64,000 bases of DNA from Gigantopelta aegis (Eukaryota > Mollusca > Gastropoda > Neomphalida > Peltospiridae), in assembly GCF_016097555.1 (NCBI RefSeq), contig NC_054706.1:74306674-74370673 (forward strand), read 5' to 3'. Positions 1-64,000 of the stretch are shown piece after piece. Within the stretch, counting starts at the first letter, position 1, and each line of letters opens with the position of its first letter. The notes under the pieces are model-generated. The model was not told the origin of the DNA. It saw nothing but the letters and a program-made list of their open reading frames with translations, and did no database searches. The position numbers and the translations under genes are program-made.

Positions 1-966
1 GGCTGTCTCATACTCATTGTGCAGACGGTAAGTAGATTTATATATTATTATCAAGGAAACGTGACCACAGACCATGGCACTGAGTGCATGCATGCAATAC
101 ATTTATCACATCACACATAGACTATGACATAATGCCTCTCTTTAATACCTACATATAAAATATTAATAACTATGGATCCACAGTCCAGGGTCGTTCCTGG
201 GGAAGGGGAGGGGACTGTTGCATCTACAAACAAATATGAAAAAGTGTCCCTTTTTGTTCAAGTTTGCCTTTTATGTCTACTTGAAAAAGATCCTCTATTG
301 CTGTACATGTACCCCGATTCTTTTGTACTGCTATCTCACGTATTTTAAGCCATGTACAGTCATGTTGTCAATGTTAATAGATGAGGAATGTGATCAGGTC
401 AGTGTGTTTGAAGTTCAATTGGATTTAAGGACAAAAAACAAGTTCAAATGATTGAAATGAATATTAAATTTAACATTAATTGAAATTGTTTTTGAACTTA
501 CCTGGATTTCCCGTATTAAGTCCATGTGAAATGCAGCCCGTGGACTTAAAGACTGGACATTTTACCTATTTAAGTCGATGGGCTTAAATTCGAATAATAG
601 TTTTTGACAGGAATCTTAAGCCGACGTGAAATGCAGTCCATGGGCTTAAAAACGGGCAATTTTACCTATTCAAGTCGATTGGGCTTTAATTCGAATAATA
701 GTTTTTGACAGAAATCTTCCCTGGGACAACTTTATAATGACAGATTTTAGAACATACTAACATTACATATGCATTGAATGACAGGACTATTAATAATTCA
801 ACACATGCAGAAACAAGTTTTGATAAGGTCTTCTAAGACTTCTGTGTAATCAAGTTATAAAGTTATTAAGCAGGTTCATAAGACATGGAAGTGGGTGTGG
901 CACTCGAGGACGAAAATACACTTTTTTTTGTCCTATTCTACATAAATAAAAATAAAATCTGGCTTA

Positions 967-1002
<36 letters not shown>

Positions 1003-4000
1003 ACTCCTCCACTAGAGACTGTGGACTTCACACCAGCGAGTGTGCCCACCCCTATCCATCTTACCCATTCCAGATATTGTTCCTACGGACCTGTCAAATC
1101 AAAGTTGTAAGCAGAGTAATATGAATTTTATGAGCAACAATTAGTTTTCTGGCAGAAACACAATATTTTGCAAAATATTATGCAATAATTTGCAAACAGC
1201 GTGCAATACTAAACAAACTGTCTAAAAAATTTGAGGTTTTGTTTTTACTTTACAGTTGATATATCTGGCGTTCGTCTTATACACCCCATCATTAGCGCTG
1301 TATGCAGGTAAGACACAAATGTTTACTGTACATTAAATCCATAACATTTTGTTTAACGACACCGCTAGAGCACATTGATTTATTAATCACCGGCTACTGG
1401 ATGTCAAACATGTAGTATTCCGGACACGTAGGACTGAACTTACGCAACCTGTTTTTCTTAAACACAGATGTTTAAGTATTGTAAATTTTGTAAATTCGGG
1501 CCGTAGTCTTTAGATGGACACCCATTAGTATTAGTTTTCCATTCATAGTAAGAGATCGTTTATATGCCGTTTCCCACAAACAGAATAGCACGTATCACGA
1601 AATACGCAAATCGTGGGACACTGGTTAGGACGGGGGGGGGGGGGGGGGGGGGGGGGGGGCAATAGGTCAACAGAGGAGGTTCGGTGCTACAATTTAAGCA
1701 AAATGAGCGCTCGACTGATTGCACTAAATCCTGCTCCCTATCCATTCAATTTAATTATCAGCTTCTTAAGTACTGTTTGAAATTTTTCGTTTGAACAATT
1801 TCAGCCACAGTAATATATCCGATGTACTGTGTGTCTGTTTTATTCATGTCTATTATTTACCTTGATTTTATGTATTGTATTATACTTTTCCCCCACAGCT
1901 CCTTACACTGTGGTTTTACATGAATATATATAAATAATATTGCCATATACTTACTATTTGTGACACCCAATAGCCGATATGTATTTTTGTGCTGGGGTGT
2001 CGTTAAACAAACATTCATTCATTCATTCAGTCTATTATTTTGTTAGCATTCCATTGCTTTATGTAAATATTCTCTGTACGGCAATATGGCATTTGATTAT
2101 ATATGTATATGGATATAATAAACATAACTCTGATGACCTTTGTTTTAGAAAACTGATTTCTAATTTAAAGTTAAACATCGATTTTACGGCATGACAGTGA
2201 TTTATTGGTGTTATTGTACATATTCTTTTGAAACATTCTGACAGTGCATGATTGCATGTCATCGCAGTGATATTTTTTCCAATAAGCTCTGTCCTGTGCT
2301 AGTTTTGATTTAGCAAACTAGTATAGGAGTGGCAGTCCTCTTTGAATCGGTCAACAGTATGTACTGTCCAGTCAAGAATCTCCTCTGGAGAGTCTTTCCT
2401 TCTATAGATGAGGCACTAACTAGATAGAGATTCATGGAATCAAGCACTATTTTGCCAAATGTCAATTCAAATCTGCATTGCGCAGAGATACGCTCTTGAT
2501 CACGGGTAACGGTTTCGTCGTTCAGATTTAGAATGTTTCTGAAAGTGACTATAATATTATGTTTCAGTGACTGGATTCTCGTTATGGGGTTCTGTGGCGG
2601 CCATTGGACTGGTGGTTACTTTCTACACTGCTCTTGTACGTATAACATTTAGTTAATCATGAGTAAACCTACGAGATTAACTTGAAGTGTTTGTTCCGAA
2701 AGTCACGGATTGTAATTTTATTGTAGAAATATGTTGCAATAACCATCCCCAGCAACCCACTCCGCCAACCCCTCAGGTATTTGATATGTTCACAGGAAAA
2801 GACAGGTATTTGTGTGGGTGGGTTTGTTTTGTGATAGACGTGTCTTTTGAAATTGATACGTTATTGAAAGAAAATAGTACCAGTCAAACTTGCTCAAGCA
2901 ACTACCTCTGTTATTTAGTGTTAAGCAAGTATCAGTTCTAAGATTCCTCTAGTATCCCAAGTTGTCTAATATAGCCAATTGTATTAAACAACCATCAATC
3001 TTAATAGGACAGGTTGTTTTTTCTCCTTTAAATAATATTGCTTCTCAACTGTGCTCCATTATCAGTTGATATGTTTCTCTATGCACATGAATCAGAATTT
3101 CGAATTAATTTGGTTTAATAAAAAAGCAGTTTAGTTTTTAAAAAGTACAAACATTTCAATTTCTATTACATTGATGATCTTGTATCAATCAACAATATAC
3201 ACAATAAATAACTTTCGATTGAGTTTTACAGACCAGGGTTAAGAAAAATAAATATTGAAGGTTAGAAATCAGTTTCTTACCCCGAACTTAGCATAGCTAT
3301 TTAAATCAACACTGGCCTCCAAACTAAGCTGTATGACAAAACGGGATTACTTCGACTTTCAATTAATGCTTTTCCCCCTTTATGTCAAACCATATTTATT
3401 GTTTCAACTAATTTTCAACTGGAAAATAATATTGTAGTTTTGATTTTGTTTTTACCGAGATGTATGGTGGCTAGTTTTGAATTCGATGATAGTAATTTTG
3501 ATTTTGTTTCCCATGCAGGGCGGTATGAAGGCCGTACTGTGGACGGACACGTTCCAGGCTGGAGTAATAGCAGCAGGTCTACTGGCAGTCCTCATCCAGG
3601 GATCTATCGTCGTGGGAGGATTCGGTCGGGCCTGGGAGATCGCCGACGAAAGACAACGTATTTTGTTTGACGAGTAGGTACTCGGAGTTTGTAATAGAAT
3701 GGTGTATTAATTTTCAGGATCAGAAGGCTGACTTGAAATGTACTAGAAGTTAGAAAATGTTATTATGATACTGAAGGTTTTTAGGGTTGAAGACAAAGAT
3801 TGGGTCGATTCTGCGAGGTCACAAATCAAAGAAGTCGTATTTTATTCCACGAGCAAATATTGAAGTTGTTATAAGAATCAGGCCTTCGTTTGTAATATTA
3901 CGAGGTTGACGTGGAAGATACATGTCCCCACTATACCTTTCATTCCCCACCACCTTTTATGTTTCCCTGTCATAACTCGTATAATTTGATGGTGACCCCC

Positions 4001-6121
4001 AAAATAAAATTCTTGCTATGCCAACGCGCTTCTGTAAGTAAATATTTAAAATATTTCACACATTTTCAGCTTTAGTTTTGATCCAGCCACACGTCATTCG
4101 TTCTGGTCGATTGTGGTCGGTGCAGGTTTCTTCTGGATGTCTCTGTACGGCATCCACCAGGCACAGGTCCAGAGGTGCATCAGTTTGCCCACCCTGAGGA
4201 AGGCGCAATGGTAGGTAACCGACGGTTTGATAATTAGATAGTGTCACGTATTTTACTACACAACGAGGACAGATAAAATTAAATAACATGACTTGTTCAT
4301 TTTTGTATTTGATATAATTTTACAGTCAGTTTAGCAGGCATCAAGACGGAAACAGCAGCAGCAGCAGCAACAACAACACACTTTAGTACAATTTGATTAT
4401 TTTTTAAATAGCGTCAGTTAGGCCACAACCTAAGGTCCAGTCATTGAAAGGTCCACGCACCTAATGCTTCGAGGTTTAGTCTTCGCCAATCTCTATTGAT
4501 TTCCGTTAAAACACCTTTTTAAAATTGTCCATTCTCCAAAAACTCTTAATCTGGCCCCAAGTATTCAGATTAATAATTAATTACTGGAACACTTCTTTAA
4601 CATATATCGTGTTTAGTAATTATGGTTAATAATGTTTCTGCATTTGACCAAAACCAAAAATACATTTTAGTCTGAGACTGAATGCTAAATATCTATTCCT
4701 TTTACGTTCTCTGCTTCAGGGCTCTAGCTATCAACATACCCGGTCTGATTTTCATCACCACCATGTGCTGTATGATCGGCGTCGTCATGTTCGCCTTCTA
4801 CGCAGACTGCCATCCAATCAGCTTCAACAGACTGGTCAACAAGCCTGACGAGGTTTGTTATTAACCACCCAGTTGACAGTCAATTTATCACTGCTTATTC
4901 TGGAACATAAATAATTAAATATTTGGAAACAAAATAAATAAAATTTATTTAATTAATTTGTGTTATTTACGTGCAGTTCATGAATAACATTGGATGATTA
5001 TTGCTATTGCTGTTTTATTTATTTTGAAATTACAAGAAAAGAAAGAAATGTTTATTTAAGAACTAACACCCCCATCATGTTATAATTTACAATACAAATA
5101 TTTTAATATAAATGTATGCATATTCTATAATAGTATCACACAAGAAATGGATTCACTACAGTATATTGAGGACACTGATCTACTTCTGTAAAACTATAAC
5201 AGAATTACATTACAACCATATAAAAAAGAAAAAGAAAACAAACCAGATCACTAAATGAACATAATATAGTACGTAAAAGCATACATCGTAGAAATCAATA
5301 TATTTAATTGGTCACAGTATCAAAATATTCGAAAGTGCTGCCTATGTTGCTACAGCCAGTCACGTGGACAATCACGTGATCTTGTGTTTCCTTTTTGAAC
5401 AGATTCTTCCTCTCTATGTGATGGACATCCTCGGACATCTTCCTGGACTTCCAGGAATATTCATCTCTTGTCTCTTCAGCGGAAGTTTAAGGTACTGTTG
5501 TGCCCTTCTACTGTATGATAGAGTCATGTGTTTCTTCTGGTCAAAATTCGCATACACTCTAAATCAGCTAACAACTCGTAATTCATTTGAACCCGTTCAG
5601 CGCTAAGGACCACTGGACTAATACACTTTTGATCAGAATGGATAGTAGTTTAAAAAATATAAAACAAGTACCTGAAATGGTTGTGATACTTAACTCCAGT
5701 ATTGGATTCTACCTACCAGTAACATAGTCTTCAGTAAGATCACTATATCGTTTTCTTTTTTGTCTTTACCTATGCTTGTAAAACATTTAAAGTCTGGATT
5801 TAGACTTCAACACAGTTCCATTTTGAGACTTTAACGCCATGATGACACTATAAAGACTACCCAGAAATCATACCTTTACTAGCCTCAATAAACAACAAAG
5901 CAGGATTAAAAGGACACGACGTTTGAACGTGTTACAAGGCGTCTTCTTTTTACATGTGTTGATGTTTCCAGCTCTCTGTCGTCTGGTCTGAACGCTATGG
6001 GAGCCGTGGTTGTCACCGACCTCATCCGTCCGTACTGCTGCACCAAGATGAGCGATAGAACGGCCACCATAGTAACCAAACTGGTTGGTATGTATACGTC
6101 ATCAGATCAGATGTGTGTGTG

Positions 6122-6181
<60 letters not shown>

Positions 6182-9100
6182 AACATGGTGTTCAAGGTGA
6201 TTAGTATGTACTAGTGTTTGTCATGATTAGGCGATACAAAACATTGGTTGGTGAGCCATTTTCCTCCAAAAACAATATGGGTGGGCGGAAGGTTTTATTT
6301 CTTTTTTAAACAGAATCATATATACTGTGCACGGCAAAAATGTCACCTTAGGAAGGTTCTCTGCAATATTTCATATTGGTAACTGTTCTTGAGATTTTAG
6401 GGATAATTCTATTTTCAGAAGTTTTCTGCAATGCCCTTAATTCTTGAAGAGTGACGTTGGGTCATATCTTTAAAATACATTATTTAAAAAATGTTAGGTA
6501 GGTCCTTTTCGGATGAGTGGGTAGCCAGAGACGCTCACCGGTGATTATGTTATGTGGTCTTATAATAAGGAGATTAAACTCATAGTAACCAAGATAGTTG
6601 GTTTGTATACGTAAATGGCAATACTGTAACACGATGACAGTCATGGGCGCCAAGGTGGTTGGCATAGACAGAATATCTCTGAATATTTCTGTCAGGTTTT
6701 TGTTAATACTATTAGATTAAAATGAGTACTGTTAATAACGCCAAGGCTAGATGTTCAACATTTTGATGACCCTTCCCCCAGTTTCCGTTCCCTTGATCGT
6801 TTTGGTGCCCATTCTGGTAGCACTTGCTATCTGTATACGACATGCCAGCCAAGTCATATTGTAGTTCTGAGCACTTCTTCAAAGCACATCATCCATTACT
6901 ATCAAGAGATAGTTCTCCAACGTCAAAGTACATGGGTCTCTTTTTGATGGTCACACACCACCAACTATTCTATGGTGTACTGAAAAGTAATTTGCAACCA
7001 CTTGCTAAAATCCACTGCTGTCGCAGTTTGTTAATAAGTGTAGTTGTTCAAATGTTATATCATAAATAGTCTCATGAACACAGGGTGGAGTTGGAGGAGG
7101 CTGTGATCCCTTGTCGAACCCCACTTCCAACACCTATGGTGAGGACCTTTCACGTCAATGCTTACTAAAGTCATGTCTGGAGGGGGCTGTGATCCCTTGT
7201 CAAACCCCGCTTCCAACGCCTATGATGAGGACCTTTCACATCAATGCTTACTAAAGTCATATCTGGAGGAGGCTGTGATCCCTTGTCAAACCCCGCATCC
7301 AACGCTTATGATGAAGACCTTTCACATCAATGCTTACTAAAGTGATATCTGATAATATCCCCTAGTTTGATGGCACTCATACGTTTAACCCTCGGCAATT
7401 TGTGATTTCTGGTATCAAGATTGTGTCCACCTGTTTGTAAGTGTATGCTATCATAATTCTGTATTAATTACTCATACACCCAATCATATAAAGATAACAT
7501 TTTATTTCCAACAGTAGTTTAGTTATCTGTATTTACTCATTCAGTTCTTATTTCCGTTTCATTTTCAGTTTTGACTTTTGGTCTGGTGTCTATGTGCCTG
7601 GCTTACGTCTGCTCTCTACTTGGAGGCGTCTTACAGGTGTGTATACTATATCTTACAGTTTGTCCTGTCACGTGTTCTAGGTTTTTATGGAGTAAATCTT
7701 TTGGCAATCTCGTCTTGTAGGTACTGGATACGAGGGGCAGTCAAAACGTCCATAGAACTAGATACGAAAGTTTGCTACATCGTCGTATGTTTGGGTTTTT
7801 GTGAACACTTGTTCTTTCATACAAACTGTCCTATCCATAACACGACTCTCATTTGTATATTAACATATTATTGCTTAACTGGAACTTACCCACCTGAAAC
7901 CGTGAATTTGAGCAGGTTGGAGCAAAGAGCCGCTGTCAGTTTCTCACCAAGGATGGTGAAAATCCCTTTGAAATTCACAAACGTATGGTTGGTGATTGTT
8001 CCGAAATTTCAGTTTTGTTTTTCTGGCATCATTGGCTTGAAGAATTATTAGGCCAAATTCACTGAGATTGAAGATAATATTGAAAAGTAATTTAAAGACA
8101 TGTGATCTGCCATATCGCTTTCAGTAGCTAGTAAAACGAACGTTTTAACAGTTTCTCGTAGCTCCCCCATCCGAGGTAATGAGGTCTTGTCATTCCAGGA
8201 TAGTCTCAGACCCGGGGTGTGTGCACGGCTAGGCTCATTGGGGGGGGGGGGGACGTCAATACACAGTTTACTTTTAAACTACTGCATGATGGAAAACTAT
8301 GTTAAATGCTATACCAGTTTAAAGCGCTGACTTCGCCAATGCTCACTCTCGTTTTCTAATTTGTCTTTCACTTTCAGGCTGCCTACAGCGTGTTCAGCAT
8401 TATTAACGGACCTCTGTTTGGACTGTTTTTGTTTGGGATGTTCTTCCCGTGGGGAAACCAGTGGGTGAGTAAACACCTTGCAGACAAATATATAATGCTG
8501 GTTCGTGTGGTTACGCCTAGATCACGTTAAAACATCATTAAGCTGATTACATTCTGTGCATAACCTTTTAGACACAAGGATTGACACAAAAAATAGTGTT
8601 TTTTTTAAAACTGCACACGTCTTCACGAAACATCAAATATCGTATTGAACTGTTACATTAATCATTTTATGACAACTATTTTATTTGTCTCAAGGCAAAA
8701 CAAATAAAACAACATATTAACCCACCCCAAAAAATATCCAAATGCAACCCCCAACACAATGGGATTCGCTTACAGCCCGTAACATATCCCCTGGTGATGC
8801 GCCTGCCTGTGTACGAATGAATACAAATGTATGTTGGATTCCCGACCACCTTTTTAAATGTTTTAAAAATTATACTAGGCTCGCTAAACAAGTTGCTAGG
8901 TTTACGTAAAGCATACATTCCTTTCTTTTACCAGGGCGCGTTTGTTGGGTGTTTGACCTCCCTGGCGTTCACGCTATGGATCGGAATTGGAGCGTTCGTG
9001 AACAAAGTGAGAACACCTCGCTCACCCACGTGGACTGACGGCTGTAACTGGAACATCACAACCACAACGCTGACCACCACACTGTCTACCACCATAGCTA

Positions 9101-11407
9101 CGACTGCGTCCACAGCTGCCACTACAGCTTCTACTACAAAGTCTATGTGCGTCTTTTTAATATTTTCACAATGATTTTACCATTTATACTTTACTCTTTT
9201 TATTCTCCTGGACTGTCTTGGGTTTACATAGACAAACTTATTTGAATGTGAGCATGGGTATTATTTCAATACAATGCTACGACACATACACCACGTTATA
9301 CCATAACACCAAGCATACACCAAGACACCACATGGTGTGTTTCTTGCATACCTATTGAATAAAACATTGTGGAATGTGTGGTATTATACAGCGATGTCCC
9401 ATGTAGAGAATCGATTTAAAGACATCTGGGGACTAATACACTAAATTCTCTCAATTCTGCAGTATCGAAGTACAATGCAATAAGACATAAGGATGACGCG
9501 ATGTTGCTTTGTGAATTAGCTGCTCCACTGTGATGACCCGGACGCCAAAACTACACTGTCCAATAAAATTGACACTACCATTATGTACCGGCCTCGGTGG
9601 CGCAGTGGTTAAGCCATCGGACTACAGGCTGGTAGGTACAGGGTTCGCAGCCCGGTACTGGCTCCAACCCAGAGCGAGTTCTTAAGGGCTCAGTGGGTAG
9701 GTGTAAGACCACTACACCCTCTTCTCTTTCACTAATCACTAACCAACAAACAACTAACCCACTGTTCTGGACAGACAGCCCAGATAGCTGAGGTGTGTGC
9801 CCAGGACAGCATGCTTGAACCTTAATTGGATATAAGCACGAAAATAAGTTGACATGAAATGAACTACCATTGTTTATAGACGTAACCAACTTGCTTTCGC
9901 TCACTGTTGCAGTTTCAAAAAATTCACTGTAAGATAAACAGTATCTAACGGGCACTCACGTAGTATAAGTAGGTCTTGCCTGCTGTTTGTACTATGATTG
10001 TGTGTTGCATTTTTTGGTCGTATCCGTCTTCCAAATTAATAGTTATATTTTTTTTCTTTCAGCCTTCCCATCTACACCATGTCTTACTTCTACTACACTC
10101 CTGTTGCCATGGTGACGGTGGTGGTCGTTGGATTAATAGTCAGCTTTTTGACAGGTGTGTATGTCGGGATGATCGGCTCGTTGTAACGAATTTTCATCTA
10201 GGAAGTGTGTGTGTGGGGGGGGGGGGGTGTGTATAATAACAATCGTCACACTAATTACAATGGTGCGGGTGGGTGATGGGTGGTGGTGGGGGGGGGGGAA
10301 AGCAGGAACATTCTATCCTTTACGTGTTGAAATAATATAAATTATATGCACTTCTAAAGGTGCATCTGTATAGGATTGATCAAATAAACATTTCTGTTAA
10401 TAAAAAATTGAGGTAGGGTAGGGATATCGTCGCATCTGATGTCCCTTAGTAAAATAATAGTATTTACCATAAATGCGAGAAGCCATATTTGGGGTGGCAT
10501 AGTCACACCTGTTGTTATGGAAACGATTGCTATTTTGTTTTCAGGTTATACAAGACCATCGTCTCTCGACGCTAGACTTATCTGCCCCTTGTTTGATAGA
10601 CTGTTCCCCTGTCTCCCTGAAGTAATACTTAAACCTCTCAGGTTTGGGATTGACCACAAAGGAGTAAGTATTAATAATTTAAGAATAGTTCTGTATTGTT
10701 TGCATAATCATATACTATTGTTAATAAATGACAAGACATATAGAAATGACATTTTATGTTAATGGCCTTTAAAAGCTGACATGCTCCATTAAAAAAAAAA
10801 TCAGTGGTTGTTTTTGATTGTGTACATACGTCTGTTGTGTGTGCTACCGGCCTCGGTGGCGCAGTAGTTAAGCCATCGGACTACAGGCTGGTAGGTACTA
10901 GGTTCACAGCCCGGTACCGGCTCCAGCCCAGAGCGAGTTCTTAAGGGCTCAGTGGGTAGGTGTATGGCCACTACACCCTCTTCTCTCTCACTAAACACTA
11001 ACCAAGAACAACTAACCCACTGTCCTGGACAGACAGCCCAAATAGCTGAGATGTGTGCCCAGGACAGCGTGCTTTGACCTTAATTGGATATAAGCACGAA
11101 CATAAGTTGAAATGAAATGAATATTTTGTATTTTTTTAAAAATCGTGATGGTATTAAGTCTATTTTGTTTCAGAAATACGACCGTCCAATTCCTGAACAC
11201 TGGGATCACGTTTTCAAGCGAGCCCCCATATCCGACAAACCCTCTCTGTTCACGGATATAGAAAAATGTTCAACAGACAAAAACAATCATTTTAACAATG
11301 ACAATAGCTACATAAATAAGGAAGCAGCCAATTCCAATAAGGAAACACAGGGTATGGACAACCCTGGATTTCATTTATCTCAACAAAATGAAGATACCAA
11401 GATGTGA
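1..11407 (+). CDS. SLC5 family sodium-coupled solute (monocarboxylate-type) symporter, SLC5A8/SLC5A12-like, 5'-partial
   Basis: Fourteen exons join in frame to 530 codons plus TGA: 1-27, 1256-1307, 2568-2635, 3519-3673, 4070-4210, 4720-4852, 5403-5491, 5972-6087, 7569-7636, 8378-8464, 8935-9146, 10063-10154, 10545-10663, 11174-11407. Every junction is GT-AG with matching phase. The protein is a LeuT-fold plasma-membrane Na+/solute symporter. Visible hallmarks are GGMKAVLWTDTFQAG (about residues 50-64), SIYG-type 'WMSLYGIHQAQVQR', and the TM8 Na2-site region SGSLSSLSSGLNAMG (about 217-231). An extracellular loop holds DGCNWNIT, an N-glycosylation sequon at about N352, followed by some 28 Thr/Ser-rich residues. 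The tail has DNPGF, as in SLC5A8 (DNPAF), and ends D-T-K-M, a class I PDZ ligand. SLC5A8 is about 610 aa, so roughly the first quarter lies upstream of the window. SLC5A8 versus SLC5A12 versus SLC5A6 orthology cannot be settled by eye. Confidence 0.93.
517..715 (+). repeat. Two tandem copies of a 99-bp unit in the first visible SLC5A intron
   Basis: The segments starting at 517 and 616 share the string GTGAAATGCAG, then GGGCTTAAA and TTCGAATAATAGTTTTTGAC at a fixed 99-bp offset, with about 10% divergence. There is no coding content. Confidence 0.75.
969..1002. repeat. Poly-C homopolymer
   Basis: About 34 consecutive C in an SLC5A intron. Homopolymer length in an assembly may be inaccurate. 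Confidence 0.9.
1345..1631 (-). mobile_element. tRNA-derived SINE body, degraded
   Basis: It carries the body shared by many copies in this window: GTTTAACGACACC, AGAGCACATTGATT, CTACTGGATGTCAAAC, a degraded GGGATCTTTTATATGC-like block, then CACAnACAGnATAGCAC and a GGnACACTGG block. It is followed at 1632-1659 by a run of 28 G. Confidence 0.65.
1632..1659. repeat. Poly-G homopolymer
   Basis: 28 consecutive G directly abut the degraded SINE body. They may mark the G-rich end of that insertion or a later expansion. Confidence 0.85.
1958..2029 (+). mobile_element. Short SINE fragment with (CATT)n tail
   Basis: GACACCCAATAGCCGAT, GTGCTGGGGTGTCGTTAAAC and a CATT repeat tail match the short copies at 21917-21995 (opposite strand) and 22600-22672. 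Confidence 0.55.
6124..6181. repeat. Compound (CA)n(TA)n microsatellite
   Basis: A CA run is followed directly by a TA run. It starts about 37 bp after the donor of exon 5972-6087. Confidence 0.9.
7091..7349 (+). repeat. 86-bp minisatellite, 3 copies, in an SLC5A intron
   Basis: CTGTGATCCCTTGTC recurs at 7101, 7187 and 7273, exactly 86 bp apart. Each copy ends in AATGCTTACTAAAGT. The copies diverge by only a few per cent. Confidence 0.85.
8239..8251. repeat. Poly-G run
   Basis: 13 consecutive G in an SLC5A intron. Similar runs occur at 10215-10227 and 10288-10298. Confidence 0.8.
9583..9862 (+). mobile_element. Full-length tRNA-derived SINE with target-site duplication
   Basis: The tRNA-like head contains A-box-like GGCGCAGTGGTTAAGC and B-box-like GGTTCGCAGCC. 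The body contains GGGCTCAGTGGGTAGGTGTA and ends TTAATTGGATATAAGCACGA then AAATGA. A 9-bp direct repeat ACTACCATT flanks it at 9574-9582 and 9863-9871, so the limits are firm. It sits in the intron before exon 10063-10154. Confidence 0.88.
10846..11122 (+). mobile_element. Second copy of the same tRNA-derived SINE
   Basis: It is collinear with the copy at 9583-9862, with the same head (GGCGCAGTAGTTAAGCC, GGTTCACAGCCC), the same GCTCAGTGGGTAGGTGTA block and the same GGATATAAGCACGA end. It lies immediately upstream of the last SLC5A exon, and its 3' end is about 50 bp from that acceptor. Confidence 0.85.
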
Positions 11408-11786
11408 CCGAAAGAATGAACATTGTACACACGAATTAAAGGGACTATATCCAGAGCCAGTTTATCCTAGTAGCACGTGCTACGGTCCCCGCGCTCCATA
11501 AACACAAAACAAACAAACAAACAAACAAAAAAACGCAAAAAAACAAAAAACCGATGAATTTATTTTCCAGATTTTTATTAGATCTTGAAATTACTTCTTT
11601 GCCTTACTGTCTTTGACTGCCTCTGCTTTGCTTCCTATACTTTTAGTAAAAGTAATATCCTGGGAAGAGGCCCACGCTGTTATTTGTGCTACAGAACCCG
11701 CGGATTAGAGATTTTGGCGATTAAGATGATGTCGACCAATAGAGACTTTATAACGACTGTAATTACATGTTAAATATAGTTTACTA

Positions 11787-11792
11787 AATAAA
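11787..11792 (+). promoter_or_regulatory. Candidate polyadenylation signal of the SLC5A gene
   Basis: AATAAA lies 380 bp after the stop codon at 11405-11407. A second AATAAA occurs at 12204-12209. An AAAC-rich run at 11505-11530 lies within the presumed 3'UTR. Which signal is used cannot be told from sequence alone. Confidence 0.4.
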
Positions 11793-12297
11793 ATATCAGT
11801 GATTGTATATTAAACATATTTCTGATAGTTCTAGTGTTTGCACTAAGTCAAACTTAACTTTATATCCTAATAATAATTTTGGGCTACTTACAAATCTTTA
11901 CCAGGAGCACATTGAATATTCAGACACTGCTATTCTAAGCAAGAAAATACATATGTAATATTTAATACTGGTCGGTAAAAATATTTATTAGTCGAAGTAA
12001 TAACGGTAGATTCGTACTTTACCACCGACATCGACTGACGAGTAGTCGATTAGCTTAATTCTGGTTCTCGGTGTAAACAGTGGTTTCCCCAAGACGAATC
12101 CACCGATATAGCAACAAGTAGTCTGTTATGTATATTGTGCATCTTGATGCTGTTATATTATATGTGAATTCCTCTAAGGCCATCGAATGATGGCTTCGAG
12201 TTTAATAAAGTTCTATTTAGTTTTGTTCTGTTCTGTCATTTGTTATTATGGAGAAGCGATTCAAATTGAAACAATGACGTCATGCATATAAAACGTA

Positions 12298-12445
12298 TGG
12301 GAACACCTCGCTCTCCCACGTGGACTCACGGCTGTAACTGGAACATCACAACCACAACGCTGACCACCACATTGTCTACCACCATGGCAACGACTGCGTC
12401 CACAGCTGCCACTACATCTGCCACTTCAAATACAACATGTGTATA
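12298..12445 (+). pseudogene. Duplicated fragment of the SLC5A extracellular-loop exon
   Basis: It matches 9001-9148 at roughly 90% identity: GAACACCTCGCTC, CCCACGTGGACT, GGCTGTAACTGGAACATC and the Thr-rich ACCACCACA stretch. The orientation is the same, about 3.3 kb downstream. The match runs to the donor region (ATGTGCG in the parent, ATGTGTA here), where LINE-like sequence takes over. No other exons of a second gene copy are visible. It is read as the remnant of a tandem paralog or a stray exon duplication. Confidence 0.8.
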
Positions 12446-12860
12446 GAATAGAATAGAATAGAATAATTTATTTGCATAACACCCGCATATGGGCAGAGCA
12501 AAAATAACAATATAATATACATTTCTCTGTAGTAACAGTAACATAAATATACATGTACATTAATTACATGAACAAATATCTGCATCAACAAATACATATG
12601 TAATGGAAGCCTTATAAACCTGATACTAGTGATAATAATACATTTAGGTAAAGCAAAGTTTGTCAGAAGTGTAGAGCCATGAAAAACCATCAATTCACAC
12701 CTATGGAGTTCGTGAATTATTTTTCACGAATTCACACACCCTCGTACATTCTCCATTAGTTTATATGATCTGTATATGAAAGAATACTGAATATTCTGCT
12801 ATTTATTCTCACATTTATTTTGGCTTTTTGATTTCACCCCACTAGTTGTGAACCTGGCAT
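12446..12860 (-). mobile_element. Probable 3' end of a LINE with (TATTC)n tail
   Basis: Read on the - strand, the segment ends in three to four TATTC repeats, a common 3' tail of CR1/jockey-like LINEs. The upstream sequence ending GGGTGTTATGCAAATAAATT is non-coding, as expected for a LINE 3'UTR. There is no reverse transcriptase domain, so the class is uncertain. Confidence 0.4.
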
Positions 12861-12938
12861 TTCAGGTTCCTGGGTTACAAAAACAGCCAGTATAAACCTT
12901 AATCGGATATGGACACCTTATTTCGATACCATGAAATT

Positions 12939-13368
12939 CCTCTAAATGAATACGTAAGCTAACCGGTAATCCATTTTTAATGTCCTGTAAGATCAACAAC
13001 TTCCGTAACTCGGTATATGACTCTACCTGATGAGAAACCACCCATTTATCAAACATCCCTGCCTCCTTAGGTCGTAACTCATAAGCCCTCAACACTGCAG
13101 ACTTAACTAGGTCGTACTGACTTGCTCGCTCATCACTCATTGAATTATAAGCTACACTAGCCTTCCCCTTAAACTTAGACACAGCTAACAATGTCCACTT
13201 AGACTGCGGCCAATTTAGCTGCTTAGCGGCCCGTTCAAAAAGTTGGAAGAACATATCTACCTCCTGGTCGTCAAATACAGGCACTGATCTATAAGCCTCC
13301 GACATGTTAAACCCATTTCCTGCCTCCCGTCTAACTTCTTCAGTATTCAACTTTAACTCATGTTCCAC
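12939..13368 (-). pseudogene. gag: Truncated gag of the left LTR unit
   Basis: It encodes the same capsid-like stretch as the other two copies (VFDDQEVDMFFQLFERAAKQ, AVSKFKGKASVAYNS, GMFDKWVVSH) and stops matching them after GLPVSLRIHLE at about 12939, where unrelated sequence begins. It shares with the middle unit a 72-bp in-frame deletion (24 residues) relative to the copy at 36473-38827. It is continuous upstream, through a GA microsatellite, with the leader at 13682-14038. Confidence 0.8.
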
Positions 13369-13415
13369 TTTTAACTTTGCTAACTGGAATTCTCTATCCC
13401 TATCTCTGTCTTCTG

Positions 13416-13417
<2 letters not shown>

Positions 13418-13506
<89 letters not shown>

Positions 13507-13555
13507 TTCTCTATATCTATCTTCTTTTTCTTTATCTCTCTCTCTATCTCTCTCT

Positions 13556-13586
<31 letters not shown>

Positions 13587-13689
13587 CTTCTTTTTCTCTA
13601 TCTATCTCTCTTCCTCTCTTCTCTATCTCTATCTTCTTGTTCTCTATCGCTCTCTTCCCTTTCTCTCTCTCTTCTTTTTCTCTATCCCT

Positions 13690-13767
<78 letters not shown>

Positions 13768-13770
13768 ATG
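13418..13770. repeat. (TC)n microsatellite, imperfect, inside the gag reading frame
   Basis: On the coding strand it is (GA)n, read as alternating Glu-Arg. Two long pure tracts (about 13420-13500 and 13695-13766) flank an impure TC-rich centre. Confidence 0.9.
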
Positions 13771-14038
13771 CACGTTCTTCTCTTTCGTACTCAAGCTTTT
13801 TAAAAGCTAACTGTTGTTCCATACTCATGTCATTTATCTCTATCTCTGGAACAATCTCACTTTCTTCCATAACAGGATTATCACCAAAAACTTCCTGGAT
13901 AATAATTGTCCTTATATCTCCTAATGTTTTAGCTGATGTTAAATCAATTTCCCGCTCACTCGCGATTTCAACTAACTCGGCCTTACGCGCTCGCTTTATC
14001 CCCACTACACTGAGCGTATCCAGCAAATTCTTACCCAT
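13682..14038 (-). pseudogene. gag leader segment of the left unit with Glu-Arg tail
   Basis: It starts MGKNLLDTLSVVGIKRARKA, followed by an acidic region and about 30 residues of Glu-Arg encoded by the microsatellite. It corresponds to the N-terminus of the polyprotein upstream of capsid. The homologous segment at 18491-18766 ends in a TAG produced by a TCTC-to-TATC change in the microsatellite. Confidence 0.65.
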
Positions 14039-14206
14039 GTTTAGATATGACGCACTTATTATTAATTTAAAAAAAATCTAGTGAACAACGTTGCTACTTC
14101 TAGTTAATTTGTAAAAATAATTTATAAAGCCCCCATTTACAAACAATACTTTTTAAATATGCATGTCCCGTTTCAGATCCGGGACGAGTGCCCTAATTTT
14201 TACTCC

Positions 14207-14576
14207 TGTCACGGGGATCCTATAGTACCCGTAACTGAATAAAACACGATTATCCAAATATCTCTCCTAACTGTATATCTATTAGATCTCTCTGTATCGG
14301 GCAGTCTAATACCCGAGTGGCTCGGCTCTAGGTATAATCAGAGATAATATCTTATATAAATATATATATGTAGCACGTTTAGTTCACTAGAAAACGCAAC
14401 AAAACACAATACTCTTTGGAATCTGTATTAACACTACGCTGACAAATGTACTTGCCGCAGTAGTTAATTAACAACAACAATATAATACCAACCCAGAACT
14501 AATCACTTAATTAGTTAATTACTAGGTGTCTAGTTTACACAATATTCTAATCACTTCACCGTGACACACACACACA

Positions 14577-14633
<57 letters not shown>

Positions 14634-15801
14634 TGATAACTGAGAAACGCTGCCTGGGGAACTTAATAAGGAATTACAACTCTAGTCCTAACTGGTTAAT
14701 TTTTAATTAACCCTTAACTACTCATTCAGTAACCTTGTAATACAGAATTAATACTGGTACATATCACAATAAAAAGTAAAGTTTGTTTTATTTAACGACG
14801 CCACTAGAGCACATTGATTTTTAATCTTATCATCGGCTATTGGATGTCAAACATATGGTCATTCTGACACTGTTTTTAGAGGAAACCCGCTGTCGCCACG
14901 TAGGCTACTCTTTTTTATGACAGGCAGCAAGGGATCTTTTATTTGCGCTTCCCACAGGCAGGATAGCACAAACCATGGCCTTTGTTGAACCAGTTATGGA
15001 TCACTGGTCGGTGCAAGTGGTTTACATCTACCCATTGAGCCTTGCGGAGCACTCACTCAGGGTTTGGAGTCGGTATCTGGATTAAAAATCCCATGCCTCA
15101 ACTGGGATCCGAACCCAGTACCTACCAGCCTGTAGACCAATGGCCTGCCACGACGCCACCGAGGCCGGTCCATAACACAATAAAGACAATAACATACAGT
15201 TTACCTAGGTCCTCTAGGATGACTGGCTAAGCTTGATCTTACCAAATACTCGTATAAAATATTAGAACAGTGAAATCTACAATTTACTTCGTCAGAATAC
15301 CGAAGACACTGTCTAAAGAATATTGGTATAATACCGTATTAAAATATTTAAAGTCACATCAATCACATCAAGGTTATACAACAGAGCAGAAAAATATATT
15401 TACCAGTCCAGACGGACAAACGTTCCCCGGGAGCCTTCCTATGTTTCTCCTCGATATATCTAAAATCCTAGCTATTTATTCAAAAATCTCAGAGAGAGCG
15501 AATATAGCCTGGGGGCACAACGCGGTACCTCACCTATCATGTGATATTGCCACAACTACCAGAGACGGTATATTTTCTTAGATGGTCAGACTTAGTGTCG
15601 CCATTCCGCTAGCATTACCCCGATCGTAAACTGAACTACCGAAGGTATTACGTAACTACTGGCCACATGGCCTCCACACCTGGTCTAAGTGTGTATTAGG
15701 GGGTACGGTCGTGCGGAGGTATTACGTAACCAAGCTGCACACGGCCCTCTAAAACAATTTACATCGCCACAGGCGAAAAGATAAGAGCATGTTTCGTCAC
15801 A
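14207..15801 (-). repeat. Middle LTR, enlarged by a SINE and a CA expansion
   Basis: It is collinear with 18934-20064 and 35006-36233. The extra length is a 402-bp SINE at 14774-15175 and a (CA)n tract at about 14570-14630. The LTR carries a TATATAAATATATATA-type A/T box at about 14353-14368. Confidence 0.88.
14774..15175 (-). mobile_element. Full-length chimeric tRNA-SINE inserted in the LTR
   Basis: The insertion is flanked by CACAATAAA direct repeats (14765-14773 and 15176-15184), and the sister LTR at 18934-20064 has the empty site. Read on the - strand, it has a tRNA-like head (GGCCTCGGTGGCGTCGTGG, GGGTTCGGATCCC), a body with GGGTTTCCTCT, GACATCCAATAGCCGATGAT and a tail ending GTCGTTAAATAAAAC. 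Head and body together define the reference for the fragmentary copies elsewhere. Confidence 0.92.
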
Positions 15802-16016
15802 CACCCCCACCTCAAAAAGGATATACTCTAGGAATAGGGAAATATACTACATTTAAACAAAACAAAATGTGCGTTAACCGACGCATCCGGGCATTTATAA
15901 CACATAGTAATAAGGTGACTACCAGTAATCACACTGAGTCTCTGAGTCCCTGGTATACAATAAAATATATAAAAACAAAAAAAGAAATCAAGAACGTCAA
16001 CACATTAGCACAACGT

Positions 16017-18356
16017 TCAACTTCGGGACAGGGCATCAGCGATTACATTGGATGTGCTCTTGATGTGTTCTATGGTAATTGGGAATTCCTGCGGAAGAAG
16101 ACTCCATCTCAAAACTCTCTGGTTGGTGGCTTTCATTCTGTGAATGAAAGTAAGCGGATTATGATCAGTAAAGACCACCACTTGATGCAATGCCGATTTC
16201 ACGTAGATCTGAAAATGCTTCAGAGCTTGTACCATGGCCAAAGCTTCCTTCTCTATAGTGGAATAGTTCACCTGGTGTTTGTCAAACTTTTTGGAGAAGA
16301 AACTTACAGGATAGTCCAGTCCATTTTCGTCTTCTTGGAACAGCACAGCTCCAGCTCCCACGTCACTGGCATCCACAGCCAGCTTGAAAGGCCTTTGGGA
16401 ATCTGGCTGTTGGTTAATTTGATCTCTGCAGTCTTGACGTCATCACAGGAAATTGAGTGACTCTCAATGTGGACAGGTAACTCTGGAACTATCGGCAGTC
16501 TGTCAAAATAACCTTTTAGCAAATTGATGTGACAATACCTACTTTTCATAACCCTATCAGGAGTGTTTATCACATACCCTGTCTCATTAACCCGTTTGTG
16601 CACAACATAGGGACCGAAATACCTGTTCTGCAATGAACCCCGTTTAATGGGAAGGTAAAGCAGCACTTTATCCCCTGGTTTAAATTCCCGACTCCTAGCC
16701 TTCCTATCAAACACTGCTTTTATTTTGCTCTGAGCATAGCTCAGATGCTTCCTAGCTAGTTCGGTTGCCGACCACCTCCTATCTCTTATTCATTAATACT
16801 TCCTTGTCCATATAATAACCTGACATCTGATCCTCCATCTCACCCTCTGTTAACAATGTAGTGCGAGCTGCCAACAAATTTGCATCAGCCCCCTGCTCTA
16901 GGATTAACTCTTGTCTATTACAAGGTAAGTCCCCTCTATCAAACACAACTGGTTCATTTACCCTCTGCGGGAGGTCAACAGGTTCCACCACCTTTAGTTC
17001 CGCAGTTGACTTATCTACCATTTTACTAATAACCTCATCCACTCCAATTTCATGGCTCACACACGTATAAGACAAATCACAATTTTCCTCTGGGTCTCGT
17101 GCTACCCTTCCGACCACAGCCCTAGTCATTACACACGCAGGATAACTAATCTCATCAACCTCACACTCTTCTGTGGGTAAAGGGCTGTCTTCAATTAACA
17201 ACTGGTCACCTTGCGGCTGGCAACACTGACTAGTCAAATCGTTACCCAACAAAAATCCTATGTTTTCAAAAGGCAAGTCCTTCACAACACCCATAACAAC
17301 TGGTCCCGTCATAAACTTCGAACACAAGAAAACGTTATGTAATCGGACAACCATATTTTCTCCAGTAACTGAGGTTAAGGCCAAACTACGTCCTGTATCT
17401 GAATTCTCTATACCAGCTAAGCAATCTGACGTTATAAGCGGCTGGCTACACCCTGTATCCCGATAGATTGATATTGCCTTAGGACTCAACGCTTGTTTCA
17501 CATCACAAACCATACCAGTGGACACATATGGGTTTACTTTCTCTGCCATGGGACTAACCATTAACTCTCTCGCTAACGGAGCTGACCTCACTAAACCGAC
17601 CACTTGCGCATTATCGCGTTTCCTTTTAAAACAGTCCCCAACAAGATGGTTATCCTTTTTACAGTAACTGCAATGTGGACGAAAAGTTCGTGCATTGGCT
17701 GATAATGCAGGTTTATCCTTACTTTGCCCACCAGGTGCATTCCTTGCCTGACTAGCTGACCAACTAGATGACTCTCCCCGATAGTTACTTTCCTGTGAAA
17801 AACCTGGCTGAAATTTCTTCTTATTACCTTGTTGTATAGAGCTACCCTGTACTGCCTGAGCTTTCTGTATTAACACGTAATCATCTGCCACTATGCCTGC
17901 CTCCTCTATTTTTTTGATATCACGATCCTCTAAATGAATACGTAAGCTAACCGGTAATCCATTTTTAATGTCCTGTAAGATCAACAACTCTCGTAACTCG
18001 GTATATGACTCTTCCTGATGAGAAACCACCCATTTATCAAACATTCCTGCCTCCTCAGGTCGTAACTCATAAGCCCTCAACACTGCAGACTTAACTAGGT
18101 CGTACTGACTTGCTCGCTCATCACTCATTGAATTATAAGCTACGCTAGCCTTCCCCTTAAACTTAGACACGGCTAACAATGTCCACTTAGACTGCGGCCA
18201 ATTTAGCTGCTTAGCGGCCCGTTCAAAAAGTTGGAAGAACATATCTACCTCCTGGTCGTCAAATACAGGCACTGATCTATAAGCCTCTGACATGTTAAAC
18301 CCATTTCCTGCCTCCCGTCTAACTTCTTCAGTATTCAACTTTAACTCATGTTCCAC
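16017..18356 (-). pseudogene. gag-protease-integrase C-terminus-RNase H remnants of the complete LTR unit
   Basis: From the coding 5' side: capsid-like gag, a CCHC zinc knuckle CSYCKKDNHLVGDC at about 17632-17673, the aspartic protease core YRDTGCSQP at about 17443-17470, then a stop at 16779-16781. At 16304-16714 there is an integrase C-terminal GPY/F-type module (FKPGDKVLLYLP, YFGPYVV). At 16017-16376 a frameshifted RNase H part follows: DASDVGAGAVLFQ, YSTIEKEALA, FTDHNPLTF and terminal NVIADALSRS. The integrase zinc-binding and catalytic core and the reverse transcriptase are missing. The order PR-IN-RH fits the Gmr1 clade of Ty3/gypsy. Confidence 0.85.
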
Positions 18357-18397
18357 TTTTAAGTTTGCTAACTGGAATTCTCTATCCCTAACTCTGT

Positions 18398-18766
<369 letters not shown>

Positions 18767-18903
18767 GTTTAGATATGACGCACTTATTATTAATTTAAAA
18801 AAATCTAGTGAACAACGTTGCTACTTCTAGTTAATTTGTAAAAATAATTTATAAAGCCCCCATTTACAAACAATACTTTTTAAATATGCATGTCCCGTTT
18901 CAG

Positions 18904-18923
18904 ATCCGGGACGAGTGCCCCCA
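18904..18923 (-). promoter_or_regulatory. Candidate tRNA primer-binding site of the LTR element
   Basis: On the coding strand, ten bases after the 5'LTR end, the sequence reads TGGGGGCACTCGTCCCGGAT. It starts TGG, as expected for the complement of a tRNA CCA end. The tRNA was not identified. The left unit has a mutated version (14176-14195). Confidence 0.55.
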
Positions 18924-18933
18924 TGTTTACCTC

Positions 18934-20064
18934 TGTCACGGGGATCCTATAATACCTGTAACTGAATAAAACACGTTTATCCAAATATCTCTCCTAACTG
19001 TATATCTATTAGATCTCTCTGTATCGGGCAGTCGAATACCCGAGTGGCTCGGCTCTAGGTATATCAGAGATAAGATCTTATATAAATATATATAATATAG
19101 CACGTTTAGTTCACTAGAAAACGCAACAAAACACAATACTCTTTGGAATCTGTATTAACACTATGCTGACAAATGTACTTGCCGCAGTAGTTAATTAACA
19201 ACAACAATATAATAACAACCCAGAACTAATCACTTAATTAGTTAATCACTAGGTGTCTAGTTTACACAATATTCTAATCACTTCACTGTGATACACACAC
19301 GTGTGATAATTGAGAAACGCTGCCGGGGGAACTTAATTAAGAAGGAATTACAACTCTATTCGTAACTGGTTAATTTTTAATTAACCCTTAACTACTCATT
19401 CAGTAACCTTGTAATACAGAATTAATACTGGTACATATCACAATAAAGACAATAACATACAGTTTACCTAGGTCCTCTAGGATGACCGGCTAAGCTTGAT
19501 CTTACCAAATACTCGTATAAAATATTAGAACAGTGAAGTCTACAATTTACTTCGTCAGAATACCGAAGACACTGTCTAAAGAATATTGGTATAATACAGT
19601 ATTAAAATATTTAAAGTCACATCAATCACATCAAGGTTATACAACAGAGCAGAAAAATATATTTACCAGTCCAGACGGACAAACATTCCCCGGGAGCCTT
19701 CCTATGTTTCTCCTCGATATATCTAAAATCCTAGCTATTTATTCAAAAATCTCAGAGAGAGCGAATATCGCCTGGGGGCACAACGCGGTACCTCACCTAT
19801 CATGTGATATTGCCACAACTCCCAGAGACGGTATATTTTCTTAGATGGTCAGACTTAGTGTCGCCATTCCGCTAGCATTACCCCGATCGTAAACTGAACT
19901 ACAGAAGGTATTACGTAACTACTGGCCACATGGCCTCCACACCTGGTCTAAGTGTGTATTAGGGGGTACGGTCGTGCGGAAGTATTACGTAACCAAGCTG
20001 CACACGGCCCTCTAAAACAATTAACATCGCCACAGGCGAAAAGATAAGAGCATGTTCCGTCACA
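18934..20064 (-). repeat. Right-hand LTR (5'LTR of the complete unit)
   Basis: 1131 bp starting TGTCACGG and ending GTTCCGTCACA. It is highly similar to 14207-15801 without the SINE, so insertion was fairly recent. No target-site duplication can be assessed because the left side is truncated. Confidence 0.88.
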
Positions 20065-20073
20065 GACATACAC

Positions 20074-24480
<4,407 letters not shown>

Positions 24481-24599
24481 TAAATATTAGCGACAGAAGT
24501 GGTTATTTTAATGTTTGCTGCTCAGACTTATGTGCCGTCATGCAGGCCAGTAAATACAGGGGGTGGGGGGTGGGGGGTGGGGGGGGTCCCACTTTCTTG

Positions 24600-26460
24600 G
24601 AGTTTTATAACAAACGTTTTAGCTTATTTTAAATTTGCTGTGTCAATACAGAAATGGATAACAACTTTCTATAATGAATGTGCATCGTGTTTATCTATAA
24701 ATGGTAATATTGCTGGACGCTTTAAACTTGGCAGAGTATGTAGACATGGTGATCCTTTATCACCCTATATTTTTATTTTGTGTGTTGAAATTCTTGGGAT
24801 CATAGTAAGAAATAACAACGACATAAAAGGGATTGAGATAAACGGTAAGGAATTTTAAATATCGCAATTTGCCGATGATACAACATTACTATTAGATTGG
24901 TGCTAAAAAATCTCCTACAACATCCATGGAAACATTACAATATTTTACAAAAATCTCAGGTCTAAAAGTTAATATAGATAAAACAAATATAATAAGATAG
25001 GATAGAACTGATCATAGAAAAAAGTGTCCAAAAAACATAAGTTAAAATGGACTACTGAATTTACAGTCATTGGTGTGTGATTCTCTACTAATATATATCA
25101 AATACAAGAAATAAACCATAATGTTAACCTAAAAGAAGCTAAAACGTTACTTGAACAATGGTCAAAAAGTTCTTTATCAACAGCAGGGAAAATTGCTGTA
25201 ATTAAAAGTTTGGTTTTATCAAAATTTGTTTATCTTTATTCCTCACTTCCAACCCCAACAGATGCTTTCTTCAAAAACTTAGAAATATATTTCTTTCAAT
25301 TTATATGGAATAAAAAGCTTTGATAAAATAGGTAGAAAAACATTAATTAAGGATTATCAAAATGGTGGTTTAAGAGCAGTATTTTGCAACGCACAAAAAA
25401 TATCGTGGATGAAAAGTGTGTATTTAAACCAAGACCATGCCTGTTTATTAAGTAATTGCTTGCAGTTTAAAGCTTGGTTAGTATTTACTTTTGTGTCAGC
25501 AAAACAAAATCACTGACATGCATAAATCCTTTTGGAAAAATGTGTTAAATATATGATCAAACCTTTTAGAAAAATGTGAAGCTAGAATTGACAAAATAAA
25601 AGTACTTAAATTACCAATTTGGTATAACTCCTATATCAAAGGAATCATGTTCTTAAAAGATCTTTATAATAATACCAATTGTCTTACATATGACGAATTC
25701 TGTATGAAATATGAGTTTAAACCACCATTTACAGCTTATACTGGGTTGATTTTAGAAATTAAAAAATATTATAAATTGAATGTTTATACAGAATTAGTAA
25801 CATTACAAATGTCGATCGATAACACCTAATAGGCTATAAGAACTTCTTGAAACAAATGCTTGTAAAACGTTTTACAATGAGTGTGTAGACGAATATACAT
25901 CTAAACACAAAGTAAACGTACAAGTAAAATGGCATCATATTTTTGGAATAGAGTTATGTGACAAATGGTGGAAATATTTATATCTTTTCAAGCTAACTAC
26001 GGACACAGGTCTTCGTTACTTTCAGTACAAGATTGTTTATTTATTTTAAGCACAAATAAGTACTTGGTAATATATGGTATAAAAGATTCAGATAAATGTG
26101 AATTTTGTCGTATGTTTAGTGAAGATTTAATGCACCTTATTTGGTTATGTAAACATGTTCAGACATTCTGGAATACTGCTATAAATTGGATGTTCTTAAA
26201 GACTAAGTCAGACTTCAACTGAATGCACAAAGAATTGTTTTAGGCATCCCTAACTATTCTAAAAAATATAATATTTATAAATTTAATACTGCTAATTGCC
26301 AAACAATACATATACAAAACAAAATGCAAAAGTCAACACCTAACTTTAACTGGCACCCAGACTAGTCTGAACACGTATTATCATATAGATAAGTATATTT
26401 CCATAATAAATAACAGAACATTCCAATTTAAAGAGAAGTGGAATTGTTGGACAAAACTAA
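24600..26460 (+). pseudogene. Decayed LINE reverse transcriptase fragment, L1/Tx1-like
   Basis: The first frame holds VCRHGDPLSPYIFILCVEIL (24736-24795), an RT palm motif. Downstream, across stops and frameshifts, are FADDTTLLLD (about 24870-24899), EQWSKSSLSTAGKIAVIKSL (about 25150-25210) and LKDLYNN. A C-terminal cysteine-rich block, CEFCRMFSEDLMHLIWLC (26098-26151), follows. This order is the palm-thumb-C-terminal arrangement of L1/Tx1-type ORF2 proteins. At least five disruptions make it inactive. Confidence 0.75.
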
Positions 26461-26599
26461 TTGTATAAAATATAATGTACATTTATGTTTTAGAATTATT
26501 TATGAGTACTTTATATTTACAGAATATATAGAAATGATTTACAGATTAATTATATTAATTCGTATGAGACCATTTTATAATGCATCATCTATTTAATTG

Positions 26600-27090
26600 T
26601 TACATGTTTATTTTATCAATATATATCAGCACTATATTTGATATTGTATATTTTTGAAGTGAAAAAAAAAATATATCTATGGAATTCACAAAATCATTGA
26701 TAACAGTAAAATCAGTAGTGGAGATAATGGTTCCCCGTTTCACCCCGTCAAACGACTGAATTGCTCGAGAAACAGTATTGTTGTATTTAACATGTAGCTG
26801 TACATTAGCAGACATAGCTTTCATAGATCTGACAATCTTATAGCTTGCATAGTATTTTTGCAGTTTAAACCATAAATAATTCCCGTTTGTTCAATCAAAC
26901 GCTTTAGTGTAATCAAAATAGTTTATATATATTGTGTTAAGACACGTGTTAATAACAGACGGTATAATAAAAATACAATCAGTTGTGTATTTACCAGCTT
27001 CAGAAACCAAACTGTGCATTACACATGATGTTCTTCTTATCTGCCCATGATTCAAGACGTTCTTTTAATATGACTGAATATATCTTAGCT
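26600..27090 (-). pseudogene. Decayed LINE reverse transcriptase fragment on the opposite strand
   Basis: On the - strand the sequence reads TTDCIFIIPSVINTCLNT, then INYFDYTKAFD (an RT motif of the FDxxKAFD type) at about 26890-26925, a stop, then VQLHVKYNNTVSRAIQSFDG VKRG. It belongs to a different LINE from the preceding one. No ends were found. Confidence 0.6.
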
Positions 27091-27689
27091 ATAACATTAA
27101 CTGATTATGATTACCCCATCTCTGCTATACTGATATATAAATGGCAGTACTGTACATCCTGCTTTAAAGCCAATAACACATAAATATGAATCATGACGGT
27201 ATATACATTTTCCATTTTTAAGTAATAAATTAATAATAAATTGAATTAGTGTTTAATATTTGTTCTTCGGAAATAAGTTATTCATATTGTTTGAAGCACG
27301 TATTATTTCCAACACCGGTAGATAGCTTTAACTATGCATAGCTCAAATTAATATTCTTTGAGATGGTCAAAATAAGGGTAGGTTCACTATATGAACATAA
27401 TTAATATATAATTATTCACTTATTATTTATATTCATACTTTTAAACTAACCCAGCATGCATTTATTAATTGGTAAATGAAGTTTAAAGGGACATTCCCGA
27501 CTTAGTAGCTAATGTAACAGGTGTTCAGCTAATACAACAACATTAACAAATAAAATTATATTTTTAATGCCCAAATTCAATGTGTTTAGAGTACCTTTGT
27601 AGTAGCTCCAACCAGATCCTACCTCCAATAAGGTACTTTCCTACATATCAAATCAAATATTGTTTGAGATACTACAAACTTTATGAGTA

Positions 27690-28265
27690 CCAGAAACGTT
27701 GCTATTGGTGATTTTAATAATCGTGTTGGAACTGGTCATAACTTAACTGCACACGACATACTATTAAACAGTAATAATATTGTCTGAAATGTGTCAATAG
27801 AGCTAATATTTTATACCTTACGCCATTAAATGTGATACAAACAGTGAGAAATAGTGTATTGGCGGCCATTTTGAATTGTGACCAAACCTGGCCAATAGGG
27901 GTCACTGCCAGGTTGGTCCTACATCACGTTTTACTCTACACATTGATGGCCTAACTACATGTAAAGCTGCATGTTAGTATCACATTTTGCACTAATATAC
28001 CATAACTCTACTACACTATATCAGAACTATCAGTCCATGTTTGATCGAATGCTGTAGAATACTTTCCTGGTACTGATATCAGACCACGCAACAATGAAGG
28101 CAAAATGATAAATAATCAAGTTGGTAAGAAACTTTTAGATCCCTGTAAAACAGTGGGCTACGACATTTAAATGGTTCACATTCTGGAAATACGACTTTTT
28201 ATATTGCAAATGACACTTGACTCAGACTGTGGGTAACTGTTTTTCAGATCATTCGTCGTGGTTAT
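27690..28265 (+). pseudogene. Weak LINE endonuclease remnant
   Basis: NVAIGDFNNRVGTGH (about 27697-27741) resembles the GDFNxR motif of LINE APE-type endonucleases. KKLLDPCKTVGYDI near 28130 fits the following 'LLDLCK' stretch of such proteins. Between them the frames are broken, and unrelated repeat-like sequence lies at 27830-28090. Confidence 0.45.
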
Positions 28266-28274
28266 ATATCCATA

Positions 28275-28510
28275 AATTTCAGAGATTTTAGGGTATATAA
28301 TTTTTCCCACGAAATATATCCATAAACTTCCAAGATTTTAAGGTACGTAATTTTACCCTACGAAATATATCCATAAACTTCCAAGATTTTAAGGTACGTA
28401 ATTTTACCCTACGAAATATATCCATAAACTTCCAAGATTTTAAGGTACGTAATTTTACCCCACGAAATATATCCATATATTTCCAATATTTGAGGGTACG
28501 TAATTTTATC
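28275..28510. repeat. 51-bp minisatellite, about 4.5 copies
   Basis: AAATATATCCATAAACTTCC and AAGATTTTAAGGTACGTAAT recur at 51-bp spacing, with diverged outer copies. The - strand frame stays open because 51 is a multiple of 3. It is not considered coding. Confidence 0.85.
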
Positions 28511-28639
28511 CTCCGAACCCTCTGGCAGAATACCTGCTAATTGTGGGGCGCTGGTTGGGACGAGGGGTGGGGTGGTGTGTGTGTGGGTCTATCCCATGTT
28601 TTAGGTCAGGTCAGGTCAAAGGGTTTAACGTGCACATTC

Positions 28640-31600
28640 AGAGCAAGCTGTTTTAGCGCACGCCTGTCATAGGCACAGAAGTCGGCATCGAACAGGATTT
28701 TCTTAAATGGTGGAAATGGAGTTGAATCCGTAGCTTGTTTAATTAGATATGGTGTGTGGCACTCGACTGGCTAATTGATATGGTATAGTGCCACTGGCGT
28801 GTTGTCTATACCTACTTCTATTTCTATTTTACTAGCTTTAGTGGCGAAAGAATCATTAAGATTTTGATTGGTTTTGAATACTAGTCCTGGTTTAGCTATG
28901 ATAGGAGTGAGTTCCTGAACTGGGTGATCTAGTTTAAGAGAGTGGATTTTTAGATGATAATTAAGGTGTTGAAGATTGCGACGATATTTCAGTGGCATAA
29001 TGTTAAACTCAACTTCTAAGCTCTGTCCGCTGGTATTTGATGGAACTTTAGCTATGATTCTAAGAGCTTGGTTTTGAATAACATCTAATTTATGTAACAG
29101 TTTGGGGGCGGCGCAACTGTAGGCTTGGGCTCCATAATCTATTCTGGAGAGTATGCATGCTTTGTAAACCATAAGCATTGCCTCTGTTTGCGCTCCCCAA
29201 CTGGTACCTGAGATGGCTCTTAACAAGTTTAGAGTATTTTTTGAGTTCCTGACTATGTCATTGATATGATCACTAAAGGTTAGTTTTGAGTCAAAAGTTA
29301 CACCTAGAAATTAAAAAATGTTGACTCCAGGAATTATTTTATCACCTGATTTAAGTTGGTGATTATCTGATTTATTGACTTTATTAAAAAGCATATAGAC
29401 AGTTTTAGTTTCTGATAGTTTAATGCCCCAGTCCAGGGCCCATTTGTTAAGTCTATTTATATCAGCTTGCATTAGGTGAAATAAATTAGTGGTTGTGTTG
29501 CCTGTGCGCCAGATGGCGCAATCATCGGCAAATAGTGCTGTGTTTAATGGCGTGGTCGTTTTTGTTTTTCCTTTAGCATTAAGTGCTTTAGTTATGTCAT
29601 TAATAAAACTGTCGAATAAGGTTGGTGAGGGGACCGAACCTTGTGATATGCCATTAATTATTTCGGTTCTATCTGAATAGTGACCGTTCACTCTAACTGA
29701 GATTGATCTATTATGGATGAAATTGTTGATAAAATTAAACATATTATCTTTAATACCGTTACTCTGTAGTTTATTTAGTAGACCTTGACGCCATACCATA
29801 TCAAAAGCTTTTTCAATATCTATGAATATTGTTAAGACCGTATGAGATTTTCGAAATGCATCATTAATACTATTTTGTAATCTAACTATTAGATCTATTG
29901 TTGAATGTTTAGTTCTAAATCCGCTCTGTACATTAGTTATTAGGTTATTTTCGAGTAGGTAATTGTTGAGTCGTTTATTGATAATAGTTTCTAAGGTTTT
30001 GCATATGTGGGACGTGAGTGTTATCGGTCTATAACTCACCGGGAGGGAATGGTCTTTTCCCGCTTTAGGGAGACTAAAGCATTCTGCATGTTTCCACGCA
30101 GTGGGCATTTGACCCTCCCTCTAGATTCGGTTAAAGAGCGATAACACTACTTTTCGGGCTAGGTCCGGCATATGCTTGAGTAATGTGTAACTTATTTGAT
30201 CAGGCCCGGTGGCAGTACTTTTTTTTTTTAGCTTTAAGAGCTGTTTTTAATTCTAACATTGTTATCGGTTTATTAAATTCTAAATTATCAGTAGTTGGGT
30301 GATTTGCTGTTTTAGTATCATTAGTTGGTAGAGTGTTATCTTTCTTAAGTTTCTCCAAAAATTGTTTAGGAACATTTTCGTTGCTACTGTTTTTACTGAA
30401 CATTTTACTGAGAAGGTCGGCCTTTTGTTTATTAGTAGTTGCTGTTTTATGTTTTTGAAGGACTGTGGAATTAGCGCGTTGTCCTTAAATAGCCTTAATT
30501 TTTTCCCACATTTTTTTAATAGATGTTCTATTGTTAATTTCACCGCAAGATTTATGCCAGCTGGCTTGTTTAGCATTGATGATAAGCTTACCTACTTCGT
30601 TTTTGGCTATTTTATATTTAGTGTGGTAGTCTTGTTTCCTTGTTTTTTTTATAAAGTTTACGCATATTGTTCCTAAAGCCACATTTAGATTTAATTTCGT
30701 CCGTCCACCAGTTAACTGGTCTATTTTTATTGAAGGGTTTAGATTTAGGAATATTCTTTTCAGCTATTTCTATTATTTTATTAGTAAATTTATTAGTGGC
30801 GTCGTCAATGTTTAAGCTATTTTCTAACTTAATTTTGCTACAGTCACTTGTAAAGTTAGCTACACTAAATTTAAATTTAAATATAAATTTTTCTTCTGTA
30901 TAAGTAGTATTACATTTATAGCTGGGGAGGTGGTCGCTGTTGAGAGCTTCTAACACCTCCCATTGGGCGTTTGCACCTATATTGTTAGAGGTGATGGTTA
31001 GGTCGATGGCGGATGTGCCCAGATAATCGTGGATAAAAGTAGTACTTCCATCGTTGAGACATACTAGATTGTGTGTATTGATGAATTCCTCTAGTATGTC
31101 TCCCTGTGCTTCGGAGTGCAGACCTCACCACAGTGTGCTATGACAATTAAAATCTCCTACAAGAATCAAGTCATTGTTTGAGCTTATGAGTTTATTGTAG
31201 TCTCTTAACGTTAGTTGATTATGGGCTGTTCCCGGTGGGCTATAAACATTGATGACGTCAATAGGCATTTTATCGTTTTGTATAGTAAGTCCTTGGACTT
31301 CTAAGTTTGTATTAATAGAATCGTATTTAATTTCAGTATGAGGTATGGTATTTTTAATTAATGTGGCTATTCCACCTCTGGTGCTGTTATCTCTATTTTT
31401 ATAGTAACTAGTATATCCTGGAATTTTAAATACTTTAGTTGTTTTATTTTTATTTTTAGTGCCGATTCCTAGCCATGTTTCTTGTAGGCAAATTATATCT
31501 GGCTTGATGTTGCTGGTGCTAATTAGTTGAATGAGTTCAGCACCATGTCCCATTGAATGGAGGCCTTTAGCGTTCCATTGGAGAACGCTAAGGCCCTTTT

Positions 31601-31649
31601 TTACTGTGTTGATATTATTAGTGGGGGCGTGTGGAGACGTATCTCCCAT
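28640..31649 (-). pseudogene. LINE ORF2: APE endonuclease plus reverse transcriptase, broken
   Basis: The N-terminal endonuclease (SVLQWNAKGL, PDIICLQETWLG, LILVGDFNCHSTLW) meets a TGA in place of a sense codon at about 31125. After frameshifts the RT has FSLPKAGKDHSLPVSYRPIT, QSGFRTKHSTID, FIDIEKAFDMVW, ISQGSVPSPTLF and catalytic FADDCAIW (about 29512-29535). A C-terminal block TSWGAQTEAML, LSRIDYGAQAY, LDVIQNQALRI is typical of jockey/I-superclade elements. No separate RNase H domain is visible. Confidence 0.85.
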
Positions 31650-31699
31650 TACGCAGCCCCGAAATTATGGTTGATGATATATATTGTTTAGTTTTAGCT

Positions 31700-32915
31700 T
31701 TAGTTTTTAGAGGTTACCAGGCTGGATTTAATATTAGACATTTCCTGAACTAGTTGTTCGATGATAGTTTTGAGTTCTCTAACCTGAGTTTGGTCAGTAG
31801 TTTTAAGTTTGTCGGCATATGTAATTGATTGAGTAACTGTTTCTGGTTTAGAAAAAGTAGGTCTGCTTTGCTTGGTTTGACTAACTTGGTTTAGTTTGTT
31901 GTTAAGTTGTCGAAGAGCCCTCTGGTAGTGATGGCACCTGGGGTCATGTGCCATGTGCCTATTAAGACAGTTTGCGTATTGTATCGGTTGGGTACAGGGG
32001 GAGTTTCTAGAACTCCATGGATGTTTTTGACCACATCGGCTACAAGTAGGAGGTTCCCTATAATGTCGGCATTTTGCAGCCCCGTACCCCCACTGTTGGC
32101 AGTGTTGGCATTTGCTTGGCTTCCTTTCAAATGGAAGAATCTGATGTTGGCGACCATTGATGACGATGTGCATGTCGCCGGTGGTGGTGGTTGATATAAG
32201 AACATATCCAGTTGACCACGTGGTGGCATCGTGAATCTCAAGGTGGGAGTTATCAGTTTTGAGGGTGGCTAAAGCTGTGGCCTGAGGTGGAAGTGGGTGA
32301 AGTTTGGCTAGCCACTTGTTGGTAAGGTTCAGTGGAGCGGTTAGGTTGGAATGGGTGTTAGTTGGTGGGGTAGGGGTGGATTGGCATGGTGGTTGGCTGT
32401 GCTGTTGTGGCTGGTGCTTCAAGCTACCAGTGGCCTTGATGGTCACCTCTTTATAAAATGGCCCAGGGGACACTGAGGTGTTGTTAGTGGGTGGGTTCAC
32501 TACCTTATTGGGCACTTTGGTGGTTTGACTGGTTATCTCGACTCTTTTTTCTGGTTGAGATGGTTTATTTATTTTAGTTTTGACGAAGGACGCAGCTGTC
32601 AGTGGTTTGGTGTGTTTTTACTGGGCTCCTAACTTTTCTATTGCAAATTTGCTTGTTAGCAACTACTCTGAACGAGGGACTGGCTTTTTTTACCCGAGTT
32701 GGAGTCGTTTTGATGGTTCGGCTTGCTACCTGTTGCGCCAGGTTGCTTAGTGGCGGACCTCATGTTGTCTGTTACGTCAGTACCGGCTTGTTGGTTACTG
32801 AAGGTGAACGGTGTCTTGCCGGTGGACGTCGCGCCTTCTTTTAGGCCTGCACTGTCCGCTCTGATGATTTGACAGCTGAATGTTGATGTTGTAGGTGTCT
32901 TTGCAGTTTTTTCCA
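31700..32915 (-). pseudogene. LINE ORF1: CCHC zinc-knuckle nucleic-acid-binding protein, broken
   Basis: 31700-32515 encodes a Pro/Thr-rich N-part and three Cys/His clusters (CQHCQQWGYGAAKC, CSRCGQKHPW, YANCLNRHM), as in ORF1 of jockey/I-like LINEs, then a Lys/Gln-rich tail. The frame continues upstream of 32515 without ATG. The likely true start, MEKTAKTPTTSTFSC near 32915, lies in another frame closed by a stop at 32656, so the ORF is frameshifted. Confidence 0.75.
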
Positions 32916-33062
32916 TTAGTAGCAAGGGATCTTTTATATGCACCATCACACAGGCAGGATAGAACATACCACGGCCTTTGATGTACAAGTCGTTTTTCAC
33001 TGGCTAGAACGAGAAATAGCCCAAATTCAAGCGTGCGCTTTACCACTGGACTACTTCCCGAT
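32913..33062 (-). mobile_element. SINE fragment next to the LINE 5' end
   Basis: It has the shared body TAGTAGCAAGGGATCTTTTA, CACACAGGCAGGATAGAACA and, at the right, the tRNA-head complement GCGCTTTACCACTGGACTAC. It is truncated at the LINE junction. Confidence 0.8.
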
Positions 33063-33105
33063 CTCATGGCAGGATAAAGCCGGAATCTTAAGTCAGTAAC
33101 CAGTA

Positions 33106-33107
<2 letters not shown>

Positions 33108-33158
<51 letters not shown>
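33108..33158. repeat. (CA)n microsatellite
   Basis: About 50 bp of CA repeat, 67 bp upstream of the GPCR-like ATG. Confidence 0.95.
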
Positions 33159-33159
<1 letters not shown>

Positions 33160-33224
33160 TCAATTAATAATATTCAGGCAAATATTTATTACATTTTCAG
33201 AACTGGCTATTTAAATTCAGAAAG

Positions 33225-34216
33225 ATGAATAACAGCAGCAGCAAATTCGACAGTGATACCATCTTCAAATCCATGGAGCCCGCAGTACCCCCTGCTATGT
33301 CAGCCGTTGGGGTGGGAGCCTACTGCACGTTCATGCACGTCTTCACCCTCTTCACCGCCATCGTCAACATCATAGTGATCGTCGCCTTTTTCAAATTCCG
33401 CTTCCTCCGGAAACAGTCGAACGTCTATATCGTGTCGCTGGCCTGCGCAGATATCGGTGTGGCGGTCGTGGTGATGCCGCTTCACATGTACGAATCGTGG
33501 AACGGTGGCTGGGACCTGCCTCACTGGTTCTGTTACTTTCGAAACATCGTCGACGCTGGCATGTGTGCCGTGTCCACCTACAACCTGCGTGTTCTTGCCC
33601 TCGATCGCTACCTAGCGGTCTGCCATCCATTTGTCCATATGAAGATCTCCCGCACTGCTAGCGCTCTAGCAATCGCTTTCTCATGAATAGTGCCCCTCGG
33701 GTTTTGGCTGGTGCTCTTCGCCAACGGGTGGAACGCGGTTGGACTTGAAGGCTACGAGTTCTGCCTGTCGCAGGGAGGTGCGTCTTCATCCAGAGCGAGT
33801 TCATCGTCTACTTCGCTGACGTCATCGTCTTCGCCCTGCCCGGAGAACTCCTGCTCTTCGTGTATTGGAAGATCTTCGCCACGGCCAGACGCCACGCACG
33901 CGCAATCCAGGACTTGACCGTCACGGAGGAAGTGAAGAAGGAAAACCAGTCGTCCATGAAGAGAACCAAAGCGGCCAGGACTCTAGCCATCGTCGTCAGC
34001 GTTTTCTTCTTATGCTGGATGCCTTTCTGTATAATTTTGGTGGTGGATATCATCACCAAGTTTCAGCTCGTTCCGTATTTAATACTGCAGGCGCTCGCTT
34101 GGCTAGGCTATCTAAACTCGATGATGAATCCGTTTTTGTATTACATTTTCAGTCAAGAATTTAAGTACGCGTTCAAACTGTTATTACATTGTAAAGTGGA
34201 AGCAATGGAAATGTAA
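33225..34216 (+). pseudogene. Intronless aminergic-type class A GPCR pseudogene
   Basis: Seven transmembrane segments can be read across two frames, about 330 aa. Visible landmarks are NNSS near the N-terminus (glycosylation), the TM2 stretch LACADIGVAVVVMPLHM, Cys3.25, Asp3.32 (NIVDAG), DRYLAV at the end of TM3, CWMPF in TM6, and WLGY plus NPFLYY in TM7. Asp3.32 with Trp7.40 and Tyr7.43 is the biogenic-amine receptor signature. Two lesions are present: TGA at 33684-33686 where class A receptors have Trp4.50, and a one-base loss near 33776-33780 in extracellular loop 2 (after CLSQGG). The ligand cannot be assigned. Little else has decayed, so loss looks recent, or an assembly error must be excluded. 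Confidence 0.85.
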
Positions 34217-34544
34217 CTATCACAAAGTGGACAACAGTGAGAAAACAATCTTTTAAAAAATACTAATTAAATGGACTAGTGATGCTGATGGGAATCGGTT
34301 AGAATTTCATCATCAATTGCTGTTTGCTAATTTTACCTTTAATAACTATTTAATATCTCTTCTTTCTGGGTTTTTTTTATGTATCCATGAAAACAAACAC
34401 CAACCTCAATAGGCCTATATGTACATCCAAACTGGAGGAACAATTAGTTAACATTTTCCACACACAATCGATTATGGATTTTTATAATCGATCATCACAT
34501 CGGTGGAGCCAAACCGATCAATCTTTGGAACATCACTGAACGGG

Positions 34545-34548
<4 letters not shown>

Positions 34549-34614
<66 letters not shown>

Positions 34615-34630
34615 ACCCCCCCCCCCCCCC
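34549..34630. repeat. 82-bp poly-C tract with two single A interruptions
   Basis: The longest homopolymer of the window, lying 330 bp after the GPCR stop. Apparent proline-rich frames here are artefacts of the tract. Confidence 0.9.
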
Positions 34631-35005
34631 AATGTCGACTAGCTTCCGCCGTGCCTGCTACCAAAGCATCCAATATACAAATTATCTTTGATTAAAACTA
34701 CATTCCCTGGAATATTTTTATTATTTAAGCATATAGAACAGAAAATCCTAATTACGTTTGGTGCATATATGACGCCGCACTCCGCATTGGTTTCACTACG
34801 CTGGCTTATCCAGGTCAAAAACAAAGCCAGTATTTTGAAAGTGGGACACTTTTGACGGGCTCGTACCGATCTCGGTTTTCATTGGCTTATCACAAGTATA
34901 GAATTCCCCCAACAAGAGATCACGTGAGATTTCGCAATTTTTGAACAAATTTAACTGTCTTGATTGAGGAGTTGTCTCGTATCTCCAAAACATATTTATA
35001 TCCAT

Positions 35006-36233
35006 TGTCACGGGGATTCTATAATTCCCGTAACCGAATAAAACACGATTATCAAAATGTCTCTCCTACTTGTATATCTATTAGATATCTCTGTAACAGG
35101 CTGTTAACCCTAGTATGGCTCGTTTCTAGGTATGATCAGAGATACGATCTTATATAAAGTATATATATTTATAGCACGTTTAGCTCACTAGAAACATAAC
35201 AAAAACACAATACACTTTGGAATCTGTATTAATCTACGCTGACAAATGTACAGCCGTAGTAGTTAATTAATAACAGCAATAATAACAACCCAGAACTGAT
35301 CACTTAATTAGTTAATCTCTAGGTGTCTAGTTACACAATATGCGAATCACTTCACCGTTACACCACACCCACACGTGTGATAATTGAGAAACGCTTCCAG
35401 GAGAAGTTAATTAATAAAGGAATTACAACACCATTCCTAACTGGTTAATTTTTAATTAACCCTTACTACTCGTTCAGTAACGTGTGATAATTTAGGAACG
35501 CTTCCAGGGGAACTTAATTAATAAAGGAATTACAGCTCTATTCCTAACGGGTTAATTTTTAATTACCCCTAACTACTCATTCAGTAACCTTGTAACACAG
35601 AATTAATACTGGTACCGATCACAATAAAGACAATAACCTACAGTGTACCTAGGTCGTCTAGAATGACTGGCTAAGCTTTATATTACCAAATACTCGTATA
35701 ATGTTAGAACAAAAAGTCTACGATTTACTTCGTCAGATGACCGAAGACACTGTCTAAAGAATATTGGTATAATACAGTATTAAAATATTTAAGGTCACAT
35801 CAATCACATCAAGGTTATACACAGAGCAGAAATAATATATTTACCAAAGTCCAAACGGACTAACGTTCCCTCGGAGCCTTCCTATTCGTTCTCCTCGATA
35901 TCTCTAAAACACTAGCTATTTATTATAAATCAGGATTTTGCCTGGGAGTACAGGGCGGTACCTCACGTATCATCTCATATTCCTAATCTACTAGAGTCGG
36001 TATATTTCTCTCTGATCGTCAGTCTGGCTGTCGCCAACCGCGAACAATCTCCTGGCCATAAACAGCACTACCGGAGATATTACGTAACTACTAGCCACAT
36101 GGCCTCCGCACCTGGCTAAGGGTGTGTATTGGAATGCCCGATTGCGCGAAGTATTACGTAACAAGTTGCCCAGCTAGCTAAGTGCATTTAAACTGCACAG
36201 GCGAAAACAAATTTAAGAGCATGTTCCGTGACA
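35006..36233 (-). repeat. LTR of the third copy, with internal 107-bp duplication
   Basis: CGTGTGATAATT to CATTCAGTAAC occurs twice, starting at 35374 and 35481. The other two LTRs have one copy. Confidence 0.85.
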
Positions 36234-36472
36234 CACCCCCACCTCAAAAAGGATATTTCCTCTACTCTAGGAATAAGGAAATATACTACATTAAAACAAA
36301 AAGGGTGCGTTAACCGACGCATACGGGCATTTATAACACATGTAATAATAAGGTGACTACCAGTAATCACACTGAGTCTCTGAGTCCCTGGTATACAAAT
36401 AAAATATATATAAACAAAACAGAATCAAGAATGTCAACAAATAATCATAACGTTCAACTTCGGGACAGGGCA

Positions 36473-38827
36473 TCAGCGATTACATTGGATGTGCCCTTGA
36501 TATGTCCAATGGTAATTGGGTATTCTTGCAGAGGAAGACTCCATCTCAAAACTCTCTGGTTGGAGGCTTTCATTAGGATGGTCCAGTCCGTCTTCGTCTT
36601 CTTGGAACAGCACAGCTCCAGCACCCACGTCACTGGCACCCACAGCTAGCTTGAACGGCATTCGGTAGTCTGGTGCTGCCATCGCGGGAGACGAGTAGCG
36701 CCTCTGCTTGAGCCGGTTGAATGACTTCTTGCATTCACCTGACCAATGGAACTTCGTTTCCCTCTTTTTCAGCGTCGCACGTTTTCCAGGTCTTCTCCGA
36801 CAGGCATGCTGTCGAATCTGTGTAGCGTTGGGTTCCAAGCGCACATCTTGGCTTAAGGTATTGGTAACCGTTGGAAGGTCCCGACAAATGGAAACATTGT
36901 CTTGTATCAATGTAGTCAGCTTTGCTTGCTGGGGGTTCAAGTCTGCTAAAATCTGGCTGTTGGCCAACTTGATCTCCGCAGTCTTCACGTCATCACAGGA
37001 AATTGAGTGTCTCTCAATTTGGACCGGTCTCTCTGGAACTATCGGCAGTCTGTCAAAATAACCTTTTAGCAAATTGATGTGACAATACCTACTTTTCCTA
37101 ACCCTATCAGGAGTGTTTATCACATACCCTGTCTCATTAACTCGTTTGAGCACAACATAGGGCCCGAAATACCTGTTCTGCACAAAACCCCGTTTAATGG
37201 GAAGGTACAGCAGCACCTTATCCCCTGGTTTAAATTCCCGACTCTTAGCCTTCCTATCAAACACTGATTTTATTTTGCTCTGAGCATGGCTCAGTTGCTT
37301 CCTAGCTAGTTCGGTCGCCGGCAACCTCCTATCCCTAACTCTTTTATTCATCAATACTCTCTCAGTTAACAATGTAGTGCGAACTGCCAACAATTTTGGA
37401 TCAGCCCCCTGCTCTAGAACTAACTCTTGTCTATTACAAGGTAAGGCCCCTCTATCAAACACAACTGGTTCAATTCCCCTCTGCGGGAGATCAACAGGTT
37501 CCACCACATTTAATTTGTCAGTTGACTTATCTACCATTTTACTGATAACATCATCCACTCCAATTTCATGGCTCACACACGTATCAGACAAATCACAAAT
37601 ATCCTCTGCGTCTTGTGCTAACCTACTGGTCATATCCCTAGTCATTACACACGCAGAATATTTAATCTCATCAACCTCACACTCTTCTATTGGTAACATG
37701 CTGTCTTTAATTAACAGTTGGTCACATTTCGGCTGACAACACTGACTAGTCAAATCATTTCCCAACAAAACTCCTATGTTTTCAACAGGCAAGTCCTTCA
37801 CAACACCCATAATGACTGGTCCCGTCACAAACTTCGAACACAAGAAAACCTTATGTAACCTGACAACCATATTTTCTCCAGTAACCGAGGTTAAAACCAA
37901 ACTACGTCCTATGTCTGAATTTTCAATACCAGCTAAACACTCTTGCGTGATCAAACTCTGACTACACCCGGTATCTCTATAGATTGATATAGCCTTAGGA
38001 CTCAATTCTTGTTTCACATCACAAACCATACCAGTGGACACATACGGGTTTACTTTCTCTGCCATGGGACTAACCATTAACTCTCTCGCTAACGGAGCTG
38101 ACCTCACTAAACCGACCACTTGCGCATTATCGCGTTTCCTTTTAAAACAGTCCCCGATAAGATGGTTATCCTTTTTACAGTAACTGCACTGTGGACGAAA
38201 AGTTCGTGCATTGGCTGATAATGCAGGCCTATCCTTACTTTGCCCACCAGGTGCATTCCTTGCCTGACTAGCTGACCAACTAGATGACTCTCCCCGATAG
38301 TTACTTTCCCGGGAAAAACTTGGCTGAAATTTCTTCTTATCACCCTGTTGTAAAGAGCTACCCGGTACTGCTTGAGCTTTGTGTATTAACACGTAATCAT
38401 CTGCCACTATGCCTGCCTCCTTTATCTTTTTGACATCACGAACCTCTAAATGAATACGTAAGCTAACTGGTAATCCATTTTTAATGTCCTGTAAGATCAA
38501 CAACTCCCGTAACTCGGTATATGACTCTACCTGATGAGACACCACCCATTTATCAAACATCCCTGCCTTCTTAGCCACAAACTCACTATAAGACTGACCC
38601 TGCGTTTTTCTCAACTCGCTATACCGTAAACGATAATCCTCAGGTCGTAATTCATACGCCCTCAACACTGCAGACTTAACTAGGTCGTACTGACTTGCTC
38701 GCTCATCACTCATTGAATTATAAGCTATACTAGCCTTCCCCTTAAACTTAGACACGGCTAACAATGTCCACTTAGACTGCGGCCAATTTAGCTGCTTAGC
38801 GGCCCGTTCAAAAAGTTGAAAGAACAT
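36473..38827 (-). pseudogene. Long fused frame: gag-protease-integrase C-terminus-RT N-terminus-RNase H fragments (784 codons)
   Basis: A single open frame holds: capsid-like gag with a 24-residue segment (YRLRYSELRKTQGQSYSEF and neighbours) absent from the other copies; zinc knuckle CSYCKKDNHLIGDC (about 38150-38190); protease YRDTGCSQSLIT (about 37950-37985); integrase C-terminus FKPGDKVLLYLP and YFGPYVVLKRV; the RT N-terminal lead (TVTNTLSQDVRLEPNATQIR); an RT/RNase H linker (FHWSGECKKSFNRLKQ); ASDVGAGAVLFQEDE; and the end of RNase H. Deletions removed the integrase core, the RT palm and part of RNase H without closing the frame. The protein cannot be a functional polymerase. Confidence 0.85.
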
Positions 38828-39116
38828 GCTACCTCCTGATCGTCAAATACAGGCACTGATCTATAAGCCTCCGACATGTTAAAACCATTTCCTGCCTCAC
38901 GTCTAACTTGACAGACGAATTCTTGGATCGAACGAACATAGAAAGCGCAAGACACTAGGAATCTGGAGGCATGGCCCCCACCCCCGAAAAGTTTGAAATC
39001 TAGAGGCGCTGAAATACCATTTTGCAGCCATTTTAGAGAGGTTACATACTTAAAACGTCAGTATCAATAACAGGTAAATTGTAAATTGGTTTTTAAATAA
39101 AAATTGTTTAGCTACA

Positions 39117-39287
39117 GCCCAGTGCCCCGTTCCGCGAAGCGATCTTAGCCCTAAGATCACCTTAAGTGCATAGCTACCTTATGCACTTAAGTTGATCTTA
39201 GAGCTAAGATCACTTTAAGTGTATATAGTCGTTATAAACTTAAGGTGATCTTAGGGCCAAGATCGCTTCGTGGAACAGGGCCCTGGA
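39117..39287. mobile_element. Palindromic MITE / foldback element
   Basis: The left end GTTCCGCGAAGCGATCTTAG is the inverse complement, with few mismatches, of the right end (CCAAGATCGCTTCGTGGAAC). The interior repeats AAGATCACTTTAAGTG-like blocks in both orientations, so almost the whole 170 bp can fold on itself. There is no coding capacity. Confidence 0.8.
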
Positions 39288-39464
39288 TATTAACAATAAT
39301 CACGGCTGTCTGAAATGTGAAAATTAAAAATTAACAGACGGTAGAGGTGGGATTTTAAGAGATAATAATAATAAATAAATAAGAATTGGTTTCTAGTTTG
39401 ATATCATCAGAACTGATGACCGAAAATACAATGGATATACGTTGTGTACATGATTCGCGATGAG

Positions 39465-39737
39465 CTTTGTTTTGTTTAACAACACTATTAGAGCATATTG
39501 ATTAACAGTTATTGGATGTAGAACATTTGGTAAAACCTGCTAATTTTCCCTTAATATCAAGGGATCTTTCACATGTAATTCCCCACAGACAGGATAACAC
39601 ATACCACAACTTTTGATTTACTAGTCGTGGAGCACAGGTTGGGACGACAAAAAACACAGTCAGAGAAATGGGTCCACCAAGGTAGTTCGATCCTACGACT
39701 CATGCACTTTTGGCTAGCAATCTACCGACTAAGATAA
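39465..39737 (-). mobile_element. tRNA-derived SINE, reverse orientation
   Basis: The body (AGAGCATATTGATT, AAGGGATCTTTCACATG, CACAGACAGGATAACAC) is followed on the right by the tRNA-head complement, which on the - strand reads TTAGTCGGTAGATTGCTAGC and GGATCGAACTACC. Confidence 0.8.
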
Positions 39738-39804
39738 ATATTCATGTGTTGTCCAAAACTGAAATTAATTATTCTTGTGTATAAAAGTCACAAAACATGA
39801 CATC

Positions 39805-40018
39805 ATTCTAGCCAGTGCACCACAACTGGTATATCAAAGGCCGTGGTATGTGCTATCCTGTCTGGAATGATTCATATGAAAGATTCCTTGCTACTAATGG
39901 AAAAAAATGTAGCGGGTTTCCTCTCCAAGACTGTTAGAATTACCAAATATTTGCCAACCAATAACCGATGATTAATAAATCAATATGCTCTAGTAGTTTC
40001 GTTAAACAAAACTGACAA
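39805..40018 (+). mobile_element. SINE body without head
   Basis: AGCCAGTGCACCACAACTGG, AAGGCCGTGGTATGTG, GCGGGTTTCCTCTCC, CAATAACCGATGATTAATAA, CTCTAGTAGTTTCGTTAAAC. Confidence 0.75.
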
Positions 40019-40214
40019 ACAAAATGTGACCAATCGCTGTAGCATCAGTCAAATTATAGTCAGAATTTAAAGTTCTGCTATTTTTTTATGTACTGCAACA
40101 ACAGTCTTCGTTCTAGTAGCTGAATTATCTGCCTTATTGAAGCGTACAATCGTTTGATGTGCGGTCGATCTAGGATCTATCACTGCTATCTTCTCTCCAG
40201 AGTTTAGCATTACA

Positions 40215-40410
40215 CGATACGAACATATGTGGGGTGATCCATTAAAAGACCCTTTGCTGCTAATCGACAAGAGTACCCACACGTAGTGGTGGAAAATAGT
40301 TTCCTTTCACAAAATCTGTGGTCCGTAACAATATGTCCTACGCCATATAACCATAATAAAATAAAGTAAAATATGTCAAGTACGTCCTTAAATAAAATAT
40401 TTCTTCCTCG
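40215..40410 (+). mobile_element. SINE of a second body type
   Basis: AAAGACCCTTTGCTGCTAAT, AGTTTCCTTTCACAAAATCTG, then a distinct 3' end (ATATGTCCTACGCCATATAA, CCTTAAATAAAATATTTC). The same 3' end occurs at 48030-48215. Confidence 0.6.
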
Positions 40411-40712
40411 TCTTTTTTATATATAGATATTCCAGATTTCAGTTAGTATGAATCCACATGGGCGCTGTGTTCCATTGCTGATCTATGTGTCTCTCAATCC
40501 ATAGACTTTATCACTAATAAAGTTAAATCAAGAATCTGGTTAAAATGTAATTTAAAAATAAAAACATTTCTGCTATACTTAAATAATAGCAGGGTAGCAG
40601 ATACCATCCATTGATTTATGCAGAGCGTCAGAGAGATTATATGTGGACAACTGGCCCTGGACTAGAGTCAGGAATAAGAGAAACTACTAAAAGTATAAAC
40701 AAACTTTCATAG

Positions 40713-40950
40713 GATCGATCCCCGTCCTTGGCTATCTTTCGTCCCAGCCAGTGCACCATGCCTGGTATATCAAAGACCCTGGTATGCGCTATTCTGTTTG
40801 TGATCTGATGCATATAAAATACCACTTGCTACTAATGAAAATTGTAGTGGGTTTCCTCTGTGAGACTGTCAGAATTACCAAACATCTGACATCCAATAGC
40901 CGATGATTAATAAATCAACGTGCTCTAGTGGTGTCGTTAAACAAAACAAT
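40713..40950 (+). mobile_element. SINE, head truncated
   Basis: It begins GATCGATCCCCGTC and continues with CCAGTGCACCATGCCTGG, GTGGGTTTCCTCTGTGAGAC, CATCCAATAGCCGATGATTA and GTCGTTAAACAAAAC. Confidence 0.8.
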
Positions 40951-40959
40951 TTTTTTTAA

Positions 40960-41640
40960 CACGCTCTGTGGCCTAATTGCCGTCTACATACAGGACTCAT
41001 AAGGGGAAGGTTAAAAAAATCGTTTTGTTTAAAATTAATCATCGGCTATTGGATGTCAAACAGTTCGTAATTCTGACTCGTAGTCATCAGAGGAAACCTG
41101 CTACATTTTTCCTAATGCAGAAAGGGATCGTTTATATGCACTTTCCCACAGACAGTAAAGCACATACCACGGCCTTTGTCCAGTTATTGTGCACTGGTTG
41201 GAACGAGAAAACCCCAATCAGCTGAATGGATCCACCGAGGTGGTCATAAGGGGAAGGCGACATCATCTCGGAAGAGTGCCAACGCGAAACCGTTGCGCCC
41301 AGTAACACATTCTACTTCGGAATCCAGTCCATGGAACGTGGCCAAGACTTCGTTGGCGCCCAATTACCATCGCTATATCTTCGAAGACATCGAGGACATC
41401 CACAAGGTCCACTACAGCTCAACATGACGAAGTGAATACTGACGGACTACAGAAGCAGGAACCCCGATTCACGCAGGACAGGCATGGATTCCAGCAACCA
41501 TGGACGCTCGCACCATCCAGAAGATGCTGACAATCATGCTCGGGAAGGATGATTTTAAGATCTTCGTAGATGGATTTCCCGAGCTGCCGTCACTCCTCCC
41601 AAACTCACCAATGCCCATCTCTCCTGTACTTTTCGTCTAG
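40960..41640 (+). other. Unrecognised GC-richer segment split by a SINE
   Basis: Outside the SINE the base composition is clearly more balanced than the surroundings, and a frame reads PSTYRTHKGK before and KATSSRKSANAKPLRPVTHS after the insertion. Further frames such as MDARTIQKMLTIMLGKDDFK (41501-41560) exist. No family was recognised. It could be a decayed gene or transposon fragment. Confidence 0.25.
41011..41243 (-). mobile_element. SINE body bounded by a 14-bp target-site duplication
   Basis: TCATAAGGGGAAGG occurs at 40997-41010 and 41244-41257. Between them is the common body (ATCGGCTATTGGATGTCAAA, GGAAACCTGCTACATTTTTC, CAGACAGTAAAGCACATACC) ending GGATCCACCGAGGTGG. Confidence 0.85.
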
Positions 41641-42450
41641 TTCTTAGGTCCACATCTGACTTTTTTGGGTGTGTAAACCTTTATTTTGGCGGACCGTCTA
41701 GATTGCTCAAAATCACCATAAAAGTTTTGGCACAGCAAACAATGTTCTATTCATATGGCCTATAATTTTACGTCCGGATAGTAATTTGGGGATCTTACTC
41801 ATTTCTAATGCAAATTCCGCCTACTTCAAACTTACACCTCTCCTTTGCCTGAACATTAATTGAATATAGTCCGGTAAAAGTGTCTATGCATATTGAAAAC
41901 GGCAGTGGCCTCCCTAACTAATGTATGACTTCCAACTTTACAATGGTAAATGTTCCCTAATGTTGAGAAATGTTTCTTCTCCTCCAGCTTTTCGATTACA
42001 TTTTTAACGACACAGCAGCACGGAAACTACATCGGCTATTGGGTGTCAAACTATGCCAGCTTTTGGTGTCTACATACCACAACGTCTGAGATATCTCAAG
42101 GCATGTTCATTGAATACCGATTTCAAACAAAGCCAAATCATCTGACAGTTGTTTCACCAGAATTAGACAAATGAGACCTCCTGAAGGCTTTCAAAACGTC
42201 TAGAAGACGATTTCCCGATTTGATCTGTTTAAACGTATTTGACTTGCCTATATCTTGTGAAGGTTCAGGTACGTCCATCTCACACCATCTCAGAATTCCC
42301 AATTTGACAACTAAAATGATGTATGCTGTTATACCCTATTTTGATTTTGTACACTTTTTCTTTTTTTATGAAAATATCTTAACAGCCTTTTTTGTTTTTT
42401 TATTTGTTGGGTTGTTTTTTTTAGCTTAAATAAAAACAATTATCTCAAAG

Positions 42451-43957
42451 TATACTCTGTCAAAAAAGAAACGCATAGGTGATAGGGAAAGAAGAAAAGT
42501 GTTTGATTTTACAAAGTATCATTTTTTTGTAAAATGTTGCTGAATGACCATGTTTGTTAATGTTCCTGGAATGGGACAGCATGCCCAAATGCACCCTAAA
42601 ACAAATTTAACGCACGTTATGGCACGTTGTGCGACAATTGCAGGATATCGGCGTGAAATGGTCAGATTTTGGCGAATGCACGTGGCACTCGGGGAAAATA
42701 TTGGGGGTAGTGATGGGTATTTAAAGCTGCAATGCTCGCAATGATGCCTCATTTCCATTTCAACGTAGACGAGTTACAAGATGCCAAGACTAAACGTGCC
42801 GAATTGAAACATTGCAATAGACCGCCTCCAGTTAGGTGAATCGCAGTCAGCAGTCGCACGCCACATGAACGTCCATCAGAGCACCATTTCACGTCTCTGG
42901 GACAGGTACGAGCAGTTTCAATCAGCTGAAGACCGGTCCAGAAGTGGAAGACCTCGCATAACAACTGCAGCACAAAATCGCTACGTCCGGGTTCTGCACT
43001 TGCGTCACCGAACTGCCACAGCAACGAACACTGCTGGACGCATACCTGGTTTGAGAAGGGCGTCTGCACAAACCATTCGGAACCGGTTTACCAGCTGGTT
43101 TACGGGCTAGGAGACCGTCCTGCGACGTCAACATCGACATTTATGTGTTCGCTGGTGCACGAATGTAGAGAGGTGGAACTTGGGAAACTGGCGGCGAGTT
43201 TGGTTCAGCGACGAGTCATGTTTCCTTCTACAGCGACGTGATGGACGACGTGTTTACAGATGCCGCAATGAACGTTTTGCCAACAACTGCATCGCCCAAG
43301 TTGACAGATTCAGTGGGAGAAGTGTCATGATATGGGGACCCATCTCATACACCGGCAGACGTGATTTTGTGTTTGTACAAAGCAACCGGACAGTTGTACG
43401 CTACCGGGATGAAATTCTTCGCCGTCACATGCTTCCCATTTTGGATCGACAGAGAGCTCTCTTTCAGCAGGACAATGCCAGGTCGCATACGACACGTGTA
43501 ACAATGGATTTCCTACAGAATGAGAACATTAATGTGCTGCCATGGCCATCAAGATCGCCAGATCTCAATCCCACTGAACATCTATGGGACAAACTGAACA
43601 GACGTGTACGCCAGCGTTACTCGGAGCCTCAGACGCTTCCGCAACTGTCACATGCACTGCATGGAGAATGGGCTAGGATTCCACGTGCCCGGATTCAGAG
43701 ACTCATTCAGTCTATGCCAAGGAGATGTCGTGCAGTGATTGCTGCTGCTGGTGGCCACACAAGATACTAATTTCAGCGCTCTCATGCTTGGTGACGAAAA
43801 CGCCTCCACTGCCGTCAGTCCATAGCAAGAACATTGTCACATACTCATGTCGAATTTGACTGTAATACGATCATAAATAACGAAATTATGCCACTTTGTA
43901 TTAAAGAGATAATTCCACGACTGTTTCGCCTATGCGTTTCTTTTTTGACAGAGTATA
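42451..43957 (+). mobile_element. Tc1/mariner-type DNA transposon, intact ends, broken transposase
   Basis: Perfect 29-bp terminal inverted repeats begin TATACTCTGTCAAAAAAG at 42451 and end with the complement at 43957, consistent with TA target duplication. The element is 1507 bp, typical for Tc1-like transposons. Confidence 0.93.
42781..43770 (+). pseudogene. Tc1-like transposase (DD34E) pseudogene
   Basis: An N-terminal helix-turn-helix region (QSAVARHMNVHQSTISRLWD and GRPRITT) is followed by a catalytic part with FSDESCF, FQQDNARSHTTR and SPDLNPTEHLWD. 34 residues separate the second Asp and the Glu, so it is DD34E. A TGA at 42805-42807 shortly after the presumed start, and a frame break near 43100-43110, inactivate it. 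The second half (43180-43770) is open. Confidence 0.9.
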
Positions 43958-44009
43958 GTTCCCAAGAGGCAAGCTTGAAAATTAATCTTTTCGCAGACTG
44001 TTTTAAATA

Positions 44010-45600
44010 AACACCCACAGAGTTCTAAATAGATGTCTTTGATTAGATATCATCCAATTATGTGCCTGCTGACAGACAAAGTATTATTATAATTAAAACT
44101 ACAAAACCAACATGTTATTGATTTATACAGAATATGTCTCTGCTGGCACTTGAAATTACTGTCATCTTTTGATAACAACATAACCGGAGAATCATTTTGA
44201 GGATGCCCTCCCCCCCCCCCCCCCCCCCAAAAACAATAATCTAATATAATCTATTAAATTTGATAGTCGTCATATATATATATATATATATATATACACA
44301 CGCATATATCGGAATACAACATTATCCAATGATGTTTTAACCTCAAATATTCTTTAATTTCCAACATGCCGCTGTGAGTTGTTTTTTCTTTTGTATTTGT
44401 GTCTAAAGTATGGTCGTTTACATTTCAAATGCCTGCCATAATTAATTCTGTTGAAGATTATCCGAGTACTGAGGTGAGTAAGATTTGGACCACATAGATT
44501 TATCAGAAAAAACAGTTGGTTTTCTATCGCAATATCTAAAATAACATAGCACCCATCCTTGTCAGTTATAATTTATTTGACAATGTTTTCAAAATTATTT
44601 TAACAAGTAGCTTAATAGTATAAAACCCTCAACCTCATAAAATTCCAATGTTATTTACTTAATGGTTGAGGGATGGGGAGGAGCATCTCAGTCGGGAGAG
44701 CGCTTGCCCGAGATGCTTTGGTCATAGGATTTGTGCTAAAGACACTACTCACTAAAGTATTTTAACATAAAAAATTAATTCTGTTGAGGTCAAATCATAA
44801 AATGATGGGATGTACAACAGCTGTTGGCCGTGCTCATCGTGGATACCACTTCTGGAGTACGAAAATGCATAATACCAGTTTCGACAGTGATTAAGGAGTG
44901 CAGCTAATTCTATGAATATATTCATTGAGTTCTGTTAACAGCAGTCTTCCTGCAAGTGGGTTAGGAAAGATGACCATGGGAAATGGCAGTTCAGCTATAT
45001 ACAAAGCACATAATAATACATTTTTAAAATTCCCCCATTGACTCATTCAAAAAGTAGCAGTCTACTACATAGAATCTTGTCTGATATACATTCCCAACTT
45101 TAACAGAGCTTTTAATATTTCCACACCTGCCATTGGTGAAATATGTGCCATGACCTGTCACATTTGTGTTTTGTCTGGAAAGTTAACTTATTTAATTGGA
45201 TTTAAACTTGTGTTAGTGTAACATGTACTAGCATGCTTAAAAGATGTGTAGGTACTAAAAAAAAAAACAATATTGGCATCTTTTTTTTTTCATTAGTTTT
45301 TCTATTTTTCTTTTTTTTAATATTATTTTTTTTTAACGAAAACCTTTAATGTTTTGTATCATCAAGACTCACCTTATATTCTACGGATCTCATAGAGGTT
45401 TGTATATAGCAAACATGATGAATTATGCACAATATATCCAGTTTAAAAATTGTCTGATACAGCAATTTTCTAAAAATGACTTTAATGATATCATTTAAAG
45501 TTTGTCAGCTAATACACTATAACCAAAATGGTTCTCATAATTATCAGAGGTAAGAGTAGTTAAAGCATATGGTGTCCTTCTAAAACATAAAACAACACAC
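44010..45600. other. Intergenic, nothing coding seen
   Basis: It contains a C run (44210-44228), a (TA)n tract (about 44272-44295), the SINE head at 44672-44745 and T-rich tracts around 45280-45335. Confidence 0.6.
44672..44745 (+). mobile_element. tRNA-like SINE head fragment
   Basis: CATCTCAGTCGGGAGAGCGC (A-box-like) and GGTCATAGGATTTG (B-box-like) are separated by about 30 bp. It is followed by sequence without the usual body. Confidence 0.5.
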
Positions 45601-45609
45601 ACAGTTAAG

Positions 45610-46016
45610 CATTTAAGACATAACACCTTTATTAATGTACACATTACAGACCGATTCATTGATTTCGTTAACAAAACTATATTTTTAAAAAAGGAACAGT
45701 GATATAATGATACACAACTGATGTATTCCATCCGACAATGTACAAACAACTGTTTAAAATTCAGAAGTAAATGGCATTACTAATCAGTTAAATGTGTGGA
45801 CACAAATAATAAAAAATAATAATAATAAAAAAAAGAAAAAAAAGAAACGACATGGTGTTATTCAAAAAGATGCTCTAACCTCTATAATCTGCTAAAAAGT
45901 AGATCATATGAGAAAACCTTTTTAGGATGAACAATTCCAACATGTTTGGACACTGAGGAAATCAAGTCCTTTTTACCACATCACTGATACTGCCACAAAT
46001 CTCACTGCAAAGCTCT
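45610..46016 (-). other. Possible terminal 3'UTR exon of the LUC7L3 gene
   Basis: On the - strand a good acceptor (TTCTTTTTCAG) ends at 46017, and AATAAA lies at 45629-45634. With the donor at 53961-53962 this would make a 3'UTR intron of about 7.9 kb. No transcript evidence is available here. Other acceptors are possible. Confidence 0.3.
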
Positions 46017-46489
46017 GAAAAAGAACAAAACACAAAATATTCTTTTAATACAACAGCAAATAAAATCATACCTAAGTCAAACAAACCAATCCCTACCCCG
46101 TCTTTTATTTGATTTTCTTTCTTTTTCCTTCTTTTTTTTTTGGTTTATGAATAAAAAGAGAGAAATCTCACATTCCACACATAAAAACAAAAATAGAAAA
46201 CCTTTCAAAAAACAACAAAACAAATATTAATTTTAATTTCTTTTTTTATCATAAAAGTTATAATCCAAACTGTACTAAAAATTGTGGCAGAGAGTGTAAA
46301 GAATTTGAAAATGTGCAGTATCTCATAAAGATCTAATGCTGTCCAGTAATACAAGTGGTCAGTGATGTGGGATGTGAGATTTGGCTCTCGGTGGAGCTAC
46401 AAATGGAGGACACACACAGGACTGTTTTGGAAACTAGTATATTGCATAGATATCACCCACCTCTGAAAAAAAGTACACCTGTGAGATGA

Positions 46490-46600
46490 AACGTTGCAGT
46501 GGATTTCACAAATTGGTGTTCCCTTTCCTCGACACCTCCTAGGCATTGCACGGATGTATGGCTGAATCATTCGTGGAATAGAAACTGGACAGTTTAGTTT
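46490..46600 (-). pseudogene. Small Tc1-like transposase C-terminus relic
   Basis: The - strand reads IPRMIQPYIRAMPRRCRG, which parallels the end of the Tc1 transposase at 42781-43770 (IQRLIQSMPRRCRA). No inverted repeats were seen. Confidence 0.4.
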
Positions 46601-48029
46601 ACAAACAGCCACCACACGGGTTAAAAGTACCTTCTTGTTAATGTAACAACTAATCGATGGGGACATTATACAATACATTTTTATTTTTAAATAATAAAAA
46701 AATTTAAAATTAAAAATTATTAATTTTCTTTTCTTTTTTTAATGTAACAATTTCATGCAAAATACTGAACTACAATGTATATGAAGTTAATTGGGCAACT
46801 TATTCCACACAAATTGAACCTAAAACCTATCCCTCTTAACAGCCATCAAAGAATGAAAAATCAACAAGTACTTTACTTTGTTAACATTTAGCTAGCTAAT
46901 ATTTGCTCTGTTCAACTAAATTTAATAACATTTTAATTATTTATTTGTTCTACTCAACTTACTTTCAAATTTTTTAAAATATTATTAACTCAAAAAGTAT
47001 TTTTAAGCATTATTTATGTTTTAAATATTTTCATTATACATGTTCACTCTTACAAATACAGTATAATCTTGCTGATTCAAACACCATTGAGGTACCTCAA
47101 GTTGACCCATCAGCCAGGCTGGACCAAGCATTGAGCCAACTTTAAGAATGTCTTTGGCATTTTGTACATTGAAAGCATTGATTAATAATGATACAGAGGG
47201 AGGTGAATGGCCCCGACACCATCTTCTCTCTCACTTGAACATGACATTTAAACTAGCGACACTAGTGATAGTAATGTATTCAGACGGAATTAAACTAAGA
47301 TTGGCAAATATTAAATTGGAAATCAAAGATTGCACATATTTGTAAGTGTATGATCATTAATGCCACCCATCCACTACTAAGAAAATACTGGTCAAATCAT
47401 TCAGTCGAGGGCCGAATTGACCCTGTCAAAAATATATAATAGTCAATTTTGCAATCACATTAAAACTTTCATGAATAAAGGATTAAACTGGAGAATGCAT
47501 TTGAATGGGTGCATTCATAAAAAATATTTATCTTGGCCCTAAGGACCGTGTAAATAAGTTTTCCTAAATCCACACTTCCTCATATAATCTCCACTACAGC
47601 AGGGTTTTTTTAAACAAAAAGTTGGAACAATGTTTTTGGTTTAAAGTTTTTCATTTTTATACCAACCAGATTATAGCGTATATGCAATTTGATCATGTGT
47701 AGTGGTGTTCTGTATTTAGAAAGTTACAGTGCCAGAATACTGAGTTGTGTAAAAAGAATAATCTTCTTACTGAGTAGAACAGTGACACAAAGAGTCAGAA
47801 ATGGATTAACTGTGATTTACAAATATAGATGTTGTCAAGCATCATTCCACATGTCATTTTATCTACATGGCGATATAGCACATTCAGTATGATAAAACAG
47901 CAACTTTCATTGGCTTAAAAACAAATGGCCTACCACCTGAAGTAACTGATCACTTGCCTTGGAACCAAAGAACAGTCAGACAGGAATATTTGGAAACAGC
48001 ATGCAGGCACTTGTTAGAATATCAGCCAG

Positions 48030-48215
48030 TGCTCCACAACTGTTGCAACAAAGATTGTGGTATGTACTATTCGGACTTGCTGCTAACAGTAGCCCATTGT
48101 ATGGTGGCAGTGGGTTTCCTCTATCATTATTTGAGTGGTTCTTAACCATATGACCGACACCATATAATCGTAATTAAAATAAGTTGCATATATCATTAAA
48201 TAAAACATTCATTCA
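48030..48215 (+). mobile_element. SINE with second-type 3' end
   Basis: CAGTGCTCCACAACTGTTGC, TGGTGGCAGTGGGTTTCCTC, TTAACCATATGACCGACACC and TCATTAAATAAAACATTC, with a CATT tail. Confidence 0.65.
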
Positions 48216-49541
48216 TTTATTTATTGTTTTGTTGAAATATTATTCTAATTCATATCCAGTTTGTTGCCACTTGTTTCTTGTGCATACGATTGCCACTTTT
48301 TATATCAATATCCCTCCTGCCTTCTCCTTTTCTCAAATGGAACAGACAATGGCCATTTCCAACTTCTTATGTGTCCCTGTTCTATCCTAACTTGGACTCC
48401 ATAAGTTTAATTACTATCCCTGAAGTGGATTTATGTTTTCAGTACATCTAAGAAAGTTGACTTAAGAATATGTTTTCGAGTATTTTTACTATTCTGAACA
48501 GAACTATAGGTAGATAAAGCACCAAATGACGAAAGAAAACTATATGTATTAAAAAAATAAAAATAATGACCTCCAGTTATGTTAGTCTCAAAGGAATTTT
48601 ATGATTTTGTTTCACATTCATAAACATTTTTTCGTTTGTACAATCAAAACATTATCAACTATAGTAAACATATATACATATAAGCCCGAATCACCTTTTT
48701 ACACATGATTTGAGGCAATAAAAATACATATAAAAAGCTGTCACCACAAGAAATACCTGTATAAATAAACTTTGAAATTCCACAAATGTGAAATGAACAT
48801 CGCTGCAGGTGACTGCCATGTCCCTGGATGCATGAACAGCTTGTATTGGTGACCGTTACACAGCAGCATCAAGGCTACTTCACTTCACCTTAACATCACA
48901 CACACCTCTCCAGTGAACCAAAACACTTTTTTTACTTAGCATTCAGTTGTTAATATGTAGGCAACATCAAACAAAAAAGCAATGGAACATGATTATAAGA
49001 GATTGGTTAGAAAAGGAGGAATGATAGGATGCGAATCCCCTGGAAATCTGTTTGACCTGCACATTAAACTGACCATATTAACTAGGTCTTTATTCTAGTT
49101 CTATGTACTAAAGAATGCTTCCATGTCCAATCTTCTTTTTGGCTTCAGACATCTTGAATGTCTTTTATGCATTCTAGTCTCAACATTCACTTCAATTATA
49201 CAAAATAGGTGATCTTAGCCTTCTGGCCTAATATGAACAGACCTATTATTGTCTACAACAGATTGCATGTGTATCCTTTTAGAGTTGTAGTTTAAAAAAA
49301 CAAGAAGCTGGAAACTCAGTACAGCTGTCTGAACCAGGCAGTATTGCAGCATTGTTTACCCTTAATACTGTGGTCTAATAAAAACTGAATGAAAACCCTG
49401 GTGTTGTACTTCTAAAACTGACAGCATGAGTACCCTTAACATTGTGGTCTAAAACAAACAGTGAATATACTTCTCATTGTGGTCTAAACATTAAGGCATT
49501 AATACTCTTAATATTCAGGTCTGTTTGCCTCATAAATTTTG

Positions 49542-49775
49542 AAGCTCTTATCATTCTGATATCACTTTGAGAGTATACAGCTGTCAGCTTAAAGTAGATC
49601 TGCTTTCTAAAAAGCTTTATCATTCTGATATCACTCTGAGAGTATACAGCTGTCAGCTTGAAGTTTGATGTAGATATGCTTTCTAAAACGCTTTATCATT
49701 CTGATATCACTCTAAGTATACAGCTGTCAGCTTGAAGTTTGATGTAGATCTGCTTTCTAAAAAAGCTTTATCAGG
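49542..49775. repeat. Tandem triplicate of about 70-76 bp
   Basis: ATCATTCTGATATCACT recurs at 49550, 49618 and 49695, each followed by GTATACAGCTGTCAGCTT and GATCTGCTTTCTAAAA-like sequence. Confidence 0.8.
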
Positions 49776-52700
49776 GCTCGCAGTATCTGCCTGTGCCCCT
49801 CTCCCAAAAAAAGGTAGCCACATTTTTTTTAGTGACAAGACTTATCTCATCTGTTTTTCAGCTTGTGCTTCTGCTATATTTTAATCACATAATGCTCTGA
49901 TTTTTTGTACCCTCCCAAACCCTTCCTTCGTCCCCATGCTATCTTATTTCCAGCAGAATGCCTTTTAATTCCTATGTCCAGCCCTATTTATCCCTAATAC
50001 ATGCATCATAAAATAGCAAGATGTTTTAATTTTCTTTACTGAAGTCTTTTTTGTTCAGTCTAATGGTAACACAAATAGTCATACCTGTTTCATGGTTAGT
50101 GTAATTACACAGTGCAGTTAAGGATACTAAAATAGTTAGACGAAGGTAGGGGGGGGTCAGAAGGTTCTTTCTTATTTTAGTTTGTTCAGAGGACAAGCGC
50201 TCGATCATCTATACACATTTTATAAAATGTTATGTGCATCTTAACAAAAGCATGACTGAGAATGTGCATGTTCATCGACAGGTAAACCCGTATCTGGCTA
50301 ATCAAAAACAGCACACACTGTCATACAAAACACACTGCCAACAGATCTGAAAATATTGAGATGCTAAAAGTACCAGTACTTCGCCAAATTGTGATGGACA
50401 AGATATATAACCAGCAGTACAAGGGAGTCATCTGTATTTTTTTCGGACAGCTTTATTCAGGTTGAAATTTAAAAAGTCCCAACATATTTTAATTTCACTG
50501 GATCATATGAAATTTGTATTATAACAATATTGTCCCATAGGCTGATTAACTAGTAGAAATTTTGGAGGACTAGTAAATATTGGTTGGTACTAATCCGTGG
50601 ATTAGTGAGATATGTTCCATTTCTATACCCCTGAAAATCTAAATTGTGCAGTTTTTGCCTAACCAAAATTATCAATAACTTTAGTTGAAGTAAAACTGTT
50701 TTGGAAATTAATGAAGAAAGTAAAATTTATTTAGCTACTTTAATAAACAAAAAATTATACCAAGATTATCTTTTTTTAGCAGTAACAAATTAAATATATA
50801 AAATTCTTTTCTTTTCTTGTGAGAGTAATTTTTAAACCCTTGTATGAAGGATTCACTTTTATGAAAAATGCCATCAAACAATAATTAAAGTGCTTTCTGA
50901 CCGCTCCCCCAACTACCAACCCAGTAAAACATTTGTCAAGTATCTGAAAGCTATACTGTAATCAACATTTTGTAAATAAATTTAATAACTAAATATACCT
51001 TTGATTAACTCACAACTGATGTATGAGAAAATATAACGATAAGCACATTTCTTTTCTGGAAAATGGTGAAAGATTAAGGACAATCATGTGTGGTTCATGT
51101 CAGGCACTATGTCAAAAAATGTATAACATTCATTAAGTCTGGATTCTCTCAAAACCTTTTTTTAAAACTTCTGCAAACTAAGTGTTACCTGTTGCACGAA
51201 ACCCACTACAATCAGTATTAGATCAAAGACTTAATAATTTGAAATAACAATGGGCAAACATGAAAAAACCTTACTCTGAATTCGATAAAGGTTGCACATA
51301 AATTTCAAAATGTTCTTGCAAAATCCTTAATAATTGGCATCTCTACTTAAGATATGTTTTGCTTTCACTTAGAAAGTTATCGTATGATATGTCACAATCA
51401 AGCACTTTCTTGATAATTTATTAAGTCTAAATTAAAAAGTTTTAAATTACTCATTTGCTTTCTTTGAAATGGTATACTTAATCCCATCATCTTCAAGTCT
51501 TACTAAATTGAATACATTTTGGACGTAGCAATTTGTTTTTTTAAGGTAAAGATTTAACTGAACATTAAAGTTGAAAGTAAAAACAGAAAATCAGGACCAT
51601 GAGTTATCTATAAAGAGAAATGTTTGCTAATGGGAACGGTGTACAAAGGTTTAAACGAATTGATATCTGTAAACCAATATCTTAAAGTAATGTTTGATAA
51701 GACTTCACTACAGTAGATAACATTTTAAACTTTCAGGTAAATGGGAAACAGCTCAAGTTATTTTCACCTAAGTAACAGATATATTTGAGTTACATGATTT
51801 ATTATTTATTGCCTAAATAATGAAGTATCTAATATTAACTCACTTGAACTAGGTTTTGTACTACACTAAAATTAAATGTGCATTTTAAACAATTAAAAAA
51901 AAACATTTTAGACTAATGGATATAGTTCAAGTGATTTTTACCAACCTGAAATTTCCTAACCGGTAAATTATTTTGTATGATGGTTCGCTATTGCACTAAT
52001 ATTCCACTTGTGTATTAAACAAACTGATTTTGCAATGATATATTTTCAATTTAATCACTGATATGCTACATATCAGAAAAAGAATTATTCATCGTATAAG
52101 CACCAATATGGGGGTTTTTAAATGCCTTTTTATGTTATAGTTTTCTAACTGTGATGTATGTTCAAAAAAGGAATTTAAAAAAAAAATGCTATGCAGTCCT
52201 TGAAATAATCTTATAACTTATTAATCTGATTAAAATTAGCTTTACTGGTCTACCAGTAGATCTAACAGCATTGCGTGGACTCCCATGTCCAGGTTACATT
52301 TCATCTATAAATAACAATTTTAATATTGACCAATTACACTTTGCCTTTTATAGCGTTATTCGGGAACATATAAATTCTAAAAATATTGGGCGAGACTATT
52401 TATGCAATAGGCGAACTTGTTAGTCTATTTCAACATTAAAAAAACAGGGAGAAAAGTGCAGTAATAAACTCTGGATTGTATACTAGTATAAACAGATTTT
52501 ATGGCTATACCATCACAGGGTTTCCCCACCCCCCCGTCTTGAAACAAATTTTATATAAAATTTTATATTGCAATTAGTTTCCGGCATACTTCGTAATTCA
52601 CCCGAATCATTCTTTTGAAATCACTGGCATGATTTTGCAAGTAAGGTTTTGATTGGTCGAAAGAAAGGTCAACTAGACATGAGCTCCAATGGGCTGTCGT

Positions 52701-53422
52701 TAGATCCACATGTAATAATGGAGCTAATTTTAATTAGATTGATAACTTATTAACTGCATTGCACATTTAAAGATAATAAAGGATGGTTTTCTAGCATTTT
52801 TATGTATGAGCTTGCTAACTGCAGGACATTCACAAATAAAAGGCTTGGGTTTTTTGGGGCATTTTTATGTTATATCTTACTAACTGCAGTGCATGCTTAA
52901 AGATAAAATGTTGTTATGCATTTGGGTAACTGTAGTAAAAATATCAGGACGACGTTCTCGTTTTAAACATACTGCTCTTAAAGAGATTTTTAGCCTGCTA
53001 TTACTTTTCAGTAGTCACATGAATTCCATCAATCGCATAGAGCTCTGACGAAACAAAATGTTACACAACAAAATACAAGATTAATTCAATATATTTATTT
53101 CATAACAGAATTTTTTCAACAAAACGAGAAACTTGAAAGTCAACCTACAAAATGACAAGCTTTCAATTACCAGCCCTTGTAGTTTGTCAGCATTCAGCAC
53201 TGCTGATCTAAAAGCTGAAGAGAAAAAAAATTGTGTGTTTGTGGAAAGGTGCAGAAAAATATTAGGTAGGCGTGGTCAGCTTTTTTCTCTCTTTTTTTTT
53301 ACTACATTCATCTCTATGATAAAATATCACAGACCATAGGAGTTCAAAGTTCATGGGAAACACTTTTTCAGTTCCGTGCCTTGTTATCAAAGAACCCAAA
53401 TAGGAAACTGTTTTTAAAAAAT

Positions 53423-53428
<6 letters not shown>

Positions 53429-53461
<33 letters not shown>
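53429..53461. repeat. (AT)n microsatellite
   Basis: About 33 bp of alternating AT. Confidence 0.9.
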
Positions 53462-53466
<5 letters not shown>

Positions 53467-53960
53467 TTCGTTGAATAGTTGTACTCGATATAACAATCAT
53501 GTGAAACAAAATTTCGGTTCTGTGACTTTACCAACACGCTACCCAAAACAATCGTTTCCGTGATGAAATCTGAAGGCCTGATGTCATGTACCATATACAC
53601 TTTTTTACCTACATATTAATTTTTTTAATAATAAAAAAAACACTGATACACCGGGACAAAAAAAGTAGAGTCAGCCCTTTTTTCTAGGTAGGGTTGGGTT
53701 CCCAGAAACACATTTTTTTAGGCTTCAGCTTCTTTTTTTTTGCCAAAACATATCATTGTGAGAATGTCATGACAGCATGTATTTCCACCTTTGTCTCAGC
53801 ATTTCTTCCACACCACCCCAACGTACTTTTTTGAACTGCAAGGGCTGTTTATGAAAGCTCCCTAACCCTTCTTTTGCTAAATAGAGAAGAGCACTCACCT
53901 GAGAAACTGAAAAGAAAAAGCTTCACGAGTGAGGATTGAATCGGTTAACAAGCAGCACTT

Positions 53961-53966
53961 ACCTTG
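53961..53966 (-). promoter_or_regulatory. Candidate 5' splice site in the LUC7L3 3'UTR
   Basis: The - strand sequence CACACCAAG|GTAAGT is a near-perfect donor, 32 nt after the stop codon at 53995. This is within the distance usually tolerated without nonsense-mediated decay. It implies a 3'UTR intron. Confidence 0.5.
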
Positions 53967-53994
53967 GTGTGAAAAGCTACCTCTATGATTGTCG

Positions 53995-56900
53995 TCACAG
54001 GTCAGCCGTCTCCATGTTGTCAGCACCAGTACCATTATTCTGCTGCCCAGAATGATTTTCTGCCGAGTTCACGTCTTCGTCAACCTTCCTGTTTTCCACC
54101 TCGTTCGTCTGGTATTGTCTTTCTGGGGAATGGCTTACTTCATCATGCTTCTGGTCATCTTCAGACATGCTCTGTTTCTCTCTTGACTTGCTACGTTTCT
54201 CCGCAGACATGCTTCGCTTCTCTCTAGACTTGCTTCGTTTCTCTGCAGATCTGCTCCGTTTCTCTCTAGACCTGCTACGTTTATAGCTTCTGTCTTCACT
54301 CCGCTTCGCTGTCAAAAGTTAATGTTATTTATTCTCAAACAGATCACAGAGTTATGTTCACAATCGGTAACCAACAACACAAAAAATGAATAAAAATTAC
54401 CATTAGTACTATTAGTTAATTGGATGTCAAACATTTGGAAATTTTTGACTCGTAGTCTTACAGGAAACACACCACATTTTTTCCATTAGCAGCAAGGGAT
54501 CTTTCCTACAGAAAGGACAGCACATACCACGACCTTTGATATATCAGTCATAGCAGTGTTCGAGATTAACGGTATCCCAATATCCCAGGGATACCAGACT
54601 TCAATAAGCCAGTATCCCACTGGGATACCATATAAAAAAATAATTAAATCCTGCGTTTTTATTTTTCGCTGAAACAATGAAAGTCATAATTTATTGGTGA
54701 AGTTAAGTAACAGTATTTTCCAGCTCGTACCCAGTCTAATACTATGCCATAACAATATCTCCCCCAACTCGTACCCAGTCTAATGCTACACTGAAGAAAT
54801 AGCGGCGTAGCAATAGACAAAACTACTAAGTCGCTATTGTTTTTATTTGGGATAATTATTCCACATCTGCAAAAAATTGATAGGTCTACAGGTAGGTTTA
54901 TCATTAATAATGTAAGAAACACTTATAGATTACTGCTAAATATTAATTTATGTCAGTATTATGCAAAATTTTTTGCTAATTCCGTTTGATTGCGAATTTT
55001 ACGAATTCCGCAATTTCAATTACGGCATAGGAATATAGACTGGGAACGAGAACAGTGTCAAACAAGTTTGTTACAATGTTATTTATGAATTTCATTTAAG
55101 TGGGATACTAAATTCTCAGGTGCGATACCAAATTTTGAAATATTAGTACCCAAATGGGATACTGCCCAAAATTTTTAATCTTGAACACTGGTCATAGTAC
55201 ACTGGGTCCACTGAAGTGGTTCAATTTATTGACACAAGCACCTCAGGCCTACTGAGCTCGATCCCGCCCCCAGTTTTATTAGTATCAAAAGGGCAAGTAG
55301 TAAACAAAGTTAAAAGTTTGCTTTGTTCAACGACACCACTGGAGAACATTGATTAATTAATCATTGGCTATTAATTGGATGTCAAATATTTAGAAACCCA
55401 CTACATTTTTTCATTAGCAGCAAGTGATCTTTTATATACACTGTCCCACAGACAGGAAAGCACATACAACCTTTGACCAGTTGTGGTGCACTGGTTGGAA
55501 CAAGAATTTTATAGTCTACCGAATATTCATATTTTGGAGCTCCCATCCATATCTTTACTAAATTAACTACCTAATATTCTTTTTTAACTGTTCTTAGCAT
55601 GGATGCTTTCTGCATTACCTTTATCCCTGCTATTGCGATCTTTACTCCGTGATCTTCGTCTGCCATCGCGGTCTTTGCTTCGAGATCTGCGTTTCACGTC
55701 TCTTTCTCGACTCCGGGTCCCCCGTTTCGAGTCCCGGTCGCGACCCCGAATCCGACTCCCTGATCGTCTCCGCGATCTGCTCCTGGAGCGCGATGAGCGA
55801 GCGGATCTACTCGACCTGTGGCGGTCCTTGCTTCGTGAATGTTTTCTGTGCCTGCTCCTACTGCGTGAACGCCGTTTTCTGTAATACAATATCATTCAGT
55901 AATTAATAAACAGTAATTAATAAGCAGGGAACATTTTGTTTTCTAAATTTTGATTAGCTACAGTGCTGATTAATTTAAAAATTGATTAGCAACATCTAGT
56001 TAATGTTTTAAAATTATGAAAACTAGATTTACACATTTTTTAATTTAATAAACATTGAAAATTCTAATTTACAAAATAATCCGAACTATCCAATCAAAAC
56101 TCAAGGAGGAGCTAGACTTTCTAATCAATATAAAAAATTTACTCAACATTAATTTTCTAAATACGAATACAACAGGAAAAAACTCTACCCCTTTAATCTA
56201 AACAAATGTGTTTAAAAAGTCAAATATATATCGGGGGTATATATATATATCACTATGCAACATGTTTAACAAGAAAAATTAAAGTTAACCCATATCAGCA
56301 TCACCTGCAAAATTTGCGTACATGCATTGATCATTTCTACCAAATAGAAAACATATTTGGAAAAAAAGAGAACTTTTAGCTACTACACACATCAGGATGA
56401 CCAGAAACGTGATATGTACACACACGATATTGTCAACAAACAAAAAATGTATTTAACAGGTAATTTTAACTGTTAAAACGTCTGTTACTCAGAAACATAT
56501 TACAAAAACAAACACTACTAACCTCTCCCTACTACGATCTCGTCTATCACGACTCCGCGACCGTCGACCTCTACTCTTTGATCGACTACGATCCTTTCGC
56601 TTCTTTTCTCTTTCTTTCCTTCGTTCTTCTCTTTCCTTATCCTCTTTTTCCTTTTCTTTTTTCCTCCTTTCCTCTCTTTCTCTCTCACGTTCTTTCTCGC
56701 GGTTTTCACGTTCTTTTGCCAGTTTTAGTTCCTTGGCCTCCCTTTCTTCAGCTTCTTCTCTGTGTTTTTTCTAACAGAGAAAACAAAAAGAAAATGTGCT
56801 TTAAATTACAGTACAAGCTGCAATAATAATGTTTAACCACCTAAATTAATGCACAATAGAAAAATAATTCTGCTAGTTTTATTCTGTCTAGTAAGTTAAA

Positions 56901-59900
56901 ACACGACTTTTAACACATTAAAAAAATATATGTAGTATAAATCAAAATCAAAATCCATCATCAAAATGCAGTAAGTGTAATCAAAGACTATTTTAACAAA
57001 GTAGGCCACAATAGTATATCAGCTTTATGTTATGTAGTAACATTTAATGTGTGTATTTTGACCCAGTATTTTAACAAAGTAGGTTCTAATAGTATACCAG
57101 CTTTATGTAATGCAGTAACATTTAACTTGTGTATTTTGACCCAGTAACAGCATTCACAACTTCCACCGAAAGTCCCCACTAGAAATGACAATTTTAGTTA
57201 TTGGCTATTAAAGGTATTTAAAAACCCCACAATACCAAAGACACAATAAACACGTGGCACGTGAGCCGCCCTACCTGCTTGTCATCAACATAGGCCCTAA
57301 TTCGTGCATATCCAGTGTGTTGTCTACCGTACAAGTGTTCGTCAATACGCTGCTGAGCGTCCCCGACAACGAGGAAAGCACTACACACACTGCACACTTC
57401 CAGTGTCTTTTCGGGCTCAGCCCACTGGGGCCCGGAAGGGTTCTACAACATGAAGAAAAGGACAGAACATTACGACCTCATTGAAGGACACTCACCTTGA
57501 ATTTCTCAACCGTGGCTCGCACAGTAGCATAGCCCGCATGCTGCTTGCCGAGTATGTGCTCGTCCTGCCGCTGGGGCATGTCTCCAACGATCAAGAACGC
57601 ACCGCAAACTTCGCACACTGACATTTGTTTTAGCGGCGGTAGCTCGGGCATTGGTTGCTGTCAAGTAAAAAAGACAGATCCAGTAATTAATCTACGAAGC
57701 AGGGTGGGTCTGTGCGTAGTGTAAAACATACCATTTTGGGGTGGGGTTTTTTAACAGATGAAATTTGGGTGCTTAACAGTTCTGATGTTCTTAAAGCCAT
57801 GTTTTACAGATAAACTGAGTGGTTATAACAGTCCGGTTGTTTGTTTCAAAGCTACATTTTACAGATGAACTGTGGTGTATACAACAGTTCTGTTCAGGAG
57901 TTGCAGGTTTCATAGAACACATCCACACAAGCACTGTTTGATTGCAGATGGCAACCAAATTGCTATATTACCGAGTAAACTGACAGCTGAATAAACAAAC
58001 AAGTCTGCACAAATACTCTTTGATGACAGACGGCAATGAAATTGCTGCATCACTGTGTAATCCGACAGCTGCATAAACAGTCTTCTGAAGATGGCTGTGT
58101 GTGAAGGCTACCAGGCACCTTAACTCCTGCCACGCACTGGCTCTCATCAACTTAGCCACTTCAAATTCACAAATAGTAAGTTTGCAGTTTGTCACTTCAT
58201 TATCATGAAGATCACTTTTAGTCGCAGTCCTCCCCCACTTAGGCACTTCCAACTCACGATGGTTCAGTGGCAGTTCTCAAGTTGCTCACTTCAAACTCAA
58301 CGAAGCTTTGAACTTTGTTACTTCAAACTCATGATGGTTGAACAAAAACACTCAATTTGGTTACTTCACATTCATGACAAATGGTCTGCGAAACACTGCT
58401 TCAACGTATTCATTTCCTTTCAGGAGAAATTCACCATTTTTAAAGTACAAGTAAAACTATTTTTCTTATTTCAGAAGAAATACTTTCTCGTGTTAAACTT
58501 TAATGAATTTAGGGAAATGTCAAGTTGAACTAATCGACCCAATATAAAACTATGTAGATTAATTACTGTGATCTCTCTTTTTCACTAATTCAGATCTCCT
58601 CCAACTTGTCAATGACAAATCTACTAATCACAATATAACACAAATGGAATAAAACATATATACATGCAAAACATTGCACATTCATCTCACATTTTATGAA
58701 ATCAATGTGAACGGGTTTATTCTTGAACTGCAGTCAATAACAGACAATTCCCACACAATCGTTTTGGCTTCGTACACAAAAAAATATAGTATATCCAACA
58801 GCTATTTCTTAAATATTATATCTGAACTATGGTATTTTTTTCTTTTCTTTTTCAATTTAAATTTTTTTACTAGACTCTTATGCATCCAGCTTTACATTCA
58901 GAAATGTCATCATTGAACCAAGTTTCCAATGTGAAACTTGACATTTTAAACCTCCATTTTTCACAATTTTACAATTAAAACTGTAAGAAAGCAACTAACA
59001 TAACATACTCTTGATGTGTGTAATATTATGGGAGATCTTAATGAGTCTAATTACCATAATTAAATTTACAGTAGAACTAATTAATAGTTTTAAAAATATA
59101 AAAAAACACAACAAAAAACCCACTCTACAATCATGATCACTGATGTTAGTTTATGACGCTTTTATAAAGTTTATTTTCACTTTCACTCGACTATGAGTAA
59201 TCCCAACCATCATCTTCTTTAAAGGTTGTATTATTAGTTATTTTTGGCAAATACATCTTTTTAAACATCTACAACTTTCATTAAATAATGACATGTACAA
59301 CATGTTTTAAAAGAAATATTTTAAAATTTTAAAAAATCAATCACATATTTTTGTTACATCATCAATAACATTTACACAATTATAGACTGTTGTTTTCTTT
59401 TGATATAGCAATACACAATTTAAATATGAATACCAGTCAGTACATAGCCAGGCGTGGCAGAGTGTAAAAAAACTAATAGTGGTACGGCTCGAGGTTGCAA
59501 GACTCTTCTTTCAAATACACCTGTGAAGGGCATTTTTGCCGCCCCTGGAGCGAGTTTGATTGTTATTCTACCAGATTCTAGTGTTCACAGAATCAAGATA
59601 GATAACTCATGTGAATTTTGATAGCAGTCGAGAATGGGGTTTTACGGTAGTTTTTTAATCAAGAATGGGAATGAAATAGTAAATGCATTATCAAAAATTA
59701 TTTTAAAAAAAATTATACTGTAACATTTAAACAGCCTTGTCTGCACAATGTGGAAATCAGAACTATTTTGGTGTAATAAAACATAGTAATAATATAGTTG
59801 TTTTTAAATTTGAATGAATGACATGTTGCCACAATATCCATTTTCAGAATGCTGTTGGCGATTACTAAAGCAAATGTGTTTAAAGAAAATCAATCTAATG

Positions 59901-62900
59901 ACCAAAGCACTTCAAGTGAGTGCTCTACCAACTGAGTTAAATCCAGCCATCATTTAAGAAAATGTTAACAAGCCAGCACATACCACCTTTTATGTGCCGG
60001 TGTGGCTAAAAGGACTTTTGCTGATGACCTACATTATATGTAATACATAATAAATCAAAGAAACTTGCACAATGAAGGAAAACAAAACTCTAATTTTTAT
60101 AAAAACAACTCCAGGATTTTCATTGGAACAAATTTTGCTTTAGGCCAAACAAAAAAATAGGTGTGTTTCCAGTTGACCGACCGTCCCTAGTTTTACCCCC
60201 CCTCCCCGACCCTAATCTTAAACTGAAAAAAAGAAAAAAGAAAAAAAAAAGAGGACAACATCACCAAACAAGAGTATTTCCTTCCTTGCACACTGTTTAC
60301 GTACTATTATACGATACATTTTGCACATGTAATTCCCTTCCGAAAAACATCGAGAAATTATGGAAAAGCTTTTGTAATAGAGTTCCTTCCCCTGATTAGC
60401 TACCACCGAACAGCTTAGTCGGTCACGGAAGTAACCAAATGTACGAACATAGCCTTGGTACAGGTTATTTCGATTAAATATAATCGTATCAATTCAGCTT
60501 AATTCTCATCTTCACTTAAATCAACAGGTCTTATTATTAATGCATCTCAAATGTTTGCATAAAGTATTTAAATTAAGAACAACGAAATTAATACAAATGT
60601 CCCATTAATTTAAGGAAATACACAAACAGTGCATACCAATACTACTATTACTACTACTACAACAACGACAACAATAACAATGATAATGATGATAAATAAT
60701 AATAATAATTATTGGCCTTAGCTAATTTTCAGATATATTTAATATTTGTTTGAAAATTATTAAATGTAGTTAATTTAGTGATATTTTTTATTAGCCAGAT
60801 TAAAAATTGTATCCACTTTGTATAAAAATTAGCAATTGGCTAACGAGTCCTTAAAACTCTTAAATCTCCGAAATGCACCCGATATAGTAGAACCATTATT
60901 AGATTTTGGACAGAAAGTGTTTGAAATGCACCCGATATAGTAGAACCATCATTAGATTTTGGACAGAAAGTGTTTGAAATGCACCCGATATAGTAGAACC
61001 ATCATTAGGTTTTGGACAGAAAGTGTTTGAAATGCACCCAATATAGTAGAACCATCATTAGATTTTGGACAGAAAGTGTTTGAAATGCACCTGATATAGT
61101 AGAACCATTATTAGATTCTGGACAGAAAGTGTTTGAAATGCACCCGATATAGTAGAACCATCATTAGGTTTTGGACAGAAAGTGTTTGAAATGCACCCGA
61201 TATAGTAGAACCATTATTAGATTCTGGACAGAAAGTGTTTGAAAATTTCTGAGAGCAAACATTTACTGATAATACAATAGAAGTACATGTAGTACAACAA
61301 TAAAACAAAGAAGGAAAAACACCTACCATTTCGAGTTGGCGCCTTTCTTCACGTAACTGGTCACACAGCTTCATAACACCTTGAGCTTCTTCGACCTTAC
61401 CCTCACACCCCAGCTGTTCAGCCTAAAGAAATACACATTACAAACTTTGTACAAGCAACACAATCACGATTATATAACATTCTACCACAACTTTTAAAAA
61501 TACTTGATTCTAACTGACCGCCTACCTTAAATTAGGTTTTAAATTTATAACTACTTCTATCAATTAGGCTACTTTATTCAAGTACAAATATGAATCAGTG
61601 TTTGCAAACAATCATGATTGCAGAAACAAAAAATCAGCAATCTGAGAGTACCACTAATGGGCCTAACAAATTTCAGCAGCTCATAAGTTTCCAGAGACAT
61701 AACCGTCAAAATAAGGCAAATCTAATTAACGAGTTAATTACAACTGCTATGTACCTGATTAACGAGTTAATTACAACTGTTACATACCTGATTAACGAGT
61801 TAATTACAACGGCTACGTACCTGATTAATGAGTTAATTACAACTGCTACGTACCTGATTAACGAGTTAATTACAACTGCTACGTACCTGATTAACGAGTT
61901 AATTACAACTGCTAGGTACCTGATTAACGAGTTAATTACAACTGTTACGTACCTGATTAACGAGTTAATTACAACTGCTACGTACCTGATTAACGAGTTA
62001 ATTACAACTGTTATGTACCTGATTAACGAGTTAATTACAACTGCTACGTACCTGATTAACGAGTTAATTACAACTGCTACGTACCTGATTAATGAGTTAA
62101 TTACAACTGCTAGGTACCTGATTAACGAGTTAATTACAACTGTTACGTACCTGATTAACGAGTTAATTACAACTGCTATGTACCTGATTAACGAGTTAAT
62201 TACAACTGCTACGTACCTGATTAATGAGTTAATTACAACTGCTAGGTACCTGATTAACGAGTTAATTACAACTGTTACGTACCTGATTAACGAGTTAATT
62301 ACAACTGCTATGTACCTGATTAACGAGTTAATTACAACTGTTACGTACCTGATTAACGAGTTAATTACATAGACCCAGTGATTTTCCGCAATCGCGGAAA
62401 ACGAACGGAATTCACGGAATTCCCATTGTGAAATGGAATTACGATTTTCCACGAAGTAAAAAAAATTATTACCATTTTACTATTGTCACACACTGTAAAA
62501 CTGACGATTGGCCCATGTGCAGTACTATTGGCAAATGCGTAGTGTCGTATTTACCAGGGCTACATTCAGCCAGACCAAGCGGAAAAACGTCCACTAGACT
62601 GAATTATACGCTTCACGGTAATGACCACTTCGGGAACCAGTCAAAATATGTTTGCAAACGTTTAGCAAAAAACAGCTGGTTGAACGTTGCAACGTTACTT
62701 TATTTCCGCTGTGTCATGCACATACTTCACATTGCAGACGATGTTAGACTGTCAAAGCGGTGATAAAAATAAATGTTTATGTTTTGTTAACACTAAGCCC
62801 CGTTGAATAAAACAGTGCACTCAGTTGTTGGACAATTATGCTTTATGTATTTGTTATAACTGTAACCTCTGCTCCGATTTTTTGCTACTAATATGAAGGC

Positions 62901-63850
62901 CTACTTTGATTTAACAACAAATAGCACCGCATGTTGACGCCAGTCAATTTTCAGACCCTTATTTTGGTTTCATACAAAGTAAATAAAACCAAACCAACGG
63001 TATTTTTTTAATGATATATTTGACAATAGGTACTTTTTATGTTTTTCATCTTTTAAAACTTAAAAAATTAATATTTTGTCAAGAATTATGAAAAATTAAA
63101 AAGTAAACAGTGTTTTGTCTGCCTGTTATGTTAATTTGTCACAACTTATGTTATTTAAATTGTTAATTAGGCCAACATATTGTATCCTGAAACGGAAATG
63201 AAACGGAATTTACAAAAATATGAAACGGAAAAAAAATGTTTTTTTGAAACAGAAAACCACTGGGTCTAATTACAACTGGTATGTACCAGATTAACGAGTT
63301 AATTACAACTGCCATGTCCCTGATTACCAAGTTAATTACAACTGCCATGTACCTGAATAACAAGTTAATTACAACTGTCACATACCTGATTAACGAGTTA
63401 ATTACAACCATTACGTACCTGATTATCAAGTTAATTACAACTGTTACATACCTGATCAACGAGTTAATTACAAGTGTTACGTACCTGATTAATGAGTTAA
63501 TTACAACTGTTACGTACCTGATAGTTAATAACAATTGTTACCTGATTAACAAGTGAATTACAACTGCCATGTACCTGGTTAACAAGTTAATTACCACTGG
63601 CACGTACCTGTTTAACGAGTTAATTACCACTGCCACGTACCTCATAAACCAGTTAATTACACCTGCCACATAACTGATTAACAAGTTAATTGCAACTGCT
63701 ATGTACCTGATTAACGAGTTAATTGCAACTGCTATGTACCTGATTAACGAGTTAATTACACCTGCCACGTACCTGATTAACGAGCTCGTTGATCTTCTCG
63801 GTGAGCATCTCAGACTTGTCTTCCTTAGCACCGGGAAAGCTTCCATTTAG
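53995..63850 (-). CDS. LUC7L3: LUC7-like protein 3 (CROP-like), U1 snRNP-associated splicing factor, 5'-partial
   Basis: Exons in coding order are 63773-63850, 61327-61422, 57496-57657 (or 57275-57442), 56523-56770, 55619-55878 and 53995-54308. They join in frame (1158 nt, 385 aa plus TGA), and all are GT-AG. Visible order: the helical region ending EKINELVNQ then AEQLGCEGKVEEAQGVMKLC (human LUC7L3 has a near-identical stretch), the second C2H2 zinc finger VCEVCGAFLIVGD...HILGKQH, a Glu/Arg/Lys-rich coiled region, then about 170 residues of Arg-Ser repeats and an acidic tail. LUC7 proteins sit on U1 snRNP in the nucleus and influence 5' splice-site choice. The RS domain is typical of LUC7L3. 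The N-terminal part with zinc finger 1 lies beyond the right edge. Confidence 0.93.
54410..55290 (-). mobile_element. SINE interrupted by a MITE
   Basis: The left part at 54410-54553 (GGATGTCAAACATTTGGAAA, AGCAGCAAGGGATCTTTCC, CAGCACATACCACGACCTTT) and the right part at about 55191-55290 (GTACACTGGGTCCACTGAAG, tRNA-head complement CTACTGAGCTCGATCCCGCC) are one SINE split by 54554-55190. Confidence 0.8.
54554..55190. mobile_element. Non-autonomous DNA transposon (hAT-like MITE) nested in a SINE
   Basis: Terminal inverted repeats are CAGTGTTCGAGATTAA and the complement of CAGTGTTCAAGATTAA. Flanking GTCATAG repeats lie at 54547-54553 and 55191-55197. GGGATACC-type motifs occur inversely near both ends. 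No transposase is present. The hAT assignment rests on the CAGTG ends and a 7-8-bp duplication. Confidence 0.75.
55305..55510 (-). mobile_element. SINE body in a LUC7L3 intron
   Basis: CAACGACACCACTGGAGAAC, TTAATTGGATGTCAAATA, ATTAGCAGCAAGTGATCTTT, CAGACAGGAAAGCACATACA, GTGCACTGGTTGGAACAAG. Confidence 0.75.
57275..57442 (-). other. LUC7L3: Alternative exon B for LUC7L3 zinc finger 2
   Basis: 56 codons, phase 0 at both ends, with acceptor TTCATGTTGTAG and donor CAG|GTAGGG. It encodes NPSGPQWAEPEKTLEVCSVC then SAFLVVGDAQQRIDEHLYGR and QHTGYARIRAYVDDKQ. The four zinc ligands (C-x2-C, x15, H-x5-H) and spacing equal those of exon A. It shares GDAQ with human LUC7L3. About 55% of residues match exon A over the finger, so the duplication is old and under selection. 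Confidence 0.85.
57496..57657 (-). other. LUC7L3: Alternative exon A for LUC7L3 zinc finger 2
   Basis: 54 codons, phase 0 at both ends, with acceptor TTTACTTGACAG and donor AAG|GTGAGT. It encodes QPMPELPPLKQMSVCEVCGA, FLIVGDMPQRQDEHILGKQH and AGYATVRATVEKFK. It is closest to the vertebrate LUC7L3 finger (QM-VCEVCGAFLIVGD, ATVE). The 53 nt that follow (57443-57495) form the gap to exon B. Confidence 0.88.
57660..60860. other. LUC7L3 intron upstream of the alternative exons
   Basis: No coding sequence is supported. It contains degenerate 40-50-bp repeats of a GTTACTTCAAACTCATGATG type at about 58140-58390. A tRNA-like SINE head on the - strand lies at about 59900-59955 (complement of AACTCAGTTGGTAGAGCAC). 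The rest is AT-rich and unremarkable. Confidence 0.6.
60871..61242. repeat. 53-bp minisatellite, 7 copies, in a LUC7L3 intron
   Basis: GATATAGTAGAACCATNATT and ACAGAAAGTGTTTGAAATGC recur every 53 bp with only a few substitutions. The array ends 85 bp from the donor of exon 61327-61422. Confidence 0.92.
61722..63772 (-). repeat. 33-bp minisatellite built from a LUC7L3 exon end and 5' splice site, about 35 copies
   Basis: On the coding strand each unit is CTCGTTAATCAG followed by GTACGTAGCAG and TTGTAATTAA. The first 12 bases equal the last 12 bases of exon 63773-63850, and the rest equals the start of its intron. Nineteen full units and a partial one lie at 61722-62369. About 15 more diverged units lie at 63269-63772, directly next to the exon. 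The two blocks are separated by the insertion at 62370-63268. Confidence 0.93.
62370..63268. mobile_element. Non-autonomous DNA transposon inserted in the splice-site array
   Basis: 17-bp terminal inverted repeats TAGACCCAGTGATTTTC and the complement of TAGACCCAGTGGTTTTC (one mismatch) bound an 899-bp element. ATTACA lies on both sides (62364-62369 and 63269-63274), though the array itself could supply it. There is no transposase frame. CGGAA-rich motifs occur near both ends. Confidence 0.75.
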
Positions 63851-64000
63851 CTGGAACAAAAATAATATAGACTTTCACACATCCTATCCTCATCACCCAG
63901 ATAAATCCCAATCAAGATACTACTGTCCTAAACCTGTGCATTTCACATCTTCTAACCACAATACTTACTCAGAGCTGCCAACCCCTAGCCAAAAGTGAGT

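Follow-up and report, generated by a model that had tools for sequence, protein, structure and literature searches.

Tandem copies of an exon boundary in LUC7L3

The locus raises the question why LUC7L3, the gene of a splice-site selector, should carry at the start of one of its introns a long tandem array of copies of that intron's own 5' splice site, and whether this array serves the regulation of the gene or is repeat DNA that the gene tolerates. The window, i.e. the whole 64-kb stretch of DNA analysed, contains LUC7L3 on the minus strand, as confirmed from its sequence. Exon 5 (63773..63850, minus strand; LNGSFPGAKEDKSEMLTEKINELVNQ), which supplied the repeat unit with its 12 exonic bases, is separated by an intron of 2.35 kb from exon 6 (61327..61422, minus strand), which is entered through the acceptor TTTAG|GCTGAACAG. 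The exon 5-exon 6 join is free of gaps in the alignments to 120 of 120 homologues among the matches listed; since all of them fuse the two exons without insertion, the normal protein should arise from the first donor only. An Rfam search at gathering scores over positions 61300-64000 gave no match. The following intron 6 holds a tandem repeat as well (60870..61244, minus strand; 53 bp, 7.1 copies, 95%), which does not include the donor and is an ordinary intronic minisatellite.

The array in intron 5 consists of 35 units of 33 bp that occupy, on the minus strand, positions 63784 to 61734, with a final partial copy reaching 61722. Its first unit joins the final 12 bases of exon 5 to the first 21 bases of intron 5 and hence straddles a genuine exon-intron boundary; it begins 12 nt within the exon, and the copies extend solely into the intron. 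A preliminary description of this DNA had counted about 35 copies and derived them from the exon 5 donor of LUC7L3 itself, and both statements agree with the unit-by-unit count. Beyond the real donor, 34 extra donors (referred to as decoys) thus lie within approximately 2 kb. The length of 33 bp is kept throughout with the exception of one 24-bp unit and of the unit cut to 30 bp where it adjoins an inserted element. This element of 899 bp (62370..63268, minus strand) has 17-nt inverted ends (TAGACCCAGTGATTTTC, 94% complementary) and is flanked on both sides by TGTAAT, as read by eye, which fits a putative 6-bp target duplication. It divides the array into block A (63269..63784, minus strand), comprising the real donor unit and 15 decoys together with both shortened units, and block B (61722..62369, minus strand), comprising 19 units and, at either end, a partial copy. 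Block A is the more diverged one (TRF: 16 copies, 82% matches), whereas block B is more uniform (TRF: 19.5 copies, 94% matches) and displays a higher-order repeat of four units (132 bp) with zero differences across four successive comparisons.

Chance can be ruled out as the origin of the array, as the window contains 17 occurrences of CAGGTACGT compared to 0.21 expected; 16 of the 17, including the real donor, are found within the array. Nine exact matches to a 20-base word of the unit were obtained genome-wide, all inside this array. Arrays of this type are often mis-sized in assemblies, and the copy number given here may be off. That the array as such is an assembly artefact of a repeat is nevertheless extremely unlikely, since the copies differ from each other, show block structure and carry an insertion.

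Strength and variation of the decoy donors

The repeat units carry the splice signal along with them. GT is kept in 32 of the 34 decoys and CAG|GT in 30, slightly fewer than the 32 or so that had been estimated for the latter, while the earlier counts of 16 decoys with GTACGT and three with GTATGT were exact. Fifteen of the 16 read CAG|GTACGT, like the real donor, and one reads GAG|GTACGT; a further eight decoys read CAG|GTACAT and three CAG|GTACCT. Predicted U1 pairing is at least as strong as that of the real donor in 18 of the 34 decoys. The sequence added by use of any decoy opens with GTA CGT GGC AGG TGT AAT TAA, in frame, so that a premature TAA would be met within the first 21 added nucleotides.

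These features could suit an autoregulatory array, in which high LUC7L3/U1 activity would load several donors and thereby bring intron-proximal decoys into use. The resulting mRNA with its in-frame TAA would be destroyed, or its product truncated before the second zinc finger, and LUC7L3 would be lowered. Both the predicted strength of the decoys and the stop that always follows them speak for such a device, as does the retention of CAG|GT while the G at +5 is lost in 13 of the 34 units compared. By this comparison, the decoys shift towards the exon-side-strong class of donors, which is favoured by human LUC7L3 according to the accessible portion of a review (PMC11732430).

The variation among units, on the other hand, argues against this reading: columns +5 and +8 are the most mutated ones, each being changed in 13 of 34 units, and donor position +5 is important for U1 pairing. 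Overall, change is concentrated in CpG columns, where 27 of 132 cells differ compared to 43 of 957 in the others (one of these 43 being a base of the inserted element rather than of the unit), corresponding to a 4.5-fold higher variability. Of the 27 changes in CpG columns, 23 are transitions; methylation is the probable cause of the change at CpG. A point against mere tolerated repeat DNA is that, outside CpG, donor columns vary less than the remaining ones (4/231 versus 39/726 cells), with a p value of 0.017 that is too small because the units of the array are related by descent, and columns +7 and +8 are the source of much of the difference. In block A alone, the corresponding figures are 4/98 and 32/308 cells (p = 0.066). 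Column variation among the array units gave no convincing sign of selection on the decoy donors.

Two other uses of the repeated donors can be considered. In a recursive-splicing ladder, intron 5 would be removed in small steps leaving no trace in the mRNA, with the CAG|GTACGT of each unit acting as acceptor and donor alike. The widespread CAG|GT would permit this, and a branch-point-like word, TTAAC, was recognized by eye in the unit. However, the tract is weak, with 55% pyrimidines in the 20 nt preceding the CAG of a typical unit and 65% for the real acceptor, the putative branch point is very close to the CAG, and the intron measures merely 2.35 kb, which makes such a ladder a most improbable explanation. 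Alternatively, the unspliced donors might hold U1 on the nascent transcript and slow the removal of intron 5, acting as a U1 sponge or intron-retention decoy. A comparable role has been proposed for decoy exons in the retained introns of splicing-factor genes, and the donors here are dense and near-identical; their decay and the like arrays in other genes described below leave this possibility only marginally more probable than the ladder.

Donor-spanning arrays elsewhere in the genome

Whether the array calls for an explanation specific to LUC7L3 depends on its occurrence at other donors. Within LUC7L3, two different donor-spanning arrays are present, one in intron 2 (25 bp, 3.4 copies, 73%) and one in intron 4 (53 bp, 3.1-3.6 copies, 87-90%), the decoys of both being largely degenerate by eye. 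The count for this gene covers ten donors, of which the ones at exons 8 and 9 were placed by eye. Myosin genes carry donor-spanning arrays at 3 of 50 sampled exon ends, with units of 24 bp (6.4 copies, only 67%), 80 bp (8.0 copies, 98%) and 98 bp (2.0 copies, 89%). This sample covers 50 of 80 matches, namely the top 30 and 20 hand-picked from the other 50 (the end of the list, rows on minor contigs or with very long open frames, and some others being omitted), and some of its rows contain stops and may be pseudogenes. For kinesin, 20 of 124 matches were hand-picked within about the first 35 rows, omitting minor contigs, stop-containing rows and one other, and 300 bases beyond the end of each match were viewed. 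One of these 20 exon ends carries an array (58 bp, 92%, 3.8 copies within a fetched length of 361 bases); the donor of this exon was placed by reading frame only. No donor-spanning array was found at 10 exon ends of GSPT1, whose positions are approximate, or at four exon ends of a LUC7L-like paralogue, the fifth exon of which is outside the count.

Outside LUC7L3, donor-spanning arrays thus recur at 4 of the 84 donors sampled, a rate that derives from the sampled exons. Three kinds of repeat did not enter the counts: arrays whose start coincides with or follows a donor but which lack a copy of its GT (L064, L067, L077), repeats that are short and of low score (L037 and L056 on the donor side, and L083), and arrays lying close to or on an acceptor (L037, L047, L053, L055 and others). 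The counts follow a rule for the donor side and carry no comparison of donors with acceptors. A 51-bp repeat at 28264-28517 contains AAGGTACGT and was rejected, as it adjoins no visible exon. With 3 of its 10 donors spanned versus 4 of 84 elsewhere (Fisher, 0.025), LUC7L3 may have some excess of such arrays; leaving aside the array that led to the gene, the comparison is 2 of 9 versus 4 of 84 (Fisher, 0.10). Repeat coverage at the sampled donors, in turn, is no higher than deeper in the intron: TRF coverage in 50 loci, with donors placed by a crude score, amounts to 8% at 0..+20 (a small sample, being the share of 100 sampled positions), compared to 14% at +120..300, 11% at +300..600 and 7% at +600..900.

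As myosin and kinesin exons carry them too, arrays of this kind are not limited to splicing-factor genes, and together with the coverage at sampled donors this leaves the earlier idea of an array special to the gene of a splice-site selector unsupported. A role of the array in sensing LUC7L3/U1, likewise suggested before, finds no support for the same reason and because of the mutated +5 column. Given also the degenerate decoys of introns 2 and 4, autoregulation is to be regarded as very unlikely.

A probably tolerated minisatellite of the mirage type

Derivation of the unit, copy number, the two blocks, the faster change at CpG and the occurrence at other genes are all read directly from the DNA. 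The array in LUC7L3 intron 5 is very probably a splice-site-spanning minisatellite of the "mirage" type, tolerated and in need of no role, and neutral slippage, one of the options in the preliminary description, becomes the best reading. A tandem duplication would have captured the last part of exon 5 along with the first part of intron 5. With the first donor still yielding the normal mRNA, every later copy would fall within the intron, where slippage or unequal exchange could multiply it, an insertion could enter and decay could proceed. The array would persist since the first donor wins in practice; we infer both the exchange mechanism and the near-exclusive use of this donor.

The precedent is found in amphioxus, where tandem repeats spanning exon and intron and copying the splice signal have been described for Adh3, troponin C, globins and PGBD5; in the portions of these reports consulted, the signal is present in many units, not all, and normal splicing is said to be undisturbed (PMC3087553, PMC3902484). 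Similar repeats at the intron starts of unrelated genes, taken together with this precedent, make tolerated repeat DNA the most likely reading rather than a sensor of LUC7L3. In contrast to the amphioxus globin example with 3 or 6 units, as given in those portions, a single intron of LUC7L3 holds 35 units of 33 bp, and the present case concerns a mollusc, with 4 of 84 sampled donors affected outside this gene. No mirage-type array from molluscs was found in the literature searched, and the part of a clam haemoglobin paper that was available mentions none. Tandem duplication bearing splice signals also underlies the AGGT model of intron gain, in which, according to the part of the source consulted, exon sequence is duplicated to give a new intron (PMC3443670), whereas intron 5 of LUC7L3 pre-existed and had its start multiplied. 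A different comparison is offered by decoy exons and decoy splice sites, i.e. intronic sites in splicing-factor genes that are possibly unused. Unlike these, the sites in LUC7L3 repeat the donor of the very intron in which they lie.

An array of neutral origin might since have come to set LUC7L3 output. Higher U1/LUC7L3 activity and a longer array would then each increase leakage to the approximately 30 stop-leading decoys, and copy number would be a heritable dial, further tuned by two alternative zinc-finger isoforms. This is quite improbable, if a shade less so than autoregulation by the array. For the tolerated minisatellite, the findings indicate that splice-site-spanning repeats of the amphioxus type exist in a mollusc too, with 34 extra donors in one intron. 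Such introns represent natural tests of how the spliceosome chooses the first among many near-identical donors, and a story specific to LUC7L3 would have misled.

Further downstream on the minus strand, LUC7L3 has two alternative exons for its second zinc finger, both in phase 0: exon 7A (57496..57657, 162 nt, A type) and, 53 nt after it, exon 7B (57275..57442, 168 nt, B type). The A and B types separate in a tree covering molluscs and an annelid.

The donor array at exon 5 of LUC7L3

The 3' part of LUC7L3 lies within the window on the minus strand, with its upstream remainder on the same contig, and the best database matches of the protein assembled from its exons are Haliotis LUC7L3 sequences (77% identity over 78% of the query), which points to an animal that is probably a mollusc, though hardly a member of Haliotis. 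Exon 5 (63850-63773, minus strand) ends with CTCGTTAATCAG, directly followed by the donor GTACGT. As already described in the preliminary description, this donor is copied in a tandem array (61722-63784) of 33-bp units, each comprising the last 12 bases of exon 5 and the 21 adjoining intron bases; 35 units plus one partial copy are present, giving 34 decoys behind the real donor. GT is retained in 32/34 decoys and CAG/GT in 30/34, while recounting reproduced the sixteen decoys with GTACGT and the three with GTATGT reported earlier. Predicted U1 pairing is at least as strong as that of the real donor for 18 of the 34.

The array is split by an 899-bp element (62370-63268) having 17-nt inverted ends, TAGACCCAGTGATTTTC, and TGTAAT on either flank. 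The block nearer the exon (63269-63784) is more diverged, with 82% matches, and the far block (61722-62369) is more uniform (94%) and displays a four-unit higher-order repeat, both of which fit a younger age of the far block. Across 33 units, with two irregular ones left out, CpG columns are 4.5 times as variable as the other columns (27/132 vs 43/957 cells), and 23 of the 27 changes at CpG columns are transitions. Donor positions +4 and +5 form one such CpG. Since +5 is altered in 13/34 units (G to A in 10, G to C in 3) and +4 in 4, many decoys are losing U1 pairing, which is what CpG decay would cause if the DNA is methylated here; +8 is altered just as often as +5 (13/34). Non-CpG donor columns are less variable than the rest (4/231 vs 39/726 cells, p 0.017; 4/98 vs 32/308, p 0.066 in the block nearer the exon alone). 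This deficit is not taken as selection, because much of the difference comes from columns +7 and +8 and the units share descent.

Into the intron, the exon 5 frame continues GTA CGT GGC AGG TGT AAT TAA, so that use of any decoy would add the same early stop. The exon 5-exon 6 junction (acceptor at 61422) is gapless over 8 aligned residues on each side in all 120 homologues listed of 944 found, and the Haliotis sequences displayed are identical to the window across it. Hence, productive LUC7L3 mRNA would require the first donor.

Donor-spanning arrays at other exons and their likely origin

Two further LUC7L3 introns start with arrays whose first unit begins inside the exon, both located beyond the window (window numbering extended): in intron 2 a 25-bp unit occurs 3.4 times (67566-67655), and in intron 4 a 53-bp unit occurs 3.1-3.6 times (65155-65346). 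Exon ends sampled in other genes of this genome carry donor-spanning arrays in 3/50 cases for the myosin head and in 1/20 for kinesin, the donor position of the latter (L076) being set by reading frame only. A striking myosin case (L031, 1661-2300) consists of eight 80-bp copies at 98%, behind which lies a diverged copy that includes a longer piece of the exon; those at loci L028 and L059 complete the three, L028 being weak (67-72% matches). None were present at 10 exon ends of GSPT1, the neighbour of LUC7L3, nor at 4 exon ends of a LUC7L-like paralogue. In total, 3/10 LUC7L3 donors are spanned vs 4/84 elsewhere (Fisher 0.025), or 2/9 vs 4/84 (0.10) if the array that prompted the study is omitted; there may be an excess in LUC7L3. 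That such an array would be special to the gene of a splice-site selector is not supported, as arrays of the same kind occur at myosin and kinesin exons; of the earlier interpretations, the neutral one is retained as the most likely.

For the 50 myosin loci, the share of sampled positions lying in tandem repeats is 8% between 0 and +20 past the donor, and 14%, 11% and 7% deeper in the intron. In this small sample, donor-spanning arrays look like an outcome of a repeat-rich intron background whenever a unit chances to include the exon edge. A duplication spanning the donor would leave the mRNA unchanged provided that splicing keeps to the first donor, with the remaining copies being intron, and such arrays would be free to expand and decay, while duplications within coding sequence would be removed by selection. 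This would explain the start inside the exon, outward growth, occurrence at other genes and decay. We infer that the array grew by exchange and that the first donor prevails.

In amphioxus, repeats that tandemly copy an exon-intron boundary have been named mirages; they are described for Adh3 (units of 10-72 bp), globin BflGb6 (150-160-bp units, two haplotypes with 6 and 3 copies), troponin C and PGBD5, and reportedly leave splicing undisturbed (PMC3087553, PMC3902484). By its sequence in one assembly, the LUC7L3 array is classed with them; the amphioxus description also includes unaffected splicing and variation between individuals. A literature search on minisatellites, splicing, intron gain and molluscs yielded, in the text portions available, no mollusc report of such splice-site-spanning repeats.

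Two exons for the second zinc finger

The second zinc finger of LUC7L3 is encoded twice at 57275-57657 on the minus strand, by exon 7A of 162 nt and exon 7B of 168 nt, which are both in phase 0, lie 53 nt apart and both exceed the LUC7 family cut-off. The 53-nt intron would hinder joining of 7A to 7B, so the two exons are likely to be mutually exclusive. Separate annotated isoforms carry the two finger types in Haliotis rubra and H. rufescens; both types occur together in predicted proteins of Tegillarca and the annelid Owenia. In a tree of 29 hand-chosen finger segments with only 43 columns, a branch (89/70, or 97/94 when one further unnamed row is included) sets the B type apart, and the pairs of Owenia, Tegillarca, Haliotis and the window are each divided across it. 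Hence, the duplication appears to predate the mollusc-annelid split. A literature search for mutually exclusive LUC7L3 exons in molluscs found no paper; the exon pair, a side result, may be of more weight for splicing specialists.

Other repeats and elements

LUC7L3 intron 2 also carries a 31-copy 36-bp repeat with GGGTTAG, and intron 6 a 53-bp repeat (60870-61244; 7.1 copies, 95%) distant from the donor. Among the myosin loci, long arrays start at or just past the donor in L067 (1282-2169, 21 bp x 42) and L064 (reverse strand, 38 bp x 6.1), and L037 holds one ending at the acceptor (8-1496, 43 bp x 34.6). A 51-bp repeat at 28264-28517 comprises 5 copies, several holding AAGGTACGT, with no exon visible beside it. 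Long open frames at 28774-32617, 36476-38842 and 43111-43767 resemble, by eye, what we take to be retroelement and Tc1-type transposase genes.
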